Of a DNA stretch of 64,000 nt, positions 1 to 64,000 are shown one piece after another (the first letter of the stretch is position 1; every line of letters begins with the position of its first letter). Below the pieces are notes generated by a model, which searched no databases, was not told the origin of the DNA, and saw only the letters and a list, made by a program, of their open reading frames with translations. The translations under genes were made by a program, and so were the position numbers. Source of the stretch: Terriglobia bacterium (GTDB lineage Bacteria > Acidobacteriota > Terriglobia > Bryobacterales > Bryobacteraceae); the NCBI GenBank assembly GCA_021325235.1, contig JAJPHN010000016.1:1-64000 (forward strand), read 5' to 3'.

Positions 1-200
1 GATTCAGTTGTCACACCCGTGGCACAGCTGAGTAGCGAAGTCTGGTCAGGATAAGTGCTGAATGCATATAAGTACGAAACCTTCCCCAAGATGAGATCTC
101 CCTGAAGGGCCGTGAGAGACGATCACGTTGATAGGACGGATGTGTAAGCGCAGTAATGCGTTGAGCTTACCGTTACTAATAGCCCGTTCGGCTTGACCAT
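1..200 (+). rRNA. rrl: 23S ribosomal RNA, 3' end (partial)
   Basis: The first 200 bases match the closing part of bacterial 23S rRNA: the conserved stretch gttgataggacggatgtgta, the cgcagtaatgcgttgagctta helix, and a terminal segment ending near gcttgaccat. The gene is cut by the left window edge. It is followed by a 5S gene on the same strand, so this is the end of an rRNA operon read left to right. The exact 3' end is set by similarity to the usual 23S terminus and may be off by a few bases. Confidence 0.95.
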
Positions 201-366
201 AAAATTTACTCTACGCAGTAGCTCGCGCTTCTTCAGCGAAGCGAAGGCTTAGGAGTGGATCTCTGGCAAGCGCACGCAATTTTGTGGCATGAACGTCAAT
301 AACTATTTGAATGGCTGAGGCGGGGCTTAGTGCCCGGCCTCAGTCACCCTAAAGTTTTTACGACTT
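201..366 (+). other. 23S-5S internal transcribed spacer
   Basis: About 165 bases separate 23S from 5S. I see no tRNA cloverleaf and no open frame. It contains short hairpin-prone segments, as expected for an rRNA processing spacer. Confidence 0.7.
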
Positions 367-482
<116 letters not shown>

Positions 483-491
483 TTAAACAAC

Positions 492-523
492 AAAAGCCCG
501 GCTCATCACGAGCCGGGCTTTTT
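492..523 (+). terminator. Rho-independent terminator of the rRNA operon
   Basis: AAAAGCCCGGCT is followed by the loop CATCACG and then AGCCGGGCTTTTT, a perfect GC-rich stem with a T-run. It starts about 10 bases after the 5S gene and is placed to end the rRNA transcript. Confidence 0.92.
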
Positions 524-564
524 GCGTTTCTGAGAGACTAAAGCGTCAAGCCCCCGCGCCTGAC

Positions 565-624
565 AAGCCTCTCCGGGTCGATCGTGCTGCATGCGCGAGT
601 GTGTGAGAGAGCAGGAAGTCGCCG
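565..624 (+). pseudogene. Decayed 3' half of a second 5S rRNA gene
   Basis: Aligned without gaps to the 3' half of the intact 5S gene (421-480), these 60 bases match at 51 positions by my count. They include the identical 18-base run ctgcatgcgcgagtgtgt. The 5' half of 5S is absent upstream. It lies downstream of the rRNA terminator, so it is probably not transcribed with the operon. I read it as a remnant of a duplicated 5S or of unequal recombination between rRNA operons. Confidence 0.85.
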
Positions 625-754
625 GCGAGTGTGGAAAAGGCTTGTGGCCGGGTTTTCTCTTTTCGTATTCCCTTCGGTGGCATAGAATATGCATGTCGAT
701 TTGCACCGGCGTGACGTAAAATCCGGCTGCAATCCTGAGTCTTCGGAGGGATTC

Positions 755-946
755 ATGAACCTGGCGAAAATGATTGGGGAACTGAAGGCGGAGCGGGAAC
801 GGATCGAGGCGGCGATCAATGCGCTGGAGCGTTTGGCGGTTTCGAGTGCGAAGCGGAAAGCGCGTTCGGGCGATTGGAAACTTGCCGGCCGCAACGAAGC
901 CGCTCCGGCAGCGGAGGCGGCCTCCGACCGGGAAGTGCCTTCTTAG
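755..946 (+). CDS. Small coiled-coil-prone protein of unknown function
   Basis: This encodes 63 residues. The ATG at 755 is chosen because GGAGGG (745-750) sits at ribosome-binding distance; an in-frame ATG at 689 has no such site. The first 35 residues (MNLAKMIGELKAERERIEAA and on) have heptad-like spacing of hydrophobic and charged residues and should form an amphipathic or coiled-coil helix. The tail is Ala/Glu/Arg-rich and likely disordered. The stop overlaps the stop of the convergent ugd gene by 4 bases. I recognise no family. Confidence 0.6.
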   Translation: MNLAKMIGELKAERERIEAAINALERLAVSSAKRKARSGDWKLAGRNEAAPAAEAASDREVPS

Positions 947-2301
947 CTGATGGTCACGTAGCGCAGCCCTGAGCGCACCAGCTTGTCGCCATCGAGGGCG
1001 TGGCGGCCGTCCAGGATGAACGGGTTGCGCATGCGTTTGGCCAGCTGCTCCCATTCGAGCTCGCGGTAATCGCTCCACTCGGTGACAAGTACCAGGGCAT
1101 CGCAGCCGTCGGCGACCTCTTCGGCGGTCGGGCACAGGCAGACGCCCATTTTGCCGTGTTCGCGCTGGAAGCGTTCGCTGGCGATCGGGTCGTGCGCTTT
1201 GACTCGCACGCCGCGATCGATCAGTTTCTGGGCGATTTCGATAGCAGGTGCCTCGCGCAGATCGTCCGTGTTCGGCTTGAAGGCCAGACCGAGCAGGCCG
1301 ATGGTACGGCCTTTGAGGATTTTCAGTTCCTGCAGCAGCTTTTCGACGACGCGGTCGCGCTGGCGGGAGTTCACGGTGCGCGCTGCCTCGACGATCGGCA
1401 TGTGCAGGCCGTATTCGCCGGCGGTGGCAATCAGAGCGGCTGTGTCCTTACCGAAACAGGAGCCGCCCCAGCCCAGACCGGCGCTCAGGAAGCGCGAGCC
1501 GATGCGCGAATCGAGGCCGATGCCGCGCGCCACTTCGGTGATGTTGGCGCCGACGCGCTCGGCGACCAGCCCGATTTCGTTGATGAAGCTGATTTTCAGG
1601 GCCAGGAATGCGTTGGCGGCGTACTTGATCAGCTCGGCCGAGGCGAGATCAGTGGAAACCAGCGGCACGGCGGCGAAATTATCGGGGCGAGGCAGAAAGA
1701 CGGGCGCCGGGAAGGTCTGATCGAGGATTGGGCGGTAGAGGGTATAGAGCGTCTCGAGGGCGCGCGGCTCGTCGGCGCCGATGACGATGCGATCGGGATA
1801 GAGGCTGTCGTGTAGCGCGGTTCCTTCGCGCAGGAATTCCGGATTGGAGGCTACGGCGAAATCGGTTTTGTGGCCGTTTGAGCTCTGCTCGACGGCATCG
1901 CGCAGGAGCGACCCGACCCAGTTGCCGCTGCCGATCGGCACGGTGGACTTATTCACGACCACGGTGAAATTGCCGTTGCCGTTCTGGCCGATGGAGCGGG
2001 CGGCCTGCGAGAGGTACTCGAGATTGGGCGCGCCGGAGGGTGTGGGCGGGGTACCCACGGCGATGAAGACGACGTCGGCGTCCGGAATGGCCTCGGCATA
2101 GCTGCTGGTAAACGAGAGATTCGGCCGCGCCTCTTCCAGAACCTCCTCGAGATACGGTTCATAGATAGGGATGTGACCTTCGCGCAGAGCCCGGATCTTT
2201 GACTCATCCGTATCCAGGCAGGTGACCGAATGCCCAATGAAAGCCAGACAAACGCCGGTGGTGAGGCCGACGTACCCCGTTCCGATAATCGCTACTCGCA
2301 C
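943..2301 (-). CDS. ugd: UDP-glucose 6-dehydrogenase
   Basis: This 452-residue cytoplasmic enzyme oxidises UDP-glucose to UDP-glucuronate using two NAD+, feeding exopolysaccharide and lipopolysaccharide synthesis. The N-terminal Rossmann motif GTGYVG is at about 7-12. The catalytic cysteine is in GWGGSCFGKD (Cys282), and the C-terminal UDP-binding domain follows with GLLGLAFKPNTDDLREAPA. The length is normal for the family. The neighbours on both sides are on the + strand, so it is probably transcribed alone. Substrate choice (UDP-glucose rather than UDP-ManNAc or GDP-mannose) is inferred from overall family resemblance. Confidence 0.93.
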   Translation of the reverse strand: MRVAIIGTGYVGLTTGVCLAFIGHSVTCLDTDESKIRALREGHIPIYEPYLEEVLEEARPNLSFTSSYAEAIPDADVVFIAVGTPPTPSGAPNLEYLSQAARSIGQNGNGNFTVVVNKSTVPIGSGNWVGSLLRDAVEQSSNGHKTDFAVASNPEFLREGTALHDSLYPDRIVIGADEPRALETLYTLYRPILDQTFPAPVFLPRPDNFAAVPLVSTDLASAELIKYAANAFLALKISFINEIGLVAERVGANITEVARGIGLDSRIGSRFLSAGLGWGGSCFGKDTAALIATAGEYGLHMPIVEAARTVNSRQRDRVVEKLLQELKILKGRTIGLLGLAFKPNTDDLREAPAIEIAQKLIDRGVRVKAHDPIASERFQREHGKMGVCLCPTAEEVADGCDALVLVTEWSDYRELEWEQLAKRMRNPFILDGRHALDGDKLVRSGLRYVTIS

Positions 2302-2367
2302 CTTGCTAGGTTAGCGCGCCCTTCGGCGCCGTTTGCATCGGATAATTCTGCTTCGCGTGCGAGAATC

Positions 2368-3201
2368 GTGAACGTGATCGAAGCCGTTCATTCGACCGTG
2401 AATGCCGCCAAAGCCCGGGTTGTGATCTTCGATTTCGACGGCACGCTTTCGCTGATCCGCTCGGGCTGGATGGACGTGATGGTGCCGATGTGTGTCGAGC
2501 AGCTGGCGGCTCTCGGGACGGGCGAATCGGAGGTTCAGCTCCGGCAGACGGTGGAAGATTTCGTCTGGCGGCTCACCGGGAAAGAGACGATTTACCAGAT
2601 GATGGCGCTGGCGGATGCGGTGCGGGAGCGAGGTGGCACGCCACTCGAGCCGCTGGCGTACAAGAAACTCTATCTCGAACGGCTCTGGGTGAAGATTCAG
2701 AGCCGGATCGAAGCGCTGCGCAGCGGGTCGGCTTCGCCCGAGCAGTACCTGGTGCCGGGAGCGCGGGCTCTGCTCGAAGCGCTGTACCTGCGCGGGCTTC
2801 GGTTATATCTGGCGAGCGGCACAGATGAGGAAAACGTGCAGGAAGAAGCCGCGCTGCTGGGGGTCGCGCCGTTCTTTGAAGGCCGCATCTTCGGGGCGCG
2901 GGATGACCTGAGCAGTTTTTCGAAGGCGCTGCTGGTGCAACAGATTCTGGGCCGCACGGGCGGGGTGAGTCCGGAGGAGCTGCTGGTGTTCGGCGATGGC
3001 TATGTGGAGATCGAAGAAGTGAAGAAAGCGGGCGGAACGGCCGTGGGGGTGGCCACGGCAGAGCCCGAATGTCTACGAGTAGACGACTGGAAGAGAGCGC
3101 GGCTGCTGCGGGTGGGAGCCGACTTCATTGTACCCAACTTCCTGAATTTAGAAGAGCTTTTCGGGATTTTGTTCACGGCGCCGCTCTCTGTTGGGAAATA
3201 A
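2368..3201 (+). CDS. HAD-superfamily hydrolase (phosphatase-like)
   Basis: This encodes about 277 residues. HAD motif I is VVIFDFDGTLS near residue 20, where the first Asp is the nucleophile. Motif II is in YLASGTDEE. A conserved Lys precedes the acidic motif LLVFGDGYVEIEEVK, which normally binds Mg2+. An inserted helical cap lies between motifs I and II. The GTG at 2368 is preferred; the frame stays open upstream to 2230, but that would run into the divergent ugd start region. The substrate is unknown. A phosphoglycolate- or sugar-phosphatase role is possible but not shown. Confidence 0.8.
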   Translation: MNVIEAVHSTVNAAKARVVIFDFDGTLSLIRSGWMDVMVPMCVEQLAALGTGESEVQLRQTVEDFVWRLTGKETIYQMMALADAVRERGGTPLEPLAYKKLYLERLWVKIQSRIEALRSGSASPEQYLVPGARALLEALYLRGLRLYLASGTDEENVQEEAALLGVAPFFEGRIFGARDDLSSFSKALLVQQILGRTGGVSPEELLVFGDGYVEIEEVKKAGGTAVGVATAEPECLRVDDWKRARLLRVGADFIVPNFLNLEELFGILFTAPLSVGK

Positions 3202-3287
3202 ACAGAAAAGACGTTCCGGGTGTGTAACACTTCGCTTCGCTCTATCATCTCCCTAGTGAAAACCCGATAATTGGAAGAAGTACTACC

Positions 3288-3947
3288 GTGACACCCGACG
3301 TAACTATTCTCGAATCGGAAAAGGCCGGAATCATGAGCCAGGAGCACTTTCGACCCAAGGTCCTGCTCGCAGACGACCACCATCTTTTACTCGACGCGCT
3401 GCGCACTATGATGAGCGGTGACTTTGAAGTCATGGCTGTCGATAACAGCGCCTCCTTCATCGAAGCGATCGAAAGCTTTCAACCGAACGTCGCGATTCTG
3501 GACATTAACATGCCGGGCGGAGACGGTTTTACAACGGCGCGCCGGGCACTCGAGCGTAATCCCAATCTTCCGATTGTGTTTCTGTCGATGTACGCGGAGC
3601 CGCGCTATGTCGATCAGGCGGCGCACCTCGGGGCGAAGGCGTACCTGTCGAAGGTGGCACCGGCAACGGAGCTGATCGCGGCGATTCACGCGGTTCTGGA
3701 AGGCGAGGTGCTGCTTGCGCCCGCTCGCGAAGAGAGCCAGGCAGCCGGTCCGAAGAGCGAGCTTACGGCGCGGCAGCGCGAGGTACTGCGGCTGATCGCG
3801 ATGGGCAGCAGCGCCAAGGATATCGCGAACCAGCTGAACATTTCCGTGCGCACGGCGGAGTTCCACCGGGCAGCTATTATGCAGCGCCTCGGCCTGCATT
3901 CGACGGCCCAGATGACCCGCTACGCGATCGCGCATAACATCGCCTGA
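3288..3947 (+). CDS. NarL/FixJ-family response regulator
   Basis: This 219-residue transcription regulator has a receiver domain (about 23-140) with the acidic pair ADD and the phospho-acceptor in ILDINMPGGDG (Asp72). A LuxR-type helix-turn-helix follows (about 158-216), with LTARQREVLRLIAMG and the recognition-helix region NISVRTAEFHRAAI. The start may instead be the ATG at 3333 (MSQEHF), which would remove 15 residues before the receiver domain. No histidine kinase gene lies beside it, so its partner is elsewhere. Downstream is a DUF4142 gene on the same strand. Confidence 0.9.
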   Translation: MTPDVTILESEKAGIMSQEHFRPKVLLADDHHLLLDALRTMMSGDFEVMAVDNSASFIEAIESFQPNVAILDINMPGGDGFTTARRALERNPNLPIVFLSMYAEPRYVDQAAHLGAKAYLSKVAPATELIAAIHAVLEGEVLLAPAREESQAAGPKSELTARQREVLRLIAMGSSAKDIANQLNISVRTAEFHRAAIMQRLGLHSTAQMTRYAIAHNIA

Positions 3948-4022
3948 GTTGCGACTTTTAAGTCAGGCGCAAAGGCCGGTTTTGCTGTAACCAGCGCTCG
4001 CGGCGGCCATCCAACTTGACGG

Positions 4023-4544
4023 ATGAAGGCGCTGGGGGCAGTGTGGATTCTGGCTTTGCCGCTTCTGGGCGCGGACCCGCTGCATATCGATTCGGGCGCG
4101 CGCCAGATGCTTGCCTCGCCCGATATCGCGTTTGCCATGGACGCCGAGCAGAGCGGCGTGGCGGGCATTCAGCTGGGGCGGCTGGCAGCCGAGAAAGGTA
4201 CTTCGCCGGAACTCAAGCAGTTCGGAACGCAACTGGCGGACGAATGTGCGCGCCTCGATCGCAAGCTGGCCGAGTTTGCCGCAGGCGACAAGATGGTTCT
4301 GCCGCAGGTGCCGACCGCCAAGGACCAGAGCAGCTATGAAAAGCTGGCCAGGCTCTCGGGCGTCGCGTTCGATAAAGCCTACGCGAAACAGATGCTAAAG
4401 AGGCAGCAGAAGGTTGCCAAACGCTTTGCGCGGCAGGCGAAGAAGGGCAAGAACGACCAGCTGCGCGAACTGGCCTCGGAATCGCTGCCGGCGATCGAGC
4501 AGCACATCGACCAACTCAAATCCATTCGATCACAAACCTCATGA
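4023..4544 (+). CDS. DUF4142 family secreted protein
   Basis: This encodes 173 residues. A short N-terminal hydrophobic stretch (WILALPLLGA) looks like a signal peptide. The rest is a helical bundle with the DUF4142 hallmarks: AFAMDAEQSGVAGIQLGRLA, a middle FGTQLADECA segment and a C-terminal LPAIEQHIDQL. This ferritin-like fold is common in acidobacteria and proteobacteria and its function is not established. The stop overlaps the next start (ATGA), so the two genes are probably translated together. Confidence 0.8.
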   Translation: MKALGAVWILALPLLGADPLHIDSGARQMLASPDIAFAMDAEQSGVAGIQLGRLAAEKGTSPELKQFGTQLADECARLDRKLAEFAAGDKMVLPQVPTAKDQSSYEKLARLSGVAFDKAYAKQMLKRQQKVAKRFARQAKKGKNDQLRELASESLPAIEQHIDQLKSIRSQTS

Positions 4545-4858
4545 AATACCGTGTTACTTTCCGCGAGCGCTCGGACGAGCGCGGCGAACGAGCCGAAGAC
4601 CCGACCAGCTTTCTGGAGCCCGAGCTCGACGACTCCACTGTCTTAGATGCGCAGTTCGTGGGACGCACTGAGCCCGACGCGCTGCATTCTTCCGACCGTG
4701 CCGAAGAAGACGACGCATTTCTCAGCCTTGCAAGCGAGATCTGGGAGTACGACGTAGCCGAGGGCCGGGAAGAGGATTTCCGGAACGCGCTGCTTAATTC
4801 CGGCATGGTGATGGAGATCGAGCCGCTTGAAGCGGGCGACGAACTTGGGCTAAGTTAG
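4541..4858 (+). CDS. Small acidic protein of unknown function
   Basis: This encodes 105 residues and its ATG overlaps the upstream DUF4142 stop by 4 bases, which supports it being translated. The protein is strongly acidic, with many Asp/Glu pairs such as RAEEDDAF and AEGREEDF, and has no signal peptide or membrane segment. I recognise no family. Confidence 0.6.
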   Translation: MKYRVTFRERSDERGERAEDPTSFLEPELDDSTVLDAQFVGRTEPDALHSSDRAEEDDAFLSLASEIWEYDVAEGREEDFRNALLNSGMVMEIEPLEAGDELGLS

Positions 4859-4879
4859 TCTGACGGGAGAAACAAACCG

Positions 4880-5047
4880 ATGCTGCGCCTGGTGCTCATC
4901 ATTATTCTTTTTCTGCTGCTGATTGGGATGCTGCCGACCTGGCCCTACTCGCAGGGTTGGGGTTATGGGTACTATCCGAGCGGCGGTCTCGGGCTGCTGC
5001 TGATTATTGTGCTGGTGCTGTTTCTGGTGGACCGGCGCCGCGTGTAG
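4880..5047 (+). CDS. Small membrane protein, DUF3309-like
   Basis: This encodes 55 residues. Two hydrophobic helices (LVLIIILFLLLIGML at about 4-18 and LGLLLIIVLVLFLV at about 37-50) flank a Gly/Tyr-rich turn, GWGYGYYPSGG. This pattern matches the short DUF3309 membrane proteins. GGGAG (4865-4869) is a good ribosome-binding site. It lies 21 bases after the acidic-protein gene and may belong to the same transcript. Confidence 0.75.
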   Translation: MLRLVLIIILFLLLIGMLPTWPYSQGWGYGYYPSGGLGLLLIIVLVLFLVDRRRV

Positions 5048-5100
5048 GCTCCTTGGTACTTAATCCAAATTAATGTGTTCTACTGGTCTTTCGCCAGAAA

Positions 5101-5125
5101 AGTAAGCGCCGCGATGCGTCTTACT
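5101..5125 (+). promoter_or_regulatory. Possible leader hairpin before the secreted protein gene
   Basis: AGTAAG (5101-5106) pairs with CTTACT (5120-5125), and CGC (5107-5109) with GCG (5116-5118), leaving one bulged T. It lies about 30 bases upstream of the ATG at 5156 and just before the GGAGG site. It may be a leader structure; no function is shown. Confidence 0.3.
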
Positions 5126-5155
5126 AAGTGGCAATACTTGGAGGGCCATCACCAC

Positions 5156-5554
5156 ATGAAATCATTTAGACCAGCTCTGGCCGTTGTTTCACTCACCTTC
5201 GGCATGCTGCTCGGGACGGTTGCGCCCGTAGCTGCCGCTCCGTATGGGTTTCAATACGGAGACCGCTTCGGCGACATTCGCGGGCTTATCGATCGGACGC
5301 AGAACGACCTGCGGGAAGCTGCTCAGTTAGAGCACAACAACGGCGATGCGCGGCATCGGTACGACGATGCGCAGAAGCATCTCTCGACTTTCGACCGGCA
5401 CCTGACGAAGGGCAACTTCGATAAAGGCACGCTGGATAAAGCGATCGATAATCTGCAGGCGATTCTGGACAAGAACACACTGCAGGCTTCGACGCGCGAC
5501 GCGCTGTACCGCGACGTGCAGGACCTGCGTGCGGCGCGTGCGCATCGATATTGA
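5156..5554 (+). CDS. Small secreted helical protein
   Basis: This encodes 132 residues. The ATG at 5156 is chosen because TTGGAGGG lies just upstream and it begins a clear signal peptide (MKSFRPALAVVSL, then a hydrophobic core and AAA cleavage region). The longer frame from 5075 would bury that signal. The mature part is rich in Asp, Arg, His and Gln, with helical repeats such as IDRTQNDLREAAQLE and LDKAIDNLQAILDK. It is probably periplasmic. I recognise no family. Confidence 0.7.
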   Translation: MKSFRPALAVVSLTFGMLLGTVAPVAAAPYGFQYGDRFGDIRGLIDRTQNDLREAAQLEHNNGDARHRYDDAQKHLSTFDRHLTKGNFDKGTLDKAIDNLQAILDKNTLQASTRDALYRDVQDLRAARAHRY

Positions 5555-5612
5555 GTTAAAAAGTCGTGCTGTAATCGCTTAGGCGTATTCAGCGTCACGC
5601 CTGAAATTCCGG

Positions 5613-5655
5613 GGAACTCTGCGCGCTGTAACCATTCGGATACGCGGAGAGTTCC
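5613..5655 (+). terminator. Imperfect hairpin after the secreted protein gene
   Basis: GGAACTCTGCGCG (5613-5625) pairs with CGCGGAGAGTTCC (5643-5655) with one mismatch. A short TTT follows but there is no true T-run, so it is a weak terminator candidate. It lies between two converging genes. Confidence 0.35.
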
Positions 5656-5781
5656 TTTGAGAACCGAACATACGCGGAACCGCCTCCGGCTGACGGGGGG
5701 CTCAGCCTGACACTGGGCCAATGTATCTGGCTGTCCGTTCGGCGGGAACGAGCTTCCGGATGACAAGAAGCCCCGCGCCGA

Positions 5782-6114
5782 TCAGCAGCGGCGCACTTCG
5801 ACAGAAGCCCGGCAGGTGAGGGCGGCTTTGCGGCCCCACGACAGCGCCTCGTCTAGGTCAGCCACTTCCAAAACCCAGAAGCTGGCGGCTGGTTGACCCA
5901 TCTCCGGGTGCGGGGCATCGAAGAAAAACATGGGGCGATCGAGCTGCGGCCGGGGAGATTTCGCGCTGGCGGGCTGGTTCTGCGTGCCTCCGGCGAAGAT
6001 GCTCACGCCTGCGGCCCTCATGGCCTCGCTGACTGCTGCGACATTGCGGTGCAGCGTTTCCTCCTCGGGCGACGGGGTGTAAGGGTGCTGAATGCTAACC
6101 ACGTATTGCGGCAT
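5782..6114 (-). CDS. YCII-related domain protein
   Basis: This encodes 110 residues. It starts MPQYVVSIQHPYTPSPEE and carries the C-terminal strand pattern FWVLEVADLDEALSWG, typical of YCII/DGPF-type ferredoxin-like proteins. In acidobacteria and actinobacteria these often sit near sigma-factor genes. A good AGGAG site precedes the start on the reverse strand. The biochemical role is unknown. Confidence 0.75.
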   Translation of the reverse strand: MPQYVVSIQHPYTPSPEEETLHRNVAAVSEAMRAAGVSIFAGGTQNQPASAKSPRPQLDRPMFFFDAPHPEMGQPAASFWVLEVADLDEALSWGRKAALTCRASVEVRRC

Positions 6115-6242
6115 GGGTGGCTCCTGTATCGTTTTGGGCGGGGCGGTTTTCCTGCCTCTTATGAGTAGAACGAACGGGAGGGCGACCAGTCGACAGGTCG
6201 TCAGCGAATTTAGAGCTTCGTTAGAAAATTGCTAGTCCAGAG

Positions 6243-8990
6243 TCAGAACTTGATGTCCAACTGGACCCAGGCGCGGCGAGGGGCACCGGGTGAGAAGAAG
6301 GTTACGCTTTGCGCGGGCGCGCTGCCGACATAGGGGCCGGAGTCATACGCGGGAAACGGCGTGGATTGCACGGCGCCCTGGGCGGTGAGGGACGTGCTTG
6401 CCAGCTGGGCGACGGTGTAGTACTTGCGGTCGAATATGTTATCGACCTGTAAAGCCAGCTGGAAGTGTTTGGCGAGGTCGTAATAGAGGCGCAGATCGGT
6501 GACCGCGTAGCCGGGCGAGGTGCCGGGACCGAGGTAATAGAGGCCGTCCGGCTGGTAGGCGTTGTTTTCGTTGCCGCGGGCATAGGAACTCGAAGCTACA
6601 ACTTCGTTCAGGTCGAAGCCGAGCCGCGCGACGGGCTGAAAATTCACGTACGCTTTGCCGGTGTGTTTCGGAATGAGCGGAATGCGGTTGCCGGGATGGA
6701 CGGTGATGACGCCGCTGAGCCCGGGATAGCCGGCGAGCGCGACATCGTTGGTGTTATTGGCTGAGCCATTCAGCGTTTCGACGCTCTGGTAGGTGGCGGA
6801 GAGCAGGGTCCAGTTGACGCCCCAGGTGAAGCGATTGAAGCTGCCATCGAGAGAGGCATCGAGGCCTTCCCGGCGGGTTTTGGCGAAATTCTGGAAGTAG
6901 CCGGTGCCGGTGATGGGAGCCGCGATGAAGAGAATGTCGTTGTGGTTCTCGGCGCGAAAAGCATCGAGATTCCAGCGGAGATTCCGGACGACAGGCGAGC
7001 GCAGTTTACCGCGCGCTCCGGCTTCCCAGGTATTTGTGACCACCTGCGCGAGCGGCGGATCGGACGAGAGCGAGTTGGGCAGGCTGCAGGGGGCGGCCGG
7101 ATCGGCGCAACCGAGCTCGATGGAAGTCGGTGCGCGGCTGCCCTGGGCGAAACGGCCGTAGAGATTGACGCTCGGGGTGGGGCTCCAGGTGAGACCGATA
7201 GCCGGATCGAAGCGCTGGAAAGTGTAGTCGCCTGTGAGCGAGCCGGGTCCGGCAACGGGATTGAGGCGATCGGTGTTATCGACCGTCGCGCGGTTGTAGC
7301 GGCCCGAGACTGTCAGGTTGATGTTATGCGGAAGAGTGAGCGTGTCTGTCAGGAAGATGCTCCAGTTGGGTGTTACGCCGTGCAGATCGACGGGCGAATT
7401 CTGCCAGGCGGGAACGCTGGTCAGCGAGTAGTTCGGATTCACATAGGCGAAGGCGGTGCTCTGGGTGTAATCGATGGCGCCGCTATCAAAGAGCGCGCCA
7501 ATGGCGAAGAGATTGTGCCCGACGCGCGTATTGCTGTTCAGCGAAAACTGGCCGGAGAGGCCGAAATCGTTCTGCACTTCCTTGCCGTAGATATTGACGC
7601 CGTCGCAGGCGGAATCGGGATCGCCGCCCGGCGTGATCGCTTCTGCGATGCAGGGCCATTTGGGAAACGGCGTATTGGAAATATTCGCGCCGCTGACGGG
7701 AAAGCCGCTGTAGCCGGCGGCGCTTAAGACGGCCTGTTGATCCGCGGTGGGTTGATAGATATCGTTACCGGCCACATCGTTGTTGAAATTGGGATTAATG
7801 GTTTCGGTGCGGATGTTTCGATACCAGGCATTGCCGCTGAAGGTGAGCGCGTCGCTGAAGGCATGGCGCGCGATGAAGTTGAAGGAGGGCGAGCGGTTGG
7901 CGGTGCTGTCGGCTACCGAATAGGCGCTGGCGTAATTCTGCTGGAGCAGACGATAATCCTGCTGGCCACTGCCGAGCAGTGTGTTGTAGGCGTACGAGAG
8001 AGTGAGCGCGAGATCGGTGGTGGTAGTGCGCCAGCCGAGACGCGCAAACCCTTGCCGCACGTCGGAGGGGGAATCGTAGCGCCAGCCGGATTCATGGAAG
8101 CCCATGCCGGAAAAGAACCAGTTGAAACCGGTTGCTGCGCCGCCGCCCCAATCGCCCTGGATCGCTTTGCGGCCACTGCTGCCGTAGAGAACGCTTCCGC
8201 TGATACCCGGATTGGTGATGCCGTTCTTGGTGGTGAGCGAGAGCGCGCCGCCGAGCGTATTGAGACCAAACAAAGGATCGGAACCCGGCAGGAGTGTGAC
8301 ATCGGAAATCGCATCCTTGGGAATCAGATCCCAGCTGACGACATCGCCGAAGGGCTGATTCTGCCGGACGCCATCGACGTAGACCGAAATTCCCTGCGGC
8401 GTGCCGAGCAAGGGCGACGCGGTATAGCCGCGGTAGTTGACATCGGGCTGAAACGGGTTTTCCTGTGTCTCGTTGAAGTACACACCGTTGAATCGCCGGC
8501 TGAGAAAATCGGCGAGATCGAGCGCGCCGCTGTTGCGGAGGTCGTCGGAAGAAGCGCTCTGCACGGGGCTCGCAATCTGATCGGCGGTGAGATCGGGGCC
8601 GACGAGCGGAGTGGCCGAGACCACGTCGGTCTGAAAGCTCTGCGCGGCGGGCTGCATGGTGATGGTCTGGAGCGCGGTTCTGCCCGGGCCTAAATCGATG
8701 GAGAGCGATTGCGACGCAAATCCGGAGCGAAAAATGTCGACGTGATAGGTGCCCGGCGGCAGATCTTCGAGACGCACGCGGCCCTGCATATCGGTATGAA
8801 AGCGGCGATGGACGCGAGTGTCGGTGCTCTCGAGACGGCCGTTGGCCTGCATGACGGCGCCTGAGGCATCACGGACGTGCAGTTCAATTTCGCCGTTCTG
8901 ATTCTGCGCGGCAAGGCCGCCCGCCAGCGCGAACAGAAAGGCGCAGCAGAGCAAAAATTTCGGGCCGCGCCGTTCCCACCAAGCGTGCAT
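6243..8990 (-). CDS. TonB-dependent outer-membrane receptor
   Basis: This encodes 915 residues. A signal peptide (to about 28) is followed by a carboxypeptidase-regulatory-like beta-sandwich (about 32-115, with LEDLPPGTYHVDI). Then comes a plug domain (about 140-255, with ISVYVDGVRQNQPFGDV and LGGALSLTTKNG) and a 22-strand-type barrel ending in the aromatic-terminated strand WVQLDIKF. This is the usual acidobacterial receptor layout for energy-dependent uptake across the outer membrane. The gene lies 63 bases after the anti-sigma gene on the same strand, so it is a likely member or target of that sigma system. The ligand cannot be read from sequence. Confidence 0.9.
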   Translation of the reverse strand: MHAWWERRGPKFLLCCAFLFALAGGLAAQNQNGEIELHVRDASGAVMQANGRLESTDTRVHRRFHTDMQGRVRLEDLPPGTYHVDIFRSGFASQSLSIDLGPGRTALQTITMQPAAQSFQTDVVSATPLVGPDLTADQIASPVQSASSDDLRNSGALDLADFLSRRFNGVYFNETQENPFQPDVNYRGYTASPLLGTPQGISVYVDGVRQNQPFGDVVSWDLIPKDAISDVTLLPGSDPLFGLNTLGGALSLTTKNGITNPGISGSVLYGSSGRKAIQGDWGGGAATGFNWFFSGMGFHESGWRYDSPSDVRQGFARLGWRTTTTDLALTLSYAYNTLLGSGQQDYRLLQQNYASAYSVADSTANRSPSFNFIARHAFSDALTFSGNAWYRNIRTETINPNFNNDVAGNDIYQPTADQQAVLSAAGYSGFPVSGANISNTPFPKWPCIAEAITPGGDPDSACDGVNIYGKEVQNDFGLSGQFSLNSNTRVGHNLFAIGALFDSGAIDYTQSTAFAYVNPNYSLTSVPAWQNSPVDLHGVTPNWSIFLTDTLTLPHNINLTVSGRYNRATVDNTDRLNPVAGPGSLTGDYTFQRFDPAIGLTWSPTPSVNLYGRFAQGSRAPTSIELGCADPAAPCSLPNSLSSDPPLAQVVTNTWEAGARGKLRSPVVRNLRWNLDAFRAENHNDILFIAAPITGTGYFQNFAKTRREGLDASLDGSFNRFTWGVNWTLLSATYQSVETLNGSANNTNDVALAGYPGLSGVITVHPGNRIPLIPKHTGKAYVNFQPVARLGFDLNEVVASSSYARGNENNAYQPDGLYYLGPGTSPGYAVTDLRLYYDLAKHFQLALQVDNIFDRKYYTVAQLASTSLTAQGAVQSTPFPAYDSGPYVGSAPAQSVTFFSPGAPRRAWVQLDIKF

Positions 8991-9053
8991 ATAGAGAGAT
9001 TCCGCGCGGCGCTGTTTTGTTCAGTGTTTTTTGGCGTTGAGCGAGGCTCTTGC

Positions 9054-9860
9054 TCAAGGGTAGCGAGTGAGCGGCCGGTCGGTATGGAAGTATTTCTTGT
9101 AGGCCTGGATCCAGTCGGCGGCCATTTCGCGCTGTGCGACGGTTAAGTCGATCTGTCCTTCGCAGACCATGTGGCGCAGGTGGTCTTCGAGAGCATCTTT
9201 GACTTCAGCGTTCCAGGCAGTTGCGCTTCTCGATTGCGGCCAGAGATTATGAATATCGTCGGCCCCGCCCAGCGCGGGAGTGATCAGGTAATCGACTTCA
9301 TAAGAATTCACGCGGCGGGTATGAATGCCGTACTCGTCGAAGATTCTGCGCTGCAGGGAGACGGGAACGGCTTTGTTGTTGGTGTTGGATTCGCGGCAGA
9401 GCTCGCCGCGGCTGAGCAGCACAGTGGCGCCGGGGGTCAGATTCGGATCGGGCTTGATCACGGCGACCAGCGTTTCCGAATGGCGCGCGGACCAAACTCT
9501 GCGCGCGAGATAAAGACTGGCTGCGAGAACAAGAACAGTGGTCGCAAGGGCGAAAGCTGTTCGCCAGGAGTGCAGCCAGCTCAGCCGGGGCGAGCGCGTG
9601 CCGTGAGCGGACTCGAGCTGGGCCATACGCGCTTTGAGCAGTGCGCGCGGGCCGTCCTCGGGTGGAATCGTGCCGTCGAGACGTTCGCGATGAACGCGTA
9701 CGAAATCGGCGATAGCGGATTCGAGCTCCTGGCGGCGCGCCCGGCAGCTCCAGCATGCGGCCAGATGGGCCTGGGCGAGGATGTTGTCTTTCTGCGAAAG
9801 CTCGCCGTCGATGGCGGAGACGAGCTGGCTGTCGGAGAGATGCGATTCATGCGGCGTCAT
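9054..9860 (-). CDS. Membrane anti-sigma factor with C-terminal HNH-like domain
   Basis: This encodes 268 residues. The N-terminal zinc-binding anti-sigma motif is H32-x3-C36-x2-C39 (AHLAACWSC). One membrane helix lies at about 103-119 (ALATTVLVLAASLYL). The periplasmic part (about 140-258) resembles a small HNH-nuclease-like module: PGAT, LCRES, YEVDYLITPALGGADDIHN, NLWPQ, VCEGQIDLT and DWIQAYKK. The HNH general-base position, normally DH, reads Asp190-Tyr191, so nuclease activity is doubtful. The start overlaps the sigma gene stop by 4 bases. It should hold the partner sigma factor at the membrane, with the HNH-like part as a possible sensor. Confidence 0.85.
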   Translation of the reverse strand: MTPHESHLSDSQLVSAIDGELSQKDNILAQAHLAACWSCRARRQELESAIADFVRVHRERLDGTIPPEDGPRALLKARMAQLESAHGTRSPRLSWLHSWRTAFALATTVLVLAASLYLARRVWSARHSETLVAVIKPDPNLTPGATVLLSRGELCRESNTNNKAVPVSLQRRIFDEYGIHTRRVNSYEVDYLITPALGGADDIHNLWPQSRSATAWNAEVKDALEDHLRHMVCEGQIDLTVAQREMAADWIQAYKKYFHTDRPLTRYP

Positions 9861-10474
9861 CGTTTCACCTCGCGAGTGGCGCGCGCGATGCGGCCCAGGG
9901 CTTCTTCGAGCCGTGCGGCGACGGAGCCGAGCGAAATATCGAGCACTTCGGCGATCTCGCGATAGCGGAGTCCTTCGGCGCGCAGATGGAGACAGCAGCG
10001 CGTCTGCTCGGGCAAGGCCGCTACCACACCGAGCACACGCTCGGACACCTGAGCGGCGTGGTACTGATCCTCGGGATTGGGGCGCGGACAGACGAGCGCG
10101 CGCTCGGTGAGCAGGGAGACGTCGGAAACAACTTTGGCGTTGCGCTGGGAACGTTGATGCCTGAGCGCGAGATTATGCGCGACACGGAACAGCCAGGCGC
10201 GCAGATTGTGCTGCGGTTTATCGCGCCGCAGATGATCGAAGAGCGCGAGAAAGGTCTCCTGCAGCAGGTCTTCGGAATCGAGAACGGAGAGCGAAAAGCT
10301 CAGCAGATAGCGCAATAGACAGGCTCTGAGCTCGTCGAAGAGCGCGACCACCTGTTGCTCGACAGAAGAACGCGGATTGCCGCCGCTCTCGGCCTTAACG
10401 GCGGGCAGGAGCAAAACATCTGGACCCGTACTCATCGCCATCGTTCGGCTTTGCGCTGCTAAATTTTCCCACAT
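9857..10474 (-). CDS. ECF-type RNA polymerase sigma factor
   Basis: This encodes up to 205 residues; the true start may be one of the internal Mets at 12 or 14, because residues 1-13 look non-conserved. Region 2 includes SEDLLQETFLALFDH and LRAWLFRVAHNLALRHQR. Region 4 includes LPEQTRCCLHLRAEGLRYREIAEVLDIS and GSVAARLEEALGRI. It is coupled by a 4-base overlap to its anti-sigma factor and followed by a TonB receptor, so it probably controls that receptor. Confidence 0.9.
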   Translation of the reverse strand: MWENLAAQSRTMAMSTGPDVLLLPAVKAESGGNPRSSVEQQVVALFDELRACLLRYLLSFSLSVLDSEDLLQETFLALFDHLRRDKPQHNLRAWLFRVAHNLALRHQRSQRNAKVVSDVSLLTERALVCPRPNPEDQYHAAQVSERVLGVVAALPEQTRCCLHLRAEGLRYREIAEVLDISLGSVAARLEEALGRIARATREVKR

Positions 10475-10559
10475 CCGGCCGCGCGCGCCCTCTCGCTCTG
10501 AATATTCCTCCAGATGGGCGGCTGTTCAGAGTTTTTTTGCTGTAAGAGAGACGGGCAGT

Positions 10560-11027
10560 TCACTCCTGCAGTCCGGTCCAGGACCAGCGCGGGATTTCAA
10601 GGCCCGCCGGGACATCATTCGGCGAGCGATGGTAACGCGACATGGTGGTTGTGGTGGCCCAGGCGAAATAGTCATGGAGCACCTGGTGGAGGACGGGATC
10701 TCCGGCGAGTCCGGCATCGGCGAGGGCCTGGTCGAAGCAGGCGATGGCGCGGCGATCCATCTCCTGATGCTCTCCGTTTCCGCTGTGCATGCGGACAACG
10801 GCGGTCTCGTCGCCGTAACGTTCGGAATACAGTTTGGGACCGCCCAGCGCTTCGGCCCAATAGGCGGCCAGACGCTGGACGTGGTGCGGATGAAAACCGT
10901 GACTGAAGGCATGGCTGACGATTTCGTCGGCCATGACGCGGCGGTGCCAGGCGGCGGCGAGACGTTCGAGGCCTTCGATGCCGCCGGCTGCCTCGAAGAC
11001 GGTGCGCATGCTTTTCATCATGCACAA
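10560..11027 (-). CDS. Truncated haemoglobin (group II-like)
   Basis: This encodes 155 residues. It shows a two-over-two globin pattern: FEAAGGIEGLERLAAAWHRRV, then HHVQRLAAYWAEALGGP with the proximal histidine region, and a C-terminal HDYFAWATTTTM segment with the tryptophan typical of group II. These heme proteins bind O2 and NO and are linked to nitrosative or oxidative stress. The gene lies 22 bases after yceH on the same strand. Alternative Met starts at residues 1, 3 and 4 cannot be separated. Confidence 0.85.
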   Translation of the reverse strand: MCMMKSMRTVFEAAGGIEGLERLAAAWHRRVMADEIVSHAFSHGFHPHHVQRLAAYWAEALGGPKLYSERYGDETAVVRMHSGNGEHQEMDRRAIACFDQALADAGLAGDPVLHQVLHDYFAWATTTTMSRYHRSPNDVPAGLEIPRWSWTGLQE

Positions 11028-11049
11028 TTTTCGGGCCGGCCTTTGGGGG

Positions 11050-11697
11050 TTAGCGCAGCAGGCTCTCGAGATTTTCGAGCCGCTGTTTGACCTGCTCCAG
11101 CTCGGCGCGCAGCTGGCCCAATTCTTCTTCCAGCTGATCCACGCGGCTGGGCTTCGAGGCGGCTGTGTTCGCGGGCTGCGCAGTCTCGACCACCACTGGC
11201 TCGCCGCTCAGCAGATGAGCATAGCGGGCTTCTTTCTGTCCGGGCTGTTGTTTGAGCCTGGTCACGAGCGGACCGCTCGGCCATTCGGCCAGCCGCTCGA
11301 GCGTTCTCTCGGCTTCGCTCAGTTCACCAAAGGCAAACATGCGCTCGCTGCGGCCCTTGATCTCGCCGAGCGTCTGCGGCCCGCGCAGCAGGAGTGTGCA
11401 AAGCACGGCGCTTTCCCGGCGGCCGAGGTTCAGGGTCTCGGAGATGCGCTGCGCGTACTTATCGACGCGGCCGCTGCCTGTTACGAAGATGGCGAAGCCT
11501 TTCTGGCGAAGGCCTTCGAGCGCGCGCTCGACGGTGTCGGCGTCGTAATTGACCACGGGCTCGCGATTGTTCTTCTGGTTGCAGCCGGTGACCAGGGCAT
11601 TCAGGCTGAGCGGATAATACTCGGGCGTGGTCGCTTCTTTCTCGAGCAGAGTGCCGAGTACGCGCGCCTCTTCGGTGCTAAGCGGGGCGACGGACAT
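11050..11697 (-). CDS. yceH: UPF0502 (DUF480) family protein YceH
   Basis: This encodes 215 residues. It begins with the family signature LSTEEARVLGTLLEKEATTP and continues with YPLSLNALVTGCNQKNNREP, a pair of winged-helix-like domains. The C-terminal 40 residues form a coiled coil (VDQLEEELGQLRAELEQVKQ). The family is widespread and its function is unknown, although the fold suggests DNA or protein binding. It overlaps the upstream gene by 20 bases, which suggests co-translation. Confidence 0.9.
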   Translation of the reverse strand: MSVAPLSTEEARVLGTLLEKEATTPEYYPLSLNALVTGCNQKNNREPVVNYDADTVERALEGLRQKGFAIFVTGSGRVDKYAQRISETLNLGRRESAVLCTLLLRGPQTLGEIKGRSERMFAFGELSEAERTLERLAEWPSGPLVTRLKQQPGQKEARYAHLLSGEPVVVETAQPANTAASKPSRVDQLEEELGQLRAELEQVKQRLENLESLLR

Positions 11698-12619
11698 CGA
11701 TCGCCTGAACAGAAGAGTGCCGGACGCCAGAGCGGGCGTTCTCGGAAAACTTTGCCGCCAGGTCGGGCCGCAGGAACTTCAGCATTTTGAGGGCAATCTG
11801 TTTGCCCTGCTGAAAGGCGTCGGCATACAGCCGGTCGCGTTCTTCGCGGGTGTAGGTAAAGCCGATGCTGTAGTAGTGATCGAGCGACAAGCCGAGCACT
11901 TTGGTGCCGGCATAAGCGACGGCAGCTTTGGCGATCAGCCCGCCGCCGAACGGAATCTTGCCGATCAGCTGGCGCGCAAGGGCTCTCCAGCCGAAGGCGC
12001 TGCCGATCACCATGGCGACTTCCGATTTCTGATGCATATAGCCGACTTCTCGATCGCTGGCGGCGGCGATTAGGAATGCCATGCGCACCTGGTTCATGGT
12101 GAGGAAGGCGGTATCGGAAGCAAACTCGGCTACTGCCCAGGGCAGCTCGATGACGTTCGGCACAATATCGGGCAGCGCGGTGGCGATGGAGAACATGGTG
12201 TTCTCGCGCGCGGTCTTGGTGATCACGCGCTCGACAAACGGCTTGCGGAACGGCAGAAACGATTTCGCAAGCGGCACGCCGAACTGCGGAAAGCGGTTGA
12301 GCGTCTGGTGCACGAACTGGCGCGGATGTCCCGGATGAAATACCGGCCACTCCCCGACTCCCGATACGCCTTCGTCGTAGACGTGCAGATCGGCCGGCGG
12401 TGCTCCGGGGGAAAGCGGCGCGCGAATGAGCTGCATGGCGGAATTGCGGCGGCGCGCGGGACTCAGGTCCTGAAGAAAAAACTGCTCGAGCCGGTTAAAC
12501 GCCTCGCCATTGGGAGCGTGCAGCACCACCCGCAGCGAGCGGTCGCTCGCCTCGCGTATTTCATGCGGGTTCAGGGTGCCGATCGCCTTCTTGATATTGG
12601 CCAGTCCGTCGAGTATCAT
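11678..12619 (-). CDS. DUF697/YcjF-like membrane-associated protein
   Basis: This encodes 313 residues. The middle and C-terminal parts (about 140-290) resemble the DUF697 domain of YcjF and Era-like GTPase partners: FSIATALPDIVPNVIELPWA, AFLTMNQVRMAFLIAAASDR, FGWRALARQLIGKIPFGGG and VAYAGTKVLGLSLDHYY. There is no GTPase domain. The N-terminal 130 residues are not recognised. It overlaps the genes on both sides (59 bases upstream, 20 downstream), pointing to one operon. Confidence 0.65.
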   Translation of the reverse strand: MILDGLANIKKAIGTLNPHEIREASDRSLRVVLHAPNGEAFNRLEQFFLQDLSPARRRNSAMQLIRAPLSPGAPPADLHVYDEGVSGVGEWPVFHPGHPRQFVHQTLNRFPQFGVPLAKSFLPFRKPFVERVITKTARENTMFSIATALPDIVPNVIELPWAVAEFASDTAFLTMNQVRMAFLIAAASDREVGYMHQKSEVAMVIGSAFGWRALARQLIGKIPFGGGLIAKAAVAYAGTKVLGLSLDHYYSIGFTYTREERDRLYADAFQQGKQIALKMLKFLRPDLAAKFSENARSGVRHSSVQAIDVRRPA

Positions 12620-14138
12620 TGCGTCCTTTATGCGTGCTCCGATGCGAAATGGGCTGTTCCGCGCCCGCGAGCCGCATGACGACCCGCAAAGCGGCCTCCC
12701 ACTCAGAGTTTACGCCGATACGTTCGACTGGAATTTCGGCCGGGAAGTAACGCAGAACTATTTCATTGGCCGGATGAAACGAAAGCGCGGGAGCGACGAG
12801 GAGCAGTTTCGGGGCTGTGCGCGCGAGGAGCCGCCCCGGGAAGAGCGCGTCCAGCTCGCCACGCTCGAGATGCCAGCGAATGCGCGTCCAGTAATCGAGC
12901 GCCTGCAGGGGCAGCTGCAGATCTTCGGCAGTTTTCAGCTCGAGGATGGCCAGCTGGCCGGTGCGCGTGATGGCCAGCAGATCGAGCGTCTCGCGGGCAC
13001 CGGCGGCAAAGGTCAGCACCTGGCCATGGACGGGTTCGGGCAGCAGTTCCGGATCGATCCGTTCGAGATTGCGGCGCACGGCTGCTTCAAAATGTTTCTC
13101 GGAAAATTGCGGCAGTTCGGCTGCGCTTTGAAGCGAGAGAAGCCGATCCGCGAATTCGTCGATGCGGTGCCAATTGCCGCGGAGTTCTTGGCGTGTCTCG
13201 ATACCGAGCCAGGCGCGGTCGTCTCTGAGGTGCGCGAACTCGAGTCCTCGGAAGCGGATGCTGATTCGGCCATCGATTTCGGGACAGCAGGCCACGCCGG
13301 ACTTTGCAGCGAGGCGCGAAACGAGCGCGGCGAGCTCGGGCTGGAGTTCGACGGCGCGAAACTGCGAGCTGACACGCGTTTCGATGTTGCCCAGATCGCG
13401 GGCATCCACTTCGCCGGCCATGCCATGCGGGTTAAACAAAAACAGACGCGGCGCGAGAGGCCGGCCGGTAAGCCAGCGCAGACGATGCGCCGTGAGCGAG
13501 CCCGCGCCTTCGGGCAGGAAGAGATAGAGCGCCAGATGCTCTTCCGCACGCAAGTGCTGACGCAGAAAATCGAACCAGAGCAGCGCGGAGGTGACGAATG
13601 CGGCTTCCGCTTCGGTATCGGGACAGGCGAGGGCGGCCACATGCTCCATCCCGCGCTGCAGATGCGCTCGCGGAAAAAGCGCGGAGAATGAACGCCGCAG
13701 ATCGAGGGCGGAAGTGAGCGTCCTGACCTCCCAACCCGGCAGCTGGCGCTGGAGCATGCGCCGGAACTGTTCGGCAAAGCTCTGCCTCCCGGCCTGCAGC
13801 GCGCGTGCTGCCGACTGCGGCCGCTCCAGATCGAGCAGGCGAAATTTTCCGAGCGCTCCGCCGAAGCGCTGGACCGTGCATTCGAGCGCGCCCGGCCTCG
13901 CCTGATCGATGGAAACAATCCGCCGCGCGAGGTTGCGGGTTTCGTCCCAGGCTTCGAGCATGACGCGCCCGCCGCGCAGTTCGAGGATATAGCGGTCCGC
14001 AGCTAATTCGAGCGGCTCATCGCCGTAATCGAAGGCGGCCGGACGTCTGGCGGCGGCGAGAAATTTCTCGAGCGCCTCGCGAATCGCGGGGGCGTCCTGC
14101 ACGCTCGAACTTTTATGATGGGTTTTTGCCGCTCGCAT
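12561..14138 (-). CDS. Protein with PD-(D/E)XK nuclease-like C-terminal domain
   Basis: This encodes 525 residues. Near the C-terminus, DLLAITRTGQLAILELKTAE fits the PD-(D/E)XK core, with Asp386, Glu400 and Lys402 followed by a Gln-containing helix (LPLQALDYWTRIRW). Similar cores occur in restriction-like and NucS-like endonucleases, and in proteins that have lost nuclease function. The first 370 residues are not recognised. The last 20 codons overlap the next gene. The start overlaps the divergent yggS start by 13 bases. Confidence 0.6.
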   Translation of the reverse strand: MRAAKTHHKSSSVQDAPAIREALEKFLAAARRPAAFDYGDEPLELAADRYILELRGGRVMLEAWDETRNLARRIVSIDQARPGALECTVQRFGGALGKFRLLDLERPQSAARALQAGRQSFAEQFRRMLQRQLPGWEVRTLTSALDLRRSFSALFPRAHLQRGMEHVAALACPDTEAEAAFVTSALLWFDFLRQHLRAEEHLALYLFLPEGAGSLTAHRLRWLTGRPLAPRLFLFNPHGMAGEVDARDLGNIETRVSSQFRAVELQPELAALVSRLAAKSGVACCPEIDGRISIRFRGLEFAHLRDDRAWLGIETRQELRGNWHRIDEFADRLLSLQSAAELPQFSEKHFEAAVRRNLERIDPELLPEPVHGQVLTFAAGARETLDLLAITRTGQLAILELKTAEDLQLPLQALDYWTRIRWHLERGELDALFPGRLLARTAPKLLLVAPALSFHPANEIVLRYFPAEIPVERIGVNSEWEAALRVVMRLAGAEQPISHRSTHKGRNDTRRTGQYQEGDRHPEPA

Positions 14139-14815
14139 CTTCTATTGCCGATCGTCTCGAGGCCGTTGAAGCGCGTATTGAACGTGCGTGCGCGCGTGCG
14201 GGCCGAAAACGGGCTGACATCACCTTAGTGGCGGTTTCGAAGAAATTCTCTGCGGCGGCCATGCGAGAAGCCTACGCTGCCGGACTGCGTACGTTCGGCG
14301 AAAACTACGTGCAGGAATTCGCGGCGAAAAAGCCGGAACTGGGTGGGCTCGGGGGCGCTCAGTTTCATCTTATCGGCCATCTGCAGTCGAACAAGGCGCG
14401 GCAAGCGGCGGAACTGTTCGATGCGGTCGAGACGGTGGATTCGACGCGTTTGCTGGAGCGGCTGGACAGCGCTCTGGAGGGGCAGAATCGCGCGCTCGAT
14501 GTGCTGTTTGAGATCAAGCTGGCGGAGGAGGCGAGCAAGACCGGTGCAGCGCCAGCGGAAATTCCGCGGCTTCTCGAAGCGGCCCGCGGCTGCGCTCATC
14601 TGCGTGCCACAGGGCTGATGGTGATTCCGCCGTGGTCGGAGGATCCGGAAGCAACGCGGCCCTATTTTCGGCGGCTCGCGGCACTGGCGCGCGAACACAA
14701 CCTGAGCCAGCTCTCGATGGGCATGTCGAACGATTTCGAAGCGGCAATTGAAGAAGGCGCAACCATCATCCGGGTCGGCACTGCGCTGTTCGGCGCGCGC
14801 CCGAAGCCGCAATGA
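14126..14815 (+). CDS. yggS: YggS/PLPBP pyridoxal-phosphate homeostasis protein
   Basis: This encodes 229 residues, starting at TTG because the nearby ATG codons at 14115 and 14118 are out of frame. It is a single TIM-barrel domain with the PLP lysine in LVAVSKKFSA and the family motifs FGENYVQE, FHLIGHLQSNK, LSMGMSNDFEAAIEEGAT and VGTALFG. The protein buffers free pyridoxal phosphate. The stop overlaps the next start by 4 bases. Confidence 0.92.
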   Translation: MPLASSIADRLEAVEARIERACARAGRKRADITLVAVSKKFSAAAMREAYAAGLRTFGENYVQEFAAKKPELGGLGGAQFHLIGHLQSNKARQAAELFDAVETVDSTRLLERLDSALEGQNRALDVLFEIKLAEEASKTGAAPAEIPRLLEAARGCAHLRATGLMVIPPWSEDPEATRPYFRRLAALAREHNLSQLSMGMSNDFEAAIEEGATIIRVGTALFGARPKPQ

Positions 14816-16533
14816 TCCGGATCGGCTGGCTGGTTCTCCTGGTTCTGAGCGTGGCGTCGGCTCAGCCGGCCCGAAAGACTCCTCCGGATCCGCGCCAGCG
14901 ACTGGGTGTGCTCATTCCGATGCGCGACCATATCCATCTCTTTGCGGATGTTTTCCTGCCGCGCGCTACCGGGCGCTGGCCCACGGTGCTCTTCCGCACG
15001 CCCTACGATCGCAAAGGGCCGGCTAATCGCAGCTATCGCGGTTTTGTCGAGCGCGGCTACGCGGTGGTGATTGAAGACGTGCGCGGACGCCATGCTTCGG
15101 AAGGCACACTCGGGAGTCTGGCGCAGGAAGGCCCGGACGGCAGCGACACGATCAACTGGATCGCCGCGCAGCCGTGGTCCGATACGCGCGTTTTCATGGC
15201 CGGGTCGTCTTATGTCGGCATGGTGCAGTGGTGGGCCGCTATTCAGCACAATCCGCATCTGATCGCGATTGCGCCGGCGTTCTCGGGCGACGACGAATAC
15301 ACGGACCGCTATTATTCGCCGGGCGGCGCGTTGCAACTCGGCCACCGGCTGCTCTGGCTGGCCGAGAATATGATTCTGCCCGGGCATGTGCGGCCGGTGT
15401 TTGCGAGCTACGTCGGGCATGTACCATTGCGCACGGCCGATTTGGCGGCTACCGGTCTGAAACTGGGCGCCTGGCGCGATGCCCTGGACCATCCTTCGTA
15501 CGACCAATTCTGGCGGCAGCGCAGCATTCGCGAGCGCGTGCAGGATATCGATACGCCGGCGCTCTCGATGGGCGGGTGGTTCGACACGTATGCGGAAAGC
15601 GATCTGGAACTTTTCGGCAAACTGGCGGCCGCTCACAAGCCGATTGAAACCTGGATCGGACCGTGGTCGCACAATCCGGGCGTCAAGTTTCCGACGATCG
15701 ACTTCGGCCCGCACGCCTCGATTCCGTTTCGCGCGACGCAAGCCGACTGGTTCGACCGCTGGTGCAACCGCAGGGCCACGGCGGACGATTCGCGGCTACC
15801 GCTGCTGCATCTTTTTGTGATGGGCCCGAACATCTGGCGGGAGGAGCACGAATGGCCGCTGGCGCGGACGCGTTTCACGCCGTTCTATCTGGCCAGCGAC
15901 GGGCACGCCAACACGCTCGCGGGCGACGGCGTTCTGCTACGGCACCCGACGCGCAAATCGCCGCCGGACAGCTACAGCTACGATCCAAAAAATCCTGTGC
16001 CCACGGCGGGCGGAGCGATCTGCTGCAATCCGCGGCTGCTGCCGGCTGGTCCGCTCGAGCAATCGGCGATCGAGCAGCGCAAGGATGTGCTGGTTTATAC
16101 GTCGGCGCCGCTGCGCGAGGATCTGGAAATTACCGGGCCGGTGAAAGCGCTGCTGTATGTGGCGACATCGGCTAACGACACCGACTTTACGGCCAAGCTG
16201 GTGGATGTGGAGGCGGGCGGACGCGCATTGGCGGTAACCGACGGCATTCTGCGCATGCGCTACCGGCTCTCACTTGATAAGCCGGTGTTCGTGAAGCGAA
16301 ACAATGCCTACCAGATCAGCGTCGATGCGGGCGTGACCAGTTATGTCTTCGCGGCGGGGCATCGAATCCGTCTGGAGATTTCGAGCAGCAACTTCCCGCG
16401 CTTCGATCGCAATCTCAACAGCGCCGGACCGAATGCCGATTTGAGCAAATTCAACAAGGCAAAGCAGACGGTGTATCACGAAAGGAACTATCCTTCGGCG
16501 CTCATTTTGCCGGTGATTCCGCGTCATGGATGA
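14812..16533 (+). CDS. CocE/NonD family secreted alpha/beta hydrolase
   Basis: This encodes 573 residues with an N-terminal signal peptide (IGWLVLLVLSVASA). The alpha/beta-hydrolase fold has the nucleophile in AGSSYVGM (Ser133), preceded by VVIEDVRGRHASEG. The acid Asp and the His (PWSHNPG) come later, and a C-terminal jelly-roll domain follows (about 430-570, ending RHG). The layout matches the X-Pro dipeptidyl-peptidase/CocE family, which cleaves acyl or peptide bonds; the substrate is unknown. It is coupled to yggS and overlaps the next start by 8 bases. Confidence 0.88.
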   Translation: MIRIGWLVLLVLSVASAQPARKTPPDPRQRLGVLIPMRDHIHLFADVFLPRATGRWPTVLFRTPYDRKGPANRSYRGFVERGYAVVIEDVRGRHASEGTLGSLAQEGPDGSDTINWIAAQPWSDTRVFMAGSSYVGMVQWWAAIQHNPHLIAIAPAFSGDDEYTDRYYSPGGALQLGHRLLWLAENMILPGHVRPVFASYVGHVPLRTADLAATGLKLGAWRDALDHPSYDQFWRQRSIRERVQDIDTPALSMGGWFDTYAESDLELFGKLAAAHKPIETWIGPWSHNPGVKFPTIDFGPHASIPFRATQADWFDRWCNRRATADDSRLPLLHLFVMGPNIWREEHEWPLARTRFTPFYLASDGHANTLAGDGVLLRHPTRKSPPDSYSYDPKNPVPTAGGAICCNPRLLPAGPLEQSAIEQRKDVLVYTSAPLREDLEITGPVKALLYVATSANDTDFTAKLVDVEAGGRALAVTDGILRMRYRLSLDKPVFVKRNNAYQISVDAGVTSYVFAAGHRIRLEISSSNFPRFDRNLNSAGPNADLSKFNKAKQTVYHERNYPSALILPVIPRHG

Positions 16534-17530
16534 TGTTCTTCTGAAGCGTGCGGAAGAAGCACTCGAACGGCGCTGCATCCGGGAAGCAATCGCTCTTTTC
16601 GAGCAAGCCGAGAGCTGCGGCTGCCAAGCTGATTCCTGTGCGGGCGGGCGCTGGCTTTGCCACATGCTCAACGGCGATTTTGAAAGGGCGTGGTGCGAGA
16701 GCGAGGCGATCGCGCGGCGCGGCAATCCCGATCCGAATCGCTTCTGGAATGGCCAGCCGCTCACGGGCAAGCGCGTACTGATTCGCTGCCTGCACGGTCT
16801 GGGCGACACCATTCAGTTCATTCGCTACGCGCCGCTCGTCGGTGACATCGCGCGTGCTGTTTTCATCGAAGCGCAGCCGAATCTCAAGGCGCTGCTCGCG
16901 GCGAGCGATCTGGCGGATCACGTCTTCACCTGGGGCGAGCCCGAACCGGCGTGGGATGCGCAGGTGGAAGTGATCGAGCTGCCGCGCATTTTTCGCACAA
17001 CGATTGAGACGATCCCGAACCGCGTGCCATATCTGCACCCGCCGCGCCGCGAACGGGCTGGTTATCCGCGCATCGGCGTGCTGTGGAATGCGAGCAACTA
17101 CAACCCGGCGCGCTCGATCCCGCCTGCGTTGGTGCGGCCGCTCTTCTCGCTTGAAAATGCCGACGTGTTTAGTCTGCAGGCCGGGCCGGAGCGGCTCGAT
17201 CTGGACGTGCCTTCGCTGTACGAAGAAAGACATACCCTGCTCGAGACAGCATCGATTGTGCAGGCGCTCGATCTGGTGATTACGGTGGATACGATGATGG
17301 CGCATCTCGCCGGGGCGCTGGCGGTTCCGGTCTGGACGATGCTGCCGTACGCAGCGGACTGGCGCTGGATGCTCGGCCGCGCGGATTCGCCCTGGTATCC
17401 GAGGATGCGCCTCTTCCGACAGCCGGCGCCGGGCGACTGGCAGACGGTGATTGAGCAGGTTCGCGCCGAAATGCGCCGCTACTTCGCGGCGGGCGACCGC
17501 GTAAATCGAAGCGTCATCGCGGCGTCATAA
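16526..17530 (+). CDS. TPR-associated glycosyltransferase (GT9-like)
   Basis: This encodes 334 residues. A short helical-repeat N-terminus (about 1-75) leads into a GT-B-type domain with GKRVLIRCLHGLGDTIQFIR, the loop typical of heptosyltransferase-like enzymes. The C-terminal part contains SIVQALDLVITVDTMMAHLA, PVWTMLPYAADWRWM and SPWYPRMRLFRQ, as found in TPR-linked glycosyltransferases. It probably transfers a sugar to a surface glycan or protein; donor and acceptor are unknown. It overlaps the CocE gene by 8 bases. Confidence 0.75.
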   Translation: MDDVLLKRAEEALERRCIREAIALFEQAESCGCQADSCAGGRWLCHMLNGDFERAWCESEAIARRGNPDPNRFWNGQPLTGKRVLIRCLHGLGDTIQFIRYAPLVGDIARAVFIEAQPNLKALLAASDLADHVFTWGEPEPAWDAQVEVIELPRIFRTTIETIPNRVPYLHPPRRERAGYPRIGVLWNASNYNPARSIPPALVRPLFSLENADVFSLQAGPERLDLDVPSLYEERHTLLETASIVQALDLVITVDTMMAHLAGALAVPVWTMLPYAADWRWMLGRADSPWYPRMRLFRQPAPGDWQTVIEQVRAEMRRYFAAGDRVNRSVIAAS

Positions 17531-17561
17531 CAGATTCACGCGCTCTCCGGACCCTTGTGCT

Positions 17562-19310
17562 ATGGAGTCCAGGCGCCTGCCTTTCGACGTCGCCCCTTCG
17601 TCGCTGTTCGCGCACCCGGCCGACAAGCTGGTAAAGCCGCTCGATCCGCTGCTGGTGCGCCTCTTCTTTCGGGAACAGCTGCGGCGCAGCATTCCGCGCG
17701 AAGAGCAGAGCGCGGCTGAATTCGCGCGCCGGTTGCTGGCGAATCTCTCGATCGGCGCCTCGATCAGCGCGGCGGACCGCGCGCGTATTCCGCGCAAAGG
17801 CGCGGCCGTGATTGTGGCGAATCATCCGTTCGGATTTCTCGAAGGCCTGCTGCTGCTCGACCTGCTCGAGCGAATTCGCCCGGATTACCGCATCGTTGCC
17901 AACCATGTGCTGGCGGATGTCGCCGCGTTGGCGGAGCGCATGATTCTGGTGAATGCGTTTGACGAGCGTGCGCCCGGGGAGAACCGGCGGGCCGTTCGGC
18001 GATGTGTCGAGTTTCTCGAAGCGGGCGGATTGCTGGTGCTGTTTCCAGCCGGGGAAGTGTCTCATCTGGACTGGAACGAGCGGGCGGTGGTGGATCCGCG
18101 CTGGAATCCGGCAGCGGCGCGGTTTGCGCGTAAGGCCGGCTGCCCGGTGGTCCCGCTGTTTTTTGTCGGCAGCAATAGCCCCGCCTTTCAACTGGCCGGA
18201 ACGATTCATCCGCGGCTGCGCACGCTGAACCTGCTGAACGAGCTCTGCAAGAAAAGCAACCAGCAGATCGAGATTCGCACCGGCACGCCGGTGACGGCCG
18301 CGACGCTGCGCCGCTTCGAAAACAGCCGCGCTGCCGCCGACTATCTTCGGGCGCGTACGTATCTTCTGCGCAACCGCTCTGCCGAACCGGGCGAAAAGCC
18401 GCTGCGGCACGGGTTTCGCCGGGCACGTCCGCTGGCGCCGGCGGTCGCGCCGGAAGTCCTCGAACGCGAACTCGAGGCGCTGCCGCCCGAATGTCTGCTG
18501 GCTCAAAACACGGAGTTTCGCGTGTATGGCGCGCGGGCCGAGCAGATTCCGGAGACGCTTCTAGAAATCGGCCGCTGCCGCGAGCAGACCTATCGCGAGG
18601 TGGGCGAAGGTACGGGCCGCGGGCGCGATCTCGACCGCTTCGACGCCTACTATCAGCACATTTTGCTGTGGCACGGCAAAGATAGGCGTGTGGCGGGCGC
18701 GTATCGCTTGGTGGCGACGCCCGATGTGCTGCCGAAGCGAGGAATTGCGGGGCTGTATTCGAGCACGCTCTTTCGCTATCAACCGGAATTCTTCGCGAGT
18801 ATCGGTCCGGCGGTCGAACTCGGGCGATCGTTCGTGTGCCGCGAATACCAGAGGCACTATGCGCCGCTGCTATTGCTCTGGAAGGGCATTCTGGCGCATC
18901 TGGCGCGGCGTCCGGAATGCGGCGTTCTGTTCGGCGCGGTCAGCATGAGCAGCGACTATCAGCCGCTCTCGCGCACGCTGCTGTTCAACTTTCTCGATGG
19001 CCATGTTTCGCATGACGCGCGCTGCTGGGTGCGCCCGCGCCGGGCGTTTCGCCAAAGCATCGGCACGCCGAAGCATGTGGAGCAGCTGTCGCGGCTGCTG
19101 CCGAGTGTGGAGGAACTCTCGGCCTCACTGGCGGATATCGAAGCGGGAGGCAAGGGGGTGCCGGTCCTGATCCGCCAGTATCTGAAGGCGGGCGGACGTC
19201 TGCTGGGCTTCAATGTGGATCGTAAGTTTGCGAACGCTCTCGACGTGCTGGTGATGGCGGATCTGCGGACGGCGCGCGCCTGCGAGCTGGTGGCGCGGGC
19301 GGGTGGCTGA
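17562..19310 (+). CDS. Two-domain acyltransferase, OlsF-like (aminolipid synthesis)
   Basis: This encodes 582 residues. Residues about 80-260 form a PlsC-type O-acyltransferase domain with VANHPFGFLEG (His88; the usual Asp is Glu94) and LFPAGEVSH. Residues about 300-560 resemble the GNAT-like OlsB N-acyltransferase: FRVYGARAEQIPE, CREQTYREVGEGTGR, VAGAYRLVAT, GLYSSTLF and VELGRSFVCREYQ. The order (O-acyl, then N-acyl) matches OlsF, which makes ornithine or related aminolipids from an amino acid and two acyl-ACPs. The amino-acid head group here is unknown. Confidence 0.8.
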   Translation: MESRRLPFDVAPSSLFAHPADKLVKPLDPLLVRLFFREQLRRSIPREEQSAAEFARRLLANLSIGASISAADRARIPRKGAAVIVANHPFGFLEGLLLLDLLERIRPDYRIVANHVLADVAALAERMILVNAFDERAPGENRRAVRRCVEFLEAGGLLVLFPAGEVSHLDWNERAVVDPRWNPAAARFARKAGCPVVPLFFVGSNSPAFQLAGTIHPRLRTLNLLNELCKKSNQQIEIRTGTPVTAATLRRFENSRAAADYLRARTYLLRNRSAEPGEKPLRHGFRRARPLAPAVAPEVLERELEALPPECLLAQNTEFRVYGARAEQIPETLLEIGRCREQTYREVGEGTGRGRDLDRFDAYYQHILLWHGKDRRVAGAYRLVATPDVLPKRGIAGLYSSTLFRYQPEFFASIGPAVELGRSFVCREYQRHYAPLLLLWKGILAHLARRPECGVLFGAVSMSSDYQPLSRTLLFNFLDGHVSHDARCWVRPRRAFRQSIGTPKHVEQLSRLLPSVEELSASLADIEAGGKGVPVLIRQYLKAGGRLLGFNVDRKFANALDVLVMADLRTARACELVARAGG

Positions 19311-19831
19311 ACCCTAAATCGCAACCGGGGCAGCGGGCTTCATCCATGTTCCGCGCCGGGGTAGGGCGCTCTAACGACTCACTCGCGGTATCCTCACCGC
19401 ATCGCGTCATATCCGCCGAGTATCGAGGGACCTTCAATCGAAGCGAAAATCTGTTTCGGAAGCGGCGTAAACCCGTATTGCGAACAAGGAACACCATACA
19501 TGCCGGGCGAATGGAGCGAGCGCTGGATCTCCAATTTGAACAGTCCACATGCAGGCTCCCGTTGCGACGCAAGACCTAAGCGCAATCACGGTTGAGAGAA
19601 GGCATGCGGGAGGGGCTCTCGATAACGATCTCCTCAACAAAAAGGCCCGTACGTCAGTACGGGCCTCCCAGGAGTAGGAACACAAAGCACTATGACACGC
19701 AGAAGGGCTCAGGAAAGCTTTTATTTCTTCCCCTCCGACTCAATGTTCTTCGATTGTGCTGCGGTGGCTCGAAAAAGGCAAGAGGCTTAGGTTCTGGCTA
19801 AGTGGGACTATTCAGTACTAACCGCCAGGGA
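19311..19831. other. Intergenic region, no supported gene
   Basis: These 520 bases separate two converging genes. Several short frames exist on both strands, but none has a ribosome-binding site, plausible composition or recognisable content. The only clear element is the reverse-strand hairpin at 19637-19667. Confidence 0.6.
19637..19667 (-). terminator. Rho-independent terminator (reverse strand)
   Basis: AGGCCCGTAC (19644-19653), loop GTCA, GTACGGGCCT (19658-19667) is a perfect 10-base-pair stem. Read on the reverse strand it is followed by TTTTTGTTG (the A-run at 19637-19645 on the forward strand). It is placed to end transcripts of the GT2 gene that stops at 19832. Confidence 0.8.
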
Positions 19832-21448
19832 CTAAGAATTCCCGCTCTCGGCCAGCTTCTGCGCCCGCTGCCAGGCCAGTTTGCCGCGATAGTCTTCGTA
19901 CAGCTTCGACAACCCTGCCCAATAATACCCGCATACAAACAGCAGCAGGAACGGAATGGCGAAGAAATTCAAGGTGCGGATGGCGAAGTCGATCATGTAC
20001 ACGAAATAGCTTCCGATGGCCAGTTCGACGTAGGGCAGCCAGCCGCTTTTGCGCCGGTAGGCCTTGGGCGCGACCTTCGTTTTTTCGGCTCCGATCGCAT
20101 ACTTGGGCGTGCGCGCAAAGGCCGAGCGGATGCCGAAAATGGCCTCGAGCACGGCCTTGGAATTGCTTACCGTGAGGGCTACACCGGCGGCCATGAGCAT
20201 GGGCAGGAACGCGATCGACTTCCACCAGCTTTTCGGATAGAGCTCATGCTGCGCATAGAGGTAGAACGCCGAGATCGACCAGAACGAGGCCACGATCAGC
20301 GGCAGATCGAGCAGCACCATCTGGAAGATGCCCATGTAGAAGCGCACGATCATGACGGGCAGCATCAGCACCGAGACCGCGATCATCAGCGGATACGAGA
20401 TGTTCGGCGTCAGGTGCATGATCGCTTCGAACTTCACTTTCCAGGGCTGACTGGAGCGCAGAATATCGGGCAACAGCTTGATGGCAACCTGCGTCAGCCC
20501 TTTGGCCCAGCGCGCCTGCTGCACCTGGAATCCGTAGGTTTCGACGGGCAGCTCGGAAGGGCAATCCACGGCCGGCACATAGACAAAGCGCCAGCCTTTC
20601 AGCTGCGCACGGTAGCTCAGGTCGGAATCTTCGGTCAGTGTTTCGTGTTGCCAGCCGCCGGCATCGTCGATCATGCTGCGGCGCAGAATGCCAGCGGTGC
20701 CGTTGAAGTTGAAGAACAGCCCCGAACCGTAGCGGGCGCCGTGCTCAAGCACAAAATGGCCGTCGAGCAGCATGGCTTCCACCTGGGTGAGGATGCTGTA
20801 ATCGCGGTTGAGATAGCTCCAGCGCGTCTGCACCACGCCCACCTGCGGATCGGCGAAGAAGTGGATCGTGCGCTGCAGGAAATCGCGCGGCGGAATGAAA
20901 TCGGCGTCGAAAATCGCGATCAGTTCGCCGGTGGCGGTTTCGAGGCCTTCCTGGAGCGCGCCCGCCTTGAAGCCGTGCCGGTTGGTGCGATGCCGGTATT
21001 CGACCGGAAAGCCCGCCGCGCGGTATTCGTTGCAGAGCCGCTCGGCGAAGGGGTGAGTCTCGTCGGTGGAATCGTCGAGGACCTGAATCTGTAGCAGTTC
21101 GCGCGGATAGTCGATCTGCGCGGTCGATTCGAGCAAGCGCTCCACGACGAAGCGCTCGTTGTAAAGGGGCAGCTGAATGGTGACGCGGGGCAGCTGATCG
21201 AATTCGCGCGGCGGCGCCGCTTTCAGCTTCTTGCCGTACTTCATGTAGCGCCGCACGGTTTCGTAGCGGTGGATGCCGTAGACCGAGAGAACGATCAGGA
21301 TGCCGAAGTACGGAATCAGCAGCGCCCAGTCATAGCCCGACAGGCGGTAGATGCCCGCGAACGACTCGTCGAAGAGGCCGCGGGCAATGCGGGCGCTGAG
21401 GGTCGGCTGGGCAAACAGGAAAGCCGGGATGAGAGCGGCTGAAAACAT
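19832..21448 (-). CDS. Processive family-2 glycosyltransferase (cellulose-synthase-like)
   Basis: This encodes 538 residues. The N-terminal region has a membrane helix at about 42-59. The GT2 domain carries LPLYNE, VLDDSTDETH, DADF (181-184), TEDSD (272-276) and Q310-QARW, the full set of catalytic motifs for a processive beta-glycosyltransferase. At least four C-terminal membrane helices form the export channel. This arrangement (CslA/glucomannan-synthase-like) polymerises a sugar from a nucleotide donor. No BcsB or PilZ partner lies beside it, so the polymer is unknown. Confidence 0.85.
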   Translation of the reverse strand: MFSAALIPAFLFAQPTLSARIARGLFDESFAGIYRLSGYDWALLIPYFGILIVLSVYGIHRYETVRRYMKYGKKLKAAPPREFDQLPRVTIQLPLYNERFVVERLLESTAQIDYPRELLQIQVLDDSTDETHPFAERLCNEYRAAGFPVEYRHRTNRHGFKAGALQEGLETATGELIAIFDADFIPPRDFLQRTIHFFADPQVGVVQTRWSYLNRDYSILTQVEAMLLDGHFVLEHGARYGSGLFFNFNGTAGILRRSMIDDAGGWQHETLTEDSDLSYRAQLKGWRFVYVPAVDCPSELPVETYGFQVQQARWAKGLTQVAIKLLPDILRSSQPWKVKFEAIMHLTPNISYPLMIAVSVLMLPVMIVRFYMGIFQMVLLDLPLIVASFWSISAFYLYAQHELYPKSWWKSIAFLPMLMAAGVALTVSNSKAVLEAIFGIRSAFARTPKYAIGAEKTKVAPKAYRRKSGWLPYVELAIGSYFVYMIDFAIRTLNFFAIPFLLLFVCGYYWAGLSKLYEDYRGKLAWQRAQKLAESGNS

Positions 21449-21497
21449 GTAAGTTATTTAATGCAAAGAGTTTCGGTCTCTGATTAACAGGACTAGT

Positions 21498-21516
21498 GTA
21501 GCGTGATTTTCGCTAC
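21498..21516. promoter_or_regulatory. Inverted repeat upstream of the GT2 gene
   Basis: GTAGCG, a 7-base spacer and CGCTAC form a perfect 6-base inverted repeat about 50 bases upstream of the reverse-strand GT2 start. It could be an operator or a leader hairpin. It is short and the call is tentative. Confidence 0.3.
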
Positions 21517-21730
21517 AGGCGAATCTCGGAAGTGTCCGGGCTGGGGGCGGGGAGAGGGGGTCAGCGCTTGTAAGGGTCGTTTTCGCGCGTAATTCGGGGT
21601 GTCGGGAGGGGCTCGGCTCCATAACTCTGCCGAGCGCGTGTGCAAACCAGCTTGTAACCCAGATTCCGCCCAGAGCGTTTAGACTATCTACATCTTTGAT
21701 GAAGCTGGAAGGGGTAAGGCAATCGACTGC

Positions 21731-23344
21731 TTACTGGTTCTTGTAGGGATTATGTTCGCGATCGACGAAGTGCGTGGGCGGCGGTTCGTGACCGAATGCC
21801 TGATCGGCGACATGGGGTCCCCACCACATGACCCACGGCCCTGCCAGTGCACGCATCTGGATGCGGTTGCCGCTTTTGGTGACGATCCGCTTGACATCGT
21901 TCGGCCCATACTCGCCGCCCCAGAAGTCTTCCGTCGGTGCTGTATCCACTCCATTCCACACGCAGCCGAGGATCACCGGACGCTCCGGATCGCCGTCCTC
22001 AAACGTCACCACGACTTCGTCGCCTACTTCCGGCTGAGAAGAAGCCGCGGTTTTGCCCGGCGTGCGGCGTCATCATGCGCGCCCACAACATCGCCTCGCC
22101 CTGCTCCTGCCACCAGAAGCGGATTCGAATAACGCCCCAGACCTAAGGGATCGCTGTGCTCTTCAATACGCGCCGGAAACACACCATCGACGACAGGACG
22201 CTGCGGCGCCTGCGGCTCCCTCCACTCGTCCAGGGCGTGCAAGGATGAGCCTGCGGTTTATCAGCAAGGCGAAGACTCAACATTCGATCTCGTTTTCGTA
22301 GCCGTGCAGCGTCCAGCGGTGGATTACCTTCGTCAGTCCGTAGGTGCCGCTGGCATCGAGCGCGCCCTCGATCTGCACGTTATCGCCGGCGCGCAGTCGA
22401 ATCACGCGGCTAACTCCGTGACCGAGCGCCTGCGCACCCAGCGCTCGCTCGCTTTCCAGTTTCAGCCGCTGCTCATAATCGACCAGGCCCGGCGTACGGC
22501 TGCGCTCGAAGACATAACCCGCGGGCAGCGCCTGCGAACTCTGCAGAATGGCACTGGTTAACGGTCCGCTGCCGCCGCTGAAAGCGGGCTGCTGTTGGAT
22601 TTGCGTATAAGTCTGGCTTTCCATGACCAGCGGATCGTAGTGCGCGCCGTTCATGGAAGCCGGTGCCATCCCGCCCGCGGCTTCGAAGCTCAGCAGCCCC
22701 ATTTCCTCGCGGAACGAAGCCCTTGTCCCCGCTTGAAACTGGTCCAGGATTTCGATGCCGGGAGATGTGGGCCGGATCCAGCCCGCATGATCGTCCGCCA
22801 GCCGCAGCAGGAAACGGTAATCGGTCTCGCCCCATTGCACGAATTGCTTCGGCGCCGTCTACGCGCTCACCTGCAGCTTCGCGCTCAGCCCACTGAATCC
22901 CGCCGCCTGCGAAGCCACGGCGCTCAACGAGTTCGTTGTGTAGCAAAAGTGCCGGGGCGTCAGGTCCATTTTGTAGCTGGCCGACACAGCCTTCAAGCGG
23001 CCGCCGAAATTACCGTACGGCAGGTACACCAGCCGAGATTCCAACACGAAGCCTTCGAAAATCGTAATCTCGGCCCCGTTCTGGTCGTAAGCGAAGAGCG
23101 AGCAAACCTGGCCGAGATAGCTTTCATACGGCGGCCGCTCGTCATGGGTCTGACAGAACTCGACTTCGAGAGGCCAATGGCCGTTGAGTTCCTGTAGTAC
23201 TGTAACCGAATCGAGCAAGGCGTTCGACAGCAGTTCCTCGCCGATTTTGAGGTGACTCGGATTCATGTCCGTGGGGGCGCGCCTTCGCACAGGATAAGGG
23301 ATGAAGCCCGCGCGAAACAACCCACGCTCAGCCTTCCGCAGCAC
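21731..23344 (-). pseudogene. vgrG (type VI secretion spike) pseudogene
   Basis: On the reverse strand, pieces of one VgrG/Gp27-Gp5-like protein appear in order. The N-terminal segment (22862-23344) ends at an in-frame TAG (22859-22861). The same frame continues to 22277 (QFVQWGETDYRF, YENEIEC). A second frame (from about 22242) reads RPVVDGVFPARIEEHSDPLG. A one-base shift near 22124-22127 restores IRFWWQEQGEAMLWARMMTP. Another at 22037 restores QPEVGDEVVVTFEDGDPERP to the stop at 21731. With at least four lesions it should not make a full protein. No other type VI gene is nearby. Confidence 0.85.
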
Positions 23345-23406
23345 TCGCTGCGCGGAACTACCGGCACCGCTCGGGCGTATAGTTCTTTGTAAGGAGTTTT
23401 CGCCCG

Positions 23407-23859
23407 ATGCGCGATCACATACGGATTCTCGGCATTCTGAACATCGTCATGGGGTGCCTAACGGCAGCGGTTGGTATTTTTATTCTGCTCGCCATGGGTA
23501 CGCTCGTCGGAATCATCAGCGCGTCGATCGCGTCCGGTTCGGGAAGCGACCTGCACGACGCCGCGACCGCCGCGCCGTTCATCGGTCTGGTGGGGGTGAT
23601 TATGGCTGGATTTTTCATCGTGCTCGCGCTGCCCTCGATTATCGGCGGCTGGGGGTTGATGCGTTACCGGCCCTGGTCGCGCGTGCTGATGATCGTGGTT
23701 TCAGCGTTCCACCTGTTCCACATCCCGCTCGGCACCGCGCTCGGCATCTACGGCCTGTGGGTTCTGCTGAACACCGAAAGCCAGCGCATTCTCGAAAGCG
23801 GCGGGGCGTGGGTGCCCGCCCCGGTTGCGACACCCGGGTACCCGCCTGCGACCGTTTAG
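23407..23859 (+). CDS. Small polytopic membrane protein of unknown function
   Basis: This encodes 150 residues with four predicted membrane helices (about 8-24, 28-42, 58-80 and 95-120) and a Pro-rich tail ending GYPPATV. AAGGAG lies 10 bases before the start. It faces the vgrG remnant divergently. It resembles small DUF-type membrane proteins common in acidobacteria, but I cannot name a family. Confidence 0.65.
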   Translation: MRDHIRILGILNIVMGCLTAAVGIFILLAMGTLVGIISASIASGSGSDLHDAATAAPFIGLVGVIMAGFFIVLALPSIIGGWGLMRYRPWSRVLMIVVSAFHLFHIPLGTALGIYGLWVLLNTESQRILESGGAWVPAPVATPGYPPATV

Positions 23860-23897
23860 TCGCTGACTGCGAGAGTGCCGGGGTGGCTTCCGCCTCT

Positions 23898-25304
23898 TTA
23901 CTGCTCCCAGCCTCCGCCGAGCGAGTTGTAGACCTGAACGAGCGCCAGGCGTTCATTGAGCCGCGCTCGCGCCAGATTCAGCTCTGCGGCGAAGTAGTTT
24001 GTTTCGCTGGTGAGCACCTCGAGATAGCTCGTTACGCCACCCTGGTAGCGGGTATGCGATAGATCGGAAGCACCGCGGGCCGCAGTCGTCAGGCGCTCCT
24101 GGTGCTCGCGGAACTGGCGATATTTGGCATATGCGATCAGCGAGTCCGATACTTCGCGAAACGCCTGCTGAATCGTCTGCTCGTAGGTGAGCAGGGCTTG
24201 TTGTTGCTGGGCCTGGCTCAAGCGTACGTTAGCTCGGAGCGCGCCGGCATTGAAGATAGGCTGGCTGAGCGAGGCGGTCCAGTTCCAGCTCCGCGAGGGC
24301 CAGGTGAAGAGATCACCGAGCCCGATGCTCTGCAAACCGGCTGTTCCGGTGAGTGAAATCTCGGGGAAGAGTTGCGCGCGCGCCACGCCGATCTGCGCAT
24401 TGGCGGCGATCAACTGTTGCTCGGCTTGTTGAATATCGGGACGGCGCTCGAGCAGACGCGACGGCAGCCCGGCGGGAATGGTCTCGGGCAAGGGCTGTTC
24501 CGTCAATGCACGGCCGCGCGCGATTTCGGTCGGATTCTCGCCGAGCAAAATGCTCAACTGATTTTCGGCCTGTGCAATAGCGCGCTGCAGGTCCGGAATC
24601 GATTCGGCGGCTTCTTCGACGAGTTGCTCGGCCTGCCGCACATCGACCAGCGAAGTGGCACCGCCCTGCTCAAGCGTCTGCGTAAGAGTGAGCGATTGCC
24701 TGCGCGAGGCGAGCGTGCGCTCGGCGATTTCGAGCTCGAGATCATATTCGCGCAGACCGAAGTAAGCCGTCGCGACATTTGCAACGAGCGTGCTGACAAT
24801 CGCGCGCTGGCCCCACTCGGTGGCCCGCAGATTAGCGCGTGCGGCTTCGGTAGCGCGCCTGTAGCGGCCCCAGAAATCCACGGTCCAGTTAGCCGAGAGC
24901 CCGATCTGGTCAGCGAGGTATGAGTACGCGCTGAATACCTTGGGAATGCCCGGCTGGCGTACGCCCGAAACACTCGGACCGCCGGAAACGTTTGGAAATT
25001 CGTTGGAGCGCGTGATCGTGACCTGCTGCTCGGCCTGCAGAATGCGAGTCGCGGCGATGCGCACATCATAGTTCTGCTTGAGCGCGGTACGGATCAGCTG
25101 CTGCAGCTGTTCGTCCTGAAAAACGGTCCACCACTTTTCATCGCCGAGCGAGGCCGTGGCGTGGTTATCGGTCGCATTGGCGTCGTTGGTGGCGCGATAG
25201 GTCGCCGGCACATTCACCACCGGCCGTTTGTAATTGGGACCAACCGTGCAGCCCGCGAGCAACAGCAGGGATGCGAAAGCCCCTGCGCAAATCGTCCGCC
25301 TCAT
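23898..25304 (-). CDS. Outer-membrane efflux lipoprotein (NodT/OprM type)
   Basis: This encodes 468 residues. The ATG at 25304 overlaps the permease stop by 4 bases and begins a lipoprotein signal with the lipobox LLAGC; the longer upstream frame would run inside the permease gene. After Cys the TolC-family repeats follow: TVGPNYKRP, a repeat with [19 protein letters not shown] and [20 protein letters not shown], and a second copy. It forms the outer-membrane channel of the RND pump encoded upstream in the operon. Confidence 0.9.
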
Positions 25305-28300
25305 GCCGGCTCTTCTTCCTCCTCGCGCACCTCGAGCGCAGGCTGCTGGCGTTTGCCGCCGCGCCTCATACGATGCGATAGTTTTTCGACCACGTCGAAC
25401 GTCACCGGAATCAGGAAGATTGCGATGAGCGTGGCGGCTGTCATACCGCCGATTACGGCTGTTCCGAGAATGCGGCGCGACTGCGCGCCCGATCCGGTGG
25501 CAATCCACAGCGGGATGCAGCCCAGGATGAAGGCGAAAGCCGTCATCAGAATTGGCCGGAACCGGATGCGCGCGCCGGTCAGCGCGGCTTCCTCGATGCT
25601 CTTGCCCTTCTCGTACTCCGATTTCGCGAATTCGACAATCAGAATCGCGTTTTTCGCCGCCAGACCGATCAACATGACCAGTCCGATGTCCGCATAGACG
25701 TCTTCTTCGAAGTGCCGCCAGTACAGGAAGAGGAAGGCGCCGAGTACTGCGACCGGCGTGCCCAGCAGCACGCTAAACGGCAGCGACCAGCTCTCGTACT
25801 GCGCGGCCAGAATCAGGAACACGAAGAGCAGCGACAAGCCGAAGATGGCCGAAGCCGGTACGCCTTCCGACGCCTGCTTTTCCTGATACGACATGCCCGT
25901 GTAGTCGTAGCCCATCTCGCTCGGCATGGTTTGCGCGAAGACTTCTTCGAGCGCTTTCATGGCCTGTCCCGTGCTGTAGCCGGGCGCCGCAGCCGCGATG
26001 ATCTGCGCCGCGTGATACTCGTTGAAGCGCATGGTGAATTCCGGCCCGCTCAGCGGTTTGGTAGTGGTGACCGCGGTCAGCGGGACCATCTGGTTGTGGT
26101 TGTTGGCGACGTAGAAGCGATTGAGATCGTCGACGCTCTTGCGGTAATCGCCTTCCGCCTCGACGTAAACCTGCCACTGACGGCCGAAACGGTTGAAGTA
26201 GTTCACCAGGTATCCGCCGAGGAAAGCCTGCAATGTTTCGTAAACATCGCCGACGTTTACGCCTTGCCGTTCGACCTTGATGCGGTCGACATCGGCAAAC
26301 ACCTGGGGCACGCTCGGCAGATAGGTTGTGGCGAGGCCGGTGAGCTCCTTACGTTTGCCGGCCGCCTGCAGAAACTTATTCACGTTTTCGGTGAGGAACG
26401 AGAGATCGCCGCCGGAGCGATCCTCGAGCATGAAGGTCACGCCACCGGAGCTGCCGACGCCCGGAATACTGGGCGGCGGGAACGAGAAACCGATACCGTC
26501 TTTTACCTGCTGCATGGCGCCCGTGATGCGATTGCGAATCGCGGTGTACTGCTCATCCGGGCTCTTGCGCTCTTCCCACGGTTTCTCGGTGACGAAGAAG
26601 AATGCGCTGTAGGTGTTCTGAACGAAGCTCAGCAAGCTGAAGCCGATGACGGAGGTGACACCCTGCACACCGGGTGTGTTGCGGATGATGTCCTCCACTT
26701 TGCGCGCGGCTTCCGAGGTGCGCTGCAGCGAGGCCGCGTTGGGCAGCTGTAACGCAACGAAGAGATAGCCCTGATCTTCTTCGGGCAAAAAGGAGCCGGG
26801 CAGCTGTTTGCCCACAAAAAACGCGAGCACGCTGATGCCGGCCAGAAATATGAGCGCGATAGCGGCTTTGCGCAGCAGCACGCCCGAGAAATGTACGTAG
26901 CCGTTCGTCACTTTGCCGAACATGCGATTGAAGCCATCGAAGAAGCGCGCGAGCGGCCCGCGGCTGTGCTTTCTCGGCTTGAGCAGCAGCGCCGAAAGTG
27001 CGGGGCTGAGCGTCAGCGCGTTGAAGGCGGAGAAGAGCACCGAGATCGCGATCGTGACGGCGAACTGCTGGTACAGGCGACCGGTGATACCGGGGATAAA
27101 GATAGTCGGCACGAACACGGCGGTGAGAATCAGCGCGATTGCAACCACCGGTCCGGCCACTTCTTCCATGGCCTGAAACGCAGCCTGGCGCGGCGTCATG
27201 CCTTCTTCAATGTGGCGCTCAACTGCTTCGACTACGACGATCGCGTCGTCGACCACCAGGCCAATCGCGAGGACCAGTCCGAAGAGCGACAGCGTATTGA
27301 TCGAAAATCCGAGCAGCGGAAAGACGACAAAGGTGCCGATGAGCGAGACCGGTACGGCCGCCAGCGGAATCAGCGTGGCGCGCCAGCCCTGCAAAAAGAT
27401 GTAAACGACGAGAACGACCAGCGCGAGCGCCTCAAAAAGCGTGTAAATGATCTCCTTCATGCCGGAGGTCACGGCTTTCGTGGTATCGAGGCTTACTTCG
27501 TAGGTCAGATCCTGGGGAAAACGCTTCTGCAATTCCGCAATGCGCTGGCGCACGCCCTCGGCGGCCTGCACCGCGTTTGATCCGGGCAGCTGATAGATGG
27601 CGAGAATTGCCGAAGGCTTGCCGTTGTAGCGTCCGGTGAGGTTGTAGGTTTGTGCGCCGAGCTCCAGGCGTGCGACGTCGCCGAGCCTCAGGTTGGAGCC
27701 GTCCGGATTCGCGCGCAGAATGATGTTGTTGAACTGCTCGGCCGTCTGCAGACGTCCCTGCGCCTGCACGGTGTAGGTGAACTGCTGGCCGGGAGGCACC
27801 GGCTCAGCGCCGATCTGGCCAGCGGGATTCACGGTGTTCTGATTCTGGAGCGCCGCCACGATCTGCGGGACCGTAACGCCCAGCTTGTTCAGCTTGTCGG
27901 GATTCACCCAGGCGCGCATGGCGTACTGACCGGCGCCGAAGACCTGCACACGTGCAACGCCTTTGACGCGCGTCAGCTCGTCGACCAGGTTGATGTAGCT
28001 GTAGTTCGCCAGAAAGATGCTGTCGTAGGTGCCTTTCGGCGAATAGAGCGAGATCAGCATCAGCGGTGCGGTCAGCGATTTGAGCACCGTCACACCGGCC
28101 GCGTTCACCTGCGGCGGCAGCGTCGATTGCGTCTGCGAGACGCGCAGCTGGGTCAGTACCTGGTCAATATTCGGATCCGTATTCGTGTCGAACGTGATGT
28201 GGATCTGCGAGAGTCCATTGTTCGCGTTGATCGAATACATGTACTCCATGTTGTCGACGCCGCTGATCTGCGCCTCCAGCGGCGTTGCCACCGATTGCTC

Positions 28301-28471
28301 GAGCGTCAATGCGTCGGCGCCGGGATAGATCGCCTGCACCAGAATTTCCGGCGGAACGATGTTGGGAAACTGTGCGATCGGCAGGCGTAGCATGGAGACG
28401 ATCCCGACGATCACCGTCACGATGGAGATCACCATCGCGACGATCGGTCGATTGATGAAAAATTTCGACAT
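25301..28471 (-). CDS. RND efflux pump inner-membrane transporter (AcrB/HAE1 type)
   Basis: This encodes 1056 residues, normal length for the family. Twelve membrane helices surround two large periplasmic loops. The proton-relay aspartates are in [20 protein letters not shown] (helix 4). The N-terminal [20 protein letters not shown] is typical of HAE1 pumps that expel hydrophobic compounds. It lies 2 bases after the adaptor stop and overlaps the channel gene, so the three pump genes are one operon under the TetR gene upstream. Substrates are unknown. Confidence 0.94.
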
Positions 28472-28473
28472 GA

Positions 28474-29712
28474 TTACTTGCCTGACTTTTCGGAGCTGGC
28501 TGTTGCGTTATCGGCGGTGGTCTCCGACGAAGTGTCCGGGGTCGGATTGACGGTTGCGCCGTCCCGCACTTTCGAGGTGCCTTCGCTGACGACGTGTTCG
28601 CCCGCGCTCAGCCCTTTGTTGATGACCCACATCTGCCCCACGCGGCTGCCAACTTCCACCGTGCGCACCTCGACTTTGTTATTTCCTCCGACAACCGCGA
28701 CCTGATAATGGCCCTGCATCTCGGTGACGGCGCGCTGCGGAACGAGCAGTGCGTCTTTCTGCATGCCGGTCATGGCGCGAATGCGTCCGAACTGGCCGGG
28801 GCGCAGCACGTTGCCGGGATTATTGAATGCGGCGACGATGCGGATGGTGCCGGTGGATGGATCGACCTGGCGATCAGCGAAAAGAATGCGGCCTTTGTAG
28901 GGATACGAGGTGTCGTTGGCCAGCGTCATCTCGAGCGGCACCGGGTTCTTGGCTGCCAGCAGATTCACGCCGGGCTTGATCTTGTCCGCAATGCGCAGAT
29001 ATTCCTGCTCGCTGATCGGAAAGTATGCTTTGATCGGATTCACCTGCGAGACCGCCGTCAGCACCGTGCTGGGGCTCACCAGATTGCCGATCTGGGTGGT
29101 CGCCTGTCCGGCAATACCGTCCACCAGCGAGCGCACTTTTGTAAAACCGAGGTTGATCTGTGCCGTCTCGACTGCTGCCTCAGCAGCTTGTATGGCGGCC
29201 TGGGTCGCCTGGATCTGCGCCTGGACGGTTTTTTCCGTCTGAATATCGTTATCGAGCTGGCTCTGCGCGATGGCGTGCGCCTGGGCGAGCGGCGTGTCGC
29301 GCTTGACATTGATCTGCGCCAGACCTAACTGCGCCTGCGCCTGGCCCAGCTGACCTTTGGCCTGCGCGAGTTGCCCTTTGGCCTGATCGAGCACGGCCTG
29401 AAACGGCCGCGGATCAATCTCAAAGAGCACCTGGTCCTTCTGCACGAACGAACCTTCGCGGTAATCCTGCTTGATCAGGTAACCCGATACCTGGGGCTGG
29501 ATGTTGGCGTTCACGTACCCATCGAGCGTCGCCACCCAGTCGCCGTAGATTGCTACATCCTGCTGCTTCACATCCGTCACGCCGACATTGGGCGGCGGCA
29601 TCTGAAACTGTGGCGAAGCCGACTTCGACGCGCATCCCACCAGCGCCGTACAGGCCGCGGCTATCGTCAGCGCGGCGAATTTCTTCACGTTCAAGCTCGT
29701 TCCCTGCATCAA
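28474..29712 (-). CDS. RND periplasmic adaptor (membrane-fusion) lipoprotein
   Basis: This encodes 412 residues with a lipoprotein signal (ALVGCASKS). The lipoyl/barrel-sandwich parts ([19 protein letters not shown]) flank an alpha-hairpin rich in Gln/Ala repeats (about 110-190). The beta-barrel ([22 protein letters not shown]) and membrane-proximal domain follow, then a Ser/Thr-rich tail. The Gln-Ala hairpin tip contacts the outer-membrane channel in such pumps. The start overlaps the TetR gene stop by 4 bases. Confidence 0.92.
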
Positions 29713-30347
29713 CTCTTTTTCCTTCGCACTGCCGCCTCCGGCTCCAGTTCCGCCGCCAGATAGCTCGTCAGCAACCGTTCATATTCCTTTACAAGAGCCT
29801 TCCGCTTGCCGGATTCGAACTCCGCGTAGAGTTCGTTCATTCCTTTCATGACCTGCAGCACCACGCTGGCCAGAAAGTGAGCTCTGGTCTTTGATAGATG
29901 CTCTCGACCACCGCGCAGGATTCGGGCAAGACGCTCCCGCAGCAAATCCTGCAGCGAAGTATTTTTCGTCTTACACGGTTCGGTGAGGAGCGCAAGCAGG
30001 GCTGGGCGGTCGTCCAGAAACAGAACGACCTCGTCCAGCAGGCGCTTCACCAACTCCTCGATACTCTCGCCGGCCTTTTCTTCGGAGTCTACCCACAAAC
30101 CGCGCAGTTCATCGCAGTATTTGTCGCGCAGACAGTCGGTGATGCTGTCCTTGCTCGGAAAAAATTGATATAACGAGCCGATCGAAGCTCCGGCGCGCGC
30201 CGCAATGGCGGACATGGTAGCCGCATCGTAGCCGGTCTCGGCGAGGACTTGTTCGGCTGCATCGAGCAATGCCGCCACACGCTCGCGCCCGCGCTGCTGC
30301 TGGGGGACACGCCGGCCCAGCGGTGCCAAATGCGAGGACATGCTCAC
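29709..30347 (-). CDS. TetR-family transcriptional regulator
   Basis: This encodes 212 residues. The N-terminal helix-turn-helix is at about 20-65 (RVAALLDAAEQVLAETGYDA, ATMSAIAARAGASIGSLYQF), and the remainder is an all-helical ligand-binding domain. It is the first gene of the RND operon and overlaps the adaptor start, so it probably represses its own operon and is released by a pump substrate. I could not identify a convincing operator in the 60 bases upstream. Confidence 0.9.
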   Translation of the reverse strand: MSMSSHLAPLGRRVPQQQRGRERVAALLDAAEQVLAETGYDAATMSAIAARAGASIGSLYQFFPSKDSITDCLRDKYCDELRGLWVDSEEKAGESIEELVKRLLDEVVLFLDDRPALLALLTEPCKTKNTSLQDLLRERLARILRGGREHLSKTRAHFLASVVLQVMKGMNELYAEFESGKRKALVKEYERLLTSYLAAELEPEAAVRRKKS

Positions 30348-30407
30348 ATTTTAAACACTGCGCCATGGCCGAATATGAGCCACTCCTCACGTTTTATGAA
30401 AATTTGA

Positions 30408-32171
30408 CTACTCGAACGCCATGCCGCGCAGCACGTTGCCCTGTGCCGCATATTCTACCTGCACGCGCTGGCCGCTCTGCGCGCCGCAGGTGAACTCGCC
30501 CGTACTGTTGCGCATCAGCACGCGGGATGGATCGGGCACGGCCAGCATTAACAACCCCTGCTCGGTTGCAAGTTTGAATCCTGCCAGCCGTCCGCCGCTG
30601 CACTCCACTTCGCTCAGCTTGCCGGCGATGCGCCGGATCTGGTCCTGCGGCTCGATGAACGGATTGAAATCGCTGGTTCCGTGGGGGACGCGCGCCGTCT
30701 CAAGCCGCGCCTCGCCGTTGGCATCACGCGCAAATCGCACGGTCAGATCGGTCTCGGCTATGTAGGCCGCCTCCAGCGCACGGTGCCGCTCCGCGGGTGT
30801 GGCGGCGTGCTCGAGCGCGCGGCTGGCAGCTCGCTCGGCCTCCGCGCGGCGGTTCAGTTCGGTAGCCGCGTATGCGATTGCGCTCCAGTACGCAAAAGCA
30901 CGCTGCGGCCCAGGCTCATGCATGGCGTGCAACTGTTCGAGCGCCGCCGCAAAATCTCCGGCATTGCTCTCGATCAACGCCAGAGCGTAGCGGGCGTCGT
31001 CGAAGTCCGGCTCCAGTGCGATTGCACGCTCGAGTGCCGGGCGGATCCTGTCTTCCGCCACCCCCTGTTCGCCCGCCAGCTGCGCATAGCGATAACAAAG
31101 CGCTGCATCACTCACGCCTTTTTCGATCGCGGTATGCCAGTCGCGCAGCGCCTCTTCCTTATCGCCCGCCCGCAACGCAACATTTCCCAGAGCCGCGTAG
31201 GTATTGGCGTCCTCAGGCTTTTGGGCAAGCAGTTCGCAATAGGCCGCAGCCGCGCGTTTCAACTCGCCATCGGCGGCGAGCAGGTCCGCCAGAACGAAGT
31301 GAATCTCATAGTCGGAGACGCCGGCAGTCTCGATATGTTCGGGTGCGGCGGACATCGCGAGCGCTGCCCTGGCTACCGGCTTTTCGGCGTGCGCCGCTTC
31401 GACGAGGGCAGCAGGAGAGATGCCATAAACTTGCGCGAGTGCATCGGCGCTGCTCAGCCCGCGATCGAGCGCATGAACGAAATCGCCGAAATGCGCCGAG
31501 TACGAAGGATGAGCGATGAGCAGATCCGTAACGGCCCAGCTTTCCGCATAGAAGACGGCATTCTGTATCGCCGATTGCTGGGCCAGCCAGGCGGAACCGG
31601 CCGAAAACAGCAGCGCAGGCGGAATCCACTTTTGGCGCGCCAGAGTTTGCGAACGGGCCGGCAGATCGCCGCCGATCTCGACACGCGATTCATTCATGCG
31701 CACGGTTGAAAAATACTCCGCCAATCCTTCACCGAGCCACAACGGGAGCCGCAATCCGCCGGCGTGCAGCACCGCATGCGCATACTCATGAGCTGCCATT
31801 TTGTAGCGATGCGCGTCGAGCCCGGGCAGAACGATATATTGCTGCTCGCCGAGCGCTGCGTAGTAGGCATCCGCTGCAGGTCGCAGCCGGAATGCGGAGT
31901 ACGCAGCCTCGGAAGCAAACCCGATCACGCGCAAGCGTGTTGCCTCGGCGCTTTCAGGAAATCCCTGCGCTAAGAAAAAAGCCCGCAGCTGTTCGAAGCG
32001 CGCCAGGGCGGCCTCGGCGCTCGCGGCGCCCGTTTGTGAGTAGACTTCGAAATGCGCATCGCGCGCCACGGCCCAGTTGGATTCGCCGCGAGCGGGGTTC
32101 ACACCGAGACAAAGAAGAACGAGAATCAGCCCGGCCGGCTTAAGCGCCCGCGATCCTGAAAACAACTGCAT
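30408..32171 (-). CDS. Secreted peptidase-MA-like / TPR protein
   Basis: This encodes 587 residues with a signal peptide (GLILVLLCLGVNPARG). A gluzincin-like domain follows, with HEYAH (128-132) and the third-ligand region LGEGLAEYFS (about 146-155). Residues about 280-450 are TPR-like helical repeats (AEDANTYAALGNVALRAGDK region). The C-terminal 100 residues form an unassigned beta-rich domain. The HExxH plus Glu pattern suggests a zinc metallopeptidase; activity is not proven. Its 5' end overlaps the fucosidase gene by 32 bases, making it the last gene of a coupled cluster. Confidence 0.75.
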   Translation of the reverse strand: MQLFSGSRALKPAGLILVLLCLGVNPARGESNWAVARDAHFEVYSQTGAASAEAALARFEQLRAFFLAQGFPESAEATRLRVIGFASEAAYSAFRLRPAADAYYAALGEQQYIVLPGLDAHRYKMAAHEYAHAVLHAGGLRLPLWLGEGLAEYFSTVRMNESRVEIGGDLPARSQTLARQKWIPPALLFSAGSAWLAQQSAIQNAVFYAESWAVTDLLIAHPSYSAHFGDFVHALDRGLSSADALAQVYGISPAALVEAAHAEKPVARAALAMSAAPEHIETAGVSDYEIHFVLADLLAADGELKRAAAAYCELLAQKPEDANTYAALGNVALRAGDKEEALRDWHTAIEKGVSDAALCYRYAQLAGEQGVAEDRIRPALERAIALEPDFDDARYALALIESNAGDFAAALEQLHAMHEPGPQRAFAYWSAIAYAATELNRRAEAERAASRALEHAATPAERHRALEAAYIAETDLTVRFARDANGEARLETARVPHGTSDFNPFIEPQDQIRRIAGKLSEVECSGGRLAGFKLATEQGLLMLAVPDPSRVLMRNSTGEFTCGAQSGQRVQVEYAAQGNVLRGMAFE

Positions 32172-33687
32172 AGTCGCACGGCTTCTGCGGCGGAAGCACT
32201 ACTCTTAATCCTGCCTCATTTTGTGCGAACTCGAGCGGCCCGGCGTGCCCGAGCAGTTCCACACGCCCGATCTTGCCGACTCGAAGCGGGCCTCCGACCG
32301 CAAGCGGTTTGATGACCGCTTCATACTGCGGCCAACCCATTACAAAGGCGTAGAGCACGTCGCCTTTGGTTGTGAAGCGCACATCTTCGGCAGTCAGATC
32401 TTTGCGCTCTCTCTCGTTGAAGGACGAGCTCTTTTCCGTGCTGGCCGCAGCCGCCGGACTCTCGCCGAAAATCTTCCAGGGCCGCGTGCCGTGAATGGCC
32501 TCAGCGTTGATCCCCATCCATTCGGTGATGCCCGCCAGTACGTTGCGCTCTTCCAGATCGAGGGCGCCGCTCGCCGGCAGGGGGAAATTCAACAGCAGAT
32601 TGCCATTGCGGCTTACGATGTCGACCAGCAGATCGATCACGGTCTTCGGTGTCTTGTACCGGATGCCGCGCTTGTAGTGCCAGTCGCCAATGCAGGTATC
32701 GGTCTGAAACGGGCGCGGCCAGATCGAATCGACTACGCCGCGCTCCACATCGAGCGTCGCAATACCGTGGGTGGTGTCCTCGACGCGCTTGCTGAAGTAG
32801 ACCGTCTGCGCCTTGCCGCCGTTTTTGCGCGCACTCAGGTTGTAATGATGCGCCACCAGGTTGAGTCCGTAGTCTTCAAACGGCAGCGCGCCGTCGGTGT
32901 ACAGCAGATCGGGCTGATAATTATCGACCAGATCGCGAATGCGCGCGTACCAGTGCCGCTTCCACCACCAAGGAATGCCGCTCTCGTTCCAGTCGAGCTT
33001 GTTGTCGACTTCGTCTGAAGCGACATAGAGATCGAAGTTCTCCGGATTGGCGCCATCGTACGGCTGATGGGCCAGCGGACCGGTCGCGTCCGAGCCGTGA
33101 CTGGTAGAAAACCACTTGTAGGTGATCCACAGATGCTCGCTCACGCCGAACTTCAATCCGTGATTCTGCGCAGCGCGCTTCCAGAGGCCGACGATATCCT
33201 TTTTCGGCCCCATGTTCACCGAATTCCAGCGCTGGTGCTTCGAGTTCCAGAGATCGAAATTGTCGTGATGCACGCCCATGCTGAAAAAATATTTCGCGCC
33301 GGCATTCTTATATAGCTCCATCAGCGCTTCGGGTTCGAACTGTTGCGCGTGCCAGGCCGGAATTGTGTCCTTATAGCCGAATTTCGAAGGATGCCCGTAG
33401 GTTTCGACGTGGTAGTTGTACTGCGGGCTGCCCTGCATGTACATGTTGCGCGCATACCAGTCGCCGTCTTCGATGGCCGATTGCGGACCCCAGTGCGCCC
33501 AGATGCCGAACTTGGCGTCGCGAAACCACTCCGGAATTTCGTAAGCCGAGAGCGAGCGCCGCGTTCCCTCGAATGGCCCCTTCTCGATCTCGAGCCCAGG
33601 AGGCGTCTGCGGTTCGACGGCCGGCAAGCGTGAAGCCACTCCGCCTGCCAGCAAAGCGCTCAACATCTTTCGCCGATTAATGCCCAT
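32140..33687 (-). CDS. Alpha-L-fucosidase, GH29
   Basis: This encodes 515 residues. The N-terminus (NRRKMLSALLAGGVASRL) looks like a Tat or Sec export signal. The catalytic barrel has the GH29 signatures WFRDAKFGIWAHWGPQSA and AGAKYFFSMGVHHDNFDLWN, and the nucleophile Asp in DLLYTDGALPFEDYG. A C-terminal beta-sandwich follows. It releases L-fucose from glycans outside the cytoplasm. It is translationally coupled (11-base overlap) to the amine-oxidase gene upstream. Confidence 0.88.
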   Translation of the reverse strand: MGINRRKMLSALLAGGVASRLPAVEPQTPPGLEIEKGPFEGTRRSLSAYEIPEWFRDAKFGIWAHWGPQSAIEDGDWYARNMYMQGSPQYNYHVETYGHPSKFGYKDTIPAWHAQQFEPEALMELYKNAGAKYFFSMGVHHDNFDLWNSKHQRWNSVNMGPKKDIVGLWKRAAQNHGLKFGVSEHLWITYKWFSTSHGSDATGPLAHQPYDGANPENFDLYVASDEVDNKLDWNESGIPWWWKRHWYARIRDLVDNYQPDLLYTDGALPFEDYGLNLVAHHYNLSARKNGGKAQTVYFSKRVEDTTHGIATLDVERGVVDSIWPRPFQTDTCIGDWHYKRGIRYKTPKTVIDLLVDIVSRNGNLLLNFPLPASGALDLEERNVLAGITEWMGINAEAIHGTRPWKIFGESPAAAASTEKSSSFNERERKDLTAEDVRFTTKGDVLYAFVMGWPQYEAVIKPLAVGGPLRVGKIGRVELLGHAGPLEFAQNEAGLRVVLPPQKPCDYAVVFRIAGA

Positions 33688-34975
33688 CTCGAATCTGCTT
33701 TACTGCGCGGAAGCCGGAGCGAATGGCTCCATGGACGGTTGCGCTGTGGCCATCGAGCTCAGTCGCTTCTCCGGCAAAGAATAGCGTATTCTCTATCGGC
33801 GCGGCCAGTTCTTCGCGCGCTTTCGATGCATTCGCCGGCACATAGCTGTAGGCGCCGCCTGCGAACGGATCGGCGTGCCAGTCGTGGAAATAGGCGCGTG
33901 CCAGCTGGTCGGTGATTTCGCGCAACTTGACGCCCAGAATTTTCGCGAGCGAAGCAACAGCAGCCGCGATGACCTGATCGCGCGATTTGCCGAGCAGATC
34001 GTCGGCATGCGGACCCGCGCTCCAGCCCGTCAGAATGGGCGCGTGGACAGCTCGTGCAGTCCACCAGGTCGGAAACAGATATTCGTCCGAGAGCAGGAAA
34101 CCGGCGTCCGCGAATTCTTCCTTCTGTTCCCAGAACGGCTCGCGAAATCGCAGCACCACGCGCACCACCTGCCCGAAAGCGAGCGCGCGCGCTGCCTCCG
34201 GCATTCGTTTCACCGCAGGCGACCAGCGAATGGCGTCACTTTGCAGCACTCCGAGCGGAAGCGTGAAGACGGCCTTCTTGGCTGCGAACGTCATCGCTTC
34301 GCCGGTCAGCGCATGGACGCAGCGCAGCTCCACTCGCCCGGCGCGCCAATTCACTTCCTGCAGAATCGTACTGAGACGCAGCTCGAAGTGCTCCGGCGGA
34401 GCCGCGCGCAACAGGTAAAGCGGAATCGAATCGTAGCCGCTTGCGATACGAAACGAGCGGTCGGCATCGATCGCATCCGACGCCTGCGCATCTGCAGCGA
34501 GCGAGCGGATTCCGACGATCTCCTTGCGTGCCGCATTGAAACCTTCCACATAGTTGGCCGCCAGATTTTTCACATCGCTCGAATACGTGCTCTTTTCGAG
34601 AAAGGTCGCAAACGATTCATCGCGCCGCTTCGCCGCACGCTGCATGTCCTGCATGACGCGCTCGATCGAGTTCCAGGCGTCGCGCTTTTTCTGGAGAACT
34701 CCATGGCGGATTCGTTTCGACGATTCCGCGCAGTCGTAAACGTTCAGGCTGCTCGCTTGCGCAATCTGCCAGATCTCGGGCGGACGCCCATGAATAAACT
34801 CTGCACCGAGTTCAACCGGCAACGGAGCAAGCGGGTCGCGGACGGTGCGAATGCGGCCTCCCACGCGATCGCGCGCTTCGATGCAGAGTACCTGGAGCCC
34901 GGCCTGCGCCAGTCTGGCGGCTGCGGCAAGTCCGGCAGCGCCAGCGCCCGCCACCGCTAAGTCCCATTCACGCAT
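33677..34975 (-). CDS. FAD-dependent amine oxidase
   Basis: This encodes 432 residues. The N-terminal FAD-binding motif is VAGAGAAGLAAAARLAQAG with EARDRVGGRIRT, and the C-terminal FAD motif is LFFAGEATELDGHSATVHGA. The length and layout fit flavin monoamine/polyamine oxidases. No signal peptide is seen, so it is probably cytoplasmic. The substrate is unknown. It overlaps its neighbours by 11 and 8 bases. Confidence 0.85.
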   Translation of the reverse strand: MREWDLAVAGAGAAGLAAAARLAQAGLQVLCIEARDRVGGRIRTVRDPLAPLPVELGAEFIHGRPPEIWQIAQASSLNVYDCAESSKRIRHGVLQKKRDAWNSIERVMQDMQRAAKRRDESFATFLEKSTYSSDVKNLAANYVEGFNAARKEIVGIRSLAADAQASDAIDADRSFRIASGYDSIPLYLLRAAPPEHFELRLSTILQEVNWRAGRVELRCVHALTGEAMTFAAKKAVFTLPLGVLQSDAIRWSPAVKRMPEAARALAFGQVVRVVLRFREPFWEQKEEFADAGFLLSDEYLFPTWWTARAVHAPILTGWSAGPHADDLLGKSRDQVIAAAVASLAKILGVKLREITDQLARAYFHDWHADPFAGGAYSYVPANASKAREELAAPIENTLFFAGEATELDGHSATVHGAIRSGFRAVKQIRDGH

Positions 34976-35489
34976 CCTCGAAAATTCCTGTTTGCGTGTT
35001 CTTGCGCACGCGGTCTGCTTCGAAGCAGCGGCCGTTCATCACGACGTAAACGCCCGGTTCGAGCGTCTGTACGAAAGCGAGCGCGCTGCCCAGATTGAAC
35101 AGTCCGTCGGAGCTGCCGAAGGCGTAGGGCACCATCGCACCGGTGAGCACAATGGTCTTGTCGCGTACCCGTTCAGCAATGGCACGCGCTGTCGCAACCA
35201 TGGTGTCCGTTCCGTGCGTGATCACGATTCGTGTCTCCGGCACGGCGCGGCACTGCTCGATAATGATGTCGCGATCGGCCTCGGTCATGGCGAGACTGTC
35301 GATCATCATCAGCGTGCGAATTTCGACAGGCAGGCGGGCGCGCCCGAGCCGCAGCATTTCGTGCAGGTGCGTGTCCTTGAAGTACAACGCGCCGCGCAGC
35401 TCGTCGTATTCCTTGTCGAACGTGCCGCCGGTAACGAATATGCGAATCTGTTCGTTCAAACGGCGCAGGTCAGCTGTTGTTCTTGCCAC
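34968..35489 (-). CDS. Short asparaginase-like protein
   Basis: This encodes 173 residues. It has the two asparaginase N-domain signatures, FVTGGTFDKEY (TGGT 20-23) and ITHGTDTMVATA (HGTDT 92-96), plus TIVLTGAMVPYAFGSSD. The usual C-terminal domain (about 130 residues) is absent. The frame ends cleanly and overlaps the next gene, so it looks like the compact family type rather than a truncation. Hydrolysis of asparagine is not assured without the second domain. Confidence 0.8.
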   Translation of the reverse strand: MARTTADLRRLNEQIRIFVTGGTFDKEYDELRGALYFKDTHLHEMLRLGRARLPVEIRTLMMIDSLAMTEADRDIIIEQCRAVPETRIVITHGTDTMVATARAIAERVRDKTIVLTGAMVPYAFGSSDGLFNLGSALAFVQTLEPGVYVVMNGRCFEADRVRKNTQTGIFEDA

Positions 35490-36330
35490 TGCGCAGATCT
35501 TTGTAGGCGACCAGACAGCGCTCGGCCGTCTCGAGCTCCGGGAAACGGCTGCCTTCCTGCTCGATCAAGTAGTATTCGACACCGCCGCGCTTTTCCGCTG
35601 CCGCGAAGATCTCTTTCCAGGGAGCAACACCTTCCCCAAACAGCACCTGGTATCCGCTCTTGGGCGACCAATCCTTGACATGCAGCGACTTGATGCGCCC
35701 CGGATGCGTGTTGATCCAGGCCACCGGATCGCCGCCCGCTTCAAGGCATGTGCCGACGTCGAGCTGCAGCATGATGCTCTTGTCGGTATTCTCCGCCAGC
35801 ACTTCGAGCGGCCTCTTGCCATCCACCGGCTTCCATTCGAGATCGTGATTGTGATAGCCGGCGTGCAGCCCGCTCGACTTCATCTGCTCGTTGGCGGCAT
35901 CAAGCGTCGCCGCAACCTTGTTCCATTGGTCGAGCGTTTTGATATTGCCGCCCGGGTGCGCCAGGACGATGTACTTCGTTCCCAGAATTTTGTTCAGCTC
36001 GATGGCTTTTGTCAGCCCGTCGCCGCTGAAGGACTCCATGCCGTTGTGCGTCGAGTAGCACTTCAGCTTCAATTTGTCGAGCTGCTCGCGTACTGTCCTG
36101 GCCTGCTCGGGCGTCCACTTCTCGTAAGTCGAGTAGAACTCCACGCAATCGTAGCCCATCTGCGCTACGTGATCGAGCGTGCCCGGCAGATCTTTTTCCA
36201 ATTCGTGGCGCACCGAATACAGCTCCAGCCCGATCGGAATCTTATTGGCTTTATCGGCTGCCCGGCTCCACTGCGCGGCGAGCGCCAGCGCTGCTCCAGC
36301 ACTCACAAATTCTCTGCGAGTTGTTCTCAT
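35470..36330 (-). CDS. Tat-exported sugar-phosphate isomerase/epimerase-like TIM barrel
   Basis: This encodes 286 residues. The ATG at 36330 is chosen because GGGGAG precedes it and it starts a twin-arginine signal (TTRREFVSAGAALALAA). The barrel carries metal-binding motifs of the xylose-isomerase-like AP2/TIM superfamily: GLELYSVRHELEKD, YHNHDLEWKPVDGK, LQLDVGTCLEAGGDP and GRIKSLHVKDWSP. Exported members are common in acidobacteria and planctomycetes and their substrates are mostly unknown. Its 3' end overlaps the asparaginase-like gene by 20 bases. Confidence 0.85.
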   Translation of the reverse strand: MRTTRREFVSAGAALALAAQWSRAADKANKIPIGLELYSVRHELEKDLPGTLDHVAQMGYDCVEFYSTYEKWTPEQARTVREQLDKLKLKCYSTHNGMESFSGDGLTKAIELNKILGTKYIVLAHPGGNIKTLDQWNKVAATLDAANEQMKSSGLHAGYHNHDLEWKPVDGKRPLEVLAENTDKSIMLQLDVGTCLEAGGDPVAWINTHPGRIKSLHVKDWSPKSGYQVLFGEGVAPWKEIFAAAEKRGGVEYYLIEQEGSRFPELETAERCLVAYKDLRSGKNNS

Positions 36331-36358
36331 CCCATCTCCCCTCGGCAAAGGCACGATA

Positions 36359-36916
36359 TCACGAGCGCCATTTGATATTGCAGCCGATACTCGGCTTCTG
36401 CTCGGGATTGACCGGTTTGCCGGCCAGCAGCGCATCGATGGCGGCGCGCAGTTCATTACCTGTCACCGGATCGGTCGAGCGCGGGCGGCTGTCATCGAGC
36501 CGGCCCCGATAGGCCAGCCGGTGCTCTCCATCGAACAGAAAGAAATCCGGCGTGCATTCGGCCCCGTACGCGCGCGCCACCTCCTGCGTCTCGTCGTAGC
36601 AGTACGGAAAGGTGAAATTCAGCTCGCGTGCCTGTTCCCGCAGGCTCGCCGGCGCATCTTCGGGATAGCTTTCCGCATCATTCGAAGAGATCGCCGCAAT
36701 TCCCACTCCGCGGGTTCCGTAATCCGCGCCCAGTTTCGAAATTTCTTTCTGGACGTGCTTCACGTAGGGACAATGGCGGCAGATAAACATGACGAGCAGC
36801 GCCTGTTTCCCGCTAAATTGGTCGAGAGTGATGGTCTCGCCCGAAACGACATCGCGCAGTGCAAACGGGGGCGCCGCCGTTCCAAGCGGCAGCATCTTCG
36901 ATTCGGTTCTGGACAC
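36359..36916 (-). CDS. Thioredoxin-fold redoxin (AhpC/TSA-like)
   Basis: This encodes 185 residues with a thioredoxin fold and the redox motif C46-RH-C49 (FICRHCPYVKHVQKEI). The cis-proline region is AECTPDFFLFDGEHRLAYRG. No signal peptide is evident. The layout matches cytoplasmic thioredoxin-like redoxins of the peroxiredoxin/thiol-oxidoreductase group. It lies 28 bases upstream of the TIM-barrel start and may share its transcript. Confidence 0.85.
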   Translation of the reverse strand: MSRTESKMLPLGTAAPPFALRDVVSGETITLDQFSGKQALLVMFICRHCPYVKHVQKEISKLGADYGTRGVGIAAISSNDAESYPEDAPASLREQARELNFTFPYCYDETQEVARAYGAECTPDFFLFDGEHRLAYRGRLDDSRPRSTDPVTGNELRAAIDALLAGKPVNPEQKPSIGCNIKWRS

Positions 36917-36973
36917 GTTCCGTTACCCTAACGCCAGCCTATCAATGAGCGCTATTCGGTCGCGGGAGAATTC

Positions 36974-37939
36974 ATGAGCGCATCCGATGCACAGTTCCCG
37001 GCCGCTTCGACGGCGGAAAATTTCGACCCGGGGCTCACACAGACCTACACCGGCGTTCTGAACCGAGTCGTCAACAAAAACGGCGAGTTCAACGTGCGGC
37101 GCGCCGATTCGCGCTGGACCGACGTGAATCCATACCTGTTCATGGTCGATGTCTCGTGGCCGGTATTTGCCGCCATCGTGGTGGCGGCATTTCTTCTCAC
37201 GAATCTGCTGTTCGCCTGGCTGTATGGCTCGATCGGACACATCAAAGGCGCGGAAGCAGCCGATGCAGCGACGCGTTTCTGGAATCTGTTCTTCTTCAGC
37301 GCGCACACGCTTACCACTGTTGGCTACGGCAACATGTATCCCGACGGTCCGCTTGCGAATCTGATCGCTTCGCTCGAAGCGCTGCTCGGATTGATGGGCT
37401 TTGCGATTGCAACCGGCGTTCTCTTCGGCCGTTTTTCACGGCCTTCGGCGCGTTTTGGTTTCAGTTCCAGCATGGTGGTCGCGCCGTATCGCAACGGCAC
37501 CAGTCTGCAGTTCCGAGTTGTCAATCGCCGCGCGAGTAATCTGATCGAGGTGACGGCTCGCGTCATGCTCATGACCGTCGAAAACAAAAACGGCGGAGCG
37601 GCTCGCAAGTACGGCTATCTCGATCTCGAGCGCGAGCAGGTGCTCTTTCTGCCTCTGACCTGGACGGTCGTGCATCCGATCACGGAGAAGAGTCCGCTCT
37701 TCGGCAAAACGCCGGAGGATCTGGCGCGTTTGCAGGCTGAGGTTGTCATTATGATGCGCGGTTTCGACGAGACGTTTGGCCAGAACGTCTACGCACGCTA
37801 TTCGTACCGCTACGACGAGATCATCTGGGGCAGAAAATTCGGCAACGCTTTCGAGGTGGACCCGAAAGGTGATATGGTTCTCTGGGTCGATCGCGTCAGC
37901 ACCACCGTTCCCGCGCCGTTGCCGGACACGCAAGCGTGA
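36974..37939 (+). CDS. KirBac-type inward-rectifier potassium channel
   Basis: This encodes 321 residues. Two membrane helices (about 63-84 and 127-152) flank the pore and selectivity filter TTVGYG (114-119). The C-terminal half (about 165-310) is the immunoglobulin-like cytoplasmic domain of Kir channels, with LQFRVVNRRASNLIEVTARV. It should form a tetrameric K+ channel. The stop overlaps the next start by 4 bases. Confidence 0.93.
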   Translation: MSASDAQFPAASTAENFDPGLTQTYTGVLNRVVNKNGEFNVRRADSRWTDVNPYLFMVDVSWPVFAAIVVAAFLLTNLLFAWLYGSIGHIKGAEAADAATRFWNLFFFSAHTLTTVGYGNMYPDGPLANLIASLEALLGLMGFAIATGVLFGRFSRPSARFGFSSSMVVAPYRNGTSLQFRVVNRRASNLIEVTARVMLMTVENKNGGAARKYGYLDLEREQVLFLPLTWTVVHPITEKSPLFGKTPEDLARLQAEVVIMMRGFDETFGQNVYARYSYRYDEIIWGRKFGNAFEVDPKGDMVLWVDRVSTTVPAPLPDTQA

Positions 37940-38361
37940 GCTGCCTGTTTTGCGAGATCGCTGCGGGGAATACCGCCGCGGATGTGGTCTACGAGGACGA
38001 GCAATTTCTTGCGTTTCTCGATCATCGCCCGCTGTTTCCCGGCCACGTGCTGCTGATTCCACGCGCTCACTACGAAACTCTGGCGGATTTGCCGGCCACG
38101 CTCACCGGGCCGCTCATGCTCGCGACGCAAAAGCTCGCGCGTGCCGTTGAATCTGCACTGCAGGCGGAAGGCAGCTTCGTGGCCATGAATAATCGCGTGA
38201 GCCAGAGTGTGCCGCATTTACACATTCACATCGTTCCGCGCCGCCGCCGCGATGGACTGAAGGGCTTCTTCTGGCCGCGGCGTCAGTATGCCGATGACGC
38301 GGAGAAGGAAGCGGTCGTGCGCGCGATTCGATCTGCTGTTCAACAGCTGGGAACGTCCTGA
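37936..38361 (+). CDS. HIT-family nucleotide hydrolase/transferase
   Basis: This encodes 141 residues, GTG start. The histidine triad is HLHIHIVP (H94, H96, H98), and the N-terminal CLFCEIAAGNTAADVVYED is typical of HINT/HIT proteins that cleave nucleoside phosphoramidates or dinucleotides. It is translationally coupled to the KirBac gene; a functional link is not evident. Confidence 0.9.
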   Translation: MSCLFCEIAAGNTAADVVYEDEQFLAFLDHRPLFPGHVLLIPRAHYETLADLPATLTGPLMLATQKLARAVESALQAEGSFVAMNNRVSQSVPHLHIHIVPRRRRDGLKGFFWPRRQYADDAEKEAVVRAIRSAVQQLGTS

Positions 38362-38386
38362 GTGGCGTAGCCACTCCTTTGGGACG
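38354..38386 (+). terminator. Hairpin after the HIT gene
   Basis: GAGTGGC, GTA, GCCACTC (38360-38376) is a perfect 7-base stem. An outer CGTCC/GGACG pairing (38354-38358 with 38382-38386) extends it. There is no T-run, so it is a weak terminator or leader-structure candidate. Confidence 0.4.
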
Positions 38387-38453
38387 GGCGGCCGGGGCGA
38401 AATCCCGCGGCTCCGGAATCGGCGATACTATAGTCAAACGCCAATCACTGCCT

Positions 38454-39746
38454 ATGCCACACAATCGATTCCGCCACGCCCTCCTTTCTGCCTCTCTCGC
38501 AGTCGCGCTTCTGGCAATCTGCAACACACAAGCCATGGCGCAAAGCGAACACTTCCGCTCGCACGATGACAAAATCGTCGCGGCGTATTTCGAAGAGTGG
38601 AGCATCTATGGTGCGAACTACAACGTTGCCGATATCCAGAAAAGCGGCGCAGCGAACGATCTGACGCATGTTCTGTACGCTTTCGCCAACGTCAGCGGCA
38701 CCGGCCAATGTGCAATCGCCGATTCCTGGGCCGATTATCAGGATCCCTATCTGCCGTCTGTCAACGGCCAACCCTACGCGGGCCCGCTGTACGGCAATTT
38801 TGCGGCGCTGCTACAGCTCAAGCAGCTTCATCCCAACCTCAAGGTGCTCATCTCGATCGGCGGCGCATCCGCTGCGAACACAGCCAACTTTTCGACCGCG
38901 ACAGCGACTCCCGCCGGACGTGCGCAACTTGCCTCGTCTTGCATCGACCTGTTCCTGAACGGTAACATCGCCCGGGGCGTCTCAGCCGCAGGCCTCTTCG
39001 ATGGCATCGATATCGACTGGGAGTTTCCGACCGCCGCCGATACCGACAACTATACCGCTCTCATCGCGGAATTTCGCTCGCAAATCAACGCCCTCCGTGC
39101 GAAAACGAACGCGCATTATCTGTTGACGATCGCTGCGCCCGCTGGTTCGCAGAACTACTCGAACATTCAGTTGGGGCAGGTCGCCCGGCATCTCGATTTT
39201 CTGAATCTCGAGACGTACGATTATCACGGCACGTGGGAGAACACGACCAATCACGCGGCGCCGCTGTTTGAATCTCCCCTTGATCCGGCGCGAGGCGAGG
39301 GATTGACCGTGGACGCGACTGTTTCCGCATACCTGGAAAACGGAGTGCCCGCGGACAAACTGGTGCTCGGTATACCGGCGTATGGCCGTGGCTGGACGGG
39401 CGTTCCCAACGTGAACCACGGCTTGTATCAGACGTCAACGGGCCCGGCACCATCGCCTGCGGGTGATTCGCTCGCAACCGATGGCGTGGCCACCTACCGC
39501 ACGCTCGCCACTCTTCCGGCAAACGGGTACGGCCTCTATCATGATTTCTTCTCTTTCGCCGACTGGCTCTATAGCCCGACTGCCACGACCTTCTGGAGCT
39601 ATGACGATCCAGCGTCAGTCACCGTCAAGATGTTGTACGCCAGACTACGCGCACCGGGCGGACTGAGAGGAGCGTTTGAGTGGGCCATCAAAGACGACGA
39701 TGCGAACGCAACGCTCATCAAGACGATGGCGCGAGGCCTGCGTTAG
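38454..39746 (+). CDS. Secreted chitinase, GH18
   Basis: This encodes 430 residues. The ATG at 38454 starts a clear signal peptide (FRHALLSASLAVALLAICNT, cut near AMAQ); the longer frame from 38379 has no support. The GH18 barrel has IVAAYFEEWSIYG, KVLISIGGAS and the catalytic DGIDIDWEF (acid Glu190). The C-terminal signature GLRGAFEWAIKDDDANA follows. It hydrolyses beta-1,4-GlcNAc chains outside the cell. Confidence 0.92.
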   Translation: MPHNRFRHALLSASLAVALLAICNTQAMAQSEHFRSHDDKIVAAYFEEWSIYGANYNVADIQKSGAANDLTHVLYAFANVSGTGQCAIADSWADYQDPYLPSVNGQPYAGPLYGNFAALLQLKQLHPNLKVLISIGGASAANTANFSTATATPAGRAQLASSCIDLFLNGNIARGVSAAGLFDGIDIDWEFPTAADTDNYTALIAEFRSQINALRAKTNAHYLLTIAAPAGSQNYSNIQLGQVARHLDFLNLETYDYHGTWENTTNHAAPLFESPLDPARGEGLTVDATVSAYLENGVPADKLVLGIPAYGRGWTGVPNVNHGLYQTSTGPAPSPAGDSLATDGVATYRTLATLPANGYGLYHDFFSFADWLYSPTATTFWSYDDPASVTVKMLYARLRAPGGLRGAFEWAIKDDDANATLIKTMARGLR

Positions 39747-39785
39747 TCTCATGTCTCACAATTGTGGCGCTCCGCTCCATACGGG

Positions 39786-39814
39786 TTGACCTGAAGTCTG
39801 CTCTCTGGGATAGT
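39786..39814 (+). promoter_or_regulatory. Sigma-70-like promoter for the ECF sigma gene
   Basis: TTGACC (39786-39791), a 17-base spacer and GATAGT (39809-39814) fit the housekeeping consensus. It lies about 20 bases before the ATG at 39835, with GAGGG between. Confidence 0.6.
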
Positions 39815-39834
39815 AATGAGGGACTCGCACTCCG

Positions 39835-40551
39835 ATGGACGCCGGCTTTTCTCTAACGGAAAGACTGCGGCTGTTTCTGACCGGTCATAACAGCGCGAGT
39901 GAGCAGGTGGCAATCGACGCACTGATGAGCGAACTGCTGCCCCGGTTGCGTGAAATCGCCATGCGGGAACTCAAGCGCGAGCGCTACATCGCGCCTCTTA
40001 CCAGGACCGAGCTGATCGGCGAACTATGGGCCAGCACACTCGCCGAGGGCGGCTGGCAAATCGAAAGCAGCGCGCACTTCTACGCTCTCGCGGGTCTCGC
40101 CATGCGCCATATTCTAGTCGATCTCGCGCGCAAGCGAATCGCGGATCGGCGCGGCGGCGGACAACTAACGCTCTCGCTCGAAGACCCGGCCGCCAGAATG
40201 AAAAGCTCGCTGGACGATGCCGAACAGATTGTCACGATCGGCATTCTCATGGACCGGCTCGAGTTGAAGGATGCGGATGCCGCACGCATGGTCGACATGC
40301 ACTACTTCGGCGGCTTCACGGTAGAGGAGATCGCAAGCAAAACCGGTCTCAGTCTGAAGCAGGTGCGTTCGCGCTCGGAGCGGGGAATGAAGTGGCTCAA
40401 ACGCATGCTGCATGCCAGGCGTGGCTCGAGCGATTATAGGATCCGCATCTGGCCCGAGCACTCCAGATCGCGCACCAGCGGAGCTGTAAATGCGCCCGCG
40501 TTATCCGGCCTGCGCGACGGGTCGAATTCGAAGGCGCTCGCCAGCAAGTAA
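39835..40551 (+). CDS. ECF-type sigma factor (acidobacterial/planctomycete group)
   Basis: This encodes 238 residues. Region 2 includes LTRTELIGELWASTL and HFYALAGLAMRHILVDLARK. Region 4 includes DADAARMVDMHYFGGFTVEE and IASKTGLSLKQVRSRSERGM. The pattern matches the ECF group often encoded next to Ser/Thr kinases in acidobacteria. The sigma domains end near residue 197. The last 40 residues come from 118 bases that overlap the 3' end of the convergent kinase gene, so the C-terminal tail may be a by-product of the overlap. Confidence 0.88.
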   Translation: MDAGFSLTERLRLFLTGHNSASEQVAIDALMSELLPRLREIAMRELKRERYIAPLTRTELIGELWASTLAEGGWQIESSAHFYALAGLAMRHILVDLARKRIADRRGGGQLTLSLEDPAARMKSSLDDAEQIVTIGILMDRLELKDADAARMVDMHYFGGFTVEEIASKTGLSLKQVRSRSERGMKWLKRMLHARRGSSDYRIRIWPEHSRSRTSGAVNAPALSGLRDGSNSKALASK

Positions 40552-43500
40552 ATCGATTCGCTCGAAAGTCCGAGCGACATCGATTCGAGCAGCTCGCGCA
40601 CCCGGTGCGGAAGATCGATCGAAGCCTGCGGAAGCAGATCCGACAACTTGCGGCCGGTGAGCATCTCAATAACGACCTTGGCGAAGCCGTAGATATCGCT
40701 CGAAGCTTCCGCGTATCCGACCGCCTGCTCGGGCGCCATATATTCGAACGTGCCCGCGGCGCGCGAGAGCCCGTGCAGCGATTCGTTCGCGTCTTTGACA
40801 ATGGCAATCGAAAAATCGATCAACACCGCCATCTCATTGGCTGAGCCGTAGTCGCGCACCATGATGTTTTCCGGCTTCAGATCGCGATGCCAGATGCCGA
40901 GCGCATGGATGGTGTCGAGTGCGCTCCCGATCTGGCGTAAGAATCGAGCCGTGCGCGGCGAAGGAAGCGGCCCATCTTTCAAAATCTCGCGCAGGCTCTG
41001 GCCTTCTACAAATTCCATCACCAGGTAAGGCGCGCCCGAGGCGGTCGTTCCATGCGCGTAAATCGAAACCACATTTGGATGATGGATCTTCTGCAGCGCG
41101 GCGACTTCCTGTTCGAAGCGATGCTCGAGCCAGCGCTTGTCTCTTACCTCGCTGCGAAAGAGTTTCACCACGCAGCTCTGTTGCCGTTCGCGATCGTAGC
41201 CGCACATCACGTTGGCAAAGCCGCCGCGGGCGAGCAGTTCGCCGATTTCGAAACGGCCGTCGAGAAGAGTTCCGGTCACCTCGCTCACTTCCGGCAGAAA
41301 GGCTTCCATGCGCCACGAACTCAGATCCGGCAAGACACGCGCCGCTTCAGTTTTGAATCTTCTCCGCAGCAGGAAGGCACCGCTCAGCAGCAGCATCCCG
41401 CTCAGCGTGTACGAAACAAGCAGCGGCCAAGATGCCCACGCCGGGCGGGAAACAAGAAACGAGCGGCTTGCCGTTGCCGACCATGGCCCGGTGAAGACGC
41501 GCGCCTGCAACTCGAGCGTATGCCTGCCCGATCCGAGCGATCCCAGCGCCAGATCGAGATTGCTCGTTTCCCGCCATTTGGAATCGCCCGGAAGAACTCG
41601 GTAGCGCACGCGCAATGCACTGCGGCGGTCAAACTGCAGCGATCCGAGATACGCCATCACATTTCTCGCATGCGGCATGCCCATTACCGATTCCGCCAGT
41701 CGCGGCGGCTGATTCTCCCAAGAAAAGGCAGATACGAATACCTGCGGCGCAACTTGCGGCGCGACCAGATCGGCCGCGGGCGTGTAATGAGCAAGGTCAT
41801 CGTCTGCACCCCACCAGAGCGAGCCGTCCACGTCCACAAAGACGCTTCCCGAATTCATGTCATTGGCCGGAAATCCATCCGACTGATCCAGCGACAGCCA
41901 CTCGCCGGCCTCGGCCTGCGACGCACTTGCCACGCCGATGCCCGACGCCCAGGAGCGCCACAAGCGTCCTGCGCGATCCGCTTCCAGCACATCGCTAGCA
42001 GGATCCGGCACGCCATTCTCGCGCTCGTAATTCCGTACCGCGATGCGCCCCTCCGCGTCCGGCCGGATGCGTGCAATGGCCCGGTAGTTGTAATACGCGT
42101 ACCAAATGTCGCCATTGGCCAGCGGCGCCAGCGACCAGCAGCCGTTCACCTTGAGTCCGTCGCTTGTGGTGTATTCGCGCCAGTTCCCGCGCAGATCGCC
42201 CAGCAGAAGGCCGCCGTTGTAGCAGGCCCAGAGCTTGCGTGTCTGCTCTTCATATTTGATGGCCAGCAGATTACCCGCCGGACTCGCGCGCAGCGTGTGA
42301 CTCTCGACCCTCAATACGCTTCCGTTGCGTACCAGCCGCGCCACGCTGCTTCGTCCTGTCCAGATCGTGCCGTCGGGCGTTCTGCAGAGGCGCATTCCAA
42401 TGTTCTTGCTTCCTTCTACAGTGCGCGCGACAATCGTGCCCGAGGGAGAAAGCTCGATATTTCCGCCCGGATCGGCAAAGCCCGCCATCAGCGTCCCGCG
42501 TCCCGTGTCGAGCAGCGCGGAAACCGAGCGCACGTTGTCCAGTTTCGTGATCGTCTCCCAGCGCTGGCGATCGCCGGTCAGGCGCACCACGCGATCGTCG
42601 AGCCCGGCAAACATGTTTTGCTTCAGGCGAGCAACCGACCAGGGCGGGCTGGTGAGCCCTTCGCGGATCGTCCAGGACTCGATCTGGAACGGCGAGGGGA
42701 AGCGATACAAGCCGTTGGTTGTGCCCAGCCAGATCGTTCCGTCTTTCGCCTCGATGGCATCCAACACGCCCGGCAATCCGTTGGCGCGCGTGGCAATCCG
42801 AAAGTGGCCGGGACGACCAACAGCCACTACATTTCCGCCCGGCAATACCATGTCGCCGTTCGCCGTTTCGTGCATCGGGCCGTGCACGTGCACATCGGCC
42901 GCGGGCGCCGATGCGTGAACACTACCCTTTTCGTACACCACGTTGGCCGGCGACGCAAACCATACGTATCCGGCGCGGTCGCGCACAATCTGCCACGGTC
43001 CATTGATGGGCCGGCCGCCTTCGGTTCCGTGCCGGATCACCTCGATCTGCTTCCCGGGCCGCCAGTTCAATACGTCGCGCACCCGCATCTCGCGCCATTG
43101 CGTCATGCTGTACGGATACAGAATCATGCCGTACGGATCGAGCGTAATCGGGCCGGGTGAATCGAGCTTCGCGACAATGTCTGTTTTCCAGCCGTTTCCG
43201 CTTCGCTCGATGCGCAGCAGCGAGGCATTCTGCGGAGCGCCTTGCCCCGCCGGTCCTGCTGCGGCGAGCACCACGTCCGACGTGACGGCGATACTCACCG
43301 CAACCGCTCTGCTGATTTCGGAAAACCGCCCGTCTGCAAATCGATAGATGCCCGTATCGGCCGCCACCCAGATTGCACCGTTCCGGTCTTCCGCGACGCC
43401 ATAGGTTGCGCCATCAGGAAAACCATAATCGCGCGCGAAAAAGAACCGGCTGCCATCGAAGCAGGCAAGCTGATCGCCTCCCAGCCAGAGCCGCCCGAGC

Positions 43501-43658
43501 GAATCCTGAAAGAGAAACTGAACGTTCTTCGGACCGCCCGGCACAGGCAGAAACGGGTACTGCTGTCCTGCAAGCGGCGAGCCGGCCATCGACACCATCG
43601 CCCAGATGGCGGCAGTTCGGCCCATCGCCTGCAATCCGCTTCTACGACGGCCTCTCAT
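40434..43658 (-). CDS. One-component sensor Ser/Thr kinase: beta-propeller, Y_Y_Y, membrane helix, kinase
   Basis: This encodes 1074 residues. After a signal peptide, residues about 30-640 contain two-component-type propeller repeats (VQFLFQDSLGRLWLGG, YGVAEDRNGAIWVAADTGIY, AIEAKDGTIWLGTTNGLYRF). A Y_Y_Y domain follows (about 650-735, LELQARVFTGPW), then one membrane helix (about 740-764). The C-terminal part (795-1074) is a Hanks-type kinase with Lys832, HRDLKPEN (924-931) and APEQ, but DFS (948-950) instead of DFG. Such sensors normally end in a histidine kinase. The alternative start is Met12. Confidence 0.9.
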   Translation of the reverse strand: MRGRRRSGLQAMGRTAAIWAMVSMAGSPLAGQQYPFLPVPGGPKNVQFLFQDSLGRLWLGGDQLACFDGSRFFFARDYGFPDGATYGVAEDRNGAIWVAADTGIYRFADGRFSEISRAVAVSIAVTSDVVLAAAGPAGQGAPQNASLLRIERSGNGWKTDIVAKLDSPGPITLDPYGMILYPYSMTQWREMRVRDVLNWRPGKQIEVIRHGTEGGRPINGPWQIVRDRAGYVWFASPANVVYEKGSVHASAPAADVHVHGPMHETANGDMVLPGGNVVAVGRPGHFRIATRANGLPGVLDAIEAKDGTIWLGTTNGLYRFPSPFQIESWTIREGLTSPPWSVARLKQNMFAGLDDRVVRLTGDRQRWETITKLDNVRSVSALLDTGRGTLMAGFADPGGNIELSPSGTIVARTVEGSKNIGMRLCRTPDGTIWTGRSSVARLVRNGSVLRVESHTLRASPAGNLLAIKYEEQTRKLWACYNGGLLLGDLRGNWREYTTSDGLKVNGCWSLAPLANGDIWYAYYNYRAIARIRPDAEGRIAVRNYERENGVPDPASDVLEADRAGRLWRSWASGIGVASASQAEAGEWLSLDQSDGFPANDMNSGSVFVDVDGSLWWGADDDLAHYTPAADLVAPQVAPQVFVSAFSWENQPPRLAESVMGMPHARNVMAYLGSLQFDRRSALRVRYRVLPGDSKWRETSNLDLALGSLGSGRHTLELQARVFTGPWSATASRSFLVSRPAWASWPLLVSYTLSGMLLLSGAFLLRRRFKTEAARVLPDLSSWRMEAFLPEVSEVTGTLLDGRFEIGELLARGGFANVMCGYDRERQQSCVVKLFRSEVRDKRWLEHRFEQEVAALQKIHHPNVVSIYAHGTTASGAPYLVMEFVEGQSLREILKDGPLPSPRTARFLRQIGSALDTIHALGIWHRDLKPENIMVRDYGSANEMAVLIDFSIAIVKDANESLHGLSRAAGTFEYMAPEQAVGYAEASSDIYGFAKVVIEMLTGRKLSDLLPQASIDLPHRVRELLESMSLGLSSESIYLLASAFEFDPSRRPDNAGAFTAPLVRDLECSGQMRIL

Positions 43659-43820
43659 ACTGTTTGGATCGATCAGCTTGCTGCCAACATTTGAATCTGC
43701 GCAATCCGCCCTTGCGGATGCCCATCGAATTTCAAATCATTTCACAGAATTGAGAATCGAAGCGGCTCACCGTCGGATAGCATTGTCAAAAGAGATTTTT
43801 GCCCGTTCCCAAAGTTCCGC

Positions 43821-44693
43821 ATGAATAATCCTTTCGACACTTCTGAACCTGTCCAGCTTCTGATTGAGCCGCAGATCGAGAGCCGGGCCTACATGGAGTC
43901 GATCCGCGCCTTCCGCGTGCCTGCCGATAGCCTCGCGGTGTGGTTCTTCGGTCAGAACGGATTTATTCTCAAAACGTCCGAGAGCCCGCTGCTCGGCATC
44001 GATCTGTATCTGACCGACTCGTGCGCGCAAGCGTTCTCGCATCTCCCCTTTCGCGTGAATCGCCAGTTGCCGGTCTTCGTCGAGCCCGAGGATCTCGATC
44101 TCGACATCTTCGTCACCACTCATTCGCACGACGATCACGCCGACCTCGAGACCATTCGCCGCTTCTCGCGCCGTGATAAGGCGATCTTCGTCGGTCCGCT
44201 GCAATCCGTTCAGCGCTACAAAGAATGTGGAGTGCCCGAGCGCGCCTGTCGCCTTTTACATGCTGCCGAAAAGCTCGAACTTGGAAAGGGCGTCAGCATC
44301 ACCGGAACCTTCGCTCTTCCGACCGATGCCACGGATCTGAATCACATCGGCGTGCTCGTTCGCTTCGACAACGGAATCACGTTCTACGACACCGGTGATA
44401 CCGCCTGGTGCGATCTGCTTCCGGGACTGCTTCCAAGCGGCCCGGACATCTGCGCGGTCTGCATCAACGGCGGCTATCACAATCTCAACCACATGCAGGC
44501 GGCCCACGTCATCGCCGCAGTCAAGCCCCGCGTCGCCGTGCCGTGCCATTACGACATGATGATCAACAACATCGCCGATCCGCGCATGCTCGAGGTCTCG
44601 CTCCGCGTGCTCGGCGATGCAACGCCGGTCGAAATTCTGCCCTATTACGAGCCGTGGATCTACACGCGCGACTCGGGCAACGGTGCCGCATGA
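43821..44693 (+). CDS. Metallo-beta-lactamase-fold hydrolase (UlaG-like)
   Basis: This encodes 290 residues. The metal site is THSHDDHAD (His101, His103, Asp105, His106), with later ligands in FYDTGDTAWCDL and VAVPCHYDMMINNIADP. The layout resembles L-ascorbate-6-phosphate lactonase UlaG and related lactonases. It has no signal peptide. It overlaps the SDR gene by 4 bases, so the two probably act in one sugar or acid catabolic step. Confidence 0.85.
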   Translation: MNNPFDTSEPVQLLIEPQIESRAYMESIRAFRVPADSLAVWFFGQNGFILKTSESPLLGIDLYLTDSCAQAFSHLPFRVNRQLPVFVEPEDLDLDIFVTTHSHDDHADLETIRRFSRRDKAIFVGPLQSVQRYKECGVPERACRLLHAAEKLELGKGVSITGTFALPTDATDLNHIGVLVRFDNGITFYDTGDTAWCDLLPGLLPSGPDICAVCINGGYHNLNHMQAAHVIAAVKPRVAVPCHYDMMINNIADPRMLEVSLRVLGDATPVEILPYYEPWIYTRDSGNGAA

Positions 44694-45460
44694 ACGTCAC
44701 GCTTGCGGGCAAGGTCGCAGTCGTTACCGGCGCGTCGTCCGGCATCGGATTGGCCATCACGCAATCCTTCCTCGATGCGGAAGCCGCGGGTGTAATCGCG
44801 GTTTTCCGGCGCCGCGACATCCCCGCCGAACTGCACTCCTGCCGCGAACGCTTCGGCGACAAATTACAGATCGTGCACGGCGATGTGGCCGAAGAGAAGA
44901 CCGCCGAAGATTACACCCGCACCGCTATGGACCGGTTTGGCCGCCTCGACGTCGTGGTCAGCAACGCTGCCGTGAGCGTGGTTCGCGCGCTTCACGAACA
45001 CACGCCCGAGGAGTGGGACTACGTCATGAACTCCAACGTGAAGGCTCTCTACTGGACTGCGCGCCATGTCATCCCGGTCATGCAGCGCCAGCGTCGAGGT
45101 CTTATTCTGATCAGCGGCTCCATTTCGGGCGAAGTCGGTATTCCCACCCAGGGCGCCTACGCACCATCGAAAGGCGCTCTGCATCAGATGGCGCGCCAGA
45201 TGGCCGTCGAATATGCAAAGGACGGCATCCGCGTGAACACGATCGCCTGCGGCACCGTCGATACGCCCATCGTTCACAACTCCGCCAAAGCTTCGGGCAA
45301 TCCGGAAGCCTACTGGGACATGCTCCGGCGCAATCATCCCATCGGCCGCATCGCTACCGCGGAAGAAGTAGCTTCCTTCTACACGTACATGGCCAGCGAT
45401 TATGCGACGTTTTTCACCGGCGCCACTCTCATGATGGACGGCGGCTTCACGGCGCAGTAA
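44690..45460 (+). CDS. Short-chain dehydrogenase/reductase
   Basis: This encodes 256 residues, starting at the ATG at 44690 that overlaps the upstream stop (the longer upstream frame is not used). It has the Rossmann motif VVTGASSGIGLA, the NAG-type SNAAVS segment and the catalytic Ser/Tyr/Lys set with ISGSISGEVG and YAPSKGALHQMARQ. The C-terminal FTGATLMMDGGFTAQ is typical. The pairing with the UlaG-like lactonase suggests sugar or sugar-acid oxidation; the substrate is unknown. Confidence 0.9.
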   Translation: MNVTLAGKVAVVTGASSGIGLAITQSFLDAEAAGVIAVFRRRDIPAELHSCRERFGDKLQIVHGDVAEEKTAEDYTRTAMDRFGRLDVVVSNAAVSVVRALHEHTPEEWDYVMNSNVKALYWTARHVIPVMQRQRRGLILISGSISGEVGIPTQGAYAPSKGALHQMARQMAVEYAKDGIRVNTIACGTVDTPIVHNSAKASGNPEAYWDMLRRNHPIGRIATAEEVASFYTYMASDYATFFTGATLMMDGGFTAQ

Positions 45461-45506
45461 ACAGCGGCAGTTCCTTCGGCTTTCGGGCTACACTGTCTGT
45501 CGTCCG

Positions 45507-47618
45507 ATGGCGCATGCGATCAAACGCCGCGATCTGCTCGCGCTACCTCTCGCGCTTTCTGTACCAGGCAGCCCTACGGCCGCCATCCTGATGCGTTTCG
45601 AGGATGGCTCCGTTCTGCACGCTGAAGGACCGGCCGATACCTGGCTGCTCGCGCCCGGCTCGACGATCAAGCCGTTTACCCTGCAGGCGCTCCTCGACGC
45701 GCATCGGCTCAGCGCGAGCGATCATTTTCTCTGCCCGGGCGTGCTGCATGTGGCCGGGCGCAATCTCACCTGCTCGCATCCGCGGGGGCTTCCGCCGCTC
45801 AACGTCACTAACGCCATCGCCTACTCCTGCAACTGCGCGGTCGCGCACTTTGCCCAGCGTTTTTCCACGGCTGAGCTTCAATCCGCGCTGCGAACCGCCG
45901 GCTTCCGCACGGCTCCAGCCAACCTCACTCTGCAGGCTCTCGGAGAAGAAGGTGTGCTCACCACTCCACGCGAACTCGCCCAGGCATATCGACGCCTCGC
46001 TCGATTGGCGCATCCCGCCATTCTCGCCGGCCTCGAAGGCGCTGTCCAATACGGCACGGCGCAATCCGCCGCTCTCCCCGGCTTTACGGTTGCGGGTAAA
46101 ACCGGAACCAGCCGCTACACCGCGCTCTTTGCCGGATTTGCTCCCAGCCGCGTGCCGACATGGGTTGTCACCGTTGCGACTCAGGGCCATTCCGGAGGTG
46201 CCGATGCCGCGCCCATTGCTCGCGAGCTGCTGCGCAAAGCCGCCGGCCCGAGCTATCGCGTGCGCATTCGCGGCACGATCGTGGAAATACCCGTCGAGCG
46301 CTACGTCGCCGCCGTGCTGGCCGGAGAAGCAAGCACCCTGCACCAACCCGAAGCTCTGAAAGCGATGGCCGTGGCCGCTCGCAGCTATGCAGCGCACGAA
46401 CGGGGACGCCACTCTCCCGAAGGCTTCGATTTCTGCAACACCACACACTGCCAGCGCGCCGAACTCAGCGGTATTACGCCTGCCATGGAAACGGCGGTTC
46501 AGACCACTGTCGGACGTCTGCTCCGCTTTCACGGCGAACTTGCCTTTGCACCCTACACCATGAGCTGCGGCGGTGTTGCCGAAGACGGGCGTGCGCTCTG
46601 GCCCGACCTGCGCGCTCCGTATTTACGCAGCCATCCCGATCCCTTTTGCGACAAAATCGAGTGGCAGCATCGGATCGCCTTGAGCGATGTCGAACGCGCG
46701 CTGCACGCCAGCGCCCTCGCCTGCCCAATGAACCTCGCGCGTGTTGCGATTGTCGAAAGAACACCGGCCGGGCGCGCCCGCCGTCTCGCGTTGGAAGGAC
46801 GCGAACGCGTGCTCATCGATGCCGGCTCGTTCCGCTTCGCCATCGGCCGCACGCTCGGCTGGAATCTCATTCGCAGCAACTGGTTCGAACTCGCGAATGA
46901 AGGCGGACAACTCGCCATCCACGGTAAAGGTGAAGGCCACGGCATCGGGCTTTGCCAGAACGGCGCCGAGCACATGGCCGCCGCTGGGCACAGCTATCGC
47001 GAAATCCTTGCCTTCTACTATCCAGGCGCGACCGCGCTTGAGTGGATCCGTCTGGGCGGCGAAGACATCACGCTCTACACGACAGATCCGGCACACGATG
47101 CCGCTCTGCTTCGGACCGCTGAACGCCTCAACCGCACTCTACCCTGGCCGGCTAGGGGAGCCGAAATCTATGCGTATCCGACGCTCGAGGATTTCCGCAG
47201 CTCCACCGCCGAGCCTGGTTGGGTCGCCGCGCACACCGTAGGCCGCCATATCGATCTGCAGCCTGCGCGCCTGCTCGCCGAGCGCGGCATTCTCGACGAC
47301 ACGCTGCATCATGAACTGCTCCATGTGGCAGTGGAAGCGCGTGCTCATCCATCGCTCCCGTTATGGTTTCGCGAAGGTGTTGTCGAGTGGCTATCGGGCT
47401 CGTATCCGCAGGGAACAGCGGCCGCGCCGGCTGATTCCGATCTGCGCCAGCGCACCGATCGCAGCCGTGCCGAACAGGCTCACCAGCAAGCGCGCGCACT
47501 TGTAAGCCAGCTGGTCGATCGTTACGGCGAAACGGCTGTGCTCGGCTGGATATCGCGCGGCTTGCCTGCCGAAGTAAAGAACTCGACCGCCAGCAGCGCC
47601 ACGACAAAGATCAGATAA
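45507..47618 (+). CDS. Fusion protein: penicillin-binding transpeptidase, SpoIID-like and HELLH metallopeptidase parts
   Basis: This encodes 703 residues. The N-terminus (KRRDLLALPLALS) may be an export signal. Residues about 45-240 show all three penicillin-binding motifs: S52-TIK, S107-CN and K198-TG, without the glycosyltransferase of class A enzymes. Residues about 250-515 match SpoIID/LytB lytic transglycosylase, with catalytic-region Glu274 (VLAGEAS), FDFCNTTHCQ and GKGEGHGIGLCQNGAEHMAA. Residues about 550-690 hold HELLH (602-606) and WFREGVVEWLSG. One exported protein could thus cut, cross-link and proteolyse at the wall. The last 97 bases overlap the convergent membrane-protein gene. 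Confidence 0.85.
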   Translation: MAHAIKRRDLLALPLALSVPGSPTAAILMRFEDGSVLHAEGPADTWLLAPGSTIKPFTLQALLDAHRLSASDHFLCPGVLHVAGRNLTCSHPRGLPPLNVTNAIAYSCNCAVAHFAQRFSTAELQSALRTAGFRTAPANLTLQALGEEGVLTTPRELAQAYRRLARLAHPAILAGLEGAVQYGTAQSAALPGFTVAGKTGTSRYTALFAGFAPSRVPTWVVTVATQGHSGGADAAPIARELLRKAAGPSYRVRIRGTIVEIPVERYVAAVLAGEASTLHQPEALKAMAVAARSYAAHERGRHSPEGFDFCNTTHCQRAELSGITPAMETAVQTTVGRLLRFHGELAFAPYTMSCGGVAEDGRALWPDLRAPYLRSHPDPFCDKIEWQHRIALSDVERALHASALACPMNLARVAIVERTPAGRARRLALEGRERVLIDAGSFRFAIGRTLGWNLIRSNWFELANEGGQLAIHGKGEGHGIGLCQNGAEHMAAAGHSYREILAFYYPGATALEWIRLGGEDITLYTTDPAHDAALLRTAERLNRTLPWPARGAEIYAYPTLEDFRSSTAEPGWVAAHTVGRHIDLQPARLLAERGILDDTLHHELLHVAVEARAHPSLPLWFREGVVEWLSGSYPQGTAAAPADSDLRQRTDRSRAEQAHQQARALVSQLVDRYGETAVLGWISRGLPAEVKNSTASSATTKIR

Positions 47619-48265
47619 CCGAGCGCGACACGCAGCGCAAAGCTCCAGAACTGCCCGCCGAAGCTTTCAATCTTCGGTATCCAGAAAAACAGCTTGAATG
47701 GCGCCGAGATTCCGACAAACAGCAGCACTCCGACTTCAATCCAATAGAGCGCGCGCCGGCTCTGCCGCAGGTTTGTCGCCTTCCAGCCGCGCCATCCCTC
47801 CACCGCAATGGCTCGCGCCAGCGGCAAAAGCAGCACCGGCACAACGACATACTGGACGATGTCGAGCACGATTTGAAAGAATCGCTCGACACCGCGCGGT
47901 GAGACCGGCTTTTTGAGGTGCAGCGTCAGCCACGAGCCAATAACATAGGCCGGCCGCGCCAGTTGATTGCCAGTCCACAGCAGCGCGCCATAGAGCACTA
48001 GGGTAAGCAGACTCAACAGTATTAAAGGCGCCAGATGCCGCGCGCTTTGCCGGGCCGCCTCGGCCAGCGGAATGCCGGAAAAATGCGCCAGCCCCATTCC
48101 GTGCAGCCATACCGCGCCCGCAACAAACACCAGCGCCACCACCACGCTCCAGATCAGCCGCGCATTGGTCGATTCATTCACGCCCAGCCAGTAATACGCC
48201 AGCCACAACAGCAGAGCATTCCCGATGAGATGACAAACGAACAATGCTCCTCGCGACCGCATCAC
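47522..48265 (-). CDS. Polytopic membrane protein of unknown function
   Basis: This encodes 247 residues with about six membrane helices (near 8-28, 37-57, 80-100, 135-155, 175-195 and 210-232). It overlaps the alpha-2-macroglobulin stop by 4 bases, so it is the last gene of that operon. Its own 3' end overlaps the convergent fusion gene by 97 bases. I recognise no family; a role in anchoring or supporting the macroglobulin is guesswork. Confidence 0.7.
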   Translation of the reverse strand: MMRSRGALFVCHLIGNALLLWLAYYWLGVNESTNARLIWSVVVALVFVAGAVWLHGMGLAHFSGIPLAEAARQSARHLAPLILLSLLTLVLYGALLWTGNQLARPAYVIGSWLTLHLKKPVSPRGVERFFQIVLDIVQYVVVPVLLLPLARAIAVEGWRGWKATNLRQSRRALYWIEVGVLLFVGISAPFKLFFWIPKIESFGGQFWSFALRVALGYLIFVVALLAVEFFTSAGKPRDIQPSTAVSP

Positions 48266-51200
48266 TTCACCTCCAGCGTGGCCGCGCCCGTTGTGGCCTG
48301 ATATTCGGGCTGATACATCGGCTCCACGCGCGCCGGATTGATGTGGAACAACCCCGGATTCACCACTTTCAGCACATAGAAGTACTGCTTCTGCTCGCGC
48401 CCGTTAAACCAGTCGTCGAAAATCGCGATACGGTTGTCGTGATTCTCGCGCTCGGTGAAGAAATACTGCCACCACGGCGGCGATTGTGTCAAATGATACA
48501 AATTGTCGTCCTTCACGAATTCGGTCCCCGCCGGAATCGGATCTTCGGTGAGCAGGTAACGCCATTCCGAACCAGTCACGGTCAGCCGTACGGCCAGCAC
48601 ATCGCCCTGCGCCACCGGTCCGTTCAGCGGCTGCAGATCATAAACAATCTCTCCGCCCGTTTTCTGCGGAACGAGCCGATAGTAGTCGCGCAAAATATTG
48701 AGCGAAATGTTCCCCTGGTTCTGCGCCTTCGCTTCGTTCGAGTAATAGTCGCCCGAAACCGAGTAATACAGCCGACCGGCGCCGCTGGCCTCAATTTCGA
48801 TCTGATTGCCCTCGGGCCGCAGCTTCGATTCGTCGATCACGATCGAATCCACGGAAGCCAACGAATCCGCGCCAAACTCCGCGGCCCCCGCATCCAGGCC
48901 ATTGATCCGCACGCGCGCCTTCAGATTCGGTGTCAGCTCTTTCGTCGTTTTCACATAGTCGATCAGGCCGTAAATCACCATCGCCGTCTGCTTGGTAGAC
49001 GACCACCAGAAGCCCTCATTGCGGTGATCCACCAGCCACAGCGCCGCCTTCGGCAGCAGCGGGCTGTTCGGCTGCTCATGGCTGATCAGCTTCGTCGCAT
49101 ACGCAGTCGTCTCGGGTGTGATGTCCGCCGAAAAATCGAGCATCTCGTCGCGGGTTGCGGACCAGGATGCCTCGCGCTCGTCCTGCCGCACGTTCTTCGC
49201 CAGATCCGCTGCAATCGCACCGGCACGTGGATCCTTCACGCTTTCAAACGCCAGCCCGAGAATCGCCAGCCCATACGGTGACATCTGCCCGCGCTCGGTA
49301 TACAACTGTTCCAGCGCACTCTTGTCCGGACGCCCCGAAACCGCCAGCGCATACGCCATATAGGCGTGCAGATCGGGCGGAATCTTGCTGTTGTGCGCAA
49401 AGTAGTCCTCGATCCAGGTATCGCCTTTATCGATGGCGTCGTTCTCGACCGCCACTCCGGCACTGCGCGCCTCGCTCAGCCCATCCACCACGTACGCCGT
49501 CATAAACGGATGGCTCGCATCGCTCGTCCACCAGCCCCAACCGCCGTCTTCATGATGGAATCCGTAGAGCCGTTCCAGGCCCGCCTGCGTCTTCTTCGCC
49601 AGCGCGTCCGCATCGAGCGGCTGCTTCAGATTCAGCTCGCGCATGGCCTTGGTCACAATCACGTCCGGCAGAAAACTCGACATCGTCTGCTCGACGCACC
49701 CATACGGATAGGCCGTCAGATATTCAAGCGCGCTGAAGATCGAGCCTGCCACCGACGGCGCCAGCTTGATCGAGATCGAGCGCGATCCGGTCACCGCGCT
49801 CCCCGGATACGTTATTGTCAGGCTCTGCTGCCCCGCATTCGCAATACTGCCGCTGTGCGGTTGGCGAATGAGCACGCCCGGCGGATTGATCGGCAGCTCC
49901 AGCTCGAGCGCATCCGATTCCTCATCGGTCAGCGCGGCCGCGGTAATCTTCGCCTTGTGCAGATTCTGCGCCTTCACGCGCCAATCCACTTTCGTCTCGC
50001 CACGCAGCGGTACCGTCACGTCCTGCGAGGCCGCGCCGCCGATCAGGTCGAGCCCCTGCAGCTTCACATTCACCTTCGCCTGCTTGCCCGTCTGCAGATA
50101 GTTGTGCACGATCGCCGAAATCACTACTTCGTCGCCCTGCACGAAGAAGCGCGGCACCGCCAGCCGTAGGATCAGGTTTTTGCGCACGATCGTCTTGAGC
50201 GTCGCCGAGCCGTAGCGATCGTCCACAGATGCGCCCCGCGCCGTCGCTCGCCAGGTCGTCAGCGAATCCGGAAAATTGAACTGGGCCTGCGCGTGGCCTT
50301 TGGCATCGGTCGTTATATCCGCCGCCCAGAACGTCGTATCCGGAAAATATTTTCGAATCTTGGGCTGCACCAGCTGTTCCGGCTTGAGCTGCGCCAGTTT
50401 GCGCGCCGCCGGTATTGCCGCCAGCTGCATGCGCCGCGTACCTGCTTCACCCGAGAAGTAATAGGTGAGCGAATTCTCGGTCGTAACGCTGTTCCCCGTC
50501 ACTCCGTAGAAAACATCCACCAGGTCCGGCGTGCGGTCCGGCATAATCGCATAGATCGCTTCATCCACCACGCCCAGGCTCAGATCCGTTTCGGCCGCGG
50601 GCTTGCCGTTCGCATCCGATACATCGATGTTGTAGGTCGCGCGCGCGCCCGGCTGGTATTGCGGCTTATCGGTCGCCAGCTTGATCGTCAGCTTATGATC
50701 CTCGGGCGGAACCTTGATGCGCTTCTCTTTCTGATACATCACGCCGCTTCGCAAAAACTGCGCCGAGACAAAGAAATTCGGCTCGTCGTCCCTGGTCACC
50801 TTGTACGTGAAAATCGCCGTACCGCCCTTCGAGCGCAGAATCGAGTGCGACCGGATATCGCGCCCCTCCACCGTCACCAGCACCGGCGTGTTGTCCTGGC
50901 CGGTTGCAATCATGATCTGCGCCGTATCGCCCGGCTTATACGTCTTCTTGTCCGCCACCACCTGAATGGCGCGGCTCGGGTCCGCGTCGCCGTAAATGCT
51001 CGACCAGCCCGATACCCAGACATACTGTTCGCTTTCCACCGTGCGATCGCCCGAGGGCGCCGTCGACACCACTCGATAATCACCGCCTTCACGCGGCAGT
51101 TTCAGCGATACGTTTCCGTTTCCCTCCGCGTCCGTTCGCACATCCGCCGAAGCGAGCACCGATCCCTCCGAGCGCGCCGTCCAGTCCCACGAGCGCAGCT

Positions 51201-52899
51201 CCACATGCACCGGCGCTGAAACCGGCTTCTGATCGTAGTCGCGCGTCCGCACCGTGAAACTTGCCGTTTGTGATGGCTGATAGAACCAGCGGTCCGGCTC
51301 GAGCCTGATCAGGAATGAGCCGTAGGTCGCCACCACCCAGCCCGTTCCGGAAATCTCGCGCCCGGCCTTATCCGTCACTCCGGCTTCGATACGGTAGAGC
51401 GTGTCAAATTTCTTCTCCTCCACATCGGTTGGCAGATCGAAGCTGAATCTTCCGTCCGCATCCAGCGTGCCTTCGCCTTCGTTGGTCTGGTTGTTGTAGC
51501 CGTAATCGTTCGGCTCGTCAGTATTGGCCTCTTCTTCGTCATCGCGGTCGTACCAGAAGGAAGCCCAATAGCGACTGTTGAAAATCGAATACTTCACCTT
51601 CGCGCCTGCCACCGGCTCCCCGAAGTAGTAGCGCGAATCGATCGTCACCTTCGTCGATTCTCCCTGCAACACCCGCGGCGCATCCGCCTTCACGTGCACT
51701 TCGTACTCGGGCTTCTTGTACTCCTGCACTTCGAAGTTGCCGGTCACTGTGCTTTCGCCCGTTCGCGCCTCGATGTAGTAGTAGCCGAGCTTCGCGTCTT
51801 TGGCCAACGCGAGCTCGTCGTGAATCACACCCTGCGCGCTGCTTGAAAGCTGCTTCTGATACACCGTTTTTCCGTCGTTATCGGTGATCTGCACGGAAAA
51901 TGATTCGTGCTTCGGTACGCCGTAGCCGGCACTCTGGGCGTATCGCAGAATGCCTCGAAAATGCATCGTGTTGCCCGGCCGGTAGACCGGACGATCCGTA
52001 TACACCACGCCGGTCAGATTGCGCTCGCGGCGGAAAAAGCTCCACGTTTCTATATCGTCGAACGCCACATCGCCTTCGCTCGACGCCACGCTGCGAATAT
52101 CGCTGGCCGGGGTTGCGTGGAGCGGAAATTCGGCCGTGCCGTCCGCGCCGGTGTGCAGCGTCGTGCCCGTTGCGTTGCGCTTTTCCATCACGGTTACGGC
52201 CGCATTCTCCACCGGCTCACCCGTCTTGCGATTCGAAACGTAGTAGAGGATGTGATCGCGCCCGGTCTTGGTCACCAGCACCAGGTTGGAAACATTCAGA
52301 ATGGTGTACGCGCGCAGCTTCCCGTTCACGCCCTCTACCAGATACAGACCATTCTTCTTTACCGGTACCTCGACCTTCTGGGTGTCCCAGCGGCTGCCCG
52401 TATCCGATACCGGCTGCACAAACGAAAGCACCAGCTGTTCGGAATTCAGCACCGGCGCGTCCGCAAAATACTCGACTCGCTTCTGCGCCTTCCCAGCCGT
52501 CTCGGTGGCGCGATTCGGGAACAGATGCGCCCGCGGCGATTCCGTGAACTGGTGCCGCACATCGTAGCGAATGTCGCGCCGCAGATCGTGCTTCCAGCTC
52601 CGCAGCCGCTCCAGCAGACTCGGCTTCCCGCGCGGCTTGCGATGCGCCCCGCCAAACTGATGCGCGTCCTCCAGCTGCCGCACAAATTGCACCGGATCGT
52701 TGATGCGGTACACGCGAATGCGCAGCGCTGAAATACCGTAGGCGCTCACCTGCACCGATGGCACGCCCCCTGGACCAAACGTCTCGTTGCTCGCCAGCGT
52801 GAAAAACGGCCGGTCCTCGTCCTGAGGACTCCCCGGAATCGCGATTGCCAGCGCAATCGAAATACGCAACAGCGCGGCGGCGAGCCGCTTCGTCTTCAT
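48262..52899 (-). CDS. Bacterial alpha-2-macroglobulin with thioester motif
   Basis: This encodes 1545 residues with an N-terminal signal ([12 protein letters not shown]) but no lipobox, unlike E. coli YfhM. The long run of macroglobulin-like beta-sandwich domains includes [20 protein letters not shown] and [18 protein letters not shown]. The thioester motif is GCVEQ (Cys1068 to Gln1071) within [17 protein letters not shown], followed by an alpha/alpha toroid ([20 protein letters not shown]) and a receptor-like C-terminal domain. Such periplasmic proteins trap proteases that enter through damaged outer membrane. It overlaps genes on both sides by 4 bases. Confidence 0.93.
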
Positions 52900-53606
52900 G
52901 GAGTGTCTTTAAGAATGTTCCAGCGAAATACCCCTAAGAACAAAGGGTTTTGTGCTCTAGGTTGCCACTGTGCATCGGGAAAATGCAACAGTTCTTCGTA
53001 ACTCAGGCGTTTAATTTCGCCCTGATCGGTACCCTCCGGCCCGGTGTCATAAACCACATACATAGCCGAATTGAATTTGATTTGGCTATGACCGAGAACG
53101 ATCATCGTATGAAACGGCATGCGTCCGCTGCCGTGCCGGTAGAACAGCAAATCACCCGGCTCCGCACGCCGCAACTCCCGCGTAACAAAAAACGTGTTGT
53201 AGCGATACAAGGTTTCCGCATTTGCGAACTCGCCAAACGCGTGCGGGCCTGTCTGGAACAGCTTGGCTCCGGTCGGTGTGTGCGGATAGTTATACTGCGC
53301 GATTGAAGGAATGGCCGCAATCAGCGGCAGCCGCGACTCGGCTGCCCATACCGAATCGTGCTGGCGCAGGGCTTCCCGATAGGCGTAGCGCACCAGCGAC
53401 GAACAGTCGGTAATTTCGGCCGGCCGTTGCGCCACCGGAGTGTAGTACTGCGCTTCGGCCAGAAACGTGAACCAGCGGCGGAATGCATCGCGATCCGCTG
53501 CCCGCTTGAGGATCAGCGAAGGCTCAACCGCTGCCGCTCCCAGCCCCACCGCAGCCAGCGCCACAACAGCGAACACAATCGCGCGGCGGCGCGCCACCAG
53601 CCTCAT
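52896..53606 (-). CDS. DUF1175 protein, NlpC/P60-like (YfaT-type)
   Basis: This encodes 236 residues. After a signal or anchor segment ([19 protein letters not shown]), residues about 40-220 match DUF1175. The pattern [16 protein letters not shown] (Cys68), [10 protein letters not shown] and PFHTMIVLG (His166) fits a papain-like NlpC/P60 fold, which often hydrolyses peptidoglycan peptides. In E. coli the DUF1175 protein YfaT is encoded beside the macroglobulin YfaS, as here. The stop overlaps the macroglobulin start by 4 bases. Confidence 0.85.
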
Positions 53607-53657
53607 TCTTCTCTAAGCTGCCACATCCCGCGGCCGATCTGTTACAGTGCATCGTTT

Positions 53658-54446
53658 ATGAGCAAGGCTCGATGCGCGTCTCTTCTTTCGCTCAGCACCT
53701 TCATTGCCACCATTTCCTATCACGCGCTCGCACAGAATACCGAAACCGCAAAACCGGAGGTCCCCGACTGGGCGCTGCCCGGCTCCGCGACTCATACGCA
53801 GGTGCCGCCTCCCCCGGGCTTTCATCGTCCCGACCGCACCGTCACCACGCGCATCGGTATCTTCGAAGGGCAATCCGACGTCGGTTCCGCTCTCATCCCC
53901 GGCAGCAGCAGCTACGACGCCACGACGGCCGAATACACCATCAACTCCGCCGGCTACAACGTCTGGTACAACCGCGACGAATTCCGCTTTGTCTGGAAAA
54001 AGATGAGCGGCGACGTCTCCCTCGCGGCCAGCACAACATTTCCGAATCCGCAAGGCTACAACGATCGCAAAGCCATGCTCGTGATTCGCCAGAGTCTGTC
54101 CGACGATTCGAAGGAAGCCGTCGCCGCCCTCCACGGCACCGGCATGATCCACCTCGCCGAGCGCCCCGAGACGAATCTCATGATGATCGACCAGCAGTTT
54201 CGTTTCGGCGGCACTTTGGCAAAGGTGATGGCCAAACGCATCGGCATCGAAAAGCGCGGCGATGCGGTGTCTCTGTTCGTCAGCCTCGAAGGCGAACCGC
54301 TGCATCAATTCGGTCCCCCCGCCAAACTGCACTTTGACGATCCGTTTTACGTTGGCATCGGCTTCTGTTCGCATCTGCCCGACAAGTCGGACACCGCGGT
54401 CTTCTCCCACGTGGTTCTCGAAAACTCCGCGGGAAAACTGGAGTAG
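53658..54446 (+). CDS. Secreted concanavalin-like (DUF1349-type) domain protein
   Basis: This encodes 262 residues. The ATG at 53658 begins a signal peptide (SLLSLSTFIATISYHALAQ); the frame stays open further upstream but overlaps the divergent DUF1175 gene. The main domain has YDATTAEYTINSAGYNVWYN, FRFVWKKMSGDVSLAASTTF and KAMLVIRQSL, a jelly-roll pattern found on its own or at the N-terminus of acidobacterial TolB-like proteins. It may bind carbohydrate. It lies 51 bases from the DUF1175 start, divergent. Confidence 0.7.
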   Translation: MSKARCASLLSLSTFIATISYHALAQNTETAKPEVPDWALPGSATHTQVPPPPGFHRPDRTVTTRIGIFEGQSDVGSALIPGSSSYDATTAEYTINSAGYNVWYNRDEFRFVWKKMSGDVSLAASTTFPNPQGYNDRKAMLVIRQSLSDDSKEAVAALHGTGMIHLAERPETNLMMIDQQFRFGGTLAKVMAKRIGIEKRGDAVSLFVSLEGEPLHQFGPPAKLHFDDPFYVGIGFCSHLPDKSDTAVFSHVVLENSAGKLE

Positions 54447-54476
54447 ACGTTTGCGCTGCTACGATGCCCTTGGAAC

Positions 54477-55535
54477 ATGTATCGCCGCCAGTTTCTGTCG
54501 TTGTCTGCCGCCGCCGCTGCCACCGCTTTCACACCTGAGCCGGAAAAAGTGAAACCCAGCCCGGTGAAACCCAGCCCGGTGAAACTTGGTGTCGACCTGT
54601 TCAGCCTCCGCGGCCAGAACTGGACGCCGATTCAATACCTCGATTACTGCGCCAAGCGCAACGTTCAGGTCGTCCATTTTTCCGAAATCCGCTTCATCGG
54701 CTCGCTCGATCCCGAAAACCTGCGCACGGTCCGCCAGCACGCCGAATCGCTCGGCATCGAAATCGAAATCGGCATGACCTCCATCTGCCCGTCGTCCACT
54801 ATGTTCAAAAAGGACGCGGGAAGCGCGGAAGAGCAGCTCTCGCGCATGATCGATGCCGCGCAGATCGTAGGCTCCAAAATCGTCCGCGCGGTGCTGGGCG
54901 GCGCTGACGATCGCAAATCCGCGCCCATCGCGCAGCACATGGAAGAGACCGTGCACGTCCTGCGCAACGTACGCAGCAAAGCTCTGGACGCCAATATCCG
55001 CATCGCCATCGAAAACCACGCCGGGGACATGCAAGGCTGGGAACTCAAAACGCTCATCGAAGAAGCAGGCAGGGATTTCGTCGGCGCCTGCCTCGATTCC
55101 GGCAATCCGCTCTGGACCCTCGAAGATCCGCACGTCACTCTCGAAACGCTCTACCCCTACACGCTCACCAGCCACGTACGCGACAGCGCCGTCTGGATAA
55201 CGTCCGAGGGCGCCGCGGTCACCTGGGTTCCCATGGGCCGCGGAAATGTCGATATCGATTCTTATCTGCGCCGTTACGCCGAGCTCTGCCCCGGCAAAGC
55301 GCTCTCCATGGAAACGATCGTCTTCGGGCCGCGTCTTCTGCCCTACAAGAAACGCGAATTCTGGGACGCTTACCGCGACATCCCGGCCTGGAATTTCGAG
55401 CGCTTCGTCGAAATCGCCGAGCGCGGCAAACCGTATCCAAACGAGCCCTGGACCACTCCCGATGAAGCCGTCCGCGAACGCAACGCGCTGGACGAGAGCC
55501 TCGACTACACCAAAAAGATCTTGGGCCTGCGCTGA
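54477..55535 (+). CDS. Exported sugar-phosphate isomerase/epimerase-like TIM barrel
   Basis: This encodes 352 residues. It starts MYRRQFLSLSAAAAATAFTP, a Tat-like export signal, then a repeated Pro/Lys linker (see the tandem repeat at 54549). The barrel carries VKLGVDLFSLRGQNWTPIQY, GSKIVRAVLGGADDR, IRIAIENHAGDMQGWELKTL, VGACLDSGNPLWTLEDP and LTSHVRDSAVW, with metal-binding Glu/Asp/His typical of AP-endonuclease-2-like isomerases. It is one of two such exported proteins in the window. Confidence 0.85.
   Translation: MYRRQFLSLSAAAAATAFTPEPEKVKPSPVKPSPVKLGVDLFSLRGQNWTPIQYLDYCAKRNVQVVHFSEIRFIGSLDPENLRTVRQHAESLGIEIEIGMTSICPSSTMFKKDAGSAEEQLSRMIDAAQIVGSKIVRAVLGGADDRKSAPIAQHMEETVHVLRNVRSKALDANIRIAIENHAGDMQGWELKTLIEEAGRDFVGACLDSGNPLWTLEDPHVTLETLYPYTLTSHVRDSAVWITSEGAAVTWVPMGRGNVDIDSYLRRYAELCPGKALSMETIVFGPRLLPYKKREFWDAYRDIPAWNFERFVEIAERGKPYPNEPWTTPDEAVRERNALDESLDYTKKILGLR
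54549..54585 (+). repeat. Tandem 15-base repeat inside the isomerase gene
   Basis: The unit gtgaaacccagcccg occurs twice in full (54549-54563, 54564-54578) and once partly (gtgaaac). It is in frame and encodes a KPSPVKPSPVK-type linker between signal peptide and barrel. Copy number could vary by slippage. Confidence 0.85.
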
Positions 55536-55715
55536 TCCCGTGCGCCTCAGGCAGCGTAGTTCCAGGTCGGAACCACTCGCCCGTGCTCTTTCTCGACGCG
55601 TACCACGAGGGCATTATGTGCGCTTCCGCTTCTACTTCCTTCAAACACTCAGCGGCCCGCTCGCCCGGAAACGTTTAGTCTGAAGAGTAGCCGCAATCCG
55701 GCCCGAGCCTGCTTC

Positions 55716-57200
55716 ATGAGCGCCGCCTTTCGCACCAAGCCGCTATCCACTCTGCTCGCACAGCTTGAGGAACACGGAGGTCTCAAGCGAACCCTCGGCT
55801 GGCCCGGCTTGATTGCGCTGGGAATCGGTGCCGTGATCGGCGCCGGCCTGTTTGCCCGGACGCCCGCCGCTGCCGGCCAGAATGCCGGCCCCGCCGTGAT
55901 TCTGTCGTTCGTTGTCGCCGCCATCGGCTGCGCGTTCGCCGGTCTCTGCTACGCCGAATTCGCCGCCATGATCCCCATCGCCGGCAGCGCCTACACCTAC
56001 GCCTACGTCACCATGGGCGAACTGGTCGCCTGGGTCATCGGATGGGCGCTCATTCTCGAGTACGGCCTCGGCGCGGCCACCCTCTCCATCTACTGGAGCG
56101 AATACTTCAACAATCTTTTTCCGGATCTGGTGCCCTGGGCCTGGCGTCATTCTCCGCTGCAGGTCGGCCCAGGCGGCATCCACGGCATCCTCAACGCGCC
56201 CGCCGTCCTGGTTCTGCTCGCCATCACCTTGCTGCTCATCAAAGGCATCTCGGAATCGGCCGGCGTGAACGCCGTCATCGTCGCCGTCAAAGTCGCCATC
56301 GTGCTCCTCATCATCGCCATCGGCTGGCATTTCATCAACCCCGCCAACCACCATCCGTTCGTTCTCGCCGAAGACGCAGCACACACCGGCCTGTTTAAAC
56401 ATGGATGGGGCGGTGTGCTCGGCGGTGCAGGCGTCGTCTTCTTCGCCTTCATCGGCTTCGACGCCGTCTCCACCGCCGCTCAGGAAACCATCGATCCCGG
56501 CCGCAACATGCCCATCGGCATCCTCGGATCGCTCACCGTCTGCACCGTGCTCTACGTTCTCTTCAGCTGGGTGCTCACCGGCATCGCGCCCTCCCTCGAT
56601 TTCATCGATCCCAACAAAGGCATGGAAGCCTCCGTCTCCTGGGCGATCAAAACCTACATGCCGGGTTACGCCTGGCTTTCAACGCTCGTCTCGGTCGCGA
56701 TCCTCGCCGGCTTTTCGTCCGTGATACTCGTGATGCTTCTGGGCCAGAGCCGTGTCTTCTATTCGATGTCCAAAGACGGCCTGTTGCCCCGGGTCTTCGC
56801 CGAGTTGCACCCGCGCTTCCGCACTCCGTACAAATGCAATCTCGTGTTGTACATCTTTGTCGCGCTGATCGGCGCGCTGCTTCCGGGCGACATCACCGGC
56901 AATATGACCAACCTTGGCACACTCTTCGCGTTCGTGCTGGTCTGCATCGGCGTTATGGTCATGCGCCGCAAGAATCCCGGTCAGCCGCGCCCGTTCCGCG
57001 TGCCGTTTGTTCCTGTTGTCCCCATCCTCGGCGCACTCTTCTGCCTCGCCATGATCATCTCCGTCGATTCCACTTCGAAAATCGCCGCGGGAAGCTGGAT
57101 GGTGATCGGCTTGTGCGTTTATTTCCTCTACGCCGGCCGCCACAGCAATCTCGGCGAGGCCAAGATGAGCCGTAATGCCGAACCGCTGACCGGCGACTGA
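55716..57200 (+). CDS. APC-family amino acid permease
   Basis: This encodes 494 residues with about 14 membrane helices. The start of helix 1 has GLIALGIGAVIGAGLFARTP, the glycine-rich substrate-binding break of APC transporters. Later IGFDAVSTAAQETIDPGRNM matches the cationic amino acid transporter (CAT/YfnA) branch. It imports or exchanges amino acids or polyamines across the inner membrane. It is a single gene with a GC-rich hairpin after the stop. Confidence 0.9.
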   Translation: MSAAFRTKPLSTLLAQLEEHGGLKRTLGWPGLIALGIGAVIGAGLFARTPAAAGQNAGPAVILSFVVAAIGCAFAGLCYAEFAAMIPIAGSAYTYAYVTMGELVAWVIGWALILEYGLGAATLSIYWSEYFNNLFPDLVPWAWRHSPLQVGPGGIHGILNAPAVLVLLAITLLLIKGISESAGVNAVIVAVKVAIVLLIIAIGWHFINPANHHPFVLAEDAAHTGLFKHGWGGVLGGAGVVFFAFIGFDAVSTAAQETIDPGRNMPIGILGSLTVCTVLYVLFSWVLTGIAPSLDFIDPNKGMEASVSWAIKTYMPGYAWLSTLVSVAILAGFSSVILVMLLGQSRVFYSMSKDGLLPRVFAELHPRFRTPYKCNLVLYIFVALIGALLPGDITGNMTNLGTLFAFVLVCIGVMVMRRKNPGQPRPFRVPFVPVVPILGALFCLAMIISVDSTSKIAAGSWMVIGLCVYFLYAGRHSNLGEAKMSRNAEPLTGD

Positions 57201-57210
57201 CGATTTCGAA

Positions 57211-57238
57211 ATGCGGCCCGCGCACCGGCAGGCCGCAT
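57211..57238. terminator. GC-rich hairpin between converging genes
   Basis: ATGCGGCC (57211-57218) pairs with GGCCGCAT (57231-57238) around a 12-base loop. It lies between the ends of the permease and CsbD genes. There is no T-run on either strand, so it is a weak terminator candidate. Confidence 0.4.
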
Positions 57239-57256
57239 CGATCCCTACTTGTCGAT

Positions 57257-57463
57257 CTACTTATCGTTGACGTCTGTACCGGCTTTGCGATCAGCGCCCT
57301 TGATCGTGTCCTTCAGATCTCCGTAGGCCTGCTTCACCTTGCCTTTGGCTTCATCCACCACGCCCTCATCGTGCAGGTTCGGATTACCGGTCACATTCCC
57401 GACCGTCTGTTTCGCCTTTCCTTTTAGTTCATCCACTTTACCGGTTACCTGTTCTTTTTCCAT
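57257..57463 (-). CDS. CsbD-family stress-associated protein
   Basis: This encodes 68 residues. It begins MEKEQVTGKVDELKGKAKQT and continues VGNVTGNPNLHDEGVVDEAK, the standard CsbD pattern of a small hydrophilic helical protein. In other bacteria csbD is induced in general stress; the molecular role is unknown. GGAGG lies just before the start on the reverse strand. Confidence 0.9.
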   Translation of the reverse strand: MEKEQVTGKVDELKGKAKQTVGNVTGNPNLHDEGVVDEAKGKVKQAYGDLKDTIKGADRKAGTDVNDK

Positions 57464-57567
57464 ACAACCTCCGCCACATTGGACTCCGTCCGGCCCGAAC
57501 TGTTACCAGCCCGACGCAAGCGTATGTAAATAGGTCCTATAGGCGCGGCAGGTGCTACCGTGCTTGC

Positions 57568-59112
57568 GTGACCTTCTTTGAAAGTCTGCTGGTGCTGCTG
57601 CTTGCGGCAGTGGTCCTGCTGCAGGTTGCGCGCCGCCTTTCGCTTCCCTATCCGGCCATGCTCGCCATTGCAGGTGTTGCGCTGGCGCTCATTCCCGGAG
57701 CGCCCTACATCGCGTTTGAACCCGCCACCGCGCTCGCGCTCTTCATGGCGCCCGTCATCCTCGACGCCGCTTACGATTTCCCGGTCGGCGCACTTCGCCG
57801 GATACGGCGTCAGCTCATTGTCTTCGCTGTTCTGGCCGTCCTCATCACGGCCGCGCTGGTCGCCTTCGCCGCCTGGAAGCTGATGGGACTGCCGCTCGCC
57901 GCCGCCATTGCGCTCGGTGCTATCGTCGCCCCGCCCGATGCCGCCGCGGCCACCGCCGTTCTCCGCGCCGTCTCCATCCCGCGCGATGCCGATACCATTC
58001 TCAAAGGCGAAAGCCTGTTCAACGACGCCACCGCGCTGCTGCTCTTCAGCGGTTCGCTCGCCGTGCTCTCGAGCGGCGCTCTTACGCCCGCCGTCGGCCT
58101 GCGCCTCGCTCTCGCCGTGCCCGGCGGCCTGCTCTTCGGCTGGCTTTGCGGCGTGCTGTTGCGCGCCCTCAATCCCTTCGTCAGCAATACGCTTGGCGGC
58201 AACATTTTTCAGTTCGTCATGGCCTATCTCGTCTGGATCAGCGCCGAGCACCTGCGGCTCTCGGCCGTGCTCACCATCATCGCCTTTGCCATGACCATTG
58301 CGCAGAGCCGCCGCATCACTTCCGGCACTCGCATGCGCGTTCAATCCTTCGCTGTCTGGAGCGCCGTCGTCTTCGCGCTCAACGTCTTCGCCTTTCTGCT
58401 CATGGGACTCCAGGGCCGGCGCATCGTCAGTCGCATGAATCCCGCTCATCTGCGCGACTCGCTGCTGTTTGCCGGAACCGTCGTCCTGATCGTAGTCGTG
58501 GCGCGGCTCGTCATCGTGCTGGGTTTCGATCGCCTGAGCGCCTGGTGGGAGCGGCTGCACCAGCGCCGGTCAAATCCAGACTCCTGGCGCCGCGCCGTCC
58601 TCGAAGGCTGGACCGGTATGCGCGGCTTTGTCACCCTCGCCACCGCCATCGCGCTGCCGGCTTCCTTCCCGCATCGCGATCTTGCCGTGTTGACCGCCTT
58701 CTTCGTTGTACTCGCCACGCTCGTCGTGCAGGGCCTTACGCTTGTCCCTCTTGTGCGCCTGCTCAAACTCGATCAGGGCGATGCGCAACAGCACGAGCTC
58801 GCCACCGGACGATCCCGCCTGGCACGAGCGGCCCTGCAATCTCTCGAAGACAAGACCGGAGCCGAAGCCGATCTCCTCCGCAGCGAATACCTCATCCAGC
58901 GCGACGCTCTCAAAAATGCAGCCGGCCTTCAAACCAACAAGAAGCTGCGGAAAATCGGACTCTCCGCCATCGCGGCCCAGCGCCAGGAGCTCGAAAAGAT
59001 GCGCTCGGAAGACGCCATAGGTTCCGACACCTATCTCCTCTTACAGGAAGAGCTCGACTGGAACGAACTCACTCTCCTCTCCGACGACGAACGCCGCATC
59101 GAAGAGAGCTGA
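57568..59112 (+). CDS. CPA1-family cation/proton antiporter
   Basis: This encodes 514 residues, GTG start. About 12 membrane helices carry the CPA1 motifs IALGAIVAPPDAAAATAVLR and GESLFNDATALLLF (Asn-Asp pair of the ion site). A C-terminal cytoplasmic tail (about 420-514) is helical and charged. It exchanges Na+ or K+ for protons across the inner membrane. A potassium role would fit the KirBac channel elsewhere in the window but is not shown. Confidence 0.9.
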   Translation: MTFFESLLVLLLAAVVLLQVARRLSLPYPAMLAIAGVALALIPGAPYIAFEPATALALFMAPVILDAAYDFPVGALRRIRRQLIVFAVLAVLITAALVAFAAWKLMGLPLAAAIALGAIVAPPDAAAATAVLRAVSIPRDADTILKGESLFNDATALLLFSGSLAVLSSGALTPAVGLRLALAVPGGLLFGWLCGVLLRALNPFVSNTLGGNIFQFVMAYLVWISAEHLRLSAVLTIIAFAMTIAQSRRITSGTRMRVQSFAVWSAVVFALNVFAFLLMGLQGRRIVSRMNPAHLRDSLLFAGTVVLIVVVARLVIVLGFDRLSAWWERLHQRRSNPDSWRRAVLEGWTGMRGFVTLATAIALPASFPHRDLAVLTAFFVVLATLVVQGLTLVPLVRLLKLDQGDAQQHELATGRSRLARAALQSLEDKTGAEADLLRSEYLIQRDALKNAAGLQTNKKLRKIGLSAIAAQRQELEKMRSEDAIGSDTYLLLQEELDWNELTLLSDDERRIEES

Positions 59113-59122
59113 TCTTTACAGT

Positions 59123-60796
59123 TCAATCCCAGCCGAACTCGATCAGCGACAACGCCTCGTATGGCAGAGAGAAATGCAGCTCAGCCGCGCCTGCTGAAAC
59201 TCCCGCCCACGCGGGCGAGTTCAGCAGCTGCAGTTGTCCCGCACGCTCCAGTTCGCGATACTCCTCCGCGTTCGGATTCTGCGGCGCGCCCATCCGCTTC
59301 CATGCTGTATAGGCGTTGCTATGCTGCTGGTCGATCCGAAAATGCAAGACTCGTACCCGCTTCCGATTCGCCGGCAATCCCGCAATCTGCAACGAAACTT
59401 CCGCGTCCGGCTTAGCCGCTTCGTCATCGCCGTAATGCCAGACGAGAATCGCCAGCCTGTTCTCCGACCGCACCGCTAAAGCATCCACCATCGGCGAATC
59501 CGCGCCGCTCGCCACGATCTTTTGCAAAGGCACAGCTCCGCTGCTCTCCACTCGCGCCAGTCGCCCGGTCAGCAACCCCGCCATCCGAAAGAAATTCAGC
59601 ACCGGTTTGTCGATGCCATTGGTCGCAAGCGTCCGGAACCCGGCGAAATACGGCTGATTTTCGAACTCGAATGCCCAGGTCAGCATCCCTTGCAAATTCA
59701 CCTGCTCGCGCCGCGCCAGTTCGGTGATCGTTTTCCATGCGGTCACTTCGTAGGCGGCGTACAACGTACCGTTTCGATATGCATTCTGCGGATACACGCG
59801 CGCGGAACACGCGGCGCATCCTTCCGGGTCCGCTTCGCTCAGCACAATCGGCAGCTTCGCGAACTTCGGAAAGCTCTTCACAGTCTCGAACCCGCGCTCC
59901 ACATCCCTCATCTCCTGCGCGAGGCCCATTCGCACATGCTCCCCGGTCACCTGCGGCCGGCCCTTTGCGTGATAGCTGATGAAATCGAGCGGCGCTCCCT
60001 CGCCACCCGTGGCCTCGTTTCTGCCCGACGCACAATGATTTAGAAATTGCCGCAGAAACTCCGCCGCCTTCGCGCTACCCGGTCCCGTCGAAGCCGGTCC
60101 GCCCACGCGCGCGCCCGGGAGCGCCCGCTTCACCGCCGCCGAGGTGTAGTCGTACAATCTGTCGTATTCTTCCGGCGTGCCGTGCCAGTAAGCAATGTCC
60201 GGTTCGTTCCAGACTTCCCAGTCCCACTTACGAACTTCCTCTTCTCCGTACTTGCTCACCGCGTGCCGCACCCACGCCTCGATCAGCTCGCTCCACTTCT
60301 GATAGCTCTTCGGCGGATACGTCCATCCGCCAAAGTAGTCCGCATTTTTTGCTCCCGGAATCCAGTTCACCGCGTACGGTTCCGGATGCGTTGAAAGCGC
60401 ACGTGGCATGAATCCGATCTCGACAAACGGAATCGCACCTGCATCCACCCACGTCCCCAGAATCCTGTCGACCACCGTCCAGTTATAGACCGGTTGACCC
60501 GCCGAATCTTCGCTGTAGGCGTTGGTGGATCCCCACTTCAGCCCGCCAGTCCCGTCGCCGCTGGCCAGCAGGAAATGAGTGCGAATGTGTACCGGATCGC
60601 GGCTCAGCTCCACCAGTTCACGAATCAGCTTCCGGCCATTCGGCGCGTACGTGTAGTTAGCTTCGTCGTAGCCGAAGTACCCCCACGATGCTTCGTTCTC
60701 AGCAAACGTCGACGCCGCATCCACCCGCAGCGTGACTGCCGGCGAGGCGGCCGCAGCGGCCTGCACCAGGCACAACGCAAGCACAATCTTCCGCAT
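59123..60796 (-). CDS. Secreted GH39-type glycosidase (beta-xylosidase-like)
   Basis: This encodes 557 residues with a signal peptide (KIVLALCLVQAAAA). The TIM barrel has the acid/base Glu198 in WDWEVWNEPDIAYW and a probable nucleophile Glu321 in PIVLSEADPEG. A C-terminal beta-sandwich (about 430-557) follows. The pattern is that of GH39 enzymes, which act on beta-xylosides or alpha-iduronides. Its 3' end lies 10 bases from the convergent antiporter stop. Confidence 0.85.
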   Translation of the reverse strand: MRKIVLALCLVQAAAAASPAVTLRVDAASTFAENEASWGYFGYDEANYTYAPNGRKLIRELVELSRDPVHIRTHFLLASGDGTGGLKWGSTNAYSEDSAGQPVYNWTVVDRILGTWVDAGAIPFVEIGFMPRALSTHPEPYAVNWIPGAKNADYFGGWTYPPKSYQKWSELIEAWVRHAVSKYGEEEVRKWDWEVWNEPDIAYWHGTPEEYDRLYDYTSAAVKRALPGARVGGPASTGPGSAKAAEFLRQFLNHCASGRNEATGGEGAPLDFISYHAKGRPQVTGEHVRMGLAQEMRDVERGFETVKSFPKFAKLPIVLSEADPEGCAACSARVYPQNAYRNGTLYAAYEVTAWKTITELARREQVNLQGMLTWAFEFENQPYFAGFRTLATNGIDKPVLNFFRMAGLLTGRLARVESSGAVPLQKIVASGADSPMVDALAVRSENRLAILVWHYGDDEAAKPDAEVSLQIAGLPANRKRVRVLHFRIDQQHSNAYTAWKRMGAPQNPNAEEYRELERAGQLQLLNSPAWAGVSAGAAELHFSLPYEALSLIEFGWD

Positions 60797-60855
60797 GTCT
60801 CGCCAACAGTATCACCGTCTATTCGCCGCTCACGGTTACGCGCCGAGCCGCACGT

Positions 60856-62001
60856 TCAATCCTTATACGGATCGAATTCATGCGGCCCCGCCATGGCCAC
60901 GCCCACCGGCTTGAGCGTGTGCAGAATCCGGATCGTGCCTTCGTGATGCTGCAGCACCTCCGGCAACCGCTTGTACGCCTGCGGTGATTCGTCGAGCCCG
61001 CCTCCCCGCAGCGTCACGCCCTTCTGCCGCAGCCACTCGTTCATCTCTTCCGGCTTGATCTTCCGCTTGGCTTCATTGCGCCCCATGGTGCGTCCCGCGC
61101 CGTGTACCGTCGAGTACAGCGCCGTCTTCGATACCTCCGAATCCACGCCCTCAACGATCACCGCGTCCTCGCCCATCGAGCCTCCGATGAATCCGCGCTG
61201 GCCCGGAAAAGCCGGCGTCGCACCCTTGCGAATCACCATATACTCCACGCCGTTGTGCGTCTCCGACCAGGCGTAGTTGTGGTGATTGTGTACTTCCTCC
61301 ACAATCTGTGCGCCCAGCAGCTGCGCCACCCGCGCGCACACCCAGTTGCGGCCCGCATACGCATACTCGCCCGCCAGCTGCATTCCCTGCACATAGTCCT
61401 GCCCGATCTCGGAATCAAGCGCCAGCACCAGCGGAGCAACGTCCATGCCGTCCTTCCCGCCGCCCAGCTTCAGAAAGTGCGTTGCCACTCCGTGTCCAAA
61501 TCCGCGCGAGCCGAAGTGCACGCCGATCCACACCCGGTCCTGCTCATCTGTAAAAAGATCGACGTAGTGATTCCCCGAACCGATCGTGCCCAGCTGCTGC
61601 CGCGCCTTGTCCTTCAGCGCCTTCGCGTACGGCTCCGTCCACACCGGCGAATCGAACAGCTCGGCGTCCACGCTTTCGTTGTTTTTGCGCCCAACGCCGA
61701 AGCTGAGCGTGTTCCAGATATCGTCCATGATGCTGTCGATCTTCGTGCGCAGCTCCGCGCCCGGCATATCGGTCAGCACCGCCTTATTGCCGCAGCCGAT
61801 ATCGAAGCCCACGCCGCTCGGGCTCACCGCTTCGCGATATGCCACCACCCCGCCGATCGGCACCGCATAGCCCTTGTGGTTGTCGGCGCACAGCACGCCC
61901 TGCATTGCATGCTCGTCTTCGAGCGTGCGCTCCATCTGCTTCAGCGTGTCGCCGTCCGTCTGGCCAAATACCGTGATCTCACCGTCGTTGATCTGATACA
62001 T
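60856..62001 (-). CDS. rtcB: RtcB-family RNA ligase
   Basis: This encodes 381 residues. It has the RtcB signatures VLCADNHKGYAVPIGGVVAY, GVGFDIGCGNKAVL (Mn ligand Cys70), TIGSGNHYVDL, VHFGSRGFGHGVA and STVHGAGRTMGRNEA. The enzyme joins RNA 2',3'-cyclic-phosphate or 3'-phosphate ends to 5'-OH ends using GTP and Mn2+. Neither archease, RtcA nor RtcR is encoded nearby. It lies downstream of the reverse-strand terminator at 62042, so it probably has its own promoter. Confidence 0.93.
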   Translation of the reverse strand: MYQINDGEITVFGQTDGDTLKQMERTLEDEHAMQGVLCADNHKGYAVPIGGVVAYREAVSPSGVGFDIGCGNKAVLTDMPGAELRTKIDSIMDDIWNTLSFGVGRKNNESVDAELFDSPVWTEPYAKALKDKARQQLGTIGSGNHYVDLFTDEQDRVWIGVHFGSRGFGHGVATHFLKLGGGKDGMDVAPLVLALDSEIGQDYVQGMQLAGEYAYAGRNWVCARVAQLLGAQIVEEVHNHHNYAWSETHNGVEYMVIRKGATPAFPGQRGFIGGSMGEDAVIVEGVDSEVSKTALYSTVHGAGRTMGRNEAKRKIKPEEMNEWLRQKGVTLRGGGLDESPQAYKRLPEVLQHHEGTIRILHTLKPVGVAMAGPHEFDPYKD

Positions 62002-62041
62002 CGTCTCTCTCTCTTCTTTCTCTGCGGCCGCTCATCTCCAC

Positions 62042-62078
62042 AAAAAGCAAAAGCCCCTGAACCTTGCGGGTCAGGGGC
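62042..62078 (-). terminator. Rho-independent terminator (reverse strand)
   Basis: GCCCCTGA (62053-62060) pairs with TCAGGGGC (62071-62078). On the reverse strand it is followed by TTTTGCTTTTTG. It is placed to end the transcript from the gene at 62212-63117 before rtcB. Confidence 0.8.
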
Positions 62079-62211
62079 CGTGGAAACCTTCGACGTTGAT
62101 CGTCTCGTCAGCTTCGCTTCACCTCCAACCCGCACGCAGGCGTACCCGTCGCGCACAGTATGTCGTTACTGTTCGCGAGCGCTCGCCGATATGTGAGTTG
62201 GTGAAGCATGT

Positions 62212-63117
62212 TCACAACTCTCCTAACGTAACGCGATGCGGCAAAGTTTCGCAACTGCGTATTCGATCCATGCGGCATAGTACTGCTTCGGCTCTTTTTC
62301 GAGCCGCGGCAGCAGCCCGTTCGAGCGCCTGCTGCAAAGCCGCCATCCGTTCTGCGCCGAACCGCTCGCGCCATTCCGCTTCCACCTCGCGTATCCACGC
62401 TGCATGCCCCTCGCTCGCCGCCCGGCCTCTTGCGGTCAGCCGAAGAACATCCTCGCCCGTCAGAAATCCGTGCCGCCTGAGTGCCGCCACTGCCACGTTA
62501 GCGCCGACCTCGCGCGCGGCTCGTCCCTCCGGCGGGATTCGCTGCAGCATACTGCCGTTCCAGGCCAGCGCCACCGGCGATCGCTGCTCGTACTCCATCG
62601 CAAACGCTACCGCGGTCTGTGCCAGCAACGCTGTCATCGAAAGCTCGCACAGCGTATCGCCTGCAGCACGCGGCACTGCTCGCCAGTCCATACCGCTTCC
62701 GCCCGTGATGCTGGCGTCCACCAGCCCGTAGTTCGCCGGATAATGCGGATGCTCAAGCGGCAATTGCGAAACAAATACTTCGAGCGCCGTCCGCAGCTGC
62801 CTCGCATTCTCCGCGCCTGTCCGCTCGCACCAGTGCGCTTCTGCCTGCGCCTCCAGACGTCTCCAGCAGCGCGCGATTTCGGCTCCCGATTTTGTCAGCG
62901 ATACGCGCCGGTCCCCCGTGATCCAGCCGCGCCGCAAAGCTGTCGCTAAACGCGTCCGCACCGCTCGCTTCGACAATCGCAGCAGCCGAGGCAAATCGCG
63001 CCGCTCGACACCGCGCTCCTCGATGACCCGCAGCAGATTGGCCCATTCGTCCAGCGACGGCATCCCCGCGTGTCCGGCTCCTTCGGCGATATAGGCGCGC
63101 TCCAATCCATCGAGCAC
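62212..63117 (-). CDS. Hypothetical protein with winged-helix-like regions
   Basis: This encodes 301 residues, GTG start; an in-frame TGA lies a few codons upstream and no other start is available. The N-terminal 75 residues (ERRDLPRLLRLSKRAVRTRL, then WITGDRRVSLTKSGAEIA) look like a winged helix, and LRRHGFLTGEDVLRLTARGR looks like a second one. The middle (HYPANYGLVDASITGGSGMD) is not recognised. It may be a MarR-like regulator or a helical enzyme relative. It lies 48 bases downstream of the peroxiredoxin gene. Confidence 0.6.
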   Translation of the reverse strand: MLDGLERAYIAEGAGHAGMPSLDEWANLLRVIEERGVERRDLPRLLRLSKRAVRTRLATALRRGWITGDRRVSLTKSGAEIARCWRRLEAQAEAHWCERTGAENARQLRTALEVFVSQLPLEHPHYPANYGLVDASITGGSGMDWRAVPRAAGDTLCELSMTALLAQTAVAFAMEYEQRSPVALAWNGSMLQRIPPEGRAAREVGANVAVAALRRHGFLTGEDVLRLTARGRAASEGHAAWIREVEAEWRERFGAERMAALQQALERAAAAARKRAEAVLCRMDRIRSCETLPHRVTLGEL

Positions 63118-63165
63118 ACGCCCCCAGCGGTTGAATCAGCGTCGTGCTCTCGCGCAAACCGCGCT

Positions 63166-63741
63166 CTATCGCAGGCTGTGCTGTTCGAGCCAACGGATCA
63201 CTTCTTCCGCGCTGCGATCCGGCGGAAAGACGGGATAGAAGACGTGTTCCACACGTCCCTCGCGCAGCACCAAAGTCAGCCGCTTCAGCAGCCGCACGCC
63301 TTCCACCGCGAACGTCGGCAGACGAAGCGCATCAGTCAACCGAAACTGCTCGTCGCTCAGCACCTCAAACGGCAGATGCAGCCGCGCCGCCATCTCCTGC
63401 TGATACGCAGTCGATTGCGTGCTGAGTCCGAAAACCTCCGCGCCCAGTTCCGTCAGCTCGGCATGATGGTCGCGAAATCCGCAGCTCTGGGGCGTGCATC
63501 CGCGCGCGCCCGGAATCAGATCCCAGCCTTCCGGCAGCGCTTTGCCGGGCACCCCGGTCATCGGATAACAATACACAACCGTACGCGGCGCCTCACGCTT
63601 GGAAAGATCAATCGGCCGTCCGCCTGTCGAGCCAAGCGCAATCCTCGGAACCGCCATCCCGCGCAGATGATCCGCCGCGCCATCGTCCACCGGCCGTGGC
63701 AAATTGTCAGGTAAAGGGAAATCGTGAGCGTTCGGAGCCAT
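63166..63741 (-). CDS. Peroxiredoxin (PRX/Bcp-like)
   Basis: This encodes 191 residues. The redox motif is GARGCTPQSCGFRDHH, with peroxidatic Cys82 and a second Cys87 five residues later. Then GAEVFGLSTQSTAYQQEMA and LPFEVLSDEQFRLTDALRLP, typical of the peroxiredoxin/BCP group. It reduces peroxides with thioredoxin-type donors in the cytoplasm. It lies 48 bases upstream of the hypothetical winged-helix gene, so the two may be co-transcribed. Confidence 0.85.
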   Translation of the reverse strand: MAPNAHDFPLPDNLPRPVDDGAADHLRGMAVPRIALGSTGGRPIDLSKREAPRTVVYCYPMTGVPGKALPEGWDLIPGARGCTPQSCGFRDHHAELTELGAEVFGLSTQSTAYQQEMAARLHLPFEVLSDEQFRLTDALRLPTFAVEGVRLLKRLTLVLREGRVEHVFYPVFPPDRSAEEVIRWLEQHSLR

Positions 63742-63777
63742 GCATCCCAGCCATGCACGGCTCGATCAAAAAGAAAA

Positions 63778-63853
63778 TGGAGCCGGCAGAGGGACTTGAA
63801 CCCCCGACCCGCAGTTTACAAAACTGCCGCTCTGCCAACTGAGCTATGCCGGC
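63778..63853 (-). tRNA. tRNA-Thr (anticodon UGU)
   Basis: On the reverse strand the 76 bases begin GCCGGCATAGCTCAG and end with the encoded CCA. The acceptor stem GCCGGCA pairs with TGCCGGC. The anticodon stem GCAGT/ACTGC encloses TTTGTAA with anticodon TGT. The T-arm GTTCAAGTC is present. Confidence 0.95.
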
Positions 63854-63913
63854 CCTTGCCGAGTATTTTACATCGCTCTTCGTCCTTCACCGGATGCTGT
63901 ACGCCCGCTGACG

Positions 63914-63919
63914 TATAGT
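63914..63919 (+). promoter_or_regulatory. Possible -10 element before the right-edge gene
   Basis: TATAGT lies 41 bases before the ATG at 63960. No good -35 element is seen at 16-18 bases upstream. Confidence 0.3.
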
Positions 63920-63959
63920 ATGGGAAGGCTTATAAAGAAATGAGGGAGAGGTATCAACC

Positions 63960-64000
63960 ATGATGCTCGCCAAGTTGCGAAAGCTGACCTTCAGCAGTGC
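63960..64000 (+). CDS. Start of a gene cut by the window edge
   Basis: GGGAGAGG (63944-63951) sits 8 bases before two ATG codons (63960, 63963). The visible product begins MMLAKLRKLTFSS. Too little is present to assign a family. Confidence 0.55.
   Translation, partial: MMLAKLRKLTFSS

Follow-up and report, generated by a model that had tools for sequence, protein, structure and literature searches.

A fused relative of YfaQ with transpeptidase, SpoIID-like and putative zincin parts, encoded beside a thioester macroglobulin operon

The window (the whole 64,000-nucleotide stretch of DNA analysed here) encodes a protein, P0001, that joins transpeptidase, SpoIID/LytB and zincin-like parts in one chain. 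We consider it reasonably probable, if well short of certain, that P0001 is a fused relative of Escherichia coli YfaQ with intact motifs, and that it operates as an exported enzyme of peptidoglycan remodelling or repair in concert with a periplasmic alpha-2-macroglobulin (A2M), its catalytic activities being predicted ones. Sequence and model provide folds for the transpeptidase and SpoIID parts, three intact sets of motifs, a convergent A2M operon, changes between one-gene and two-gene states in related loci, and co-occurrence with DUF1175.

Architecture and active-site motifs

An earlier note on this DNA had proposed that transpeptidase, SpoIID-like and HELLH metallopeptidase parts are combined in a single protein. 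This is borne out by profile matches, confident modelling, fold comparison and conservation, and the motifs lie at the residues it named: S52-K55 (SxxK), S107-C108-N109 (SxN) and K198-T199-G200 (KTG) in the first part, E274 in the second, and H602-E603-L-L-H606 (HELLH) with the downstream E623 in the third. In the ORF list the gene starts with ATG at 45507, and its stop codon ends at 47618. The AlphaFold model that the note had called for was built with 61 alignment rows and is confident (Table 1). The profile searches it suggested succeeded for two of the thirds, which exceeded the cut-offs for PF00905 and for PF08486 and TIGR02669, whereas the third part stayed below every cut-off.

Table 1. 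Features of the three-part gene and of the convergent operon in the window
Feature	Position	Strand	Basis
Three-part protein P0001, 703 aa	45507..47618	+	ORF; AlphaFold mean pLDDT 92.3, pTM 0.85
Penicillin-binding transpeptidase part, residues about 21-248	45567..46250	+	PF00905, fold, motifs
SpoIID/LytB part, residues about 249-512; Glu274, H302, C310, H314, C315	46251..47042	+	PF08486, TIGR02669, fold
Zincin-like part (putative), residues 513-703; H602ELLH606, E623	47043..47615	+	motif conservation, model, Foldseek
Hydrophobic protein, 247 aa, no Pfam match	47522..48265	-	six hydrophobic stretches (simple scale)
Alpha-2-macroglobulin (A2M), 1545 aa, CVEQ thioester motif	48262..52899	-	MG2, A2M, TED, bait, bMG domains
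A2M thioester motif C1068-V-E-Q	49687..49698	-	motif search
DUF1175 (YfaT-type, NlpC/P60-like) protein, 236 aa	52896..53606	-	PF06672, E 1e-58

Related loci, 56 in all, were collected by scanning genome contigs with a third-part profile. The search pattern lay in a TGEPGWVA-like stretch at residues about 565-574, and conservation there is therefore biased; the catalytic motifs formed no part of it. Judged by their titles, all of the loci are from Acidobacteria but one, a MAG labelled Acidimicrobiia. Chance occurrence of the P0001 motifs was considered and ruled out, because the catalytic motifs are kept almost throughout these 56 loci.

The first part is a penicillin-binding transpeptidase by profile, motifs and fold, with predicted activity. 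PF00905 matches in two stretches, of which the better covers residues 49-173 (E 9.6e-21, 74.7 bits against a Pfam cut-off of 22.1), and structure alignment of the modelled part with the transpeptidase domain of 4r3j gave a Z of 28.8 and an rmsd of 2.5 over 228 residues. SxxK, SxN and KTG are kept in all 51 transpeptidase ORFs found among the 56 loci. The N-terminus of P0001 (45507-45560), KRRDLLALPLALS, is Tat-like in appearance; a loose RR-hydrophobic pattern, which also gives false positives, occurs in 31 of the 51 transpeptidase ORFs.

By profile, glutamate and fold, the second part is of the SpoIID/LytB type, for which glycan cleavage is predicted. PF08486 matches residues 257-339 (E 8.5e-16, 58.8 bits against a cut-off of 23), and TIGR02669 (SpoIID_LytB) matches residues 258-509 (158.1 bits against 83.3). 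The modelled part superimposes on Clostridioides difficile SpoIID, 5i1t, with a Z of 28.2 and an rmsd of 2.5 over 258 residues. This fold and the glutamate are common to the SpoIIDs of C. difficile and Bacillus anthracis, both of which, unlike P0001, are stand-alone proteins lacking transpeptidase or zincin parts. C310, H314 and C315 align with the C...HC residues of C. difficile SpoIID, a feature common to the two proteins and, in the latter, presumably zinc-binding. All 56 rows that cover these sites keep E274, H302, C310 and C315, and 55 of them keep H314 (the SpoIID set of the related loci has 59 rows, three of them fragments). In alignments with the solved SpoIIDs E274 falls on their glutamate; it would be the counterpart of E88 of B. 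subtilis SpoIID, which is reported as essential in the text available of PMC6635528.

The third part is assigned as a putative zincin from its motif and a middling fold match. H602, E603, H606 and E623, that is, HExxH and a downstream glutamate, are kept in all 56 related loci, and in the model HExxH lies on a helix (596-612) and E623 on the next one (619-629). No Pfam family exceeded its cut-off for the third part of P0001 or of 10 relatives scanned. The weak Pfam matches of those relatives were mostly to zinc-peptidase families and DUF2300 (SprT-like in 5 of 10, eCIS_core in 5, Peptidase_MA_2 in 4, DUF2300 in 2), and some single matches were unrelated. A weak NCBIfam match to flagellinolysin at residues 594-643 (16.5 bits) fell below the cut-off of 205, and a third-part profile run against PDB sequences returned two matches, both to an unrelated enzyme and with an E of 0.28. 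In a broader third-part search, 172 out of 297 genomes from the phylum had a match at E 1e-5; the weak ones among these matches are for the most part taken as other zincin-type proteins. Modelled alone, the third part reached a pLDDT of 94.6, and its sole Foldseek match below E 0.001 was the peptidase domain of a clostridial collagenase (E 1.5e-4). VIA-align ranked a TFIID chain first (Z 11.6), followed by M9 collagenases, the M30 peptidase lugdulysin and M1 aminopeptidases (Z 10-11.5, rmsd 3.5-5.6); by the tool's note a Z of 10-11.6 is middling, and such values can be ordinary for helical domains. These fold matches are supportive of a zincin assignment without deciding it.

The macroglobulin operon and the gene states of related loci

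The genes for the hydrophobic protein, the A2M and the DUF1175 protein all lie on the minus strand, joined by four-base overlaps and convergent to the three-part gene. Where at least 3 kb lies downstream of the gene (41 loci), A2M is present, and always convergent, in 38; it was not found in the other three (L088, L092 and L095). Over all 56 loci, A2M was seen in 43, DUF1175 in 36 and relatives of the hydrophobic protein in 45; every A2M ORF of at least 1100 aa in these loci (36 of 36) has GCxEQ. The DUF1175 protein scores 24.2 bits with NLPC_P60 (cut-off 23), and its D67, C68 and H166 are kept in 37 of 37 rows, E. coli YfaT among them; DUF1175 is classed as an inactive peptidoglycan-binding family in the available text of PMC10318531. 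The three-part and hydrophobic-protein genes overlap tail to tail by 97 bases (47522-47618), an exact overlap that recurs in 19 of the 45 related loci showing both genes.

In 60 related genomes, with the zincin part called at E 1e-20, the zincin part and DUF1175 occurred together in 8. The two fragmented genomes G025 and G033 had only the zincin part, three had only DUF1175 (G009, which is in pieces; G013, which is 62% complete; and G027), and 47 had neither. This co-occurrence has a Fisher p of 2.6e-6, or 1.1e-5 without the window's own genome, kinship being ignored. Searching 60 related genomes, the window's own included, with the whole of P0001 gave matches in 18 at E 1e-10, several of them generic SpoIID matches. 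None of the 12 plasmid records matching P0001 covers 80% of the protein, and the best 10 of the 12 match only within residues 211-520.

Three parts in a single chain are an atypical state, two adjacent genes being usual. Four of the 56 loci are fused, with all three parts in one ORF, and 47 have a separate transpeptidase ORF. No transpeptidase ORF was found within the stretch in the other five (L057, L081, L095, L096 and L102), three of which start at or near the stretch end; the L102 genome has a transpeptidase ORF of the P0001 type on another contig. The longest ORFs of the split loci overlap in 44 of 47, by exactly four bases in 17, and the SpoIID gene mostly has a hydrophobic N-terminus of its own. 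The SpoIID and zincin parts share one ORF in 55 of 56 loci; the SpoIID frame is broken in L065, L067, L072 and L086.

A tree was built from 57 SpoIID-zincin rows and an outgroup. In it P0001 groups with the split L054 and L051 (support 99/99), and the other five fused sequences (L084, L088, L091, L100 and L040) fall together with six split ones into a clade of 11 (100/99). The one-gene or two-gene state needs four changes on this tree, at least two of which are forced by well-supported branches. That fusion and separation have alternated repeatedly suggests that the parts work together.

The MAG labelled Acidimicrobiia (Actinomycetota) holds a whole split module (L056:8313-17082) whose sequence nests among acidobacterial ones, a case of mis-binning or transfer. 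At L043:7753-9308, in a related genome, the genes for a short transpeptidase (215 aa) and a SpoIID protein (303 aa) overlap; neither a zincin part nor an A2M match was found in the 18 kb covered there.

Comparison with YfaQ, the mag operon and PbpC-YfhM

A comparison with YfaQ was another suggestion of the earlier note. YfaQ has its parts in the same order as P0001, and the P0001-family profile matches it at 97.3% (E 2e-11), colinear over the transpeptidase part and the SpoIID start; YfaQ itself matches DUF2300 and also SpoIID (27 bits, cut-off 23). Its gene does lie with yfaS: the E. coli K-12 cluster comprises yfaA, yfaT, yfaS (a pseudogene), yfaQ and yfaP and, like the window, holds an A2M and DUF1175. 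The cluster genes all run in one direction, whereas those of the window are convergent, and the YfaS-type A2M of a Citrobacter relative lacks CxEQ, whereas the window A2M has CVEQ. YfaQ keeps SxxK and the SpoIID glutamate, but its motifs are partly eroded, with SCG for SxN and KTW for KTG (SCN and KTG in the relatives of P0001), and it lacks about 120 residues of SpoIID. Near its end stands HEYLH, followed by a glutamate 12 residues later.

The third part alone gives a weak profile match to the YfaQ end (3%, E 0.015), in which HExxH aligns on HExxH. DUF2300 gives sub-threshold matches (about 4e-4) to the third parts of two split relatives, and its best scores on split relatives are 20.8 and 21.0 bits against a gathering cut-off of 25. 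P0001 gave no match to Pfam DUF2300 at E 1, and a genome search gave none at the locus. Judged from these comparisons, the transpeptidase and SpoIID parts have good support for sharing an ancestor with YfaQ, and for the third part such an origin is likely. Two plasmid searches, each with 7 matching records, returned no YfaQ relatives outside enterobacteria.

The earlier note knew of no described protein with these three parts, a claim that holds only in part. YfaQ has the same order, and two of its parts are on record, since it was described in 2025 as bipartite, transpeptidase-like and SpoIID-like (PMC12282094, available text). Its third, peptidase-like part seems unreported there: that text contains none of metallo-, peptidase, HExxH, zinc, DUF2300 or macroglobulin. 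The same text reports that yfaQ deletion gives wider cells, resembling wall and membrane remodelling mutants. Within open-licence PMC, that paper was the only one, among seven containing yfaQ, to have it in the abstract, and no paper was found for DUF2300, for yfaQ with yfaS and macroglobulin, or for SpoIID, transpeptidase, metallopeptidase and macroglobulin combined. The two-part description of YfaQ being known already, what is apparently new is the third, peptidase-like part together with a full set of intact catalytic motifs.

The window A2M adjoins DUF1175-type and YfaQ-type genes, as does the A2M of the Pseudomonas aeruginosa mag operon (MagE, MagC, MagD), where gene order suggests that MagC is the DUF1175-type partner and that MagE is, presumably, the YfaQ homologue. 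The mag operon is a Type II A2M system whose A2M lacks CXEQ, unlike the window A2M, which carries a thioester motif although its gene neighbourhood is mag-like. The mag-type partners DUF2135 and DUF2138 were not found in the window's genome at E 0.001. As P0001 falls below the DUF2300 cut-off and its module lacks two mag features, we place it in neither group. Pairing of a thioester A2M with mag-type partners blurs the division of bacterial A2Ms into Type I and Type II. By score the window A2M stands closer to those of Deinococcota (Deinococcus and Meiothermus, 608 and 590 bits) than to YfhM (144 bits) or Citrobacter YfaS (190 bits); the Deinococcus and Meiothermus A2Ms also adjoin DUF1175. 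The two Deinococcota plasmids inspected, out of five such records, carry DUF1175 with a thioester A2M, and over about 18.6 kb their gene tables, which are incomplete, show neither a transpeptidase nor a SpoIID gene annotated.

The mag gene set is magABCDEF, and magE deletion alters the amount and forms of MagD (PMC5764988, available text). The same text reports MagE as cytoplasmic and a stable MagD-MagE complex as not found, which, by analogy, would count against a reading of P0001 as an exported enzyme paired with a macroglobulin. P. aeruginosa MagD protects against VgrG3 and gives limited protection against Tae1, both of them T6SS effectors that target the wall; it gave none against TseH or Burkholderia thailandensis, and in the available text the assays concern magD, not magE (PMC12663445). 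The E. coli PbpC-YfhM pair (PBP1c plus a Type I A2M) is similar in that a thioester A2M gene adjoins a gene for a penicillin-binding protein, but PbpC is a different, bifunctional PBP, unlike the transpeptidase part of P0001. Wall repair is proposed for A2M with PBP1c in the Introduction of PMC5764988.

Alternative readings and a proposed mechanism

P0001 might mainly serve the A2M, its zincin part clipping or maturing that protein and the other two parts merely holding it at the wall, a reading that we regard as the main rival, though a rather unlikely one. The convergent A2M of 38 of 41 loci would suit such a role, as would the M1- and M9-type fold relatives of the zincin part, since peptidases of these types act on proteins. 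The effect of magE deletion on MagD (PMC5764988, as available) also speaks for it. An anchor-only role for the first two parts is disfavoured, because mere anchors need no conservation of catalytic motifs and these are kept in 51 of 51 transpeptidase and 56 of 56 SpoIID sequences; moreover, three loci that have the zincin part show no A2M. That P0001 is a housekeeping enzyme of wall growth or division, with the A2M operon as an incidental neighbour, seems unlikely to us. The action of SpoIID homologues at septa in other bacteria (PMC6635528, available text) and the altered cell width on yfaQ deletion (PMC12282094, likewise) agree with it, but both the patchy occurrence of the module, in 10 of 60 related genomes, and its co-occurrence with DUF1175 fit an accessory module better. 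That two separate genes were falsely joined in assembly is very improbable: the genome is a draft of 60 contigs and most related loci do have two genes, but five other fused sequences (L084, L088, L091, L100 and L040) stand elsewhere in the tree, the joint between the transpeptidase and SpoIID parts has no second signal peptide or hydrophobic N-terminus, and the AlphaFold model is confident along the whole chain.

The reading that we favour, an exported wall enzyme working with the A2M, suggests a division of labour. The A2M would trap intruding proteases, the SpoIID part would cleave or trim glycan strands at the damaged site, the transpeptidase part would re-form stem-peptide cross-links and the zincin part would cleave a protein or peptide at the wall. 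Enzyme and A2M would then constitute a module of wall defence and repair, comparable to the mag operon and to the role proposed for PBP1c and its Type I A2M, and most likely the module works like the YfaQ and mag systems. Its motif-intact relatives give YfaQ and MagE a testable biochemical function, and it offers a possible reason for the protection that a macroglobulin operon affords against wall-attacking T6SS effectors. A more specific and quite doubtful idea is that the zincin part is a dedicated convertase of the adjoining thioester A2M, in the manner of complement; it would cut the A2M only at places of damaged peptidoglycan occupied by the SpoIID and transpeptidase parts, and re-linking of the wall would then coincide with release of the thioester at the breach.

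Elsewhere in the window, an ORF of 1074 aa at 40434-43658 joins a propeller of the two-component-regulator type to a Ser/Thr protein kinase domain.
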